A DNA stretch of 37,853 bases from Fibrobacter sp. (lineage in GTDB: Bacteria > Fibrobacterota > Fibrobacteria > Fibrobacterales > Fibrobacteraceae): positions 1 to 37,853 of the forward strand of contig JAKSIF010000026.1 of NCBI GenBank assembly GCA_024398965.1, given 5' to 3'. The notes under the pieces were generated by a model. That model was not told where the DNA came from and did not search any database. It was given only the letters and a program-made list of their open reading frames with translations. Positions 1-37,853 of this stretch are shown here, piece after piece. The first letter of the stretch is position 1. Every line of letters starts with the position of its first letter. The position numbers and the translations under genes are program-made.

Positions 1-658
1 GGAAAATGAACATGGTCACGAGGGCTAACGGAAGAATCCAGAGGGCGCGGGTGCATTTAACCATGGCGGCCACCTGCAAGGATTCGTCGCTGTAAGCTGC
101 TGCGGCGCCCACCACGGAACTGGTGTCGTGGATGGCGATGGCAGCCCATTCGCCGAACTGCTGGTTATCCAAACCGAAGAAATGGCCCAGCGGCGGGAAA
201 ATCAGAAGGGCCAATGCATTCAGCACAAAGATTGTTCCCAGGGAAACGCTCATCTGCTTGTCGTCGGCCTTTACAACGGGAGCTACCGCAGCGATGGCTG
301 AACCTCCGCAAATGGCTGTGCCGCTAGAAATCAGGTAAGATGTCTTGGAATCCACCTTGATAAGCTTGCCTGCGACGAAACCAAGAATCATGACGCTTGC
401 CACAGACACGATGGTAAACATCATGCCGTCCTTGCCGGAGGCAAGGGCCGCCTGCAGGTTCATGCCAAAGCCAAGGCCCACCACGCAACCTTGAAGTAAG
501 TACTTCTGGGTTTTCTTTGCGAACTTGGGGAAGGCAGGGCCGCCGAAAATAAAGGCGTAAACGATGCCTGCCAAAAGTGCCATCCAGGAGGCAACGCAGG
601 GGCAGCAGGCTGCGAGAATCAAAAGAACGAATGCAATCTTTGCGATTTTCTCTTTCAT
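1..658 (-). CDS. YeiH/UPF0324 family putative sulfate-exporter-type membrane protein (3' end cut by window)
   Basis: Reading the minus strand from the ATG at 658 gives an open frame that runs off the left edge (219 codons seen). It is a very hydrophobic multi-spanning inner-membrane protein. Its motifs SSGTAICGGSAIAAVAPVV (about residues 110-128) and IAIHDTSSVVGAA (about 174-186) are typical of the UPF0324/YeiH family (Cons_hypoth698), annotated as putative sulfate exporters; the true substrate is not established for most members. An AAGGAG ribosome binding site lies 7 bases upstream of the ATG. The DUF5662 gene ends 29 bp upstream on the same strand, so the two may be cotranscribed. The C-terminus is missing only because the window starts here. 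Confidence 0.85.
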   Translation of the reverse strand, partial: MKEKIAKIAFVLLILAACCPCVASWMALLAGIVYAFIFGGPAFPKFAKKTQKYLLQGCVVGLGFGMNLQAALASGKDGMMFTIVSVASVMILGFVAGKLIKVDSKTSYLISSGTAICGGSAIAAVAPVVKADDKQMSVSLGTIFVLNALALLIFPPLGHFFGLDNQQFGEWAAIAIHDTSSVVGAAAAYSDESLQVAAMVKCTRALWILPLALVTMFIF

Positions 659-687
659 TTTTCTTTACTCCTTTGTGGCGTAGCTTT

Positions 688-1245
688 TTACTTTTGGGGC
701 TGCGCTGGTTCGATGATTGGTAAGACTTTTGTTTTCTTCATGAAGGCCAGAGTTTCTTTTTCGCCTTTTTCAGCAAGCATGGTCAGGAGGAAAAGTAACT
801 TTAGGTAGGTTTCCTCGGCCATTTTTTCGCGGGCGGTACTCTGGGTCAAATACAGTAGGGGACTGGTACGGTCGTAGTCTTTGCCGCCGTAAGTCTTGGA
901 GGCGGCAACGCGGTCGCAGAACATCTCCTTGATATAGCGGTCCGGCATGGGCATGGGTACGATTTTCTTTGTGACCATTTCGTAGTCATACCAGAATTCG
1001 AAATGGTGCTTATTTCGTCCCTTGTGATGCATCCAGGCTAGGCTATAGCCGGTGGCATTTCGCTCCCCGTTGTTGGGGGATTCCTTGCCGGTGTAGTACT
1101 TCATGCCGGGAATAAACTCGGTAGGAGTGTACTTGGACAGATCGTGGAAAAGTCCCTGGAATCCGATACCCGCCTTGAAGCAAAGGCGAATCACTTCGTT
1201 CCTGTGCTTGGTTATGGTGATGAAATGACGGATCGGATGAAACAT
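688..1245 (-). CDS. DUF5662 family protein (HD-like histidine-rich)
   Basis: A 185-residue soluble protein without signal peptide or membrane segment. It carries the histidine and acid motifs of the DUF5662 family: HDLSKY near residue 34 and WMHHKGRNKHHFEFW near residues 71-85. The HD pair and the clustered histidines suggest a metal-dependent HD-like fold, but no reaction is established and I infer none. It starts at the ATG at 1245 and is divergent from the metallophosphoesterase gene across a 68-bp gap that must hold both promoters. The YeiH-type gene follows 29 bp downstream. Confidence 0.75.
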   Translation of the reverse strand: MFHPIRHFITITKHRNEVIRLCFKAGIGFQGLFHDLSKYTPTEFIPGMKYYTGKESPNNGERNATGYSLAWMHHKGRNKHHFEFWYDYEMVTKKIVPMPMPDRYIKEMFCDRVAASKTYGGKDYDRTSPLLYLTQSTAREKMAEETYLKLLFLLTMLAEKGEKETLAFMKKTKVLPIIEPAQPQK

Positions 1246-1313
1246 GGCAAAAATTTAGAAAATAGATTGAAGTTTAAAGGGTAAAGGGAACAGAATTTAA
1301 TAACTTTAAAATT

Positions 1314-2303
1314 ATGAAAACATCCATCGACTTCATTGGTGATATCCACGGGCATTGTGAGTGCCTGAAGGCCCTGCTGAAAAAGCTAGGCTATGTGGAG
1401 TCTGCTGGGGCATTCCGTTATCCTGGCAATGAACGTGTGGTTGTTTTTCTGGGGGACTATGTGGATCGCGGCCCCAATGTGCGCGCTACGCTGAACTTGG
1501 TTCGCGCCATGCGTGATGCTGGCAGTGCCATCGCCCTCATGGGCAATCATGAATTCAACATGCTGAGTTTTTGGCAGAAAAATGGCGATGGCGGACGTTT
1601 CCTGAAAAAGGTGGGGCAGGGGTACCTTCGTGAGCATACCTTCAACAAGGTGGCGGTTCATTCGCGGACTGTTGCGGATTTCGTGGGCCGTAAGGACGAA
1701 TTCAAGGAAATGAAGGAATTCGTAAAGACATTGCCTTTCTACCTGGAAACGGATTTGTTCCGGGCGCAGCACGCCAGTTTTCACCCTCAGGCTGTGGCGC
1801 AGTTGAAGGCTGCTGGTATCAGCTGTTTTGCCGATGGAAATTTTGACGAGCTGATCTATAGGGTGAATGATGAGGCCAATGAATATGGCGATTCCCTCTT
1901 TTGGCCCGTAGACATGCTACTGAAAGGGCCGGAAATGGAATTGCCCAACCATCAGTTTTTCTTTGATGGAGAAAACGTCAAACGTTTCAAGACAAGGCTT
2001 CGTTGGTGGATGAATCCTGCAACGGCAACGCTTGATGAACTGAGCCTTCAGCCGGGAATAAAGATGCCTGAGGGTTGCGAAGTTTCATCAGAAGTTCGCG
2101 CTCGCTCTTATTATGGCGAAGATGAACGCCCTGTGTTTTTTGGACATTACTGGCTCACTGGCGAACCCTGCCTGATGCGTCATAACGTTTGCTGCCTGGA
2201 TTTTAGCATTGCGCGTCATGCTGGCGGTGGCCATCTGGCTTGCTACCGTTTTGATGGGGAACAACGTCTTGACGAATCCAAATTCGTGTGGGTTGGACGT
2301 TAA
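1314..2303 (+). CDS. calcineurin-like metallophosphoesterase (PP2A/ApaH-type)
   Basis: A 329-residue cytoplasmic protein with the three metal-binding blocks of PPP-type phosphoesterases in order: GDIHGH (residues 9-14), GDYVDRG (about 47-53) and GNHEF (about 77-81). These bind a dinuclear metal centre that hydrolyses phosphate esters. Family members include bacterial Ser/Thr phosphatases, PrpE and diadenosine tetraphosphatases; the sequence alone does not choose between them. A later FFGHYWL block supplies the C-terminal histidine expected of the fold. The 5' flank is AT-rich with no clear Shine-Dalgarno. Downstream lies a dispersed-repeat cluster, so it is probably monocistronic. Confidence 0.85.
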   Translation: MKTSIDFIGDIHGHCECLKALLKKLGYVESAGAFRYPGNERVVVFLGDYVDRGPNVRATLNLVRAMRDAGSAIALMGNHEFNMLSFWQKNGDGGRFLKKVGQGYLREHTFNKVAVHSRTVADFVGRKDEFKEMKEFVKTLPFYLETDLFRAQHASFHPQAVAQLKAAGISCFADGNFDELIYRVNDEANEYGDSLFWPVDMLLKGPEMELPNHQFFFDGENVKRFKTRLRWWMNPATATLDELSLQPGIKMPEGCEVSSEVRARSYYGEDERPVFFGHYWLTGEPCLMRHNVCCLDFSIARHAGGGHLACYRFDGEQRLDESKFVWVGR

Positions 2304-2340
2304 ACGTCATTGAACGATTGTTTGTAGAATTGAATGAAAT

Positions 2341-2390
2341 GTCATCCTGAGCGTAGAACTGAAGTTTTGTGTAACGTGTCATCCTGAGCG
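2341..2390 (+). repeat. two direct copies of a GTCATCCTGAGCG dispersed repeat (left border of GIY-YIG unit)
   Basis: GTCATCCTGAGCG occurs at 2341-2353 and 2378-2390. The second copy continues into AAGTGCGTAGCACGAAGTCG. Inverted versions lie on the other side of the GIY-YIG gene at 2800-2843. This type of GTCATYCYRAGCG sequence is known as a dispersed intergenic repeat in several bacterial groups. Confidence 0.75.
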
Positions 2391-2415
2391 AAGTGCGTAG
2401 CACGAAGTCGATATA

Positions 2416-2458
2416 GAATTGTTGGCAACTTGTTGCCTTACAATTCTTAGGTTCTAAG
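2416..2458. other. paired hairpins upstream of GIY-YIG gene
   Basis: GAATTGT (2416-2422) and GGCAAC (2424-2429) pair with GTTGCC (2432-2437) and ACAATTC (2440-2446) across a 2-base loop, with small bulges. A second hairpin, CTTAG-GTT-CTAAG, follows at 2446-2458. There is no T tract, so this is not a standard terminator. It belongs to the repeat-rich border of the GIY-YIG gene. Confidence 0.6.
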
Positions 2459-2489
2459 GAGCAGGATCTAGAAGAGGGGGAAAGGGAAA

Positions 2490-2777
2490 ATGAATGAGTA
2501 TTACGTATATATGATGGCAAGTTCTAATAATAATGCTTTATACATTGGATTGACGAATGATATAAGGCGCCGTTATGAGGAACATTGTTCTGGGAATGTC
2601 ACTGGATTTACTCAAAAATATAAAGTCCACAAATTGGTTTATTTGGAACAATATACTGAAGTGAATGATGCTATAGCTCGTGAAAAGCAATTAAAAGGTT
2701 GGAGTAGGGCAAAGAAAAATGTTCTTGTTAATGGTCAAAATCCTTTATGGAACGATTTAATGCAAGGTGAAGTTTAG
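2490..2777 (+). CDS. small GIY-YIG domain nuclease (UPF0213-like)
   Basis: A 95-residue single-domain GIY-YIG protein. YYVYMMAS (residues 4-11) and LYIGLTNDIRRRYEEH (about 17-32) give the GIY and YIG strands and the catalytic-region Arg, and the AIAREKQLKGWSRAKK block (about 62-77) carries the family's C-terminal Glu and basic helix. Family proteins are DNA-strand-cleaving domains; the cellular role of stand-alone short members is not settled. A purine-rich ribosome binding site (GAGGGGG, 2474-2480) precedes the ATG. The gene is visibly more AT-rich than its neighbours and is boxed by repeats in inverted orientation, which suggests it moves or is maintained together with them. Confidence 0.88.
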   Translation: MNEYYVYMMASSNNNALYIGLTNDIRRRYEEHCSGNVTGFTQKYKVHKLVYLEQYTEVNDAIAREKQLKGWSRAKKNVLVNGQNPLWNDLMQGEV

Positions 2778-2843
2778 ATTCCTCGACTTCGCTTTGCTAC
2801 GCTCGGAATGACACTTATTATGTTTCGCAACGCTTGGAATGAC
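2777..2843 (-). repeat. two inverted copies of the dispersed repeat (right border of GIY-YIG unit)
   Basis: CGCTCGGAATGAC (2800-2812) and CGCTTGGAATGAC (2831-2843) are the reverse complements of GTCATTCCGAGCG and GTCATTCCAAGCG. They match the left-border copies at 2341-2390 in opposite orientation. The second copy ends 5 bases before the ccsBA start codon, so it also supplies that gene's leader and any ribosome binding site (GGAATGA). Confidence 0.72.
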
Positions 2844-2848
2844 ACATT

Positions 2849-5008
2849 ATGATTGACTGCTTGAAAAAGTTTGCTTCCTTGAAGGTGACTTGCGCTTTGC
2901 TGGTTGCTTTCTTGTTGCTGACATTTTGGGGCGTTCTCGGCCAGGCTGCTGCGGGTAACGAAGGGGCTGCCCTTGCAACAAATCGCTTTTTTGGAAGTTA
3001 TTTCCTGTGGGTTCTTGGGGTGATTCCGGTGCCCGCTTTTAAATCATTGGCTGCAGTGAGTGCGCTTCAGTTGATTGCCTCCATGATGTACCGTATGCCG
3101 CGGATTTTCTCTCGGGACGACTCGGGCAAACTTGTTCTCTCGGGTTGGCGTAACCTGGGGCTTTATGGAATGCATATTGCCCTGCTGGTTCTTTTGGTGG
3201 GTAGCCTTGTGGGCTCCGAATTTCGTCAGGAGTTTAACGGTTTCCGTGCAGTTCCTGCCGTAGGCGAATTGGTGGACGTCAAGACTCCGCAAAAGATTAC
3301 CTACTACACCGTCAATGACGGCTTGAATACAAGTGCGGTGAAAGTGGGAGAGGGCTATCCCTACTTTACGTTCTACAAAGGTCAGGTGGATATGATGGGA
3401 GTGAAGGTGGACCTTTATACGGCTACCTACGACCCTTTCCATTTTGTGCCGTACGTGTTCATGATTTTGTTCTTGCTCAGTGCGGCGTTTCATTATGCTG
3501 TTAAGGTGCGGGCTGGGTCTGCTGCAAATAAAAAGAACTTTATAAGTGTGATTGCCTTGGTTTTTGCAGGCCTGTTTTTTACGCCTTCCGCAAATGCAAC
3601 AACCCTTTTTCCTCCTGCTATTCCAGATTCTATTGCGAAAAAACTGCCTTGGAATCCTGAAGACCCTGTAATGGTCAATGGGGTTGTGCGCCCCTTTGAC
3701 TCCTTTGCTCGCGGGATTGTCAACGATCTTTATGGCAAGGTTACTTTTAAGTACTGCGTAGAGGATGACTGCGATGATGAAGATGCGGTTTATATGGTTG
3801 GACTTATTTATGTGCGTGCCTCTGAAGAAAAAGAACTTTTTAAGGTTCTTCGCAGCGATGTGTTGCAGGCGCTTCATCTGCCTGAAAATAAACGTTATGT
3901 CAGCTACAATGATTTGAATGCCTCCCGTTCTCAACTGGAAATTTATGCAAGCCGCAACGATGACCATCCGGCTACAGCCGAAATGAAACGTTTGCTTGCC
4001 AATGTGCAACTTTATGAATCCATCGAACGAGGTGATTTTAGAAAGGCTACGGCAACTCCGGAACAGACAAAAAAATTTAAGGCAGAAGTTTTCTACAACC
4101 ACGCCAACTTTGCCTTGATCGCGTTCATCCTAGCTTTCATCGGTTGTGTCTTGGCTGCAGTCAATTCCCTTTTCAAAAAGCGCGCCCTTGATGTGGCGGC
4201 GAACTCCATGGCTGCAGCGACCGCAGCAACGTTGTCCATAGCATTTGCCCTGCGCCTTTACATTACAGGCCGCCCGCCTCTTTCCAGTTTGTATGAGATT
4301 GTGCTGTTGATTGCCTTACTGTTAGAATGCTTTGAATTTGGAGCCTTTATCTTCTGCAAGAAACGCACGTTCTCCCTCATCATTCCAGTAACGGCAATGG
4401 CCACAGTCCTGTTGTTCTTTGCCAAGTTCATTTTGGAACCTGGGGATTTGTTCCAGCCCATTCCTGCGGTGTTGAATTCCTCGGTGTTTCTGACACTACA
4501 TGTGTTTACAATCGCCCTGGGATTTGCTAGCGTTATTTTGTCTGGAATCGTTGCCCATGTGGCCTTGTTCCGCGAAACCCGCTGCGCCAAGAATTCGGAA
4601 CAACTTCAGAATATAAACAAACTCCTTTTCGGTACCCTTGTTTTTGGTTCTGCCTTTACCATTTTGGGTACGTTGCTTGGGGGCGTCTGGGCGGATTTTG
4701 CCTGGGGGCGTTTCTGGGGCTTTGACCCTAAGGAATGCGGGGCTCTTTTCGTTTGCCTTTGGACGATGCTTGGGCTACACCTTCGCGGTGGATGCCTCAT
4801 CTCGCCAAGGGGCTTCGCACTGTTCAACTGTTTCAATGTGATTGTCACGTTCCTTTGCTGGTTTGGAATTAACTTGCTGGGAGTCGGGCTTCATAGCTAC
4901 GGCTTCCAAAGCGGAACGGTAATGTGGCTTTTGATTTTTATTCTCGCTGATCTTGGCGTGATTTTTTATTTGAACCATTGTAGACGAAATCTCGGCGTAG
5001 CCGACTAA
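2849..5008 (+). CDS. ccsA: CcsBA-type cytochrome c biogenesis protein (ResB-CcsA fusion)
   Basis: A 719-residue polytopic membrane protein for System II cytochrome c maturation, in which CcsB and CcsA carry haem across the inner membrane and attach it to apocytochromes. The N-terminal third (about 1-225) is ResB/CcsB-like, with membrane segments and a periplasmic stretch. A second hydrophobic segment ending SANA leads into a periplasmic middle region (about 250-410), and residues about 410-719 form the CcsA domain. The haem-handling WWD-type block WADFAWGRFWGFDPKE lies near residue 620, with Phe where the usual second Trp of WGWD stands. Conserved histidines appear in the LHVFTIALGF and GVGLHSYGF segments. 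The fused layout resembles that of Bacteroidota. The start abuts a dispersed repeat and has only a weak ribosome binding site. Confidence 0.88.
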   Translation: MIDCLKKFASLKVTCALLVAFLLLTFWGVLGQAAAGNEGAALATNRFFGSYFLWVLGVIPVPAFKSLAAVSALQLIASMMYRMPRIFSRDDSGKLVLSGWRNLGLYGMHIALLVLLVGSLVGSEFRQEFNGFRAVPAVGELVDVKTPQKITYYTVNDGLNTSAVKVGEGYPYFTFYKGQVDMMGVKVDLYTATYDPFHFVPYVFMILFLLSAAFHYAVKVRAGSAANKKNFISVIALVFAGLFFTPSANATTLFPPAIPDSIAKKLPWNPEDPVMVNGVVRPFDSFARGIVNDLYGKVTFKYCVEDDCDDEDAVYMVGLIYVRASEEKELFKVLRSDVLQALHLPENKRYVSYNDLNASRSQLEIYASRNDDHPATAEMKRLLANVQLYESIERGDFRKATATPEQTKKFKAEVFYNHANFALIAFILAFIGCVLAAVNSLFKKRALDVAANSMAAATAATLSIAFALRLYITGRPPLSSLYEIVLLIALLLECFEFGAFIFCKKRTFSLIIPVTAMATVLLFFAKFILEPGDLFQPIPAVLNSSVFLTLHVFTIALGFASVILSGIVAHVALFRETRCAKNSEQLQNINKLLFGTLVFGSAFTILGTLLGGVWADFAWGRFWGFDPKECGALFVCLWTMLGLHLRGGCLISPRGFALFNCFNVIVTFLCWFGINLLGVGLHSYGFQSGTVMWLLIFILADLGVIFYLNHCRRNLGVAD

Positions 5009-5015
5009 TTTACTC

Positions 5016-5046
5016 TCGTAAATCATAACTCGTACTTCATAATTTT
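5016..5046. repeat. AT-rich dispersed repeat (TCGTAAATCATAACTCGTA type)
   Basis: Alternating CGTAATT/CATAACT-like words follow the ccsBA stop. The same words recur at 14790-14810, 14857-14877, 14911-14932 and 26271-26293, always between genes. No function is evident. Confidence 0.5.
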
Positions 5047-5060
5047 CTATCTTTTCCCCC

Positions 5061-6368
5061 ATGCTTCAATGGGACACCTTGCTTTCTGCTACGCGTTATG
5101 GACATCCTGCCGATCAGGATCCTAACCGCTCTGATTTTCATCGTGATTACGACCGTATTGTTTTTTCTACGGCATTCCGCCGCCTTGGCCGAAAGACCCA
5201 GGTCCATCCGTTTTCTGTAAACGACCACGTTCACAGCCGCCTGACCCACAGTATTGAAGTGAGTAGCGTTGGCCGTAGCCTTGCCATTACGGTTTATCAC
5301 CTGATCAAGAAGTATTTGCCCAAGTATGTGAACGAATACCAGTTCGGCACCATCGTTCAGTCTGCCTGCTTGGCCCATGATATCGGCAATCCTCCCTTCG
5401 GCCACGCCGGCGAGGCTGCCATTCGCGAATGGTTCCGTAAGAATCGCAATTCCGCTCCCATGCAGGATTTAAAACCGGATGAAATTGCGGACTTTGAAAA
5501 CTTTGACGGTAATGCTCAGGGCCATCGAATCCTGAGCAAGCTGGAATACCATTTCCTGGATGGCGGCATGCGTCTGACTTACGCAACCATCGGGGCTATG
5601 ATCAAGTATCCCCAGCTGGCCAAGTTCGGCACACCCACCAGCCTGTTCTCTACAGAAGCTGATCTCTACCGCATGACCGCCTACACCTTGGGCATTCCCG
5701 AGCTGGAAACTGGCAAGTGGGCCCGTCATCCGCTGGTATACTTGATGGAAGCTGCTGACGATATCTGCTACAGCATCCTGGATGTGGAGGATGCCATCGA
5801 ACTTGGTATTCTTTCCTTCGGCGATGTACGTAGCATGTTTAGCTACCTCTGCGGCCCCGATGTGGATATTGACCGCGAGTATCAGGAAAACGGACAGAAC
5901 TTCCGTGACTTCCTCAGTAGCATTCGCGGACTAGCTATCCAGAACCTGATTGATGATGTGGCTATTGCCTTTGTGAATAACTACGAACAGATTATGTCTG
6001 GTGAATCGGTGAAGCATCTTACCGACTTGTCCCGTTCCGAGGTCATGGAAGGTATCCGTATTGCAAAGCGCCTGGGTGTGGAACGCATCTATCCGGACCG
6101 TCGCAAGACCGAACTTGAAGTGGGTAGCTATACCACCTTGAGTACTGTCCTGGATGCATTCATCAACGGTGTGTACGATTTCCGCAAGAATGGTAAGAAT
6201 TCCTATCGCGCCGATCGCATAGTACGTTTGATTGGCCAGGCAAAGATTGGCCAGAGCGTTACTGCCGCCGAAGCCTACCATCAGGTGCTGGACTTTGTCA
6301 GCGGCATGACCGACAACTACGCCACTTATCTGGCTCGTCAGATTGGCGGCCTTGCCATGGGTTACTAG
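5061..6368 (+). CDS. dgt: deoxyguanosinetriphosphate triphosphohydrolase (dGTPase)
   Basis: A 435-residue HD-domain enzyme that splits dGTP (or other dNTPs) into deoxynucleoside and triphosphate, acting in cytoplasmic nucleotide-pool control. Family signatures are FRRLGRKTQVHP (about 39-50), HSRLTHSIEVSS (about 58-69), and the metal-binding HD in CLAHDIGNPPFGH (about 102-114). Length is normal for the shorter dNTPase branch. The ATG at 5061 has no clear Shine-Dalgarno (a run of C precedes it), but the protein starts with the expected family N-terminus. The HAD gene starts 14 bp downstream, so the two may form an operon of nucleotide-handling enzymes. Confidence 0.92.
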   Translation: MLQWDTLLSATRYGHPADQDPNRSDFHRDYDRIVFSTAFRRLGRKTQVHPFSVNDHVHSRLTHSIEVSSVGRSLAITVYHLIKKYLPKYVNEYQFGTIVQSACLAHDIGNPPFGHAGEAAIREWFRKNRNSAPMQDLKPDEIADFENFDGNAQGHRILSKLEYHFLDGGMRLTYATIGAMIKYPQLAKFGTPTSLFSTEADLYRMTAYTLGIPELETGKWARHPLVYLMEAADDICYSILDVEDAIELGILSFGDVRSMFSYLCGPDVDIDREYQENGQNFRDFLSSIRGLAIQNLIDDVAIAFVNNYEQIMSGESVKHLTDLSRSEVMEGIRIAKRLGVERIYPDRRKTELEVGSYTTLSTVLDAFINGVYDFRKNGKNSYRADRIVRLIGQAKIGQSVTAAEAYHQVLDFVSGMTDNYATYLARQIGGLAMGY

Positions 6369-6382
6369 CTGGAAATTTCGTG

Positions 6383-7063
6383 ATGATTTGGCTCTTTGAT
6401 TACGACTTGACTTTGTATGGCGCAGATGAACACTGCGTCATAGAATCTCTTGATGAACGTATATCCAAGACCGTTCAAAACGCAACTGGCGTTGATTTCG
6501 AAACCGCCCATAAGATTCGCAAGGATTATCTGCAACGTTTTGGAACAACCCTCGCTGGACTTCAGGCCATGCATGGCGTTAAACCCGACGATTTCTTTGA
6601 CTTTATTCACCAGCCAGAGTACCTGATTTATCCAAAGTCGTCGCCAGAAAAGCGAGACTTGGTTACGGGCCTGTCTGGTCGTAAGTTTGTTTTTACCAAT
6701 GGTCGCCGAGACTGGAGCGAAGCGGGTATGGATCATATGGGTATCCGCGATTGTTTCGAGGACATATTTGACTTGAAACAGATGGATTGGGAAGGCAAGC
6801 CTCACGAAAGCGCCTATGAAAAGGCGGAAAAGTGGTTGGCCCAAAAACTGCCGGACCAGTTCCTTGCCAATGGATCTCCAGTAAATCCATCCGAAATCAT
6901 CCTGCTGGAGGATTCTGCCCGTAATTTGGAACCCGCTCACCGGCGTGGTTGGAGAACGGTTCTTGTCAATCCTCTGCCGGATGTTCCGCCTTGGGTGGAT
7001 TATCACATTCCGAATTTGCTTGACTTGAAAACGATTCTTCCTGAACTCACGAGAGATGCCTAG
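6383..7063 (+). CDS. HAD-family pyrimidine 5'-nucleotidase-like hydrolase
   Basis: A 226-residue haloacid-dehalogenase-fold hydrolase. FDYDLTLYG supplies the nucleophile D6 and acid D8, FTNGR (about 110-114) is motif II, and LLEDSARNL (about 173-181) is the acidic motif IV. The pattern resembles the SDT1/PHM8-like pyrimidine 5'-nucleotidase branch, which dephosphorylates nucleoside monophosphates. I chose the ATG at 6383 because GGAAA lies 7 bases upstream; an in-frame GTG directly precedes it at 6380. It follows dgt by 14 bp and its end overlaps the start region of the next gene. Confidence 0.8.
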   Translation: MIWLFDYDLTLYGADEHCVIESLDERISKTVQNATGVDFETAHKIRKDYLQRFGTTLAGLQAMHGVKPDDFFDFIHQPEYLIYPKSSPEKRDLVTGLSGRKFVFTNGRRDWSEAGMDHMGIRDCFEDIFDLKQMDWEGKPHESAYEKAEKWLAQKLPDQFLANGSPVNPSEIILLEDSARNLEPAHRRGWRTVLVNPLPDVPPWVDYHIPNLLDLKTILPELTRDA

Positions 7064-7064
7064 T

Positions 7065-7874
7065 ATGATGGAACTGCTTTCTTTTGGCTTTATGCAGAAT
7101 GCTCTGATAGCCTCGGTCCTTGTTGCCTTGGCTTGCGGCATTGTTGGAACCTTTGTTGTGGTTAACCGCCTGACGTCCTTGTCGGGAGGTGTTGCTCATG
7201 CATCCTTTGGTGGCGTCGGTTTGGCTGTATTCCTTGGCTTTTCGCCCATGCTTGGCTCCTTGGGTTTTGCTGTGGCCTGTGCTATGCTGATGGTGCTTCT
7301 AACCTGGATGGATCGAAAAAAGTCGGACACCTTCATTGGAATTATCTGGGCCGGAGGCATGGCCCTGGGTGTTATTCTGACCGACCTTACTCCTGGCTAT
7401 AGCGGCGAAATGATGAGTTTCTTGTTTGGAAGTCTCCTAACGGTTCCAACGGATCTTCTTTACTGGATGGGCGCTCTTCTTGTATTGATTCTTTTGGCTG
7501 TGGTTGCAAATTTCCGAAAGTTCCTTGCCATTTCCTATGATCCGGAATTTGCCAGGGTTCAGGGATTGCCGGTAAAAACCTACTACATGCTTTTGATTGC
7601 AATGATAGCCTTGACTGTGGTTATTGCTGTCCAGGCTGTGGGTATGATTCTGGTGATAGCCCTTCTTACCATTCCTGCCTACATAGCCGAGACCTATGCA
7701 AAAAATCTTGTGCAGATGATCCTTATCTCTGTGGGGTTGTCTCTGGCATTGATGCTTGCAGGCTTGATGCTTGCTTGTCAGTTGAACTTTGTGGTGGGTC
7801 CCACCATCATTCTCTGTGGCGTGGTTCTTTACGCATTGAACTTTGCCGTTAGGAAATTTGTACTTTCAAGGTAA
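7065..7874 (+). CDS. metal ABC transporter permease (ZnuB/ABC-3 family)
   Basis: A roughly 269-residue inner-membrane permease with about 7-9 hydrophobic segments. The N-terminal ALACGIVGTFVVVNRLTSLSGGVAHASFGGVG is ordinary for the ABC-3 family, which carries Zn, Mn or Fe with a periplasmic binding protein and an ATPase; quoted in parts, SLSGGVAHASFGG is the diagnostic stretch. I prefer the ATG at 7065, with GAGAG 9 bases upstream; an in-frame ATG at 7056 overlaps the HAD gene by 8 bases. No ATPase or binding-protein gene is adjacent, so its partners must be encoded elsewhere. Confidence 0.85.
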   Translation: MMELLSFGFMQNALIASVLVALACGIVGTFVVVNRLTSLSGGVAHASFGGVGLAVFLGFSPMLGSLGFAVACAMLMVLLTWMDRKKSDTFIGIIWAGGMALGVILTDLTPGYSGEMMSFLFGSLLTVPTDLLYWMGALLVLILLAVVANFRKFLAISYDPEFARVQGLPVKTYYMLLIAMIALTVVIAVQAVGMILVIALLTIPAYIAETYAKNLVQMILISVGLSLALMLAGLMLACQLNFVVGPTIILCGVVLYALNFAVRKFVLSR

Positions 7875-7875
7875 T

Positions 7876-8976
7876 ATGAAAAAGATTCTGTTTTTCGCAT
7901 TGACTGTCCTTAGTCTTGTTTCGTTGGCTGTTGCCTATCCGGCCCCGGCAGCACGTAACGGATTTAGCAATATGACGGTTGCCACCGAGTATTCTGAACT
8001 TTTGCAAGAAAAGAATGCTCGCAACGACTCCCTTTTGCCGGCCCTTGATGGCGATAAGGCCTTTGCCGAAGTCCTACGCTTGAATCCGAATTTCTGGAGT
8101 TTGGGTGGAGCCCTGGACAAGGAGGCTTCCCTGGTGACCAAGCTTAACGCCAAGGTTGTCTTTATTGATGGTATTCGAGAAGATCCGTTCTGTGAACTGG
8201 ATAAGAAGGGGAGTACCGCTGGCGAATGGAGCGTTCGCATTGGTGTTGACTTTGTTTCCGGTGGATCCAATACGGTGCATATCCATGTGCAGCAGTGCTT
8301 GGACTACGTGAAGGATGAACTGGGCTATGCAGTCAAGAAAGGTGACAAGGTGGTGGTGATTCCTCCTAAGAAGGTTCTTGATAAGATTGCCCAAAGTGAG
8401 ATTCCCGACGCCATTGATATTGATCTCCAGCAGACCTTGCTCAAGGCACATGAAGACGTTAACCTTACCGGAAAGTGCCCGAAGGATATTGATGCCTACA
8501 TCATCTTGATGAACGTCTATAATCAGGTCAAGGACTTGAAGATGGATTACGTTGTCATCAATGATCAGTTGAACAAGCAGCGCAACGGTGGTGGCCGCAT
8601 ACAGTCCTGCTCCTTTAGCCGTGAGTGGAATAAACGTTATCAGGAAAGCGCCAGTTTCGAGTGCGATATCGATAATGATGAGTGTGTCTATCGTCAAGAA
8701 AATGATGGCGACTCCAAGTGGACCATCAATTATGAAAAAGACCGTTTTGAATACAAGAACAAAAAGTTCCTGTTCATCAATCTGAATCCCAAGAGCATCC
8801 ACAAGGGTGGCAAGATGCTGGACCTTCGCCTGATTCGTTTGTCCACATCCCTGTATCTGGAAGCCTATCTGAACTCAAAGGGCGATCCGGTAACCTTGGG
8901 CCTGGTCATTGTTCCTGGGGATAAGAGCCTCGAAGATTATGAAGACGAGGAAGATGACGACGAAATGACTGAATAG
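7876..8976 (+). CDS. secreted protein of unknown function
   Basis: A 366-residue protein with a clear Sec signal peptide (Lys-Lys start, hydrophobic core, cleavage near AVA-YP at about residues 20-22). I recognise no domain in the mature part. It contains paired cysteines around CSFSREW and CDIDNDEC and ends in an acidic tail of about fifteen Asp and Glu residues. The upstream in-frame codons inside the permease gene are not part of it: the ATG at 7876 has AAGG just upstream and starts the signal peptide. It directly follows the metal permease with a 1-base gap, so they are probably cotranscribed. An envelope or periplasmic place is inferred from the signal peptide only. Confidence 0.7.
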   Translation: MKKILFFALTVLSLVSLAVAYPAPAARNGFSNMTVATEYSELLQEKNARNDSLLPALDGDKAFAEVLRLNPNFWSLGGALDKEASLVTKLNAKVVFIDGIREDPFCELDKKGSTAGEWSVRIGVDFVSGGSNTVHIHVQQCLDYVKDELGYAVKKGDKVVVIPPKKVLDKIAQSEIPDAIDIDLQQTLLKAHEDVNLTGKCPKDIDAYIILMNVYNQVKDLKMDYVVINDQLNKQRNGGGRIQSCSFSREWNKRYQESASFECDIDNDECVYRQENDGDSKWTINYEKDRFEYKNKKFLFINLNPKSIHKGGKMLDLRLIRLSTSLYLEAYLNSKGDPVTLGLVIVPGDKSLEDYEDEEDDDEMTE

Positions 8977-9020
8977 GCCTGATTTTGCCTCATTTGGGGC
9001 TTTGGATCGTCTTGGGGCTA

Positions 9021-9049
9021 TTGACCGAAATTATCATTTTATTTATATA
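9021..9049 (+). promoter_or_regulatory. candidate sigma-70 promoter for the PDZ protein gene
   Basis: TTGACC (9021-9026) and TATATA (9044-9049) are 17 bp apart in an AT-rich gap, about 30 bp upstream of the start at 9081. Inferred from consensus only. Confidence 0.5.
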
Positions 9050-9080
9050 TCAATTAGAAGAAATAAATAGGGAGAAATTT

Positions 9081-9899
9081 ATGAACCGTTTTATTAAAGC
9101 CTCTTTGATTGCTGCCGCTTTTGGCATGGCTGCCACTCCGGTTCTCGCCGAAAATGAATCCTTCGGTGGTATCGGTGTTACCATTTATCAGCTCAAGAAG
9201 GGCGTCAAGGTTGCGGAAGTAATCCCGGGAACCCCCGCTGCAGAAAGCAAGCTTCAGTCTGGCGATGTGATTATTGCCGTAGATGGTCAGAGCCTTGCAG
9301 GTCTTACTATCGATGAATCCAAGGATCTTCTCCGCGGTCAGGCAAATAAGCCCCTTGAACTGACCTTCGTCAGCGGTGCTGACACTCTTTCCACTGTAAT
9401 CCGCCGCGCAAAGATCAAGGTTAAGGATCTTGATGCCGAAAAGGTCGAAGCCTGGTATGGCGACAAGAAGGAATTCAATGCAGAAGAATTGGAAACCTTT
9501 GCTAGCGCTAACAGCGAAGACCAACTGGTTGCCGTTCTCAAGCACGGCTATCGTATCTCCGAAAAGAATGTGAACTCCAAGGGCCTTAACGGTATCTACG
9601 TAGAAAAGGCCGAAGAATTCGCACCCAAGGCTCCCAAGCAGAACAATGGCAAGGCTGACAAGGCTATCCTTAAGGGCTTCAGCCGTAATGCAGTAAGCTT
9701 CGAACTGAAGACAGCTGGTACTGTTGTTGTTACCATCATGAGTGCCGAAGGCGAACAGGTTGCTGTACTCCGTTCTGAAAATGCCCAGCCGGGTTTCAAC
9801 ACTCTGTCTTGGAACTCCGATAACGTTCCTTCTGGCCGTTACATGGTTTCCATCGAACAGAATGGTAACGTCAGCGGTAGAAACGCAGTCCTGAAGTAA
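9081..9899 (+). CDS. secreted PDZ-domain protein with FlgD/T9SS-like C-terminal domain
   Basis: A 272-residue exported protein. A signal peptide ends near VLA-EN at about residue 24. A PDZ domain follows (about 28-115) with IGVTIYQLKKGVKVAEVIPG and SGDVIIAVDGQSL, as in PDZ modules that bind C-terminal peptides. No protease domain is attached. The last about 70 residues, with VVTIMSAEGEQVAVL, then PGFNTLSW and SGRYMVSIE, look like the Ig-like FlgD/type IX secretion sorting-domain fold common on secreted proteins of Fibrobacter and Bacteroidota. The ATG at 9081 has a GGGAG site and starts the signal peptide; codons upstream from 8985 are not part of it. A promoter and terminator bracket it as a single-gene unit. 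Confidence 0.8.
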   Translation: MNRFIKASLIAAAFGMAATPVLAENESFGGIGVTIYQLKKGVKVAEVIPGTPAAESKLQSGDVIIAVDGQSLAGLTIDESKDLLRGQANKPLELTFVSGADTLSTVIRRAKIKVKDLDAEKVEAWYGDKKEFNAEELETFASANSEDQLVAVLKHGYRISEKNVNSKGLNGIYVEKAEEFAPKAPKQNNGKADKAILKGFSRNAVSFELKTAGTVVVTIMSAEGEQVAVLRSENAQPGFNTLSWNSDNVPSGRYMVSIEQNGNVSGRNAVLK

Positions 9900-9931
9900 T
9901 TCTCGACCTGGTACATACAAAGTAATAAAGA

Positions 9932-9960
9932 AACGTTCGGTCCATCCGGACGTTTTTTAT
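9932..9960 (+). terminator. rho-independent terminator after PDZ gene
   Basis: A 9-bp stem AACGTTCGG / CCGGACGTT (9932-9940 with 9946-9954, one G-U pair), loop TCCAT, then a T-rich tail. Confidence 0.85.
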
Positions 9961-10090
9961 TTTTCGAATTCTTAGAACTTCATCCTATGAGTGTTTAACT
10001 TGAAATGTCGCTCCTGGAGAGTCGAACCTGGGGCCTTGAATCTGTAACGAGTAAACTCGCCCCACTTTAATTATCTACATTTTGCCCATC

Positions 10091-12568
10091 GTGTATCTGT
10101 CTAGAACCCACAGCTTTTTAAAATGGCTTATGTGGGCTGTTTTTGTGATTTTCACAACAGCCTTTGCCGCTCCGTCCGCATTCGGGCAGGAGATGACCCG
10201 CTTTGAGCTGGAAGAGCGTGAACAGGTGGAAGAAGATACCACTGAAGTAGACTGGATGAACGACACTACCGGTACAGATACCATTGAGTACCGAGCTGTA
10301 GACTTGGAGTACGATGTAGAACGGTCTACCTTCAATTTGAACAATAGCGCGCAGTTGAAGTATCGTACCGCGACCTTGGATGCCGATACAATCTGGTTTG
10401 ACCAGGAAAATTCGGTTCTTGCGGCAAGTGGTGATCCAATCATGAGAGATTCGAAGAATCCCTCTCTGTCGGGTATGCGCCTCAAGTACAACATGAAAAG
10501 CCGAATCGGTGAAATCTATTACGCAACGACGTACCAGGACAACCAGCAGTTGAACGGAATGGAAGTCCGTCGCCTGCCTGACCAGCGAATCCAAATTGCC
10601 CGAGGCGACTTCAGTACTTGTAACGATTCTACGCATCAGCATTTTTATTTCTATGGCCGTCGCATGGTGGTAAAGCCCAAGGAAACCATTACGGCAAGAC
10701 CTGTGGTGCTGAATATTGCCGATGTTCCTGTGGCTGTGCTTCCCATGGTGGTGGCTCCTCTTAAGAGTGGCCGCCGTTCCGGTATCCTGACGCCAAAGTT
10801 CGGCGGTGACCAGAAGCAGGGTTACTACATGAGTAACCTCGGCTTTTACTACGCACCCAACGACTACTGGGACGCAACCGTCAAGGGCGACATTATTGAA
10901 GGCGAAGAGGCTCGCTTTGAACGTTCGACCATGACAGGGGAGGTGCGTTACAAGAAACGCTACGTACTGGATGGAAACCTTTCCTACACGGCCTACCTTG
11001 AGGAATTTGATGTAGCCAATAGCGGTTACGACATTCGCTTTAGCCATAACCAGAACTTGACTCCCGATGGCAAGCATACCTTGAGTGGTTCCGGTTCCTT
11101 CGTCAGTAGCCAGAGTGTCCGTAAGGATAACGCCCTGGATGCGGAAACCATCTTGAACCAGCAGGCAAACGCCCAGTTGACCTACTCCGGAAAGATCGGG
11201 ACCAACAAGAGCCTAACGGTGAAGGCCAGCCAGAAGCACAACCTCGTTACGGACCTTATGGAACGAGAGATTCCCGACGTCCAGTACCGTATGAGCGGCC
11301 AGCTTTTTGATTTTGAACTGGACGAGGATGACGTGGCTGCCGACGACGGCTCCTTCCAGAGCTATCTTGAAAAGTTTAACTACAGCTTCAACAACCGCTT
11401 TAACTACTATACCCGTCGCGCACAGGATACCATTAACGAGGTGGATACTACTGCGGAATATGTAGGTTACACGGGAACCTACTCCCTGGATTATTCCGGA
11501 AGTCTTTTCGATGTTATTAACCTTACTCCACGGGCTACGTTCACGGGTTATTGGACTGGAACGGGCTGGATCAATCCCGAGGACTCTCTCAAGTATCGCC
11601 GTCGTTACATGAGCTTGGATCCTGAACACGATAGCTATGGTGAAGTCGCCTACAACCACAATTACAGTATTACCGCGGATACAAAGCTGTATGGTATCTG
11701 GGTTCCTGAGATTGGTCGTTTTACCGGTGTCCGACATGTGCTTTCTCCCAGTGTATCTTACACCTACGCGCCGGAAATCGATACGGTCAAGAAGTTCGCT
11801 CCCCATCCGTTGCTTGGGCAGACTCCGTACCAGACAAAGCAGAAGACTGTTGGCTTTGGTTTGAACAACGACTTCGACATCAAGTACTTGAAAGTTGTTG
11901 GTCATGCCGCGGATACTACAAAGGGCGATACGGCCAAGGCGGTGGAAGACCAGTATGGAACACGTCGACTGCTAACAACCCGTCATAACGTATCCTACAA
12001 TTTTGCTGCGGATTCACTGCAGTTCTCCGACATTACATCTTCCTTCGGTTTACAGGTTTTGCCGAACTACATCTTTACCATTAATACTCGCCATAGTGTT
12101 TACCACAAGTACGAAGACGATCCCAATAAGGTCCGTTTCCCGGAACTGACTTACTGGGGTTACGACTTCTCGAAACACTTTAACTGGAGCGGTGAATTCA
12201 ATGGCGGTCTTCCGTCCCAGATGGAAAAGTACGAAATGCTGAAGTGGACCTTTGGCCTAGACTACAGCTACAGCTTCAGCAGCAGTCGTGTGGCCCGAGA
12301 TCTTTTCCAGGATAGGGTTACCCACTCCACGGGCATCAGCGCAAGCTTGCAGCCTACAAGAAACTGGGAAATGACGTACAGCACTCGTTACAACTATAAC
12401 GAAGGCCGTTTCGTGACGCACAGCTTTACCTTTAACCGAGTACTTCATTGTTGGCAGTTGGATTTCAGCTGGACTCCTACGGGGCCTGCAGCGGGCTGGA
12501 GTTTCTCCATCTACGTACGAGACCTGCCTGATATCAAACTTAACGCAGGCAGTACTGAAACAAAGTAG
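10091..12568 (+). CDS. lptD: LPS-assembly outer-membrane protein LptD-like
   Basis: An approximately 825-residue exported beta-barrel protein. After a signal peptide ending near AFG-QE, an OstA-like N-terminal domain (about 60-170) is followed by the LptD signature GRRSGILTPKFGG and GYYMSNLGFYYAPN (about 237-265), then a long barrel of alternating aromatic strands. LptD inserts lipopolysaccharide into the outer leaflet together with LptE. The start is uncertain: GTG at 10091 gives a good signal peptide with basic residues, TTG at 10082 and ATG at 10130 are in frame, and none has a clear ribosome binding site. Length fits LptD. Envelope genes maf, rodZ-like and uppP lie downstream, but no other lpt gene is adjacent. 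Confidence 0.85.
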   Translation: MYLSRTHSFLKWLMWAVFVIFTTAFAAPSAFGQEMTRFELEEREQVEEDTTEVDWMNDTTGTDTIEYRAVDLEYDVERSTFNLNNSAQLKYRTATLDADTIWFDQENSVLAASGDPIMRDSKNPSLSGMRLKYNMKSRIGEIYYATTYQDNQQLNGMEVRRLPDQRIQIARGDFSTCNDSTHQHFYFYGRRMVVKPKETITARPVVLNIADVPVAVLPMVVAPLKSGRRSGILTPKFGGDQKQGYYMSNLGFYYAPNDYWDATVKGDIIEGEEARFERSTMTGEVRYKKRYVLDGNLSYTAYLEEFDVANSGYDIRFSHNQNLTPDGKHTLSGSGSFVSSQSVRKDNALDAETILNQQANAQLTYSGKIGTNKSLTVKASQKHNLVTDLMEREIPDVQYRMSGQLFDFELDEDDVAADDGSFQSYLEKFNYSFNNRFNYYTRRAQDTINEVDTTAEYVGYTGTYSLDYSGSLFDVINLTPRATFTGYWTGTGWINPEDSLKYRRRYMSLDPEHDSYGEVAYNHNYSITADTKLYGIWVPEIGRFTGVRHVLSPSVSYTYAPEIDTVKKFAPHPLLGQTPYQTKQKTVGFGLNNDFDIKYLKVVGHAADTTKGDTAKAVEDQYGTRRLLTTRHNVSYNFAADSLQFSDITSSFGLQVLPNYIFTINTRHSVYHKYEDDPNKVRFPELTYWGYDFSKHFNWSGEFNGGLPSQMEKYEMLKWTFGLDYSYSFSSSRVARDLFQDRVTHSTGISASLQPTRNWEMTYSTRYNYNEGRFVTHSFTFNRVLHCWQLDFSWTPTGPAAGWSFSIYVRDLPDIKLNAGSTETK

Positions 12569-12610
12569 TGTTTGAAAATTAATTTACTTTATCTGTAATC
12601 AAGGTTCTTT

Positions 12611-13171
12611 ATGTTGATTTTAGCCAGTGGCTCTCCCCGTCGTTCAGAAATTCTCAAGTTGATTGGGGTTGATTTCAGAGTTGTAGTTTCCAATGAAGAA
12701 GAAAAACCTTCGTCCACCAACCCTTTGGATTTTCCGAGGGAAAATGCCTGCATCAAGGCGCTTGCCGTTTCCCGTAATGTGCCGGAAGAATATGTAGTGG
12801 GCTTTGATACATTGGTTTTCCTTGATGGAGAACCTTTGGGGAAGCCCAAGAGCGAAGAAGGTGCGCTTGAAATGCTGAAACGCCTCAATGGAAGGGGCCA
12901 TAAGGTGATTACCGGGGTGGCTATTTGCAAGAATGGCCAGGTTCTTTCTGCATCAGAGGAGGAAACTGAGGTCATTTTCCGTGAGAACTCCTTACAGGAA
13001 CTCCAAGAATATGTAAATTCTAAGGACCCGATGGATAAGGCCGGGGCCTATGGCATTCAAACAGCAGGCGCAAGGCTTATTCAGGGGATAAGAGGATGCT
13101 ACTACAACGTGGTGGGTTTGCCTGTAGCAAAGATGCTAAAGATGTTTGGCGAATTGAAGATTGAGGTGTAA
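12611..13171 (+). CDS. maf: Maf-family nucleoside triphosphate pyrophosphatase
   Basis: A 186-residue cytoplasmic enzyme of the Maf/Ham1 fold, which hydrolyses dTTP, UTP or modified nucleotides to monophosphate and pyrophosphate and is linked to septum and division control. Diagnostic motifs are LILASGSPRRSEIL (residues 2-15), the catalytic Asp region VGFDTLVF (about 62-69), GKPKSEEGALEML (about 75-87) and KAGAYGIQTAG (about 142-152). AAGG precedes the ATG. The gene ends 2 bases before the rodZ-like gene, and its GAGGTG tail acts as that gene's ribosome binding site, so the two are likely translationally coupled. Confidence 0.93.
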   Translation: MLILASGSPRRSEILKLIGVDFRVVVSNEEEKPSSTNPLDFPRENACIKALAVSRNVPEEYVVGFDTLVFLDGEPLGKPKSEEGALEMLKRLNGRGHKVITGVAICKNGQVLSASEEETEVIFRENSLQELQEYVNSKDPMDKAGAYGIQTAGARLIQGIRGCYYNVVGLPVAKMLKMFGELKIEV

Positions 13172-13173
13172 TC

Positions 13174-14157
13174 GTGTCGAATCCGGTTGAAGAAAAAAGA
13201 CCCGACGAACGTTTAGGTGAATATATTGCCCGAGTACGTGAAGCTCGCGGCATGTCCTTGGAAGATTTGTCTGCTGTGACGAAGCTCACAGTTTCCAATT
13301 TGAAAGCTATTGAATCTTCCGATTGGAAGAGCTTTCCTGTGCCCGCTTATGTGCGTGGCTATCTGAACTCTATTTCAGCAAAGCTGAATCTTGATGCGCA
13401 GGCTGTACTTCAGTGCTATGCCGCTGAAATGGGGCAGAAACCCAGCAAACAGTTTGTTGATGTTTCTACTCACGGTAAGATTGCTCCGGTCACTGAGGAT
13501 GAAACCAAGAAAAAGAGTATGGCTGTCCCTGTGGTGATTGTTGTGCTCATACTGGCATTCCTAGTCGCCTCTCATTTCCTGGATCTTGAATCCATCGCCG
13601 AACAGAATTCTTCTCCTGCGCCGGTTAATGAAGCTCCTGCTGTAGTTGCAGAAGACTCTACTGAACAGGCTGAAGTTCCCGAGGGCGCTGAGGTTGTTCC
13701 TGCAGATTCCTTGCAGAAGGATACTGCCGTTACCGATACCGCAAAGGTTCCGGAAAGTGCCGTGAGCCAGGCTGTTGTAGATGAGGCGGTTAAGAAGTCT
13801 GAACTTCCCGCATCTGCTACAATCTTTATTTCTTCTGATTCCAAGAAGGTCGAGAAGGCTGCCGAAAACGCTCCCAAGACGAACAAGACCAATTTTGTTC
13901 TGGTAGGTTCTGGCGAAGCTCTTTCCTGGGTTGGCCTCAAGCGTCGCGAAGATTCCAGTTCCTTCCTTAAGGAAGCAAACATTGCTCGCAAGGATGTTCG
14001 CATGGTCTACAACACCGAAGATACTTTGTGTGTAACCATCGGTGAACCGAAGGCCATTGCAAAGCTTCTTCTCAATGGCGTGGAAACTCCGCTTCCCGAA
14101 ATGCAGTTTGGCCGCGTAACCCGCTTCCGTGTTTTTGGCGGCAAGATCGTCAAGTAA
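13174..14157 (+). CDS. RodZ-like helix-turn-helix membrane protein
   Basis: A 327-residue single-pass membrane protein with RodZ architecture. An N-terminal HTH_25 domain (about 13-80: GEYIARVREARGMSLEDL, then SNLKAIESSDW and VPAYVRGYL) is followed by a transmembrane segment (about 115-135), an Ala/Glu/Pro-rich periplasmic linker (about 140-230), and a C-terminal beta domain with GEALSWVGLKR and LLLNGVETPLP like DUF4115. RodZ links MreB to the elongation machinery and sets rod shape. The start is GTG at 13174 with GAGGTG overlapping the maf stop codon. The HTH in this family binds MreB rather than DNA in known members; whether that holds here is inferred. Confidence 0.85.
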   Translation: MSNPVEEKRPDERLGEYIARVREARGMSLEDLSAVTKLTVSNLKAIESSDWKSFPVPAYVRGYLNSISAKLNLDAQAVLQCYAAEMGQKPSKQFVDVSTHGKIAPVTEDETKKKSMAVPVVIVVLILAFLVASHFLDLESIAEQNSSPAPVNEAPAVVAEDSTEQAEVPEGAEVVPADSLQKDTAVTDTAKVPESAVSQAVVDEAVKKSELPASATIFISSDSKKVEKAAENAPKTNKTNFVLVGSGEALSWVGLKRREDSSSFLKEANIARKDVRMVYNTEDTLCVTIGEPKAIAKLLLNGVETPLPEMQFGRVTRFRVFGGKIVK

Positions 14158-14177
14158 TCCATATAGCAAGGTGAACA

Positions 14178-14762
14178 ATGCGTAGTTCCAAGATTTCTAG
14201 AAAGACTAACGAAACCGATATTGAATTGAGCTTGAATCTTGACGAAGCCACCCCTGGCGTAATCAATTCTGGCAACGGCTTCCTGGATCACATGCTTAAC
14301 CTGTTCCAGGTACACGGCGGTTTCCATCTGGATCTTACCTGCAATGGCGATGTCAATGTGGATATGCACCACAGCATGGAAGATATTGCCATTGTGCTTG
14401 GCCAGGCTTTCGTGGAATGCCTTGGCGACAAGAAGGGTATCGAACGTTACGGTTTCTACTTCGTTCCTATGGACGAGGCTCTTAGCCGTGTTTGCATCGA
14501 CTTCAGTAACCGAATTGGCTTTGTCTGGAACGTAAAGCTTCCCGGTGCAACCGCTGGTGGTATTGAAGCAAGCATGTTTGAACATTTCTTCAAGAGTCTG
14601 TGTGAAAATGCTCGCATGAACCTGCACGTGGAACTGTTCTACGGTAACGACAATCATCACTGTCTCGAAAGCATTTTCAAGGCCTTGGCTCGTGCAGTTG
14701 CCATGGCCATTGCTCCCAGCCGTAATGTGAAGGGCGTGCCCAGCAGTAAAGGAGTTTTGTAA
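14178..14762 (+). CDS. hisB: imidazoleglycerol-phosphate dehydratase
   Basis: A 194-residue single-function HisB that removes water from imidazoleglycerol phosphate in histidine synthesis. Metal-binding histidine motifs of the two internal repeats are clear: GFLDHMLN (about 34-41), DMHHSMEDIA (about 62-71), EHFFKSL (about 135-141) and GNDNHHCLES (about 156-165). Length is usual for the monofunctional enzyme; there is no fused phosphatase domain. AAGGTG lies upstream of the ATG. It follows the rodZ-like gene by 20 bp and is closed by a terminator; no other his genes are near. Confidence 0.95.
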   Translation: MRSSKISRKTNETDIELSLNLDEATPGVINSGNGFLDHMLNLFQVHGGFHLDLTCNGDVNVDMHHSMEDIAIVLGQAFVECLGDKKGIERYGFYFVPMDEALSRVCIDFSNRIGFVWNVKLPGATAGGIEASMFEHFFKSLCENARMNLHVELFYGNDNHHCLESIFKALARAVAMAIAPSRNVKGVPSSKGVL

Positions 14763-14789
14763 TTGCGCTGTGCGCTAATTACAAAGCTC

Positions 14790-14877
14790 CAGTTATGAAT
14801 TACGAAGTATAAGTTACAAGTGCTCGCCTTCGGCGAGCCATTTTTTCACATACTTCATACATCGTAATTTATAACTG
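14790..14877. repeat. 21-bp inverted repeat enclosing the hisB terminator
   Basis: Arms at 14790-14810 and 14857-14877 match at 19 of 21 positions as reverse complements. Both arms are made of the AT-rich dispersed words seen also at 5016 and 26271. They enclose the GC-rich terminator hairpin at 14822-14838. Confidence 0.7.
14822..14846 (+). terminator. rho-independent terminator after hisB
   Basis: GCTCGCC-TTC-GGCGAGC (14822-14838) is a perfect 7-bp stem, followed by CA and six T. Confidence 0.85.
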
Positions 14878-14908
14878 AAAAAGGCCCGCGGAATTCATCC
14901 CGCGAACC
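14877..14908 (-). terminator. rho-independent terminator for the LysM lipoprotein gene
   Basis: On the minus strand GGTTCGCGG pairs with CCGCGGGCC (9 bp with two G-U pairs, 14883-14908), followed by six T (14882-14877). Confidence 0.75.
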
Positions 14909-14910
14909 TC

Positions 14911-14932
14911 TCGTAATTCATAACTCGTAATT
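14911..14932. repeat. AT-rich dispersed repeat copy
   Basis: TCGTAATTCATAACTCGTAA is another copy of the alternating words found at 5016, 14790, 14857 and 26271. Confidence 0.5.
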
Positions 14933-14939
14933 GGTACCT

Positions 14940-14977
14940 GTTCGAATTCAAAAATCCTAGATTTTTGGAATTCGAAC
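14940..14977. repeat. 38-bp near-perfect palindrome holding a stop codon in its loop
   Basis: Arms 14940-14956 and 14960-14977 are reverse complements apart from one bulged base. The 3-base loop 14957-14959 is the TAG stop codon of the minus-strand LysM lipoprotein gene, whose last six codons form one arm. Confidence 0.85.
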
Positions 14978-15568
14978 TTTATCGCCTGCGTTCAGGTGTT
15001 CCAGGGAAACGCCTGCGTTAACAGATTGCAGGGCCGAAAGAATATAGAAGCGGGGGAGGTTCTGGACTCCGGCGCCGTAGGTCCTTTTTAGCAGTTTGAA
15101 CAGGTCGTCGCCGTCCTTGGCCTCAACGGTCTTGTATAAGCTGGCGTTGCTGGGGTCAGACTGGAGTCTGGACAGGGCATCGCTAAACTTGTTAGCAAAG
15201 TTCTCTGCGCTGTTGTCTGCCTTGGGGGCTTGGGCCAAACGCTCCGCCGAGGGCTTGGTCTTCGACTGGTGGTTTGCCTTGCTCTTGGGGTCAGGCTTTC
15301 CCGTGACAGAGGAGGGTAGCTTGAATCCGGGGGCATTGAAACCTTTCATTGTCAAATTGGCATCTACGTTTTTCTGCTCCTTGACCGGTTCCATGGCGAG
15401 GATGGAGTCCAGGCTGGCAATGTACTGGCTGTCGGGCCATTCGACAAGGATCATCTTCTGGTTGACTACGATAGTTTTTGCCACAGGGGCGTCGTTGCCG
15501 CAGGCTCCCAATGTAAGGGCTGAAATGACCGGCAAAATGCCTGCAAATGCCTTGAAAATTCGCTTCAT
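14957..15568 (-). CDS. lipoprotein with C-terminal LysM-like domain
   Basis: A 203-residue probable lipoprotein. A basic, hydrophobic N-terminus ends in a lipobox LGAC with Cys23. A middle region (about 85-130) is rich in Lys, Pro, Ser and Ala and looks disordered. The last about 55 residues (VEAKDGDDLFKLLKRTYG, then NLPRF, LQSVNAG and LNAGDKVRIPKI) fit a LysM peptidoglycan-binding module. It is probably anchored in the envelope and touches the cell wall; this is inferred from the domains. Convergent with hisB. Its stop codon sits in the loop of a 38-bp palindrome, and its own terminator follows. Confidence 0.75.
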   Translation of the reverse strand: MKRIFKAFAGILPVISALTLGACGNDAPVAKTIVVNQKMILVEWPDSQYIASLDSILAMEPVKEQKNVDANLTMKGFNAPGFKLPSSVTGKPDPKSKANHQSKTKPSAERLAQAPKADNSAENFANKFSDALSRLQSDPSNASLYKTVEAKDGDDLFKLLKRTYGAGVQNLPRFYILSALQSVNAGVSLEHLNAGDKVRIPKI

Positions 15569-15656
15569 GATTCAAAAATACAATAATTATCTTGCCAAAA
15601 TGGCGAAAATCTTCTAAATTTAGGCTCTCTTAACAACACTTCACAGGAAGTATACA

Positions 15657-15956
15657 ATGAAAGATGGTATCCACCCTAACTATCAACCGGTCGTGTTCGT
15701 CGATGCGAATACGGGTAAAGAATACATCACCCGCTCCACGAAGTCTTCCGCCGAAAAGAAGACTATCGATGGTGTAGAGTACAGTGTGATCTCCCTCGAA
15801 ATTACTGCAGACACCCATCCGTTCTGGACAGGTAAGCAGCATCGCGTGGATACCGCTGGCCGTATCGATCGCTTCAACAAGCGTTTCGCCGGCAACATCA
15901 CTGGTGCAAAGCGCAAGACTCGCAAGGCAGAACGCCCGGCAGCTGACGCTGAATAA
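15657..15956 (+). CDS. rpmE2: 50S ribosomal protein bL31 type B
   Basis: A 99-residue L31 with the typical start MKDGIHPNYQPVVFVD and the block ITADTHPFWTGKQ (about 49-61), then GRIDRFNKRF (about 69-78). It lacks the Cys-X-X-Cys zinc pair of the zinc-bound form, so it is the C-minus/type B paralogue, which in other bacteria replaces the zinc form when zinc is scarce. The tail after residue 80 is basic and Ala-rich. AGGAAG lies upstream. A strong terminator follows directly. No Zur-like site was recognised upstream. Confidence 0.93.
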   Translation: MKDGIHPNYQPVVFVDANTGKEYITRSTKSSAEKKTIDGVEYSVISLEITADTHPFWTGKQHRVDTAGRIDRFNKRFAGNITGAKRKTRKAERPAADAE

Positions 15957-15973
15957 TCAAAATGAATTTTTGG

Positions 15974-16003
15974 GCCCCCCGTTTTTGAAGGGGGGCTTTT
16001 TTT
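15974..16003 (+). terminator. rho-independent terminator after rpmE2
   Basis: Perfect stem GCCCCCC / GGGGGGC (15974-15980 with 15990-15996), then seven T. Confidence 0.92.
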
Positions 16004-16017
16004 AAAAAGGATTTAAA

Positions 16018-16884
16018 ATGAAGAAGCTTACTTTGTGCGCTGCAGCTCTGGTTGCTATTGTAATGACCGGCTGCGAAAAGACTGGCACCATCGAAGGTGT
16101 TGTTCTTGATCCGTTTACTGGCAAGGCTGTCGAAATGCCCACCGTTTGGATGGACTCTACCATCTACGGTACCCAGAACCCCAAGTACCCCTATAAGGGC
16201 GAACTCATGCAGGGTAAGTTCAAGTTCGAAAAGGTCCCCGTTGGCGAATATCGCATCAAGGCCCGTCGTTCCAAGTATGTGCTGGGTCAGCAGACTATTG
16301 CTACCACCGAAAAGGAACCGAACCTGAACGTGACTTTGTTCGAATATAGCGACCAGGTTAAGCCGGGTATGTACAAGACCGGTACCACCGAAGGTCCTGA
16401 AAAGATTGAAAATGAATGGGTAATCTGGTCCGCCACCTGTACCGACGCTTCTGTTGCCGGCTACCGTCTGGTGTTCCCGCAGGATCCCAACGCAGGCAAG
16501 GTTCCGGGTAAGGCCGACAAGAAGAAGGGCAAGAAGGATAAGGCTAAGGACAAAATCAAACTCGTTCCGCTGCCGGCACCTCGTGTCATGGACGGCAACC
16601 TTGACGTTCTCTACGTGAACGCAAGCTCCGTCACCTCTCCGCTGGTTGCTACCTCCTATCCTGCAGTTGAAGGTGCTGTTGCAGATCACTCCGACTGTAA
16701 GGGCTTTGGCGCCGACGAAAAGAACGGTCTCTTTGTAGACAAGGCTAAGGGCACTGCTCTTACTGTTGAATACAAGGCTGAAAACCTTTTCGAAATCAAG
16801 TCTAGCCTCCCCAAGGGCAAGCAGATCATCCAGCTGTCTCAGGACGGCAAGACTCTGCAGACTTACTACTTCGAAGTCAAGTAA
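16018..16884 (+). CDS. lipoprotein with carboxypeptidase-regulatory-like domain
   Basis: A 288-residue lipoprotein. The signal peptide ends in the lipobox MTGC with Cys19. Residues about 22-105 (GTIEGVVLDPFTGKAVEMP, FKFEKVPVGEYRIKARRSKY) match the beta-sandwich CarboxypepD_reg-like fold often found on outer-membrane and secreted proteins. A Lys-rich stretch (about 160-182) follows, then a C-terminal beta region with no recognised domain. AAGGAT precedes the ATG. The position between two terminators makes it a single-gene unit. Function unknown; an envelope location is inferred from the lipobox. Confidence 0.75.
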   Translation: MKKLTLCAAALVAIVMTGCEKTGTIEGVVLDPFTGKAVEMPTVWMDSTIYGTQNPKYPYKGELMQGKFKFEKVPVGEYRIKARRSKYVLGQQTIATTEKEPNLNVTLFEYSDQVKPGMYKTGTTEGPEKIENEWVIWSATCTDASVAGYRLVFPQDPNAGKVPGKADKKKGKKDKAKDKIKLVPLPAPRVMDGNLDVLYVNASSVTSPLVATSYPAVEGAVADHSDCKGFGADEKNGLFVDKAKGTALTVEYKAENLFEIKSSLPKGKQIIQLSQDGKTLQTYYFEVK

Positions 16885-16922
16885 GGCGAGTGTCGCAGAA
16901 TCGGCTTAGCTGAAAACTTTAA

Positions 16923-16955
16923 AAATCCCCGTAGCCATTTAGGTTACGGGGATTT
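16923..16955. terminator. bidirectional terminator between convergent genes
   Basis: A 14-bp stem (16923-16936 with 16942-16955, one G-U pair), loop ATTTA, with A and T tracts on the two sides, serves both the lipoprotein gene and the DUF2334 gene. Confidence 0.92.
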
Positions 16956-16957
16956 TT

Positions 16958-17686
16958 TTAAAGCTTGCTGTAGAGGGTTAGCATCCTGCCGCTGCCAAGC
17001 GCTGTGCGGATCAGGTGTTTTACGTGGGGCTTCAGCTCGGGGAAGTCCGTTGGATGCAACGCGATGCGTGGAAGCCCGAAGGGCATCTTCATGAAGATGT
17101 CGCCAAGATTTACCGTGGGATTGACCGTGAACTTGGGCATCCCCGCAAAACTGATGGCGGGAGATAGATAGCAGTTACCCTTAGGTGTGATGATTCTTGA
17201 ACGCCCCTCGTAGATCATGCCCGCGGCATTGACCTGGCGGGGTAGATACTTGTTGCTGTACCAGGTTGGGGGAACGAATGCTGCCGGAGGTTCTCCCTCG
17301 GCTTGTTCCTGAGTGAACATCAGGCTGTTCCAGGCGCTTAGCCCCTGCTGTAGCATGCGGCTGGATTCAAACTCGCTAAGGCCAGCGAATTCCGCTTCGT
17401 TGTGGGTTAGGGCCATGGATAGAAGCCCTCGGTAGCTGCGTCCTTGGCTAAATTCGGCCTTGTGCTTGAATCCGTGTAGGGCAAGCTCGAAGCCTTCCTT
17501 TTTTAGCTGAATCAGTGATTCTTGGAATTCGCTTATGCTGTCGCTATTGGCGCCTTCTGTGCTTGGGATGACCAAAACGCTGAACGGACGTCCTGCAAAA
17601 TCGCACAGTTCGTGCAAGATTGGGGTAACGTACTTGAAGTTCCGTACGCTGAAATCATGGAAGCATAGCAAAAACTTTCGATTCAT
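16958..17686 (-). CDS. DUF2334/polysaccharide-deacetylase-like protein
   Basis: A 242-residue protein resembling the DUF2334 branch of the NodB-like deacetylases: LLCFHDFS near the start (metal-binding His-Asp), ELALHGFKHK (about 71-80), AFVPPTWYSN (about 137-146), and ALHPTDF near the end. These blocks form the metal site that removes acetyl groups from sugars in related enzymes; the substrate is unknown. No signal peptide is seen. I chose the ATG at 17686; an in-frame TTG at 17695 is less likely. No ribosome binding site is obvious. The 179-bp gap to the divergent gene at 17866 is AT-rich and holds a small palindrome CTACATGTTGTAG at 17801-17813. Confidence 0.78.
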   Translation of the reverse strand: MNRKFLLCFHDFSVRNFKYVTPILHELCDFAGRPFSVLVIPSTEGANSDSISEFQESLIQLKKEGFELALHGFKHKAEFSQGRSYRGLLSMALTHNEAEFAGLSEFESSRMLQQGLSAWNSLMFTQEQAEGEPPAAFVPPTWYSNKYLPRQVNAAGMIYEGRSRIITPKGNCYLSPAISFAGMPKFTVNPTVNLGDIFMKMPFGLPRIALHPTDFPELKPHVKHLIRTALGSGRMLTLYSKL

Positions 17687-17865
17687 ATTTTGCAAGATAG
17701 TTTTTTTGCGGCGAAACCATGGGCCGTGGCCTGTGATTATGGTGAGAAAATCGCTCTCAGTAAAATTGAAAATTTATCCACAAAATTATTACGAAATAAC
17801 CTACATGTTGTAGTAAAATTGTATTATATTTTAGTTCAAATTAACAATGTAAAAAAGGATTTCAT

Positions 17866-19047
17866 ATGAATAAGTTTGAAAAGATTGCCCTGGGTTCCGC
17901 TCTCGTGGCTTCCTTTGGTCTCGTTGCTTGCGGCGACGATTCTAGCAGCGGTGCAGGTTCTTTTGATGATTCCAAGTCTTGTAAGGTCATTGACGACGGC
18001 AAGACCATCGGCTTTGAATACAGTATGTATGGCGTTGGTATAAAGGAAACCATGACCTTCAATAAGGATGGCTCCATCACCGAATACTTCAAGGAATCTT
18101 TGGGAAGTGGTATTTCCAAGGCAGAGCTTGAACTTGCTTGCAAGAAAGTCAAGGAAGATATGGATGGCGAAGAGTTTGATTCCTTCAAGTGCGGTGATGG
18201 CGTTATTGAATACAAGGCTACTGAAAAGGATGCTGACGTTAGTAAGGAAGCCATGGAGATGGCTCGCTTTTACGCACAGTCTGAATGCGCCATGTTCAAT
18301 GGCGAAGATCTGCCTGAAATGCCGGGCTTCTCTAGCGGTGATGATGACGATGAAGATGATGACGATGATGACAAGAAGCTGCCGGGTTCCAGTTCTAAGG
18401 AAGATTGTAGCTTTAAGATGGACAGTGACACATGGAGCTATGGCTACTATAACATTGGCTTAGGTGGTGACATGACCAAGACTTACACCATCTCCGGTAA
18501 TGAATACAAGATTCTCTACACTTATAAGGGTGAAAGCTTGGATGCCCAGTCTACCTCCGGCAAGTTTTCTGATTCCTATACTCGTAAGGATATGTTCAAT
18601 GAAGCTCAGGATCACTGCTTGACGGTGAATGGCCTGAAGGATAGTTCTGACGACGAAGATGATGACGACGATTATGAATCCCCTGTAGGTTCCGATGATG
18701 ACGATGATTCTGAAGAGCCGGCTATAGACGATCCGGATAGCCCGCTGGAATCGTCAGACTATACCTGCGATATCCCTGAAGATGGCGACAAGTGGGTTAT
18801 TTCCTACAAGAATGAAGACATGGTAACCGAAACCGTGTATACGTTTGAAGGCAAGACCATGTTAACGAGCATTAGAGTGATCTCTCCTGTGAGCGATTGC
18901 TCCATGTACGAAGATGCAAAGCCTACTGACGGCTCTACATATTCTTGTAAGGATGGCATGCTGACCAAAACGTTTGTCGCTGAAGAAACGGAAGATGTTG
19001 ATAAGGCTTTCCAGTACAAGATTGTTAAGGCAACCTGTGCAGGCTAA
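17866..19047 (+). CDS. three-repeat lipoprotein with Asp-rich linkers
   Basis: A 393-residue lipoprotein with lipobox LVAC (Cys22) followed by an acidic-serine stretch. Three related modules follow, at about 38-140, 180-255 and 300-392. Each starts with a Cys, has an aromatic strand such as SDTWSYGYY or GDKWVISYKN, a Thr-rich strand (KTYTISGNEYKI, ETVYTFEGKTML) and a second Cys. They are joined by runs of Asp and Glu (about 155-170, 265-300). Such lipoproteins with DSSSG and Asp-rich tracts are common in Fibrobacter. Function unknown; an outer-surface location is inferred. AAGGAT is a good ribosome binding site. Confidence 0.75.
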   Translation: MNKFEKIALGSALVASFGLVACGDDSSSGAGSFDDSKSCKVIDDGKTIGFEYSMYGVGIKETMTFNKDGSITEYFKESLGSGISKAELELACKKVKEDMDGEEFDSFKCGDGVIEYKATEKDADVSKEAMEMARFYAQSECAMFNGEDLPEMPGFSSGDDDDEDDDDDDKKLPGSSSKEDCSFKMDSDTWSYGYYNIGLGGDMTKTYTISGNEYKILYTYKGESLDAQSTSGKFSDSYTRKDMFNEAQDHCLTVNGLKDSSDDEDDDDDYESPVGSDDDDDSEEPAIDDPDSPLESSDYTCDIPEDGDKWVISYKNEDMVTETVYTFEGKTMLTSIRVISPVSDCSMYEDAKPTDGSTYSCKDGMLTKTFVAEETEDVDKAFQYKIVKATCAG

Positions 19048-19067
19048 TTAAATAATTCCTTGTTGAA

Positions 19068-19097
19068 AGTCCCTGCGGTTTTCCGTAGGGGCTTTTT
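19068..19097 (+). terminator. rho-independent terminator after Asp-rich lipoprotein gene
   Basis: An 11-bp stem (19068-19078 with 19083-19093, two G-U pairs), loop TTTT, then a T tract. Confidence 0.85.
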
Positions 19098-19127
19098 GTT
19101 TTAGACAAACTTTCTATATTTCATTCT

Positions 19128-19979
19128 ATGATTGAATCTATTATTTTGGGCCTGTTGCAGGGCCTCGCAGAATTTCTCCCCATTTCCAGTTCCGGCCATC
19201 TTGTTCTCGGCGAAAAGCTCTTGAACATGAAGGAAGCGGGCATGTTCTTCGACATCATGCTCCACGCAGGAACTTTGCTTTCCATCTTCGTCGTGTTCCG
19301 CAAGAAACTTGTGGACATGATTGTAGGCTGCATCCGCCGCGATCCGGTCCAGCTGAAGGAAGCAGGCTACATCGTGCTGGCCTCCATTCCCACGGCCATC
19401 ATTGGCATCGGCTTCAAGAAACCTCTGGAAAGCCTGTTCGAAAATCCCAAGGCCGTCTGCTGCGCCATGCTGTTTACCGCCACCTTGCTGTTCGTTTCCC
19501 AGTGGGGCAAGACCGGCAGCAAGCATCCGGATAACGAAGGCGTCAAGATGAACTGGTGGCGCGCTCTGGTGACGGGCGTTGTGCAGGGTATCGCCTGTAT
19601 CCCGGGCATCAGCCGTAGCGGTTCTACTATCAGCGGCATGATCTTTTTGGGCGTTAACCGCAAGTACGCCGGCGAATTCAGCTTCCTCATGAGCATTCCC
19701 GCCGTCGGTGGCGCCGCCCTCCTGGATTGCATCAAGTGGATCAAGTGCCAGAATCCCGAAACCGTTGCACGTTACGCCATCGAAAAGCCCGAAAAGGCTT
19801 TGGCCTGCGCCGACGCTTCGGGCTTTACTCCGGAACTTCTGGTGGGCATGATCGTCGCCTTCATCTTCGGCATTATCGCGTTGAAGTGGCTCATGGCCTT
19901 CGTGCAGAAGGGTAAGTTCCACTACTTCAGCTACTACCTGTGGGTTGCTGGTATTCTGGGCCTGATTTTTATTAAGTAG
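19128..19979 (+). CDS. uppP: undecaprenyl-diphosphatase
   Basis: A 283-residue inner-membrane enzyme of the BacA/UppP family, which dephosphorylates undecaprenyl diphosphate to recycle the lipid carrier for peptidoglycan and other envelope polymers. The two signature regions are present: LQGLAEFLPISSSGHLVLG (about 9-27) and ACIPGISRSGSTISGM (about 156-171), along with many hydrophobic segments. Length is normal. No clear ribosome binding site precedes the ATG, which lies about 30 bp after the previous terminator. Loss or high dose of the family changes bacitracin tolerance in other bacteria. Confidence 0.95.
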   Translation: MIESIILGLLQGLAEFLPISSSGHLVLGEKLLNMKEAGMFFDIMLHAGTLLSIFVVFRKKLVDMIVGCIRRDPVQLKEAGYIVLASIPTAIIGIGFKKPLESLFENPKAVCCAMLFTATLLFVSQWGKTGSKHPDNEGVKMNWWRALVTGVVQGIACIPGISRSGSTISGMIFLGVNRKYAGEFSFLMSIPAVGGAALLDCIKWIKCQNPETVARYAIEKPEKALACADASGFTPELLVGMIVAFIFGIIALKWLMAFVQKGKFHYFSYYLWVAGILGLIFIK

Positions 19980-20011
19980 GTTCGAGGCTCGAGGGCCGAG
20001 GTTTTAGTGAA

Positions 20012-20046
20012 AAGGCTGCCATGAAAATGGCGGTCTTTTTTTTTTG
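20012..20046 (+). terminator. rho-independent terminator after uppP
   Basis: An 11-bp stem (20012-20022 with 20027-20037, two G-U pairs), GAAA tetraloop, followed by about ten T. Confidence 0.92.
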
Positions 20047-20061
20047 TGATGAAAACAGAAT

Positions 20062-20120
20062 TAGTCAAAATTCGTACAGAAAATCAAAAAATATTTGATT
20101 ATCTGTACTGAAATTGACTA
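20062..20120. promoter_or_regulatory. 59-bp double dyad, likely AbiEi operator
   Basis: Outer arms 20062-20080 and 20102-20120 match at 15 of 19 positions as reverse complements, including perfect TAGTCAA and GTACAGA blocks. Inner arms AATCAAA (20082-20088) and TTTGATT (20094-20100) are perfect. Both pairs are centred on 20091. The dyad covers the likely promoter of the toxin-antitoxin pair. AbiEi antitoxins are known to bind paired inverted repeats in their own promoter, so autoregulation is likely. Confidence 0.72.
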
Positions 20121-20124
20121 TATT
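20095..20124 (+). promoter_or_regulatory. candidate promoter of the AbiE-type operon
   Basis: TTGATT (20095-20100), 18 bp, TATATT (20119-20124). The elements lie inside and at the edge of the dyad, so a bound repressor would block them. Confidence 0.5.
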
Positions 20125-20142
20125 TAATGCACGGAAGTCAGT

Positions 20143-20760
20143 ATGGATTTGAAAAACTTCAAAAATATTCCTGTGGATGTTGCTGCGTTGGAGGGGTGCT
20201 TTCCCGAGCATAAGGCTCTGAATGGCAAATTGTCCGCTCTCGAAAAGAGCGGTGAACTGATTCGCCTTAAAAAGGGCCTGTATGTGGTCGCTCCCGAAGT
20301 CAGCGGGGTTCTGATAGATTTGAATTTGGTTGCGAATCATATCTATGGTCCGTCCTATGTTTCTATGGAAACTGCCCTTGCATATTACGGACTTATTCCG
20401 GAGCGAGTGTATCAGGTAAAGTCTATGACCTTGAAACATTCCCGCTATTTTGAAAACTCGTTGGCAAATTTCTTGTACACGCAGGCCGCTCCAGAGTACT
20501 ATTCCATTGGCTTGAATGTTGTGGTCAAGGATGGTTACGGCTTTTTGATGGCTTCTCCAGAAAAGGCTTTGTGCGATTTGATTGTGAGTACGCCCAATCT
20601 TCATCCGCGCTTTAAAAGCGCCATGTACGAATTTTTGGAATCCTATTTGCGATTGGATATGGATGCGTTCTTCAAGATGGATGTTTCTGTAATCAATCAG
20701 GTTTTAACCTGCTGCAAAAAGAAGCAGGATGTGGATTTGTTAAGGAGGATGCTTGAATGA
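20143..20760 (+). CDS. AbiEi-family antitoxin / transcriptional regulator
   Basis: A 205-residue protein with an N-terminal winged-helix region (about 20-55: LNGKLSALEKSGELIRLKKG, LYVV) and the AbiEi-type middle block GPSYVSMETALAYYGLIPE (about 69-87) and ASPEKALCDLI (about 140-150). Members neutralise the AbiEii nucleotidyltransferase toxin without a known direct complex (type IV) and repress their own operon. GGAAG lies upstream of the ATG. The stop overlaps the toxin start by 4 bases (ATGA), as expected for a coupled pair. It sits behind the 59-bp dyad. Confidence 0.82.
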   Translation: MDLKNFKNIPVDVAALEGCFPEHKALNGKLSALEKSGELIRLKKGLYVVAPEVSGVLIDLNLVANHIYGPSYVSMETALAYYGLIPERVYQVKSMTLKHSRYFENSLANFLYTQAAPEYYSIGLNVVVKDGYGFLMASPEKALCDLIVSTPNLHPRFKSAMYEFLESYLRLDMDAFFKMDVSVINQVLTCCKKKQDVDLLRRMLE

Positions 20761-21578
20761 CAATTTTTGAACAGATGGTTCAGGGCTATGCAATCAATTC
20801 TGAAAATGATCGTCGTAACGCCGAGTACGAAGTCATGCAACAGATTGCACTAGCTGGATTGCAACGCGGAGGCTTTTTTGAAAAAGCAGCCTTCTACGGA
20901 GGAACTTGTCTTCGCGTATTTCACGGGCTGGAACGATTTAGTGAAGACATGGATTTTTCCTTGGTGAATAAGGACGATGATTTCCATTTTGAAGATTATT
21001 TCCCTAGCATAGTGAATGAATTCAAGTCTGCCGGGCTTGATGTAGTAATTGTCAAAAAGCAAAAGAAGAATTTTGGAAAGGTTGAATCGGCCTTCTTGAA
21101 GGAAGATACCTCGGTTTATGATTTGAAGTTCAAGTCTACGAAGGGTATCAAGATTAAAATTGAAGTTGACTCGGACCCTCCCTTGAATTTCGAAACGGAA
21201 TCAAGAATCTCGCTGATGCCCTTCTCCTTTGCAACTCGCTGCTTTACTCTGCCTTGCCTTTTTGCTGGCAAGATGCATGCTCTGATTTTTAGAAATTGGA
21301 AGCAGCGCGTCAAGGGCCGTGACTGGTATGATTTTGAGTGGTATGTCAGAAAGGGTGTCGTCCTGGATTTCTCTCATTTTCAAACAAGGTGCAACGAGTT
21401 TTCCAAGGTTGAGATGGATAAGGAACTTTTTTCCAAAATGCTTAAGGAAAAGTTAGCTACCACCGATATTAAGATGGTAAAGGCCGATGTTTTGCCTTTT
21501 GTAAAGGATCCCAAGTCGTTGGATATTTGGACTAACGATTACTTTGTCCAGTTGGCGGATATGGTGAAGCTTAGGTGA
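20757..21578 (+). CDS. AbiEii/AbiGii-family nucleotidyltransferase toxin
   Basis: A 273-residue nucleotidyltransferase-fold protein. The catalytic signature is GGTCLRVFHG (about 48-57) followed by RFSEDMDFSL (about 60-69), whose acids bind metal. A downstream basic block, RNWKQRVKGRDWYDFEWYV (about 179-197), is also family-typical. AbiEii proteins act as toxins, in some systems by modifying tRNA, and can give phage resistance by abortive infection. The target here is unknown. The ATGA overlap with the antitoxin gene supports joint expression. There is no terminator downstream; the sigma-54-like motif starts 5 bp after the stop. Confidence 0.85.
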   Translation: MTIFEQMVQGYAINSENDRRNAEYEVMQQIALAGLQRGGFFEKAAFYGGTCLRVFHGLERFSEDMDFSLVNKDDDFHFEDYFPSIVNEFKSAGLDVVIVKKQKKNFGKVESAFLKEDTSVYDLKFKSTKGIKIKIEVDSDPPLNFETESRISLMPFSFATRCFTLPCLFAGKMHALIFRNWKQRVKGRDWYDFEWYVRKGVVLDFSHFQTRCNEFSKVEMDKELFSKMLKEKLATTDIKMVKADVLPFVKDPKSLDIWTNDYFVQLADMVKLR

Positions 21579-21582
21579 ACTT

Positions 21583-21598
21583 TGGCACGGTTCTTGCA
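21583..21598 (+). promoter_or_regulatory. sigma-54 (RpoN) type promoter motif upstream of htpG
   Basis: TGGCACGGTTCTTGCA (21583-21598) matches the -24/-12 consensus, with GG (21584-21585) and GC (21596-21597) exactly 10 bases apart. The only plus-strand gene downstream is htpG, 200 bp away. A long leader with small hairpins (GCGCGTAGCGCG, GGGCGTAGCCC) lies between. Confidence 0.65.
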
Positions 21599-21800
21599 AT
21601 TATACCTGCGAAAACAAGGGAAAACCACCGGTTTGTTTCATTTTGAAACTTTGAAACGCTCGGTAATGTTTGAAATTTTAACAACAAGAAGGAATGACGG
21701 ACCTCTCGATTCTTTATATGGCGCGTAGCGCGTGACTATAATCTTTCGTCTCTCGTCTGTAGGGCGTAGCCCGTTCTTTCGTCTAAACTGGAGATATAAA

Positions 21801-23684
21801 ATGGCAACTGAAAAAATGGAGTTCCAGACCGAAGTTCGCGACATGCTGAACCTCATGATCAACTCTCTTTATAGCAACAAGGAAATCTTCCTCCGCGAAC
21901 TGGTTTCCAACGCTGCTGACGCATTGGACAAGCGTCGTTTCCTTTCTCTCTCTAACGCAGATTTGCTGCCCCAGGGCACCCAGCTCCGCATCGATATCGA
22001 TGTGAACAAGGATCAGAAGAAGCTGACCATTACCGATAACGGTATCGGCATGAACAAGGAAGACTTGATCAACTGCCTGGGTACCATCGCCCGTTCCGGC
22101 ACCAAGAATTTTATCAAGAACCTGAAGGACGCCGACAAGGCAAGCGTCGATCTTATCGGTCAGTTCGGTGTGGGTTTCTACTCCATCTTCATGGTGGCAA
22201 AGAAGGTTGAAGTCCTGACCCTCAAGGCTGGCGAAACCCAGGGCTACCTGTGGGCTTCCGAAGGCACCGGCGAATTTGAAATTTCCGAATGCCCCCGCAA
22301 CGAAGTGGGTACCAAGATTACTCTGTACCTGAAGGACGACGAAGATTCCGAAGACTTCACCAGCGAATGGCGCATCAAGGATATCATCAAGAAGTACAGC
22401 GGTTTCGTAAACTACGGCATTTACTTCCATCCGGAGCCCACCAAGAACGACAAGGGCGAATTGGAAGTCAAGGACGAAGAAAAGCTGAACGACAAGACCG
22501 CTCTTTGGCGCCAGTCCGAAAAGGACGTGAAGGAAGAAGAGTACAAGGAATTCTACAACGTGATTTGCCACGACGGTGGCGAACCTGCCTGCTGGAGCCA
22601 CAGCCACGCCGAAGGTTCCCTGGAATTCTGGAACCTGGTGTACATTCCTTCCAAGGCTCCCTACAACATTTGGCAGAACGACGCTTTGCACGGCCTGAAG
22701 CTCTATGTGAAGAAGACCTTCATCATGGACGACTGCAAGGACTTGCTTCCGCCTTGGCTCCGCTTTGTCCGCGGCGTGGTGGAATCCGAAGACTTGCCGC
22801 TGAACGTAAGCCGCGAAATTCTGCAGTCCAACAAGATCGTGACCAACATCCGTAAGCACGTCATCAAGAAAACTCTGGAAGCCTTGCAGAACATGTCCAA
22901 GGACGAAGAAAAGTACACTGCCTGGTGGAAGGAGCTGGGCATGGTCCTTAAGGAAGGCTTCTACATGAACTGGGAACATCTTGATGAATTGAAGAAGCTG
23001 ATTCGCTTCGAAAGCACCAAGACCGAAGAAGGCAAGCTGGTAAGCCTGGAACAGTATGTGGAACGTATGCCCGAAGGCCAGAAGGAAATCTACTACCTCA
23101 TTGGCGACAAGAATGCGGTAAAGTCCAACCCCATGCTGGAAGCCTTCAAGGCCAAGGGCTACGAAGTGCTTCTCATGAGCGACGGTATCGACGAATTCAT
23201 GATGTCTTCTCTCACCGAATTCGGCGACAAGAAGTTCCACGACATCTCCCGCGGTGACGTTGACTTCGAAAAGACCGAAGACGAAAAGAAGGCTGAAGAA
23301 GCCAACAAGGGTATCTTCAAGGGCCTCTGCGAAAACCTCCAGAAGGTTCTGGACGAAGACATCAAGGAAGTCCGCGTGTCCAGCCGCCTGAAGGATAGCC
23401 CCTGCTGCCTCGTGACCAGCGACGATGCCATGAGCGCTCAGATGGAACGTATGATGAAGGCCATGGGCCAGGCTAACGTGCCAAAGTCCAAGCGCATTCT
23501 CGAAATCAACCCCACGCACCCCATCTGCGAAATGCTGAAGGCCAAGGCAGAAGCTAAGGAAGATCTGGGTGACTGGCCCAAGGCTCTCTACGGTCAGGCT
23601 CTGCTTGCCGAAGGTAGCCCGCTGCCTAACCCGGCTGAGTATGTAGCAGCAATTACAAAGCTGCTGACCGCTGCAGCAAAATAA
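21801..23684 (+). CDS. htpG: molecular chaperone HtpG (Hsp90)
   Basis: A 627-residue bacterial Hsp90 that uses ATP to open and close around client proteins in the cytosol. The N-terminal GHKL ATPase shows LVSNAADALDKRR (about 33-45), the metal-site DNGIGM, GTIARSGTKNF, and the lid GQFGVGFYS. The middle domain has NVSREILQSN and the C-terminal dimerisation domain follows. Codons upstream from 21732 are open but not part of the gene: the ATG at 21801 has a GGAG site and starts the standard family N-terminus. A sigma-54-like motif upstream suggests RpoN-dependent control, unlike the usual heat-shock promoters. Confidence 0.96.
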   Translation: MATEKMEFQTEVRDMLNLMINSLYSNKEIFLRELVSNAADALDKRRFLSLSNADLLPQGTQLRIDIDVNKDQKKLTITDNGIGMNKEDLINCLGTIARSGTKNFIKNLKDADKASVDLIGQFGVGFYSIFMVAKKVEVLTLKAGETQGYLWASEGTGEFEISECPRNEVGTKITLYLKDDEDSEDFTSEWRIKDIIKKYSGFVNYGIYFHPEPTKNDKGELEVKDEEKLNDKTALWRQSEKDVKEEEYKEFYNVICHDGGEPACWSHSHAEGSLEFWNLVYIPSKAPYNIWQNDALHGLKLYVKKTFIMDDCKDLLPPWLRFVRGVVESEDLPLNVSREILQSNKIVTNIRKHVIKKTLEALQNMSKDEEKYTAWWKELGMVLKEGFYMNWEHLDELKKLIRFESTKTEEGKLVSLEQYVERMPEGQKEIYYLIGDKNAVKSNPMLEAFKAKGYEVLLMSDGIDEFMMSSLTEFGDKKFHDISRGDVDFEKTEDEKKAEEANKGIFKGLCENLQKVLDEDIKEVRVSSRLKDSPCCLVTSDDAMSAQMERMMKAMGQANVPKSKRILEINPTHPICEMLKAKAEAKEDLGDWPKALYGQALLAEGSPLPNPAEYVAAITKLLTAAAK

Positions 23685-23848
23685 GACCGTTCGGCCCTAA
23701 GCTCGGGAGATGAGCCTACGAATGGTCCTCACTCCCACCTAAAGGTCGCCATGTCCACATAAGCGCTGAGGCGCTAAGTGGCCAAAGGTCGCCTGCGGCG
23801 GCTCATAAAGATGAGTCGCCTACGGCTCACGGTAAGACCGTTCGGCCC
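23682..23848. repeat. 16-bp direct repeat flanking a 135-bp intergenic segment
   Basis: TAAGACCGTTCGGCCC occurs at 23682-23697, where it includes the htpG stop codon, and again at 23833-23848. The segment between holds short GC-rich inverted words (GCGCTGAGGCGC, CGCCTGCGGCGG) and no gene. Confidence 0.7.
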
Positions 23849-23858
23849 GATGAAATCA

Positions 23859-23891
23859 AAAAACTCCTGCGATGTCCTCGCAGGAGTTTTT
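23859..23891. terminator. bidirectional terminator between htpG and the M23 peptidase gene
   Basis: A perfect 14-bp stem (23859-23872 with 23878-23891), loop TGTCC, with A and T tracts for both strands. Confidence 0.93.
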
Positions 23892-23929
23892 CATTACCGT
23901 GATCTTGTTCTTTGTCGGAGCGTTTCGTG

Positions 23930-25942
23930 TTACATTTCGGGAATCACGATATTGTAGGATAGCTTACGACCTGCTTCGTCCTTTATCTGGAGTGTGATTG
24001 TCTCGCCTGCATCCGGGAGCTTTTCTCCTTCGATAATGATTTCGCGAGGCTCGGAATCGTATTCCGCTGCAATCCACTTTTTGCCGGCGAGGACTGTGAT
24101 TGCGTTTCCGTCTTCAACACCGTCGTACTTGAACATCAGGGGGATCTTTAGGGCCGGTTGACGAGTTCCGCCAATCATCATTGCGTCCCAATAAGGGAAT
24201 CCCAGAGCGATTGGTTCCTGGTTATCGATGCTTGCGATGTCGCGTAGTTCGTTGGTGCTGGCGCAGCGTCCCTTTCCCTTGGTCTGCTTGCTGAAAATGA
24301 ACCAGTTGCGGCTAGTTTCGCCAAGCCAGTAGAGTGGTGCCGGATTTTCCTTGTTTTCTATACAGACGTTCCAGTTCTTCAGCTGCATGCCCTTGGGGTG
24401 GAATTCAAAAAAGTCTAGGCTGTCGGTGTGTGTGCGAGTTACAGCGAGAACTCGTTTTGTGGTGTCGTTGGTTATGGGGGCGCCTGTAATCTTTTGGGTA
24501 ATATTGACATCGCCGATAGAGGTGCTCCAATTAACGTTGGACTGGTTGCCGTTGGCTCCGAATACGGAAATGACTTCGTCAATAGCCTTGCCGTCTCCAG
24601 TAGAGGCTGCATCGGCTGTGTAGCGGATTCCTGTCATTTCGGGATAACGTTCGAATATCTTTCCGAGCGGAGTCGCCCTGTTCTCTTGTCTGTAAGCGGA
24701 ACACAGGTTTTCTGCCAGTACGCTTTCTCCCTTGAGAACAGAGAACTTCATGCCGGATTCGCAGCGGAACAGGTCTAGCATGGGACGGCTGAGGAAGGTG
24801 AATACGGGGGAGGTTTGCACCTTGGTTAAGGGGAATGATTTGTTGCCCGTACATTTGTTGCGGAACGTGAATTTCTTTGTTGTCACGTTGCCGGCAAAGT
24901 CTTCTACTTCCAAAGTGTAATTTGAAATCGGGGCAATTTTTGTGTTGATGAAATGCCAATCACCGGCAGTGTCGGCTTCCTCGGCCCACAGCAGCTGATC
25001 CCGGATCTGAAGCATCTTGCTGAAGCGCAGGGTGTCCATTCTTTCTTCAAAGATCTTGTCGTCGTAACGCCACATGGATATACGGCGAACTGACATGGGA
25101 TTGTCCTTTGGAGTGCGGCTGTAGTCAACGATTTTGACAGCCAGGTTCACGTTGAACTCGTTCTTTACCGGAGAAACTATGCAACCTTTATCAATTGCTT
25201 CGGCAGAGGTGAGGGACAGTTCGTTGCCCTGCCACAAAGCGGCGCCAAGGACTTGCGGTGCGATAGTGTCTGAAGCGTCGGTGTCAAATATGCGCGGGTT
25301 TACAACGCGGTCGTTATCCAGACGAACTTCTAGATGCAGGTGGGGGTTACCGATTCCGCTGCTACCGGCGTATGTCAGGGTATCTCCTTTTTTAAAGGCT
25401 CTGCCGGGTTTGACTGTAACGTCGTTTTTCTTGGTGGCGTATTGCTGCTTTGCTATGGCATCATCCAGGTCGCCAAAGCTGCTCTGATGGGCGAAAACCC
25501 ACGTTTTGCCGCTTTTCCCCTGGTAGAACATAACTTTGCCGTAGCCAAAGGGGGAAACTCGCAGTTCTTTTACCTTGCCGTCTTCGGGAGCGAAGATTGG
25601 CCAGCCTTCTTCCATGTTGGTGGAGTAATCAAGGCCTGCGTGGTAACGAGTTCCGCGATTTTCTCCAAACGAGGATGTTAAATAGGCTTCCTTGCCGAAG
25701 GGCTGGTATTTTTCGGTGGCTTTTTGTGTGTTTAATTCTTGTTGTTCTTTTTCGCTAGCCTTTGCTGCAGCGCCTCCAAAATCCGCTTCGTTTACGGTGC
25801 CGCCATTTTTAGCCTTGATGCAATCTTCGTAGGCGAAGGCGTCCATTGTTTCTTCGCTGCATTCTTCGGCAATGGAAATCGAAGGGAAAGCCAGTGCTGC
25901 TGCAATGATACCGTGGGTAAGAGATAGCTTGAGTTTATTCAT
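23930..25942 (-). CDS. secreted M23-family metallopeptidase
   Basis: A 670-residue exported protein. The signal peptide ends near SIA-EE (about residue 25). The LytM/M23 domain (about 85-215) carries the zinc ligands H101 and D105 in HAGLD, H152 in FAHQSS, and the active-site pair in NPHLHLE (about 199-205), so it looks active. The remaining about 450 residues form beta-rich regions with no recognised domain; one segment (about 265-350, with FNVNLAVKIVDYS and YTLEVEDFAGNV) looks Ig-like. M23 enzymes cut peptidoglycan cross-bridges. The ATG at 25942 starts the signal peptide and has AAGG upstream; earlier in-frame codons are not used. Confidence 0.85.
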   Translation of the reverse strand: MNKLKLSLTHGIIAAALAFPSISIAEECSEETMDAFAYEDCIKAKNGGTVNEADFGGAAAKASEKEQQELNTQKATEKYQPFGKEAYLTSSFGENRGTRYHAGLDYSTNMEEGWPIFAPEDGKVKELRVSPFGYGKVMFYQGKSGKTWVFAHQSSFGDLDDAIAKQQYATKKNDVTVKPGRAFKKGDTLTYAGSSGIGNPHLHLEVRLDNDRVVNPRIFDTDASDTIAPQVLGAALWQGNELSLTSAEAIDKGCIVSPVKNEFNVNLAVKIVDYSRTPKDNPMSVRRISMWRYDDKIFEERMDTLRFSKMLQIRDQLLWAEEADTAGDWHFINTKIAPISNYTLEVEDFAGNVTTKKFTFRNKCTGNKSFPLTKVQTSPVFTFLSRPMLDLFRCESGMKFSVLKGESVLAENLCSAYRQENRATPLGKIFERYPEMTGIRYTADAASTGDGKAIDEVISVFGANGNQSNVNWSTSIGDVNITQKITGAPITNDTTKRVLAVTRTHTDSLDFFEFHPKGMQLKNWNVCIENKENPAPLYWLGETSRNWFIFSKQTKGKGRCASTNELRDIASIDNQEPIALGFPYWDAMMIGGTRQPALKIPLMFKYDGVEDGNAITVLAGKKWIAAEYDSEPREIIIEGEKLPDAGETITLQIKDEAGRKLSYNIVIPEM

Positions 25943-26087
25943 AAGTTGAACCTTGATTGTGCACCAAAATCGCCACATGCCAAAATATTTTGCAGGACGA
26001 AAGATACAAAAATGTTACATCAAGTTCAATGAGAACTGTACGACTCACTTTGGGAAATGAGAGTGAGTAGAAAAACTTCACAAAAAA

Positions 26088-26113
26088 AAAGGCCCGCCTT
26101 TAAGCGAGCCTTT
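26088..26113 (-). terminator. terminator for tRNA-Ala
   Basis: On the minus strand AAAGGCTCGC pairs with GCGGGCCTTT (10 bp, one T-G pair), followed by a long T run. Confidence 0.85.
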
Positions 26114-26118
26114 TCTAG

Positions 26119-26191
26119 TGGAGCTAAGGAGAGTCGAACTCCTGACCTCCTGCATGCCATGCAGGCGCTCTACCAACTGAGCTATAACCCC
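26119..26191 (-). tRNA. tRNA-Ala (anticodon GGC)
   Basis: The minus strand folds into a 73-base cloverleaf: acceptor GGGGTTA with TAGCTCC, D-arm GCTCAGTTGGTAGAGC, anticodon stem CCTGC/GCAGG with loop ATGGCAT giving anticodon GGC, and T-arm with GTTCGACTC. The G3-U70 pair that identifies alanine tRNAs is present, and the discriminator is A. The 3' CCA is not encoded, so it must be added enzymatically. A terminator follows directly. Confidence 0.95.
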
Positions 26192-26270
26192 GAGGGTGAC
26201 CCAAATATTGAAAATTGTTTGGAATCTGTCAAGGGGGAAAATAAAAAATCTGGGATTTTTTTGCAATTGT

Positions 26271-26293
26271 GAATTATGAATTACGAATTATGA
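26271..26293. repeat. AT-rich dispersed repeat copy
   Basis: GAATTATGAATTACGAATTA in the 206-bp gap between the tRNA and the cyclophilin gene is another copy of the words at 5016 and 14790-14932. Confidence 0.5.
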
Positions 26294-26315
26294 GAAAAAA
26301 CAATAGGTGAAAGCG

Positions 26316-26343
26316 AAAAAAAACGCAGGTTTTACCCTGCGTT
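26316..26343 (-). terminator. rho-independent terminator for the cyclophilin gene
   Basis: On the minus strand AACGCAGG-GTAAAA-CCTGCGTT (26343-26322) is a perfect 8-bp stem followed by T residues. Confidence 0.88.
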
Positions 26344-26360
26344 CCTTTGGCATGTTCTTG

Positions 26361-26398
26361 AATAGCTCACGGCTCAAAGCTCGGAGCTCATGGCTATT
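26361..26398. repeat. GCTC-rich imperfect palindrome at the cyclophilin stop codon
   Basis: AATAGC (26361-26366) pairs with GCTATT (26393-26398), with internal GCTCAC, GCTCGG and GCTCAT words. It overlaps the end of the minus-strand cyclophilin gene. Confidence 0.5.
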
Positions 26399-26942
26399 AA
26401 GCCTTTTCGATCTTCACGGATTCGATGATCACGTCTTCGTAGGGTGCATCGCGACGGTCGGTCTTTACGCCTGCGATTTCATCCAGAACTTCGAAGCCTT
26501 CGTAGAGCTGACCGAAAACGGAGTAACCTTCAGCAGGGCCGCCGTTTGCCGGATGGTCCAGGAAGTGCACGTCTTCGCCGTGGACGATGAAGAACTGGGA
26601 ACCGATGGAGTGGGGCATCATGGTCTTTGCCCAGCTGAGGGCGCCGCGCATGTGGGTGAGGCACGGATCGTACTTGTCGCCGATGGTGGTGCCCGGGCCG
26701 CCTGCAGCGTGACCACCGGTACCGTTACGGTTGGTGAAGTCGCCACCCTGGATCATGAAGCCAGAAATGATGCGGTGGAACGGTGCGCCATCGTACTTGC
26801 CCTGCTTGGCCAGTTCGATAAAGTTGGTTGCGCATTCGCCGACGCGTTCTTCGAAAAGACGCAGCTTCATCACGCCGTGGTTGGTGGTCATAATGGCGAT
26901 GGTTTCGCCTGCCTGGGGCTTGTCCAGCTGATTAAAAGGCAT
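26397..26942 (-). CDS. cyclophilin-type peptidyl-prolyl cis-trans isomerase
   Basis: A 181-residue single-domain cyclophilin that speeds proline isomerisation during folding. It has the family core: FIELAKQGKYDGAPFHRII (about 41-59, catalytic Arg in FHR), GFMIQGGDFTNRNGTGG (about 61-77), SQFFIVHG and YSVFGQLYEGFEVLD. There is no signal peptide, so it is cytoplasmic. An acid-rich insert VHGEDVHFLDHPANGGPAEG sits at the usual loop before the conserved FG block. Single-gene unit with its own terminator. The upstream region on its strand holds a GTCATTGCGAG dispersed repeat. Confidence 0.93.
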   Translation of the reverse strand: MPFNQLDKPQAGETIAIMTTNHGVMKLRLFEERVGECATNFIELAKQGKYDGAPFHRIISGFMIQGGDFTNRNGTGGHAAGGPGTTIGDKYDPCLTHMRGALSWAKTMMPHSIGSQFFIVHGEDVHFLDHPANGGPAEGYSVFGQLYEGFEVLDEIAGVKTDRRDAPYEDVIIESVKIEKA

Positions 26943-26983
26943 GGAATATCTCCTGATGGGTTATTGTTTTGGAACCCTCAAAC

Positions 26984-27014
26984 GTCATTGCGAGCCGCAG
27001 GCGCGGCAATCCAG
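26984..27014. repeat. GTCATTGCGAG-type dispersed palindromic repeat
   Basis: GTCATTGCGAGCCGCAGGCG continues to a GGCAATCCAG end. TTGC with GCAA and CCGC with GCGG can pair. It is of the same general kind as the repeats around the GIY-YIG gene but is not identical and has no nuclease gene next to it. Confidence 0.65.
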
Positions 27015-27105
27015 ACCGAAATCGGGTCTCCAAGGTTGTTCTTTCGCAATATAAATAAAAAATTTTGTGGAATTGCCGAAAATTTGCCCTATTTTCAAAA
27101 TTCAC

Positions 27106-27146
27106 TTGACATTGTTTTTTTTTGTTTACATTTGCGTGTAAGCAAA
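27106..27146 (+). promoter_or_regulatory. candidate promoter and operator of the SIR2-like operon
   Basis: A perfect TTGACA (27106-27111) stands 15 bp before TACATT (27127-27132). TTTGTTTACA (27121-27130) and TGTAAGCAAA (27137-27146) form an inverted repeat (9 of 10) over the -10 region, a likely operator. The spacing is shorter than ideal. Confidence 0.4.
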
Positions 27147-27164
27147 TAAAAAGATGAGGCTTGC

Positions 27165-27521
27165 ATGGCTTATCAAATTGAATGCGTTGTTCAAGAAGTT
27201 GGTTTGGCGGTTAATGGCTGTGTTTCTGCTCTTAAAATCAAGGGAACCGAAGGCTACCTGTTAAAACAGGGTGGCGAAGAGTATAATGTGTTTTGCCCCA
27301 TTTCGGGTGATGAAAAAATTGAGAGCGGAGAACAGACTGTTTTATTGAACGCGAAGGATGTCTTGAATTTTAAGACGGCAATTTGTTACGGAATTGCGCA
27401 AATGCTCATTCAGGCGAAAACTTCTAACACGAAAGTGCGCTTGAAATTTGATGAAAAAGATGATTCTAAAATCGTTTGTGAAAAATTGAATCTTTCTTTG
27501 ACCTCCATCGTCTTAATCTAG
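27165..27521 (+). CDS. unrecognised small protein, first gene of SIR2-like operon
   Basis: A 118-residue soluble protein that I do not recognise. It has no signal peptide or membrane segment. Its start, YQIECVVQEV, and overall layout match the C-terminal half of the protein at 29254, which has YSIECVVKTM: both have a GDEK or GDKT turn, an LLNAKD or MLDSKT strand and a KVRLKFDE or KIEMTFRG strand near the end. So the two genes share a domain of about 110 residues. It begins an operon behind a TTGACA box and ends 4 bp before the SIR2-like gene, which suggests joint function. Confidence 0.65.
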   Translation: MAYQIECVVQEVGLAVNGCVSALKIKGTEGYLLKQGGEEYNVFCPISGDEKIESGEQTVLLNAKDVLNFKTAICYGIAQMLIQAKTSNTKVRLKFDEKDDSKIVCEKLNLSLTSIVLI

Positions 27522-27525
27522 TCTT

Positions 27526-29241
27526 ATGAGTCAGCCTTCTACATGGTCTGAGACCCTCGTGTTTATTGGTGCCGGAGCCACGGCCTTGCTTGGCATGCCC
27601 CAAACCAGTGAACAAACAAAATTTTTTCGAGAATTATCAAAATTCGGTGGTCGTAAGAGCCTGGCGAATTTCACGAATGATTTTGCGCAAAACGACCTGA
27701 ATCGTCTTGAAGATTTTCTTATTCTGCTTGGTGACGACAAAACTGACGAAGATTGCTGGCTAGAAATTACAGATGGTGAACTGGCCGCAGCACGCAGGGC
27801 CTATGGTTCCGCAGGTGTAACTCCATCAGACGAAATCCTGAAAAAACGGATTCTGGAGCTTCGCCATTCCTATGACTGGCTGGCCCTTAAGCAGATTATT
27901 TCCATTTGCCCTCATGACAAGGAAAACGATAACCTGATTCGTGATGTCTATACCCTGCTCGATAAAAAGATGAATGCCAAGCAGGGAATCAAGGTTCGTG
28001 CAGCGATCGGCGATAAGGATGAAATTGTCATAGACTACAGCAGACTCAAGGGTGCGTACGCCTGCGTTATCTGCTTTACGGTAATCCTTTTTGCAAAATC
28101 CTGGAAAAACTTGGCAGAAGGCAAAAATGCAGAGATGTTTTCTAGCTACAAAAGGTTTGCAGAAACATTCGCTCGTCTGATGCAAAAGGAAAGCTTTGCC
28201 TTTGCCGAAAAATACCCGGACCTGACAAGCCGCGAATTTTACCAGTTCAGCACCTCTTTTGTCTCCTTCAATTTCGAAACCGTATTCATGTGGCTCCTGT
28301 TCAATGCGAACCGCGAAGTGAACCATTTTGATAAGTATTTGAAGACGGCGCAAAAGGTGGAGCAGTGGCTGGATTTTGGATTCCAGACCAAGAGCCGTAA
28401 AATTTCAAGTAAACCAGAAGATCGAAAGCCCGAAAAGTTTTCCTATTCCTATGACGAAGTTGTTGCCTTTAGGCAGAATGAATGCAAGGCTTCCGGGTCT
28501 CCTGTTGGGCGTATCGGCAAGTTCTTTTTTGCCCACGGCAGTTCCAACTGGCGTGAATGCCCCGCCTGTGGGCGTATGATGTATTACCTTGGCGACGAAT
28601 GGGGCTATGGCTCAAAGCATTTGAACCCGCCTTTGCCTGTGCCGTTATTTGAAAACGATAATTTTAACCGCACAGAAAACGAAAAACGCTGGTGTAACGA
28701 ATCCTTGCAATCGGATGCCCTGGAGTGTGTTTCCTGTGGGGCAAAGACATTCGCCAGTAATTCGCCCATGATTATGCAGACCATGATCAAGGGAACGCCG
28801 ACATCGTTCCTTGAAGAAGTCCAGCGCGAAGTTCGCGTAGGACTTGAAAAATGCAGGCATGTGGTTTTGCTGGGGTACTCCTTGCCTGTGGATGATGTTG
28901 TGTGGATACAGACTTTTACTGAGGCTATTCGTTGCCGAAAAAATACCGAAGAACAGGCGTACTGCAGCGTGGTTGTGGGGTATAAAGGTGAAAAACGATG
29001 GATGTATGGCGAAGAACTGAAACGTTATGCAGGAGCCCATCGTTACGAAAAGGAAGCCGATGCGTATGGGGCTAAGGCTATAGAAAGTGCAATATCCATT
29101 TTCGGTGCCGAGAATGTACGTGCGTACTGCGGTGGAATCCCTCAGGTCTGGGGTGACGCAACCGAAAATGAATTGAAGGAAATTCTCTATCCACAGAGCT
29201 GGAATGCGAATATGTGGAAGGGAACGAGATTGGAAAAATAA
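27526..29241 (+). CDS. SIR2-like NAD-binding protein with sirtuin zinc ribbon
   Basis: A 571-residue soluble protein. The N-terminus has the Rossmann-type LVFIGAGATALLGMP (residues 11-25), as in SIR2 domains. FVSFNFETVF (about 247-256) may be the NAD-site Asn block. HGSSNWRECPACG (about 337-349) matches the sirtuin catalytic-His region running into the first zinc pair, Cys345 and Cys348; the second pair is Cys401 and Cys404. VVLLGYSLPVDD (about 450-461) is typical of SIR2-like defence effectors. An insert of about 200 residues separates the two halves. SIR2 domains deacetylate proteins or, in several phage-defence systems, destroy NAD+. Which applies here is not shown. Flanked by two genes sharing a domain. 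Confidence 0.75.
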   Translation: MSQPSTWSETLVFIGAGATALLGMPQTSEQTKFFRELSKFGGRKSLANFTNDFAQNDLNRLEDFLILLGDDKTDEDCWLEITDGELAAARRAYGSAGVTPSDEILKKRILELRHSYDWLALKQIISICPHDKENDNLIRDVYTLLDKKMNAKQGIKVRAAIGDKDEIVIDYSRLKGAYACVICFTVILFAKSWKNLAEGKNAEMFSSYKRFAETFARLMQKESFAFAEKYPDLTSREFYQFSTSFVSFNFETVFMWLLFNANREVNHFDKYLKTAQKVEQWLDFGFQTKSRKISSKPEDRKPEKFSYSYDEVVAFRQNECKASGSPVGRIGKFFFAHGSSNWRECPACGRMMYYLGDEWGYGSKHLNPPLPVPLFENDNFNRTENEKRWCNESLQSDALECVSCGAKTFASNSPMIMQTMIKGTPTSFLEEVQREVRVGLEKCRHVVLLGYSLPVDDVVWIQTFTEAIRCRKNTEEQAYCSVVVGYKGEKRWMYGEELKRYAGAHRYEKEADAYGAKAIESAISIFGAENVRAYCGGIPQVWGDATENELKEILYPQSWNANMWKGTRLEK

Positions 29242-29253
29242 AAGGTGAAAGTC

Positions 29254-29970
29254 ATGACAACAACCAAAGAAAAGCATTCCTTCAATTTTGTTGGAGGAGA
29301 TAAACTTAGTAGTATGGGGGCGACATGGTTTGTCCTGTACCATTACTATAAAACATCAGATTCTTCCTATGATAAGTGGAAGGAAAAAAAAGAAAACAGT
29401 GCAAAGATTCGACTGAACACTTATGAAAAAGAAGTTGGAAAAAGACTCTCTGATTACGGAAAAGAGAGCGAGTGTGCAATGGAATTTGGAGATTGTAGCA
29501 TTGTAGAATATTGGCTTGAAAAAATACAAGAAATGGATGACTGTAATTTGGACAAGTCTAATTTCAATGTAACCCCAAAGGAAGTGAAAAGGCTTTGTTC
29601 TTTAATGCTTTCGCAAATGCGATATAGTATTGAATGTGTCGTGAAAACGATGTCTATGGGGCTAAAGTTTGAGTTTGAAATTCAGGGCTGTGAAAATTAT
29701 TTGCATAGAATCACTGAGAAAAATAATGAACGTTGTTTGAATTACTTTGTGAAAGGTGACAAAACATCAGCTCTTATGCTTGATTCAAAAACGAAATTCG
29801 TTCTAGATCAAGAATCTCCACTAGTCAAAATGATCGTTGCTGGTTTTGAAAGTAACCGAAAGATTGAAATGACCTTTAGAGGTGCCGCTTTCAAAAATGT
29901 ATTGTATAGCAAATTGTTCGGTGAATTTGTGAATGTAGATGAACTCGTTTGCGAAGTTAAACTGTATTAA
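29254..29970 (+). CDS. unrecognised two-part protein sharing a domain with the gene at 27165
   Basis: A roughly 238-residue protein. The first about 120 residues are Lys- and Glu-rich and mostly helical, with no match I recognise. The rest (from MRYSIECVVKTM, about residue 123) aligns by eye with the whole 118-residue product of 27165. I prefer the ATG at 29254, with AAAGGTG 7 bases upstream; an in-frame GTG at 29245 is possible. It starts 12 bp after the SIR2-like gene and 42 bp before the FISUMP gene, so it sits in a plus-strand series. Codon use is more AT-rich than in core genes, hinting at acquisition. Function unknown. Confidence 0.65.
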   Translation: MTTTKEKHSFNFVGGDKLSSMGATWFVLYHYYKTSDSSYDKWKEKKENSAKIRLNTYEKEVGKRLSDYGKESECAMEFGDCSIVEYWLEKIQEMDDCNLDKSNFNVTPKEVKRLCSLMLSQMRYSIECVVKTMSMGLKFEFEIQGCENYLHRITEKNNERCLNYFVKGDKTSALMLDSKTKFVLDQESPLVKMIVAGFESNRKIEMTFRGAAFKNVLYSKLFGEFVNVDELVCEVKLY

Positions 29971-30012
29971 GGAAATGGCAAAAGTCCTTAAATCTAAACG
30001 GAGAAAAAAGAA

Positions 30013-31101
30013 ATGATTATGGGAAAAATTCTCGTGACCGTAGGTTTGTTGGTTGTATGTTCTATGGCGGGAACCCTTAAAGATTCCCGTGATGGTCAAA
30101 CCTACAAGACCGTGCAGATTGGCAACCAGGTCTGGATGGCCGAAAATTTGAATTATAAGACCAGTGGGAGCGCGTGCTATGACAACGAGGAAAGCAATTG
30201 CGAAAAGTACGGGCGCCTGTACACCTGGGAATCTGCGAAAAAGGCGTGCCCTGCAGGATGGCACTTGCCTAGCAAGGAGGAGTTTGAAAGACTCCTGTAT
30301 ATTGTGGGAGGAGCCTCTGATGAAATAACGTCAATAAATCTACGCGCACGCAGTTGGAAATTTGGGTCGGAAATGTTCGGCTTTTCGGCTCTCCCTGCTG
30401 GCAGCTACAACAGCCGCTACAAGGAGTTCGGCCTTTTGGGCTTCAGCACCTACATTTGGTCTTCTACGGAGGAAAATAGCGACTACGCCTACAGCCTGTA
30501 CGTCGAAGCCTCCTTCGCGGACGTCGGCGGCAAAAACATGGACGGCGGAGGCTCTGTTCGTTGTCTCCAGGACTCAGAGGCGCAGCCACCGAGCGGAACT
30601 TTAAAGGATTCCCGTGATGGTCAAACCTACAAGACCATGCAAATCTTTGGCCGGGTTTGGATGGCTGAGAATCTGAATTATAAGACCAGTGAGAGCGAGT
30701 GCTATGACAACAAGGAAAGCAATTGCAAAAAGTATGGGCGCCTGTACACCTGGGAATCTGCGAAAAAGGCGTGCCCTGCAGGATGGCGCTTGCCTAGCCA
30801 CTGGGAGTTTAAAATACTCCGGGATAATGCGGGAGGAGCCTCTGATGAAATAAAGTCAATAAATCTACGCGCACGCAGTTGGAGAAATGGGGCGGACAAG
30901 TTCGGCTTTTCGGCTCTCCCTGCTGGCTACTACGACAGCAACGACAAGAAGTTCGACAATTTGGGCAACGTCGCCATCTTTTGGTCTTCTACTACGGAGG
31001 TCGATTTCGGCGCCTCCCTCCTGGGCATCGACGTCGGCCGCCCGTTCCAAGGCTTCAGCGACAGGGACCGCGGACACTCTGTTCGTTGTCTCCAGGACTA
31101 A
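30013..31101 (+). CDS. secreted protein with two tandem FISUMP (Fib_succ_major) domains
   Basis: A 362-residue exported protein. A short signal peptide (cleavage near SMA-GT, residue 19) precedes two FISUMP domains (about 20-187 and 195-362) that are nearly identical in their first halves (GTLKDSRDGQTYKT, WMAENLNYKTS, YGRLYTWESAKKACPAGW). FISUMP is a C-type-lectin-like fold specific to Fibrobacter and some other groups, and a known target fold of diversity-generating retroelements. The last about 55 residues of each domain differ strongly between constant blocks GFSALPAG, WSST and SVRCLQD. The gene lies directly upstream of the Avd-like gene. Start at the ATG at 30013 with GGAG upstream. Ligand unknown. 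Confidence 0.88.
   Translation: MIMGKILVTVGLLVVCSMAGTLKDSRDGQTYKTVQIGNQVWMAENLNYKTSGSACYDNEESNCEKYGRLYTWESAKKACPAGWHLPSKEEFERLLYIVGGASDEITSINLRARSWKFGSEMFGFSALPAGSYNSRYKEFGLLGFSTYIWSSTEENSDYAYSLYVEASFADVGGKNMDGGGSVRCLQDSEAQPPSGTLKDSRDGQTYKTMQIFGRVWMAENLNYKTSESECYDNKESNCKKYGRLYTWESAKKACPAGWRLPSHWEFKILRDNAGGASDEIKSINLRARSWRNGADKFGFSALPAGYYDSNDKKFDNLGNVAIFWSSTTEVDFGASLLGIDVGRPFQGFSDRDRGHSVRCLQD
30403..30573 (+). other. candidate DGR variable region A (FISUMP domain 1)
   Basis: It lies between the constant CTCCCTGCTGGC (30391-30402) and TCTGTTCGTTGTCTCCAGGA (from 30552). Codons are largely NNC (AGC TAC AAC AGC CGC TAC), as expected if AAC codons of a template were mutated at adenines. No template is visible to prove it. 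Confidence 0.5.
30928..31101 (+). other. candidate DGR variable region B (FISUMP domain 2)
   Basis: Of the 51 codons between 30928 and 31080, 33 end in C, far more than in the constant first half of the same gene. The 27 bases at 31081-31107 spanning the stop codon are identical to 32601-32627 after variable region C, as expected for an initiation-of-homing site. Confidence 0.55.
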
Positions 31102-31111
31102 AGCGATTGCG

Positions 31112-31180
31112 CCCTCTAACTAAGGAAGCGCACTGTGCTATCTTAGCCAAGGCCTAGCGAAGTAAAGCCTTGAAACTATC
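31112..31180 (+). repeat. conserved 3' flank shared by both FISUMP genes (copy 1)
   Basis: From CCCTCTAACTA to CCTTGAAACTATC, this aligns with 32693-32759 downstream of the second FISUMP gene. Each copy holds a CAAGGC...GCCTTG hairpin (31148-31153 with 31167-31172 here) around a shared TAGCGAAG core. Confidence 0.75.
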
Positions 31181-31219
31181 AAGAAGAGCTACGCAGCGAT
31201 GCTGCGAAAGTTCTTCTTG
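31180..31219. other. two-tier hairpin after FISUMP variable region B
   Basis: CAAGAAGA (31180-31187) pairs with TCTTCTTG (31212-31219), and CGCAGC (31192-31197) with GCTGCG (31201-31206) around a GAT loop. There is no T tract, so it is not a normal terminator. It lies between the variable region and the Avd-like gene. Confidence 0.7.
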
Positions 31220-31266
31220 GTGAAAAATTATGGTTATAAATATTGCTTATAGACGAATTTTACACC

Positions 31267-31932
31267 ATGGAATGCAATAATGAGTCAAGTATACACTTGA
31301 TTCGTGACCGCAAGTTTTTCCAGACTTGTGAAAGGTCTGCTTTTCGTTTTGTAAAATTTCTTCGAGAATACAAGGTTCACCATAAGTTCGTCAAGAAAAT
31401 CGGTGCTGATGTCGTGTATCTTGGATTCCCTGATTCCGTTCTTGAAAGCTTGAGGGCTGAGACTCAAGATGCTGGTTACGAGCGGAAAATCATTTCCGAC
31501 GATCAGCATATAGAAATCAGTGGCTTGCCAAAATTAGAATCGTACGATGCCTGGAAAACCGGTATTGTGCGGTATGTGGACAATGTCTCCACGAACGTTT
31601 CAAAGACTTCTTCAATTGAGGAAATAGGCTTTCCCTCGAAAAAACGCTTTGTCATTTATCGTGTGTTTTATGACCTCACATTGTACCTTTGTCGTTTAAC
31701 CAGCAAGTTCCATCGAAATTTTAAGTTCGGCCTGGGTGATAAACTTCGTGAGGATTGTGTCCTTTACTTGACGGATATGCAATGCATCGTCCAATCAAAA
31801 AAGTCCTTTGAAAGGAGTGTGTTTGAAGAGTTTCTCGTGTCTATGCAAATCCGGTTGCGTTTGCTTCTGGATTTAAAGCAGGTCACCGAAAAGCAGTGGT
31901 TTTTTGTAAATCAGACTATAGGTAACCTCTAA
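31267..31932 (+). CDS. avd: MutS-like/Avd fusion: DGR accessory protein
   Basis: A 221-residue protein in two parts. Residues about 125-221 match the Avd four-helix bundle: YDLTLYLCRLTSKFHRNFKF, GLGDKLRED, then a long helix with RLRLLLDLKQVTEKQW and a final IGNL. Avd binds the reverse transcriptase and the template RNA in diversity-generating retroelements. Residues about 1-100 (RDRKFFQTCERSAFRFVKF, KKIGADVVYLGFPDSVLESL, AGYERKI) resemble the MutS-like (MSL) accessory proteins reported with some DGRs; this half is less certain. The start is taken as the ATG at 31267; a TTG at 31243 is in frame and no ribosome binding site is clear. It lies between two FISUMP target genes. No reverse transcriptase gene is in the window. 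Confidence 0.72.
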   Translation: MECNNESSIHLIRDRKFFQTCERSAFRFVKFLREYKVHHKFVKKIGADVVYLGFPDSVLESLRAETQDAGYERKIISDDQHIEISGLPKLESYDAWKTGIVRYVDNVSTNVSKTSSIEEIGFPSKKRFVIYRVFYDLTLYLCRLTSKFHRNFKFGLGDKLREDCVLYLTDMQCIVQSKKSFERSVFEEFLVSMQIRLRLLLDLKQVTEKQWFFVNQTIGNL

Positions 31933-31973
31933 AAATTCGCCTGTGGTAAAATTTATTTAAGGAGTCAATAAAT

Positions 31974-32621
31974 ATGAATATTGAAATTAGTGTGAAAAAA
32001 ATTCTCGTGACCGTAGTCTTGTTGGTTGCATGTTCCATGGCAGGCACCCTTAAGGATTCCCGCAATGGTAAGACATACAAGACCGTAAAGCTCGGTAAAC
32101 AGACTTGGATGGCTGAAAACTTGAATTACAAGACAAAAGGTAGCATGTGCTACGATAACAAGGAAGGCAATTGCAAAGAATATGGTCGCCTGTACACCTG
32201 GGAGGCTACAATAAATGCTTGCCCCAGTGGCTGGCACTTGCCTAGCAAGGAGGAGTTTGATGCTTTTCTAGAGATGGTTAAGTTGCGCACTGAACAAATT
32301 GTGGCCCAGAAGAAATTGAATGCAGAACCGTTGAAAGAAGGCGAAGACAAGTTCTACAATCACTTACGTGTTTCTAGCTGGACAAATGGTTTTGACTCAT
32401 TCGGCTTTTCTGCTCTCCCTGCTGGCGACTACTACAGCAATTTAAAGAGTTTCAACTCTTTGGGCGATAACACCTACTTTTGGTCTTCTACGGAGGACAA
32501 TAGTAACAACGCCTACTTCCTGCGCATCAGCGGCGGCCTCGCGAAAGTCTACCGCAGTGCCGCGGGCGTCCTCGACGGCGGCAAGAATGACGGCTACTCG
32601 GTTCGTTGTCTCCAGGACTAA
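31974..32621 (+). CDS. secreted single-domain FISUMP protein
   Basis: A 215-residue exported protein with a signal peptide (hydrophobic core VTVVLLVACSMA, cleavage near residue 22) and one FISUMP domain: GTLKDSRNGKTYKT, WMAENLNYKTKG, CPSGWHLPSKEEF, FGFSALPAG, FWSSTED and the closing SVRCLQD. It has a longer central insert (about 95-130) than the two domains of the gene at 30013. AAGGAG precedes the ATG at 31974. It follows the Avd-like gene by 41 bp, in the right place for a second retroelement target. Like other FISUMP proteins it probably shows a lectin-like surface outside the cell; the ligand is unknown. Confidence 0.88.
   Translation: MNIEISVKKILVTVVLLVACSMAGTLKDSRNGKTYKTVKLGKQTWMAENLNYKTKGSMCYDNKEGNCKEYGRLYTWEATINACPSGWHLPSKEEFDAFLEMVKLRTEQIVAQKKLNAEPLKEGEDKFYNHLRVSSWTNGFDSFGFSALPAGDYYSNLKSFNSLGDNTYFWSSTEDNSNNAYFLRISGGLAKVYRSAAGVLDGGKNDGYSVRCLQD
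32427..32621 (+). other. candidate DGR variable region C (second FISUMP gene)
   Basis: It has the same borders as regions A and B (CTCCCTGCTGGC before, TTCGTTGTCTCCAGGACTAA at the end). The interior is again rich in NNC codons (TAC TTC CTG CGC ATC AGC) and differs from A and B at most non-constant positions. Confidence 0.55.
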
Positions 32622-32641
32622 AGCGATAGCGAGTGACGCAT

Positions 32642-32659
32642 AGACAAACTTGTTTGTCT
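32642..32659. other. hairpin just downstream of FISUMP variable region C
   Basis: AGACAAAC-TT-GTTTGTCT is a perfect 8-bp inverted repeat (or 7 bp with a 4-base loop), 20 bp after the stop codon. DGR variable regions often have a 7-10 bp hairpin at this place that raises homing efficiency. Confidence 0.65.
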
Positions 32660-32692
32660 GTATGTCCGAGCATGAGCGTAGGCGCCTTGGAA

Positions 32693-32759
32693 CCCTCTAA
32701 CTAGAGGCGCGTAGCGCCACCATAGCCAAGGCTTAGCGAAGCAACGCCTTGAAACAATC
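32693..32759 (+). repeat. conserved 3' flank shared by both FISUMP genes (copy 2)
   Basis: From CCCTCTAACTA to CCTTGAAACAATC, this aligns with 31112-31180. It holds CAAGGC (32727-32732) and GCCTTG (32746-32751), plus an extra GGCGCGTAGCGCC hairpin. Confidence 0.75.
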
Positions 32760-32789
32760 GCCCCAGGGTTCGATTCCCTGGGGCGTTTT
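32759..32789 (+). terminator. strong hairpin with T tail closing the FISUMP cassette
   Basis: A perfect 10-bp stem CGCCCCAGGG / CCCTGGGGCG (32759-32768 with 32776-32785), loop TTCGATT, then TTTTC. The GGTTCGATTCC core imitates a tRNA T-arm, but the rest of a tRNA is absent. Confidence 0.75.
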
Positions 32790-32972
32790 CTATAAGCACA
32801 TGGTCATGTACGGGGGGATGCAAATGATTCCGTCTTTCCTTTTGGAAAACGCCTTCGGATGGATGATGTAGCATTGCCCGATTCGCGTTCCGAATTTCTT
32901 TTTGAAATCAAGTAGAGATGTGGTTGTGTAATTTTTCGAGGACATAACTTCTGCCAATTCGACGCGCACCAT
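32790..32972 (-). pseudogene. C-terminal remnant of a DUF4143 ATPase gene
   Basis: The last about 55 codons (SSKNYTTTSLLDFKKKFG, RIGQCYIIHPKAF, IPPYMTMCL) look like the end of AAA+ ATPases with a DUF4143 C-terminal region, as in the intact gene at 34738, which ends VSLDKFWGKF...LPLYMAGLI. The Walker motifs and everything before this are missing. The Lys of the expected EVKSS nuclease-like motif is Met (EVMSS). Upstream are two repeats 33 bp apart, like those upstream of the intact gene. A deletion that removed most of the gene is the simplest explanation. Confidence 0.6.
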
Positions 32973-32981
32973 CTATCAGCA

Positions 32982-33024
32982 TAGTGCGCAGAGTAAAATA
33001 TATAAAAATATACAATAGTGCGCA
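32982..33024. repeat. two 33-bp-spaced repeats upstream of the ATPase remnant
   Basis: ATAGTGCGCAGAGTA (from 32982) and ATAGTGCGCAAAGTA (from 33015) start exactly 33 bp apart. The spacing equals that of the four-copy array upstream of the intact DUF4143 ATPase gene, though the words differ. Confidence 0.7.
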
Positions 33025-33118
33025 AAGTATTTTGTGCATAAATCACTTCATCAACGCGCCAATTCCGTAAAGGGGAATGTTCAATACTTTCTCGTTATCG
33101 CGGAACGGCTGCGTTTTT

Positions 33119-34117
33119 TCACCCCATCTCCAGGACTTTCGCTCGGTCCTTCACCTGCGCCTTGAACTGCGCTTTTCCCTGCTCGCTTAAATAACTTCGG
33201 TCAATCATTGCGTCCATTTCCATTAGATGGCTGCAAGTTTCTGCAATGAAGCGTTCTGCCCGGATTTCCTTGATGCCGATGCGGCGGGCCAGTTCCATAA
33301 AATCTGGCTTGCCGTAGAATCCGTTGACCTTGAAAAATTCGGTTTCAAAGTCATCCACAAAAAGTTCCAACGCGGTTCGGCCAAGCTCTTGAACGTGCAA
33401 TGATGTGTTCAGCAAATCGTAGGCGGGAGTCAGTTTGTAAACCCCATCCGCATTTGGGGAATAGATGGAAAAATTCTTGACGTGGGCGTCGCCGTTACAG
33501 ACCAGATAGTTGAACAGAATCAGCCTGAAGTATTTTTCCACATCGGTAGGGTAGGTGCTTACATATCGCTTCATCAGGTCGGCAATTTGCTGGTAGCTGA
33601 AATCGTACTTGTAGTTGGAACCATTTTCGCCCGGGGTGAGGCCTGCCACCTGGGCGAAGTCTTCCTGGCAGATCCTGTTGCCGTCGGGTAGAACATCGAA
33701 TCGCTTGGTGATGTAGGCGGGTGTGCCGTCTTTAAGATAAACTAGCGCATTGTCTGCTGCGTCGATCTTGAAAATCTGCCTGGCCATCTGCATGGTCAGG
33801 TGTTCGTTGGCGGGCATGTCTTTTGTGTTGTCGAACAGCCCTTCTACCGCGGGCTTTAAGATGAAGGTGCCGCCATTTTCGGTAGGTTCCAGCCGGCCTT
33901 CGTTCACCATTAGCGAAAACTTGGGCTGCGCGCCAGAAATGGAAATTCTGCGAATGGAACCGTTTTTGGACTTGATTTCGGGTAAGGAAAATTCCAGCGT
34001 GGCGTTAAACTTCTTTATGCCAAAGAGCCGCTTGGCGCAGGCAGGGCAAAAATCCCGCGGTGTCTCCTTGAGACAGCTGTGGCAACGGTTCTGCATCATG
34101 GGGGATGCGCTTGTCAT
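33119..34117 (-). CDS. hipT: HipT-type kinase toxin (HipA-like, lacking N-subdomain 1)
   Basis: A 332-residue HipA-fold Ser/Thr kinase. An N-terminal zinc ribbon (CHSC at 12-15, CPAC at 24-27) precedes the kinase. The Gly-rich loop SISGAQPKFSL carries an SIS pair (Ser59, Ser61), the autophosphorylation pair known from HipT. FILKPA gives the ATP Lys (about 89), NGDAHVKN the catalytic Asp210, and TPAYDLL the metal Asp234. The N-subdomain 1 of HipA is absent and is instead encoded by the upstream gene, as in HipBST systems, where HipT phosphorylates TrpS in E. coli. The start overlaps the hipS stop by 4 bases (ATGA). The target here is unknown. Confidence 0.85.
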   Translation of the reverse strand: MTSASPMMQNRCHSCLKETPRDFCPACAKRLFGIKKFNATLEFSLPEIKSKNGSIRRISISGAQPKFSLMVNEGRLEPTENGGTFILKPAVEGLFDNTKDMPANEHLTMQMARQIFKIDAADNALVYLKDGTPAYITKRFDVLPDGNRICQEDFAQVAGLTPGENGSNYKYDFSYQQIADLMKRYVSTYPTDVEKYFRLILFNYLVCNGDAHVKNFSIYSPNADGVYKLTPAYDLLNTSLHVQELGRTALELFVDDFETEFFKVNGFYGKPDFMELARRIGIKEIRAERFIAETCSHLMEMDAMIDRSYLSEQGKAQFKAQVKDRAKVLEMG

Positions 34118-34434
34118 ACGTCCTCCATCACGGTGATGGCGCCGATGGTTTCCTTTCCTGCAAGTTTCAGTAACAGCCTGTAGGAATCCCTGGGGTCAAT
34201 CTTCAGGGACATACAGAAAAGTTTGCGGTTTTCTCCCTCGGGCAGCAAACCTTCAAAAAATGGGAAAAGTTCCTTGGACTTGTAAGGCTCCTGTCGCTTA
34301 GACAATGTTAATGCAATGGCAGGGCGCCTAGACGCAAGGTAGATTTCATCGTAGGTAAAAATGAACCCGTCCCTAGTCTTGGTCAAGGTTCCGGCCAAGA
34401 AGCCGTTGTAAAACACCGATGCTTGCCTAGCCAT
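34114..34434 (-). CDS. hipS: HipS-type small antitoxin (HipA N-subdomain 1)
   Basis: A 106-residue protein that equals the N-terminal couple_hipA subdomain of HipA: ASVFYNGFLAGTLTK (about 5-19), FTYDEIYL, PAIALTLSKRQEPY (about 38-51), FPFFEGLLPEGENR (about 57-70), and DPRDSYRLLLKLAGKETIGAI near the end. In HipBST modules this separate subunit, HipS, is the antitoxin, while HipB boosts it and binds DNA. It overlaps hipB by 8 bases and hipT by 4 bases, so the three are translated together. A broken hipA is the alternative, but the clean ATGA overlaps and intact motifs argue for the natural three-gene form. Confidence 0.85.
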   Translation of the reverse strand: MARQASVFYNGFLAGTLTKTRDGFIFTYDEIYLASRRPAIALTLSKRQEPYKSKELFPFFEGLLPEGENRKLFCMSLKIDPRDSYRLLLKLAGKETIGAITVMEDV

Positions 34435-34633
34435 TGACGACTCTCTCGGTTAAAGAAAGTTTCAATCCCAGCTGTTCCGCAAGCTTGCAAAGTACCTCGA
34501 TGGACGGGTTTGCGCCGCCGTTTTCGATGGCGTTGATGGTCCGCAGTGAAACTCCGGACATTTCCGAAAGATCCCTTTGGCTTAATCCAAGGGACTCCCG
34601 CCGTCTTTGTAGATTTTCAAAAATTTCATCCAT
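34427..34633 (-). CDS. hipB: HipB-type Xre-family DNA-binding antitoxin
   Basis: A 68-residue single-domain Cro/CI-type helix-turn-helix protein (RRRESLGLSQRDLSEMSGVS, then RTINAIENGGANPSIEVL). It is the autorepressor of the HipBST operon. I chose the ATG at 34633; an in-frame TTG at 34642 lies inside the operator palindrome and is unlikely. No Shine-Dalgarno precedes the ATG. A TTGACA-17-TATTTT promoter and two GCAATATRTTGC palindromes upstream are its probable control region. Confidence 0.88.
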   Translation of the reverse strand: MDEIFENLQRRRESLGLSQRDLSEMSGVSLRTINAIENGGANPSIEVLCKLAEQLGLKLSLTERVVNG

Positions 34634-34638
34634 AAAGT

Positions 34639-34650
34639 GCAATATATTGC
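34639..34650. promoter_or_regulatory. HipB operator palindrome 1
   Basis: GCAATATATTGC is a perfect 12-bp palindrome between the likely transcription start and the hipB start codon, preceded by GT as in operator 2. Confidence 0.65.
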
Positions 34651-34663
34651 TTAATTAAGTTGT

Positions 34664-34692
34664 AAAATACAAAAATGCACTGGCTTTGTCAA
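34664..34692 (-). promoter_or_regulatory. sigma-70 promoter of hipBST
   Basis: On the minus strand TTGACA (34692-34687), 17 bp, TATTTT (34669-34664), about 30 bp upstream of hipB and between the two palindromic operators. Confidence 0.65.
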
Positions 34693-34699
34693 TGAATGT

Positions 34700-34711
34700 G
34701 CAATATGTTGC
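34700..34711. promoter_or_regulatory. HipB operator palindrome 2
   Basis: GCAATATGTTGC differs from operator 1 by one base and lies 8 bp upstream of the -35 box. The two sites start 61 bp apart, suiting two repressor dimers around the promoter. Confidence 0.62.
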
Positions 34712-34737
34712 GTGTTGTTGGTACAAAAGTTGTTTTG

Positions 34738-36102
34738 TTAAATCAATCCAGCCATATATAGCGGCAGGTGCAAAATTTCTGCGTAGTCCGTTTTGCGGAC
34801 TTCAAGATCCTTGGTGTACAGGATATAGGGGGGAGTCAGGTTCTTGTGGAACTTGCCCCAGAACTTGTCCAGGGAAACATGCTGCTTGTAACTGCCGGAC
34901 TTGACCTCGATGGGGCAGATCTTTTCCTTGAGACCAATTTGGGCTCTAAGTAGAAAATCAATTTCGATGTTGTTTTTCTTGTTTGCTGAATCTGACCTGG
35001 AATAGAAATAAAGCTTGTGCCCGCTTGCTCGCAGCATTTGTGCAACGATATTTTCCATGATCATTCCTTCGTTAATATCAAGTTTGTCGAAAAGAATTGC
35101 CCTATATAACTCGTTGCTCGTAAAAGATTTGTCCATAAAAGTTTGTGTTACAAGCAAACCTGTATCTGCCATGTAGCATTTTTGGGTTGCCACATCAGCA
35201 CTTAAGGCAAGACCTACATTGGGGTCTGTTGCGTTGAAACAGGGATTGATGACCATAGCCTCGTTGAGCCATGTAAAGGAATTTTCGTAGGAACGAAATC
35301 TCGCGTTTTTATCGATGGTGGAGAACTTGTAGCGCTTTTCTTTACGAGACAGTTGCGCGGGAATTTTATCTATTAGGGATAAAACTTTTGCCTCATGACC
35401 TTTTGCAAATTTGGTGACATCGTTTCGGTATAGTTTTAGAATGTCTCGTTTGACCCGGTCTGCCTTTGCAAAGTCATGATTTTCCATGTATTCGTTGACT
35501 GCTTGGGGCATACCGCCTACTAACATATATTCCCGAAAACGGTTCAGCATCTTTCGGTGAAGTGCTGGCCCAAGCGGCATTCGTTTTTCCAGGCACATCT
35601 TTAGGAATGGGTAGCTGACTTCGTCGTCCTCCGCCCATAGAAATTCCTCAAAAGTCAGAGGAAGAAGGTCAATGCTTTCTTCTTCCGAAGGAATAAGGAT
35701 GTCCTTTACGTTTTGACGTAATGAAATCAAGGATCCACTTTCGATGTAATCGAAGCGTCCGTCGGCAACAAGGTACTTTATTAGTTGTCTTGCCCTCGGG
35801 TAAAGCTGGACTTCGTCAAAAATAATGAGGGATTCCCTTTTGTAGAGGGGGGTCTTGCGGAAGGACGATAATTTTGCAAAGAAAATGTCAAATTCGCTGG
35901 ACTCGTTTTCAAAAAGTTCTTTGATTTCTTTGGCTATGTTTCCGAAATCGAGAAAAATATGGCTTCGGTACTCGTTTTTAGCGAATTCCTTGATCAAAAA
36001 AGTCTTCCCGACGCGCCTTGCTCCGTTAATTAGTAGGGCTGTTGTTCCCTTGCGCTGATTTTTCCACTCTAGAAGCCGATAATAGGCGGATCTTTTAAGC
36101 AT
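34738..36102 (-). CDS. AAA+ ATPase with DUF4143 / PD-(D/E)XK-like C-terminus
   Basis: A 454-residue cytoplasmic protein. The N-terminal AAA domain has Walker A GARRVGKT (27-34) and Walker B LIIFDE (92-97). ESGSLISL and PLTFEEFL follow in family order. The C-terminal DUF4143 region has NIEIDFLL and CPIEVKSG (about 380-410), an Asp...Glu-X-Lys layout like PD-(D/E)XK nucleases, and ends LPLYMAGLI. Large families of these ATPases occur in Fibrobacter, Bacteroidota and Spirochaetota; their role is unknown, though some sit in defence islands. AGGAG lies upstream of the ATG. Four 33-bp-spaced repeats precede it. The hipBST operon follows on the same strand, 104 bp away, with its own promoter. Confidence 0.85.
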   Translation of the reverse strand: MLKRSAYYRLLEWKNQRKGTTALLINGARRVGKTFLIKEFAKNEYRSHIFLDFGNIAKEIKELFENESSEFDIFFAKLSSFRKTPLYKRESLIIFDEVQLYPRARQLIKYLVADGRFDYIESGSLISLRQNVKDILIPSEEESIDLLPLTFEEFLWAEDDEVSYPFLKMCLEKRMPLGPALHRKMLNRFREYMLVGGMPQAVNEYMENHDFAKADRVKRDILKLYRNDVTKFAKGHEAKVLSLIDKIPAQLSRKEKRYKFSTIDKNARFRSYENSFTWLNEAMVINPCFNATDPNVGLALSADVATQKCYMADTGLLVTQTFMDKSFTSNELYRAILFDKLDINEGMIMENIVAQMLRASGHKLYFYSRSDSANKKNNIEIDFLLRAQIGLKEKICPIEVKSGSYKQHVSLDKFWGKFHKNLTPPYILYTKDLEVRKTDYAEILHLPLYMAGLI

Positions 36103-36118
36103 CTTAAATTTCTCCTAA

Positions 36119-36238
36119 CACGAAAGTGCTGATATAATATAGCAATATTTGCACGAAAGTGCTGATATAATTGAGTGAAATATGCACAAAAATGCAAGTA
36201 TAAATTTAAGTGAATCTACACAAAGTGCAGGTATGATT
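36119..36238. repeat. four-copy iteron-like array, unit about 20 bp every 33-34 bp
   Basis: Copies start at 36119, 36152, 36185 and 36219. The first two are the identical CACGAAAGTGCTGATATAAT; the third and fourth (CACAAAAATGCAAGTATAAA, CACAAAGTGCAGGTATGATT) are diverged. Each has a small CAC...GTG or related dyad and a TATAAT-like end. The spacing is near three helical turns. The array fills the space between the ATPase gene and the pyrR leader. Confidence 0.8.
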
Positions 36239-36247
36239 GCATACGCC

Positions 36248-36276
36248 TTGTCTAGGAGTGCTTTTATCCCTACTTT
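36248..36276 (+). promoter_or_regulatory. candidate promoter of pyrR-pyrB
   Basis: TTGTCT (36248-36253), 17 bp, TACTTT (36271-36276), about 75 bp upstream of pyrR. A modest consensus match. Confidence 0.35.
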
Positions 36277-36329
36277 CTCTTATAAAACCCGCCAAAACCT
36301 CCCGAAAATGCTAATTTCATGAAAAAGTA

Positions 36330-36344
36330 ACCTCAAAGTGAGGT
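36330..36344 (+). promoter_or_regulatory. hairpin over the pyrR ribosome binding site (possible PyrR target)
   Basis: ACCTCA-AAG-TGAGGT is a perfect 6-bp inverted repeat whose 3' arm is the Shine-Dalgarno (GAGGT), 8 bases before the ATG. Its GTGAGGT half matches the GNGAGGY core of PyrR-binding RNA loops, so PyrR could repress its own translation. Confidence 0.45.
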
Positions 36345-36352
36345 AAAAAATT

Positions 36353-36910
36353 ATGAATGACAACTGCAAGATTATTCGTGAACTGCTGTCGGCCCAGGCC
36401 ATGGAATTTGCCCTGGACGAGATGGCTGCAAAGATCGCAAAAATCCATCCTTCCGCAAACGACCTGGTCATCCTCGGTATGGCTAGCCGCGGTATCCCTT
36501 TGGCAAAGAAGCTGAAGGAACGCTTGGACGCAAAGTTCGGCGGCTCCGTGGAATTCGGAAGTTTGGATGCAACATTCTACCGCGACGATTTCCATTACCG
36601 CAAGCACGTTTCCACCGAGATGCGCATTACTGAAATGCCTGCCTCCGTAGAAGGCAAGACCGTAATTCTGGTGGACGACGTTCTTTATACGGGTCGCTCC
36701 ACTCTGGCTGCCATGCGCGCCATTCTGGACCTTGGCCGCCCGGCTGCCATTCGCCTTTGCGTTCTCGTGGACCGCGGTCATCGCGAACTTCCCATTGCTC
36801 CTGACTGTGTGGGCTTCTCCGTAGAGACCGCCCAGAATCAGGAAGTCCGCGTGAAGATTGAACCTATTGATCAAGAAAATTCTGTTACTCTCGTAGAAGT
36901 GGAGGCTTAA
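36353..36910 (+). CDS. pyrR: PyrR bifunctional pyrimidine operon regulator / uracil phosphoribosyltransferase
   Basis: A 185-residue phosphoribosyltransferase-fold protein. The PRPP-binding loop VILVDDVLYTGRS (about 103-115) and the PyrR-specific segments LGMASRGIPLA (about 41-51), DATFYRDDFHYR and LVDRGHRELPIAPD are intact. In other bacteria it binds pyr mRNA when UMP or UTP is high and lowers expression; most also convert uracil and PRPP to UMP. It stands 1 base before pyrB, forming the start of a pyrimidine synthesis operon. A hairpin overlaps its ribosome binding site. Start at the ATG at 36353. Confidence 0.93.
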   Translation: MNDNCKIIRELLSAQAMEFALDEMAAKIAKIHPSANDLVILGMASRGIPLAKKLKERLDAKFGGSVEFGSLDATFYRDDFHYRKHVSTEMRITEMPASVEGKTVILVDDVLYTGRSTLAAMRAILDLGRPAAIRLCVLVDRGHRELPIAPDCVGFSVETAQNQEVRVKIEPIDQENSVTLVEVEA

Positions 36911-36911
36911 A

Positions 36912-37853
36912 GTGAGCGCTTTGCAAATCAAGCATTTGTTCGGGCTCCAGGGCGTGTCCAAGCAGGACATCCGCACTATTTTGGACCATGCAAAACAGTT
37001 CCGTGAAATTCTGGAACGCCCGGTAAAGAAGGTTCCTAGCCTTCGCGGCATGACCGTGGTGAACCTGTTCTTCGAAAACAGCACCCGTACCCGCACCAGT
37101 TTTGAACTGGCAGAAAAGCGCCTCTCCGCAGACACCGTGAACTTCACTACCGCAAGTTCCAGCGTGAAGAAGGGCGAGACTCTGGTGGATACCCTCCGCA
37201 ACATCGAGTCCATGAAGATTGATATCGTGGTTGTCCGCCACAAGGGAACAGGCGTTCCCAAGTTCCTGGCTGAACACAGCAACGCCATCGTGGTGAACGC
37301 TGGCGACGGCGCCCACGAACATCCTACCCAGGGTCTTCTGGACATGCTCACCATTGAAGAAAAGCTTGGCACTCTCGAAGGCAAGAAGGTGGCAATCATC
37401 GGTGACATCCGCCATAGCCGCGTGGCCCGCTCTAACATCTGGGGCATGACCACCATGGGCGCTCACGTGACCCTCTGCGGCCCCAGCACCCTGGTTCCCC
37501 GCAATACCGAACTGCTGCAGTATCCCGAACTGGCGGGCTCCGTCAGCTGGGAAACCGATGTAAAGAAGGCTGTTGCCGACGCCGATGCCGTTATCGCTCT
37601 TCGCTTGCAGAACGAACGTATGGACGACGCGCTTCTCCCCAGCACCCGCGAATACCGCAACTTCTTTGGCATTACCGAAGAGGTGCTTGCTTGCTGCAAG
37701 GACAAGGTGATTATCATGCATCCGGGTCCCATTAACCGCGGTGTGGAACTGGATTCCGATATCGCCGACGGTGAACATTCCGTTATTCTCGATCAGGTGA
37801 CCAACGGCGTCGCTGTCCGTATGGCTGTTCTCTTCCTTTTGGCTGGAGGTCGT
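36912..37853 (+). CDS. pyrB: aspartate carbamoyltransferase catalytic subunit (3' end cut by window)
   Basis: An open frame of 314 codons from a GTG at 36912, running off the right edge without a stop. It joins carbamoyl phosphate and aspartate, the committed step of pyrimidine synthesis. The carbamoyl-phosphate loop FFENSTRTRTSFELAEKRL (about 51-69) and SSSVKKGETL (about 79-88) are present, as are the aspartate-side blocks GDGAHEHPTQGLLD (about 132-145), GDIRHSRVARSN and HPGPINRG. GGAGG in the end of pyrR, 7 bases upstream, is the ribosome binding site. Length so far is near the usual 305-315 residues, so very little is missing. Probably cotranscribed with pyrR. Confidence 0.96.
   Translation, partial: MSALQIKHLFGLQGVSKQDIRTILDHAKQFREILERPVKKVPSLRGMTVVNLFFENSTRTRTSFELAEKRLSADTVNFTTASSSVKKGETLVDTLRNIESMKIDIVVVRHKGTGVPKFLAEHSNAIVVNAGDGAHEHPTQGLLDMLTIEEKLGTLEGKKVAIIGDIRHSRVARSNIWGMTTMGAHVTLCGPSTLVPRNTELLQYPELAGSVSWETDVKKAVADADAVIALRLQNERMDDALLPSTREYRNFFGITEEVLACCKDKVIIMHPGPINRGVELDSDIADGEHSVILDQVTNGVAVRMAVLFLLAGGR

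Follow-up and report, generated by a model that had tools for sequence, protein, structure and literature searches.

DGR remnants, FISUMP-type targets and MSL accessories are already known. Part of a study of human microbiomes (PMC4159848) describes targets of diversity-generating retroelements (DGRs) with Fib_succ_major and DUF1566 domains, and a MutS-like (MSL, PF01624) DGR accessory protein, from an earlier survey, figures in a section of PMC10053308. Among Treponema denticola isolates, passages of PMC4891356 report leftover DGR target genes without reverse transcriptase (RT) or template repeat (TR). In the BPP-1 phage DGR, insertions of more than 3 bp in the spacer between variable repeat (VR) and hairpin gradually lower target function, or homing (PMC3240598). 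Natural VR-to-hairpin distances of 4-34 bp exist.

The window analysed here is a stretch of 37,853 nucleotides, one contig of a 3.59-Mb draft Fibrobacter genome in 151 contigs, and it was compared with relatives represented by one genome per species. It contains what is very probably a retired (relict) DGR cassette, not demonstrably active. As an earlier note on this DNA had described, two secreted FISUMP genes, with three domains between them, surround a middle gene, hereafter MSL-Avd (Table 1): the ORFs are found at these positions, and in a profile search both FISUMP proteins match TIGR02145 (E = 1.8e-102 for gene 1, which also matches PF09603 at E = 1.6e-52, and E = 3.3e-52 for gene 2). 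A sequence search of FISUMP gene 2 against solved structures gave zero matches. Its structure model is C-type-lectin-like, and its best matches include Lcl (8q4e) at Z 7.8 and TaqVP, a DGR variable protein (5vf4), at Z 7.0; we thus hold with moderate confidence that the predicted fold resembles the C-type-lectin folds of Lcl_C and TaqVP (Z 7-8). A tRNA-adjacent integration was set aside: tRNA-Ala (26118-26191) lies 3.8 kb before the cassette, and the hairpin at 32757-32791 resembles a T-arm only, an att role being unsupported.

Table 1. Features of the cassette, in window coordinates.
Feature	Position	Strand	Basis and remarks
FISUMP target gene 1	30013-31101	+	ORF, 362 aa, secreted, two tandem Fib_succ_major (C-type-lectin-like) domains
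VR1a core	30403-30551	+	between constant borders GCTGGC and CTCTGTTCG; aligned with L159 TR
VR1b core	30928-31076	+	aligned with L159 TR
Constant 3' end of VR1b, IMH-like	31077-31099	+	repeat family and alignment; nearly identical to 32597-32619
14-bp insert AAAGCGATTGCGCC	31100-31113	+	separates VR1b end from hairpin; L160 and L159 lack it
Imperfect hairpin after gene 1	31120-31146	+	fold after stop; counterpart of the target-side hairpin behind intact-DGR VRs
MSL-Avd accessory gene	31243-31932	+	ORF, 229 aa, between the two FISUMP genes
Junction	31930-31973		relatives run on into Avd C-tail, TR and RT; window runs on into FISUMP gene 2
FISUMP target gene 2	31974-32621	+	ORF, 215 aa, secreted, one Fib_succ_major domain
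VR2 core	32427-32596	+	aligned with L159 TR
75-bp palindrome-bearing insert	32620-32694	+	between VR2 end and hairpin
Displaced target-side hairpin CTAGAGGCGCGTAGCGCCACCATAG	32701-32725	+	folding of post-VR2 sequence
Terminator-like hairpin, end of cassette	32757-32791	+	fold; common to syntenic locus in G066 (32716-32791 aligns with L160 7497-7570)

Complete DGRs built around the same accessory gene were found in relatives. MSL-Avd matches occur in 12 of 80 genomes of the genus, own genome counted, and most of them adjoin RVT_1 hits. A script for repeats differing at A only, run on the MSL-Avd loci, recovered TR/VR pairs in the relatives, for example 21 A and 0 other differences over 90 bp at locus L159. 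The elements stand in the order FISUMP, MSL-Avd, TR, RT, with some variation, and the RTs bear IGNLTSQ and YVDD, motifs of DGR type. A GTDB scan located MSL-Avd in Fibrobacter, Fibrimonadaceae, Chitinispirillales and a few Bacteroidota, and in 17 of 18 loci an RT follows it immediately, the lone exception being a 46-residue match. MSL-Avd of the window has no adjoining DGR RT, and neither has that of L160, a locus of the sister species G066. Related MSL-Avd genes are present on nine IMG/VR contigs, each with RT sequence adjoining; none is near the window type. A phage or plasmid origin was rejected, with zero tblastn matches in 50,697 phage and 72,556 plasmid records.

The earlier note had seen an Avd-like C-terminus in the middle gene, and this draws its support from the family and the structure model. 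The match of the 229-aa protein to the Avd model NF033474 is weak by itself (E = 0.0024, 18 bits for a cut-off of 80, residues 138-226). It is backed by the family, in which 12 of 14 members match Avd, 5 bAvd and 2 MutS_I (best MutS_I E = 0.0061), and by the structure model (mean pLDDT 71), residues 132-229 of which fall on Avd of the BPP-1 DGR RNP (8ub8_C, Z 11.7; 4dwl_D, Z 10.9). Residues 1-87 of the model fall on MutS domain I (MutS 7ou4, Z 7.3), and the sequence gave zero matches when searched against solved structures. MSL-Avd is therefore predicted to join a MutS-domain-I-like N-terminus (residues 1-87) to an Avd-like four-helix C-terminus (about 131-229), and with moderate confidence it contains the MutS domain I that characterizes MSL DGR accessories. 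The same note had taken Avd to be specific to DGRs, which does not hold for its fold: the C-terminal bundle resembles S23 proteins just as well (2rld_D, Z 12.4), and since the four-helix fold is common to the S23/23S-IVP family (2rld, 2gsc), the fold alone does not indicate a DGR. MSL-Avd is about 80% identical to its homologue in L159, 80% to that in L160 and 42% to that in L161, a second locus of G066. Its dN/dS is 0.22 relative to L160 (values computed: 0.22, 0.14, 0.18); relaxed selection, which would have been a sign of decay, was not seen.

The three FISUMP 3' ends of the window have hypervariable interiors, and the constant borders around them, already remarked on in the earlier note, are common to all three; the VRs sit at the ends of FISUMP domains. 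As reference we used L159, the closest relative in which the TR is complete. Mismatches to this TR affect 41 of 73 A and 26 of 132 other bases in VR1a (p = 1.4e-7 over the whole alignment), 44/73 and 29/132 in VR1b (p = 5.4e-8), and 33/73 and 25/132 in VR2 (p = 7.5e-5). Overall, 45-60% of template adenines are changed, versus about 20% of other bases.

Because the L159 TR is foreign to the window and might mislead, we added two controls, a codon test that uses no TR and a comparison with other FISUMP ends. When the two domains of gene 1 are compared with each other, differences at codon positions 1, 2 and 3 number 13, 15 and 11 of 104 ahead of the VR, against 28, 25 and 7 of 58 within it. The pattern inside the gene 1 VRs is beyond ordinary drift. 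At template AAY codons, 19 FISUMP ends of the genome split in two by third-position change: ten VR-type ends, including the three VRs of the window, show 0-32%, and nine ordinary ends show 48-82%. VR-type ends favour C-ending codons. These controls bear on a reading without any DGR, in which the VRs would be ordinary variation within a large family of lectin paralogues and the Avd-like gene an unrelated S23-type protein. FISUMP domains are indeed abundant (98 domain matches in this genome), and the fold shared with S23/IVP proteins would suit such a reading. However, codon positions 1 and 2 are saturated with changes and the third is spared, a pattern that ordinary FISUMP ends lack, and MSL-Avd adjoins a DGR RT nearly everywhere else; we regard ordinary paralogue variation as extremely improbable. 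That the FISUMP genes of the window are DGR targets, as first suggested from the sequence, is strongly supported, because relatives hold complete systems with TR, RT and VR and because the differences are adenine-directed; both controls agree.

L160 is syntenic with the window: upstream genes are 97% and 92% identical, and FISUMP and MSL-Avd (80%) are common to both. Downstream of MSL-Avd, L160 has no RT and carries the 5' half of a TR fused to a FISUMP 3' end, as would be left by recombination between TR and VR. The similarity between window and L160 breaks off at 31934 with the loss of the Avd tail and returns at 32716 (L160 7497), past FISUMP gene 2; compared with its relatives, MSL-Avd of the window lacks the C-tail. 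Synonymous divergence from L160 is higher in the cassette (dS 0.50) than in the upstream flank (0.11-0.20), so the cassette has a separate history. Such a difference might be expected if FISUMP and MSL-Avd had arrived or duplicated together as a remote-target module that never had an RT of its own, and this genome does hold two more VR genes with a like insert, at 224-225 kb of contig C1. Yet L160 retains half a TR at this very place and MSL-Avd is elsewhere accompanied by RT and TR, which makes a remote-target module a very unlikely origin.

The window VRs are old: compared in pairs, they show 13-16 differences at 83 non-adenine sites (16-19%). This age is gauged between VRs and not against their own TR, and different templates could mimic it. 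Two VRs of L159 show 0/83 non-adenine differences from their own TR and another 6/83 (0-7%), and the L160 VR shows 0/42 from its half TR. A hairpin lies closely 3' of intact VRs, for example at L160, L159, L161 and L162. Hairpins are present in the window too, shifted from the VR ends by 14 and 75 bp, and the one after gene 1 is imperfect. An insert like that at 32620-32694 also follows both VRs at 224 and 225 kb of contig C1.

The lack of an RT in the window, stated in the earlier note, extends to the draft. We found zero RVT_1 matches in its 3.59 Mb, by the method that finds such RTs across the genus, and a close DGR RT protein used as query recovered neither RT nor RT remnants from it. The window has no TR, and no AAC-dense stretch at the cassette; the L159 TR, used as query, finds nothing but FISUMP ends in this genome, and the draft yields no matching TR. 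A hole in the assembly limits what can be said of the genome as a whole. Contig C94 carries a FISUMP VR that differs from the L161 TR at 28 of 67 A and 0 of 117 other bases, two small indels apart, and its flanking DNA is 93% identical to the L161 region. The contig breaks off within an ATPase gene, the neighbour of the RT in L161, at 1.3 kb from the RT site. The gene just beyond the DGR in L161, presumably trpC judging from its sequence, is missing from the assembly, in which trpE and trpGD are present. Given this fresh VR, a contig end at the DGR site and the missing trpC, an active DGR is likely in this genome, and the C94 break is most simply read as a hole in the assembly, concealing a recently active DGR whose template is of another type. 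It would thus be unsafe to state that the genome has no RT, as the hole lies where the sister species carries a complete DGR.

The window VRs might then still be diversified in trans, by an RT and a matching TR in the unassembled part of the genome, as one branch of the earlier reading held. The C94 evidence lends itself to this, as does the similarity between the IMH-like 3' ends of the L161 TR and of the window VRs. Against it, the L161 template is of another type, to which the window VRs fit worse (for VR2, 28/120 non-adenine mismatches versus 15/110 for the L159 type), so a DGR hidden beside C94 does not make them active; they have also drifted from each other at non-adenine sites, and their hairpins are displaced. 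With no matching template, this branch is unsupported, and we consider diversification in trans unlikely. The other branch, remains of an element that lost its RT and template, fits.

The retired-cassette reading is based on the anatomy of the locus, the homologous complete DGRs, the adenine signature and the local lack of both TR and RT. The intact ancestor would have comprised one or more FISUMP targets, MSL-Avd, TR and RT. Errors at adenines would have arisen as the RT copied the TR RNA, and the resulting cDNA would have replaced the 3' ends of the FISUMP genes, rewriting the variable positions of the C-type-lectin-like domain. Loss of the Avd tail, TR and RT would have come afterwards, FISUMP gene 2 now standing in their place, and inserts would have moved the target-side hairpins farther from the VRs. 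As frozen variants, the FISUMP genes would persist with open reading frames. This order of events and the loss of homing are what we infer, and the lectin domains may serve in surface binding. Against retirement, both target genes and MSL-Avd still have open reading frames, the latter with the dN/dS of 0.22 relative to L160, and, the draft having a hole, RT and TR could exist elsewhere in the genome.

This genome contains ten or more VR-type ends, graded in age. We tentatively propose, as a possibility rather than the expected outcome, that transient DGRs of Fibrobacter act as engines seeding the FISUMP repertoire, targets being hypermutated, RT and template lost, and variants kept frozen. FISUMP, a very large and poorly understood Fibrobacter family, is hereby tied to targeted hypermutation. 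The locus also offers a testable case of DGR aftermath, in which the enzyme is lost and its products persist, VRs of graded age recording past activity; and it illustrates that draft assemblies can hide an RT, so that a live system looks lost. In the open literature, with most subscription journals outside the search, we found no Fibrobacter DGRs of the FISUMP/MSL-Avd build. What this work adds is the MSL-Avd/FISUMP family of Fibrobacter, together with a relict that has retained its accessory gene and a single genome whose VRs are graded in age.

Among the systems compared, L159 (Fibrobacter sp. Horse_feces16) and L161 (G066) share with the window FISUMP targets, MSL-Avd, equal VR borders, and the placing of TR and VR in frame with FISUMP; they differ in having their own TR and RT and VRs fresh relative to the TR, whereas both are absent from the window, where the VRs have drifted. 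The T. denticola remnants are alike in that VR-bearing targets outlive the loss of the core, but they belong to another phylum and target family, and the passages concerned (PMC4891356) mention no kept accessory gene. The human-microbiome DGRs have the same target domain class, and differ, as far as that part of the study (PMC4159848) goes, in being metagenomic and without MSL-Avd or Fibrobacter context. The MSL accessory, in the section of PMC10053308 that treats it, is likewise MutS-domain-I-like and adjoins the RT, while the version in the window is fused with an Avd-like bundle in one protein. With the BPP-1 phage DGR (Mtd, Avd, bRT), the window shares a predicted Avd-like bundle, a C-type-lectin-like target whose 3' end holds an adenine-directed VR, and a hairpin after the VR; unlike BPP-1, it has a chromosomal FISUMP target, no RT or TR, displaced hairpins, and a MutS-like domain fused to Avd.

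Two additional FISUMP genes bearing variable repeats (VRs) are present in the same draft genome (see table). Their VRs share the template type of the window VRs, and after each comes the palindrome-bearing insert, some 75 bp long, that is also seen in the window. In the window, the loop side of the terminator hairpin that closes the cassette reads GGTTCGATTCC, resembling a tRNA T arm.

A fresh VR was also observed on contig C94 of this genome (locus L111, 930-1190). Compared with the template repeat (TR) of the sister species G066, it differs by 28 substitutions, at adenines only, and by none at other bases. The end of this contig probably adjoins an assembly hole.

In L159, from Fibrobacter sp. 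Horse_feces16, the reverse transcriptase (RT) reading frame contains the TR in frame, and for this reason residues 23-89 of that reading frame give a Pfam match to a FISUMP end. In a related DGR (L168, 6037-7196, and L239), RT is broken into two reading frames; the element may be in decay, or the break may be an artefact of sequencing. MSL-Avd also varies while RT is still open: it occupies two reading frames in L206 (7858-8594), and in L159 (6523-7146) the stretch joining its two domains is shorter by some 43 residues.

Features of the window and of related loci.
Feature	Location	Strand
RT reading frame enclosing TR	L159, 5102-6478	-
Terminator hairpin	window 32757-32791	
Two additional VR-bearing FISUMP genes	L106 (own C1:220500-230500), 3640-4371 and 4741-5334	
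Three genes upstream of cassette (118, 571 and 241 aa)	window 27165-29970	
HipA_C, small HipA-N-like and HTH proteins, consecutive	window 33119-34642	-

The three genes upstream of the cassette are conserved with G066 and may constitute a defence module; Pfam gave nothing above cut-off for their products, and the 571-aa protein carries a zinc ribbon and a GAGAT motif resembling SIR2 proteins. The three-gene HipA row is similar to the HipBST toxin-antitoxin set.
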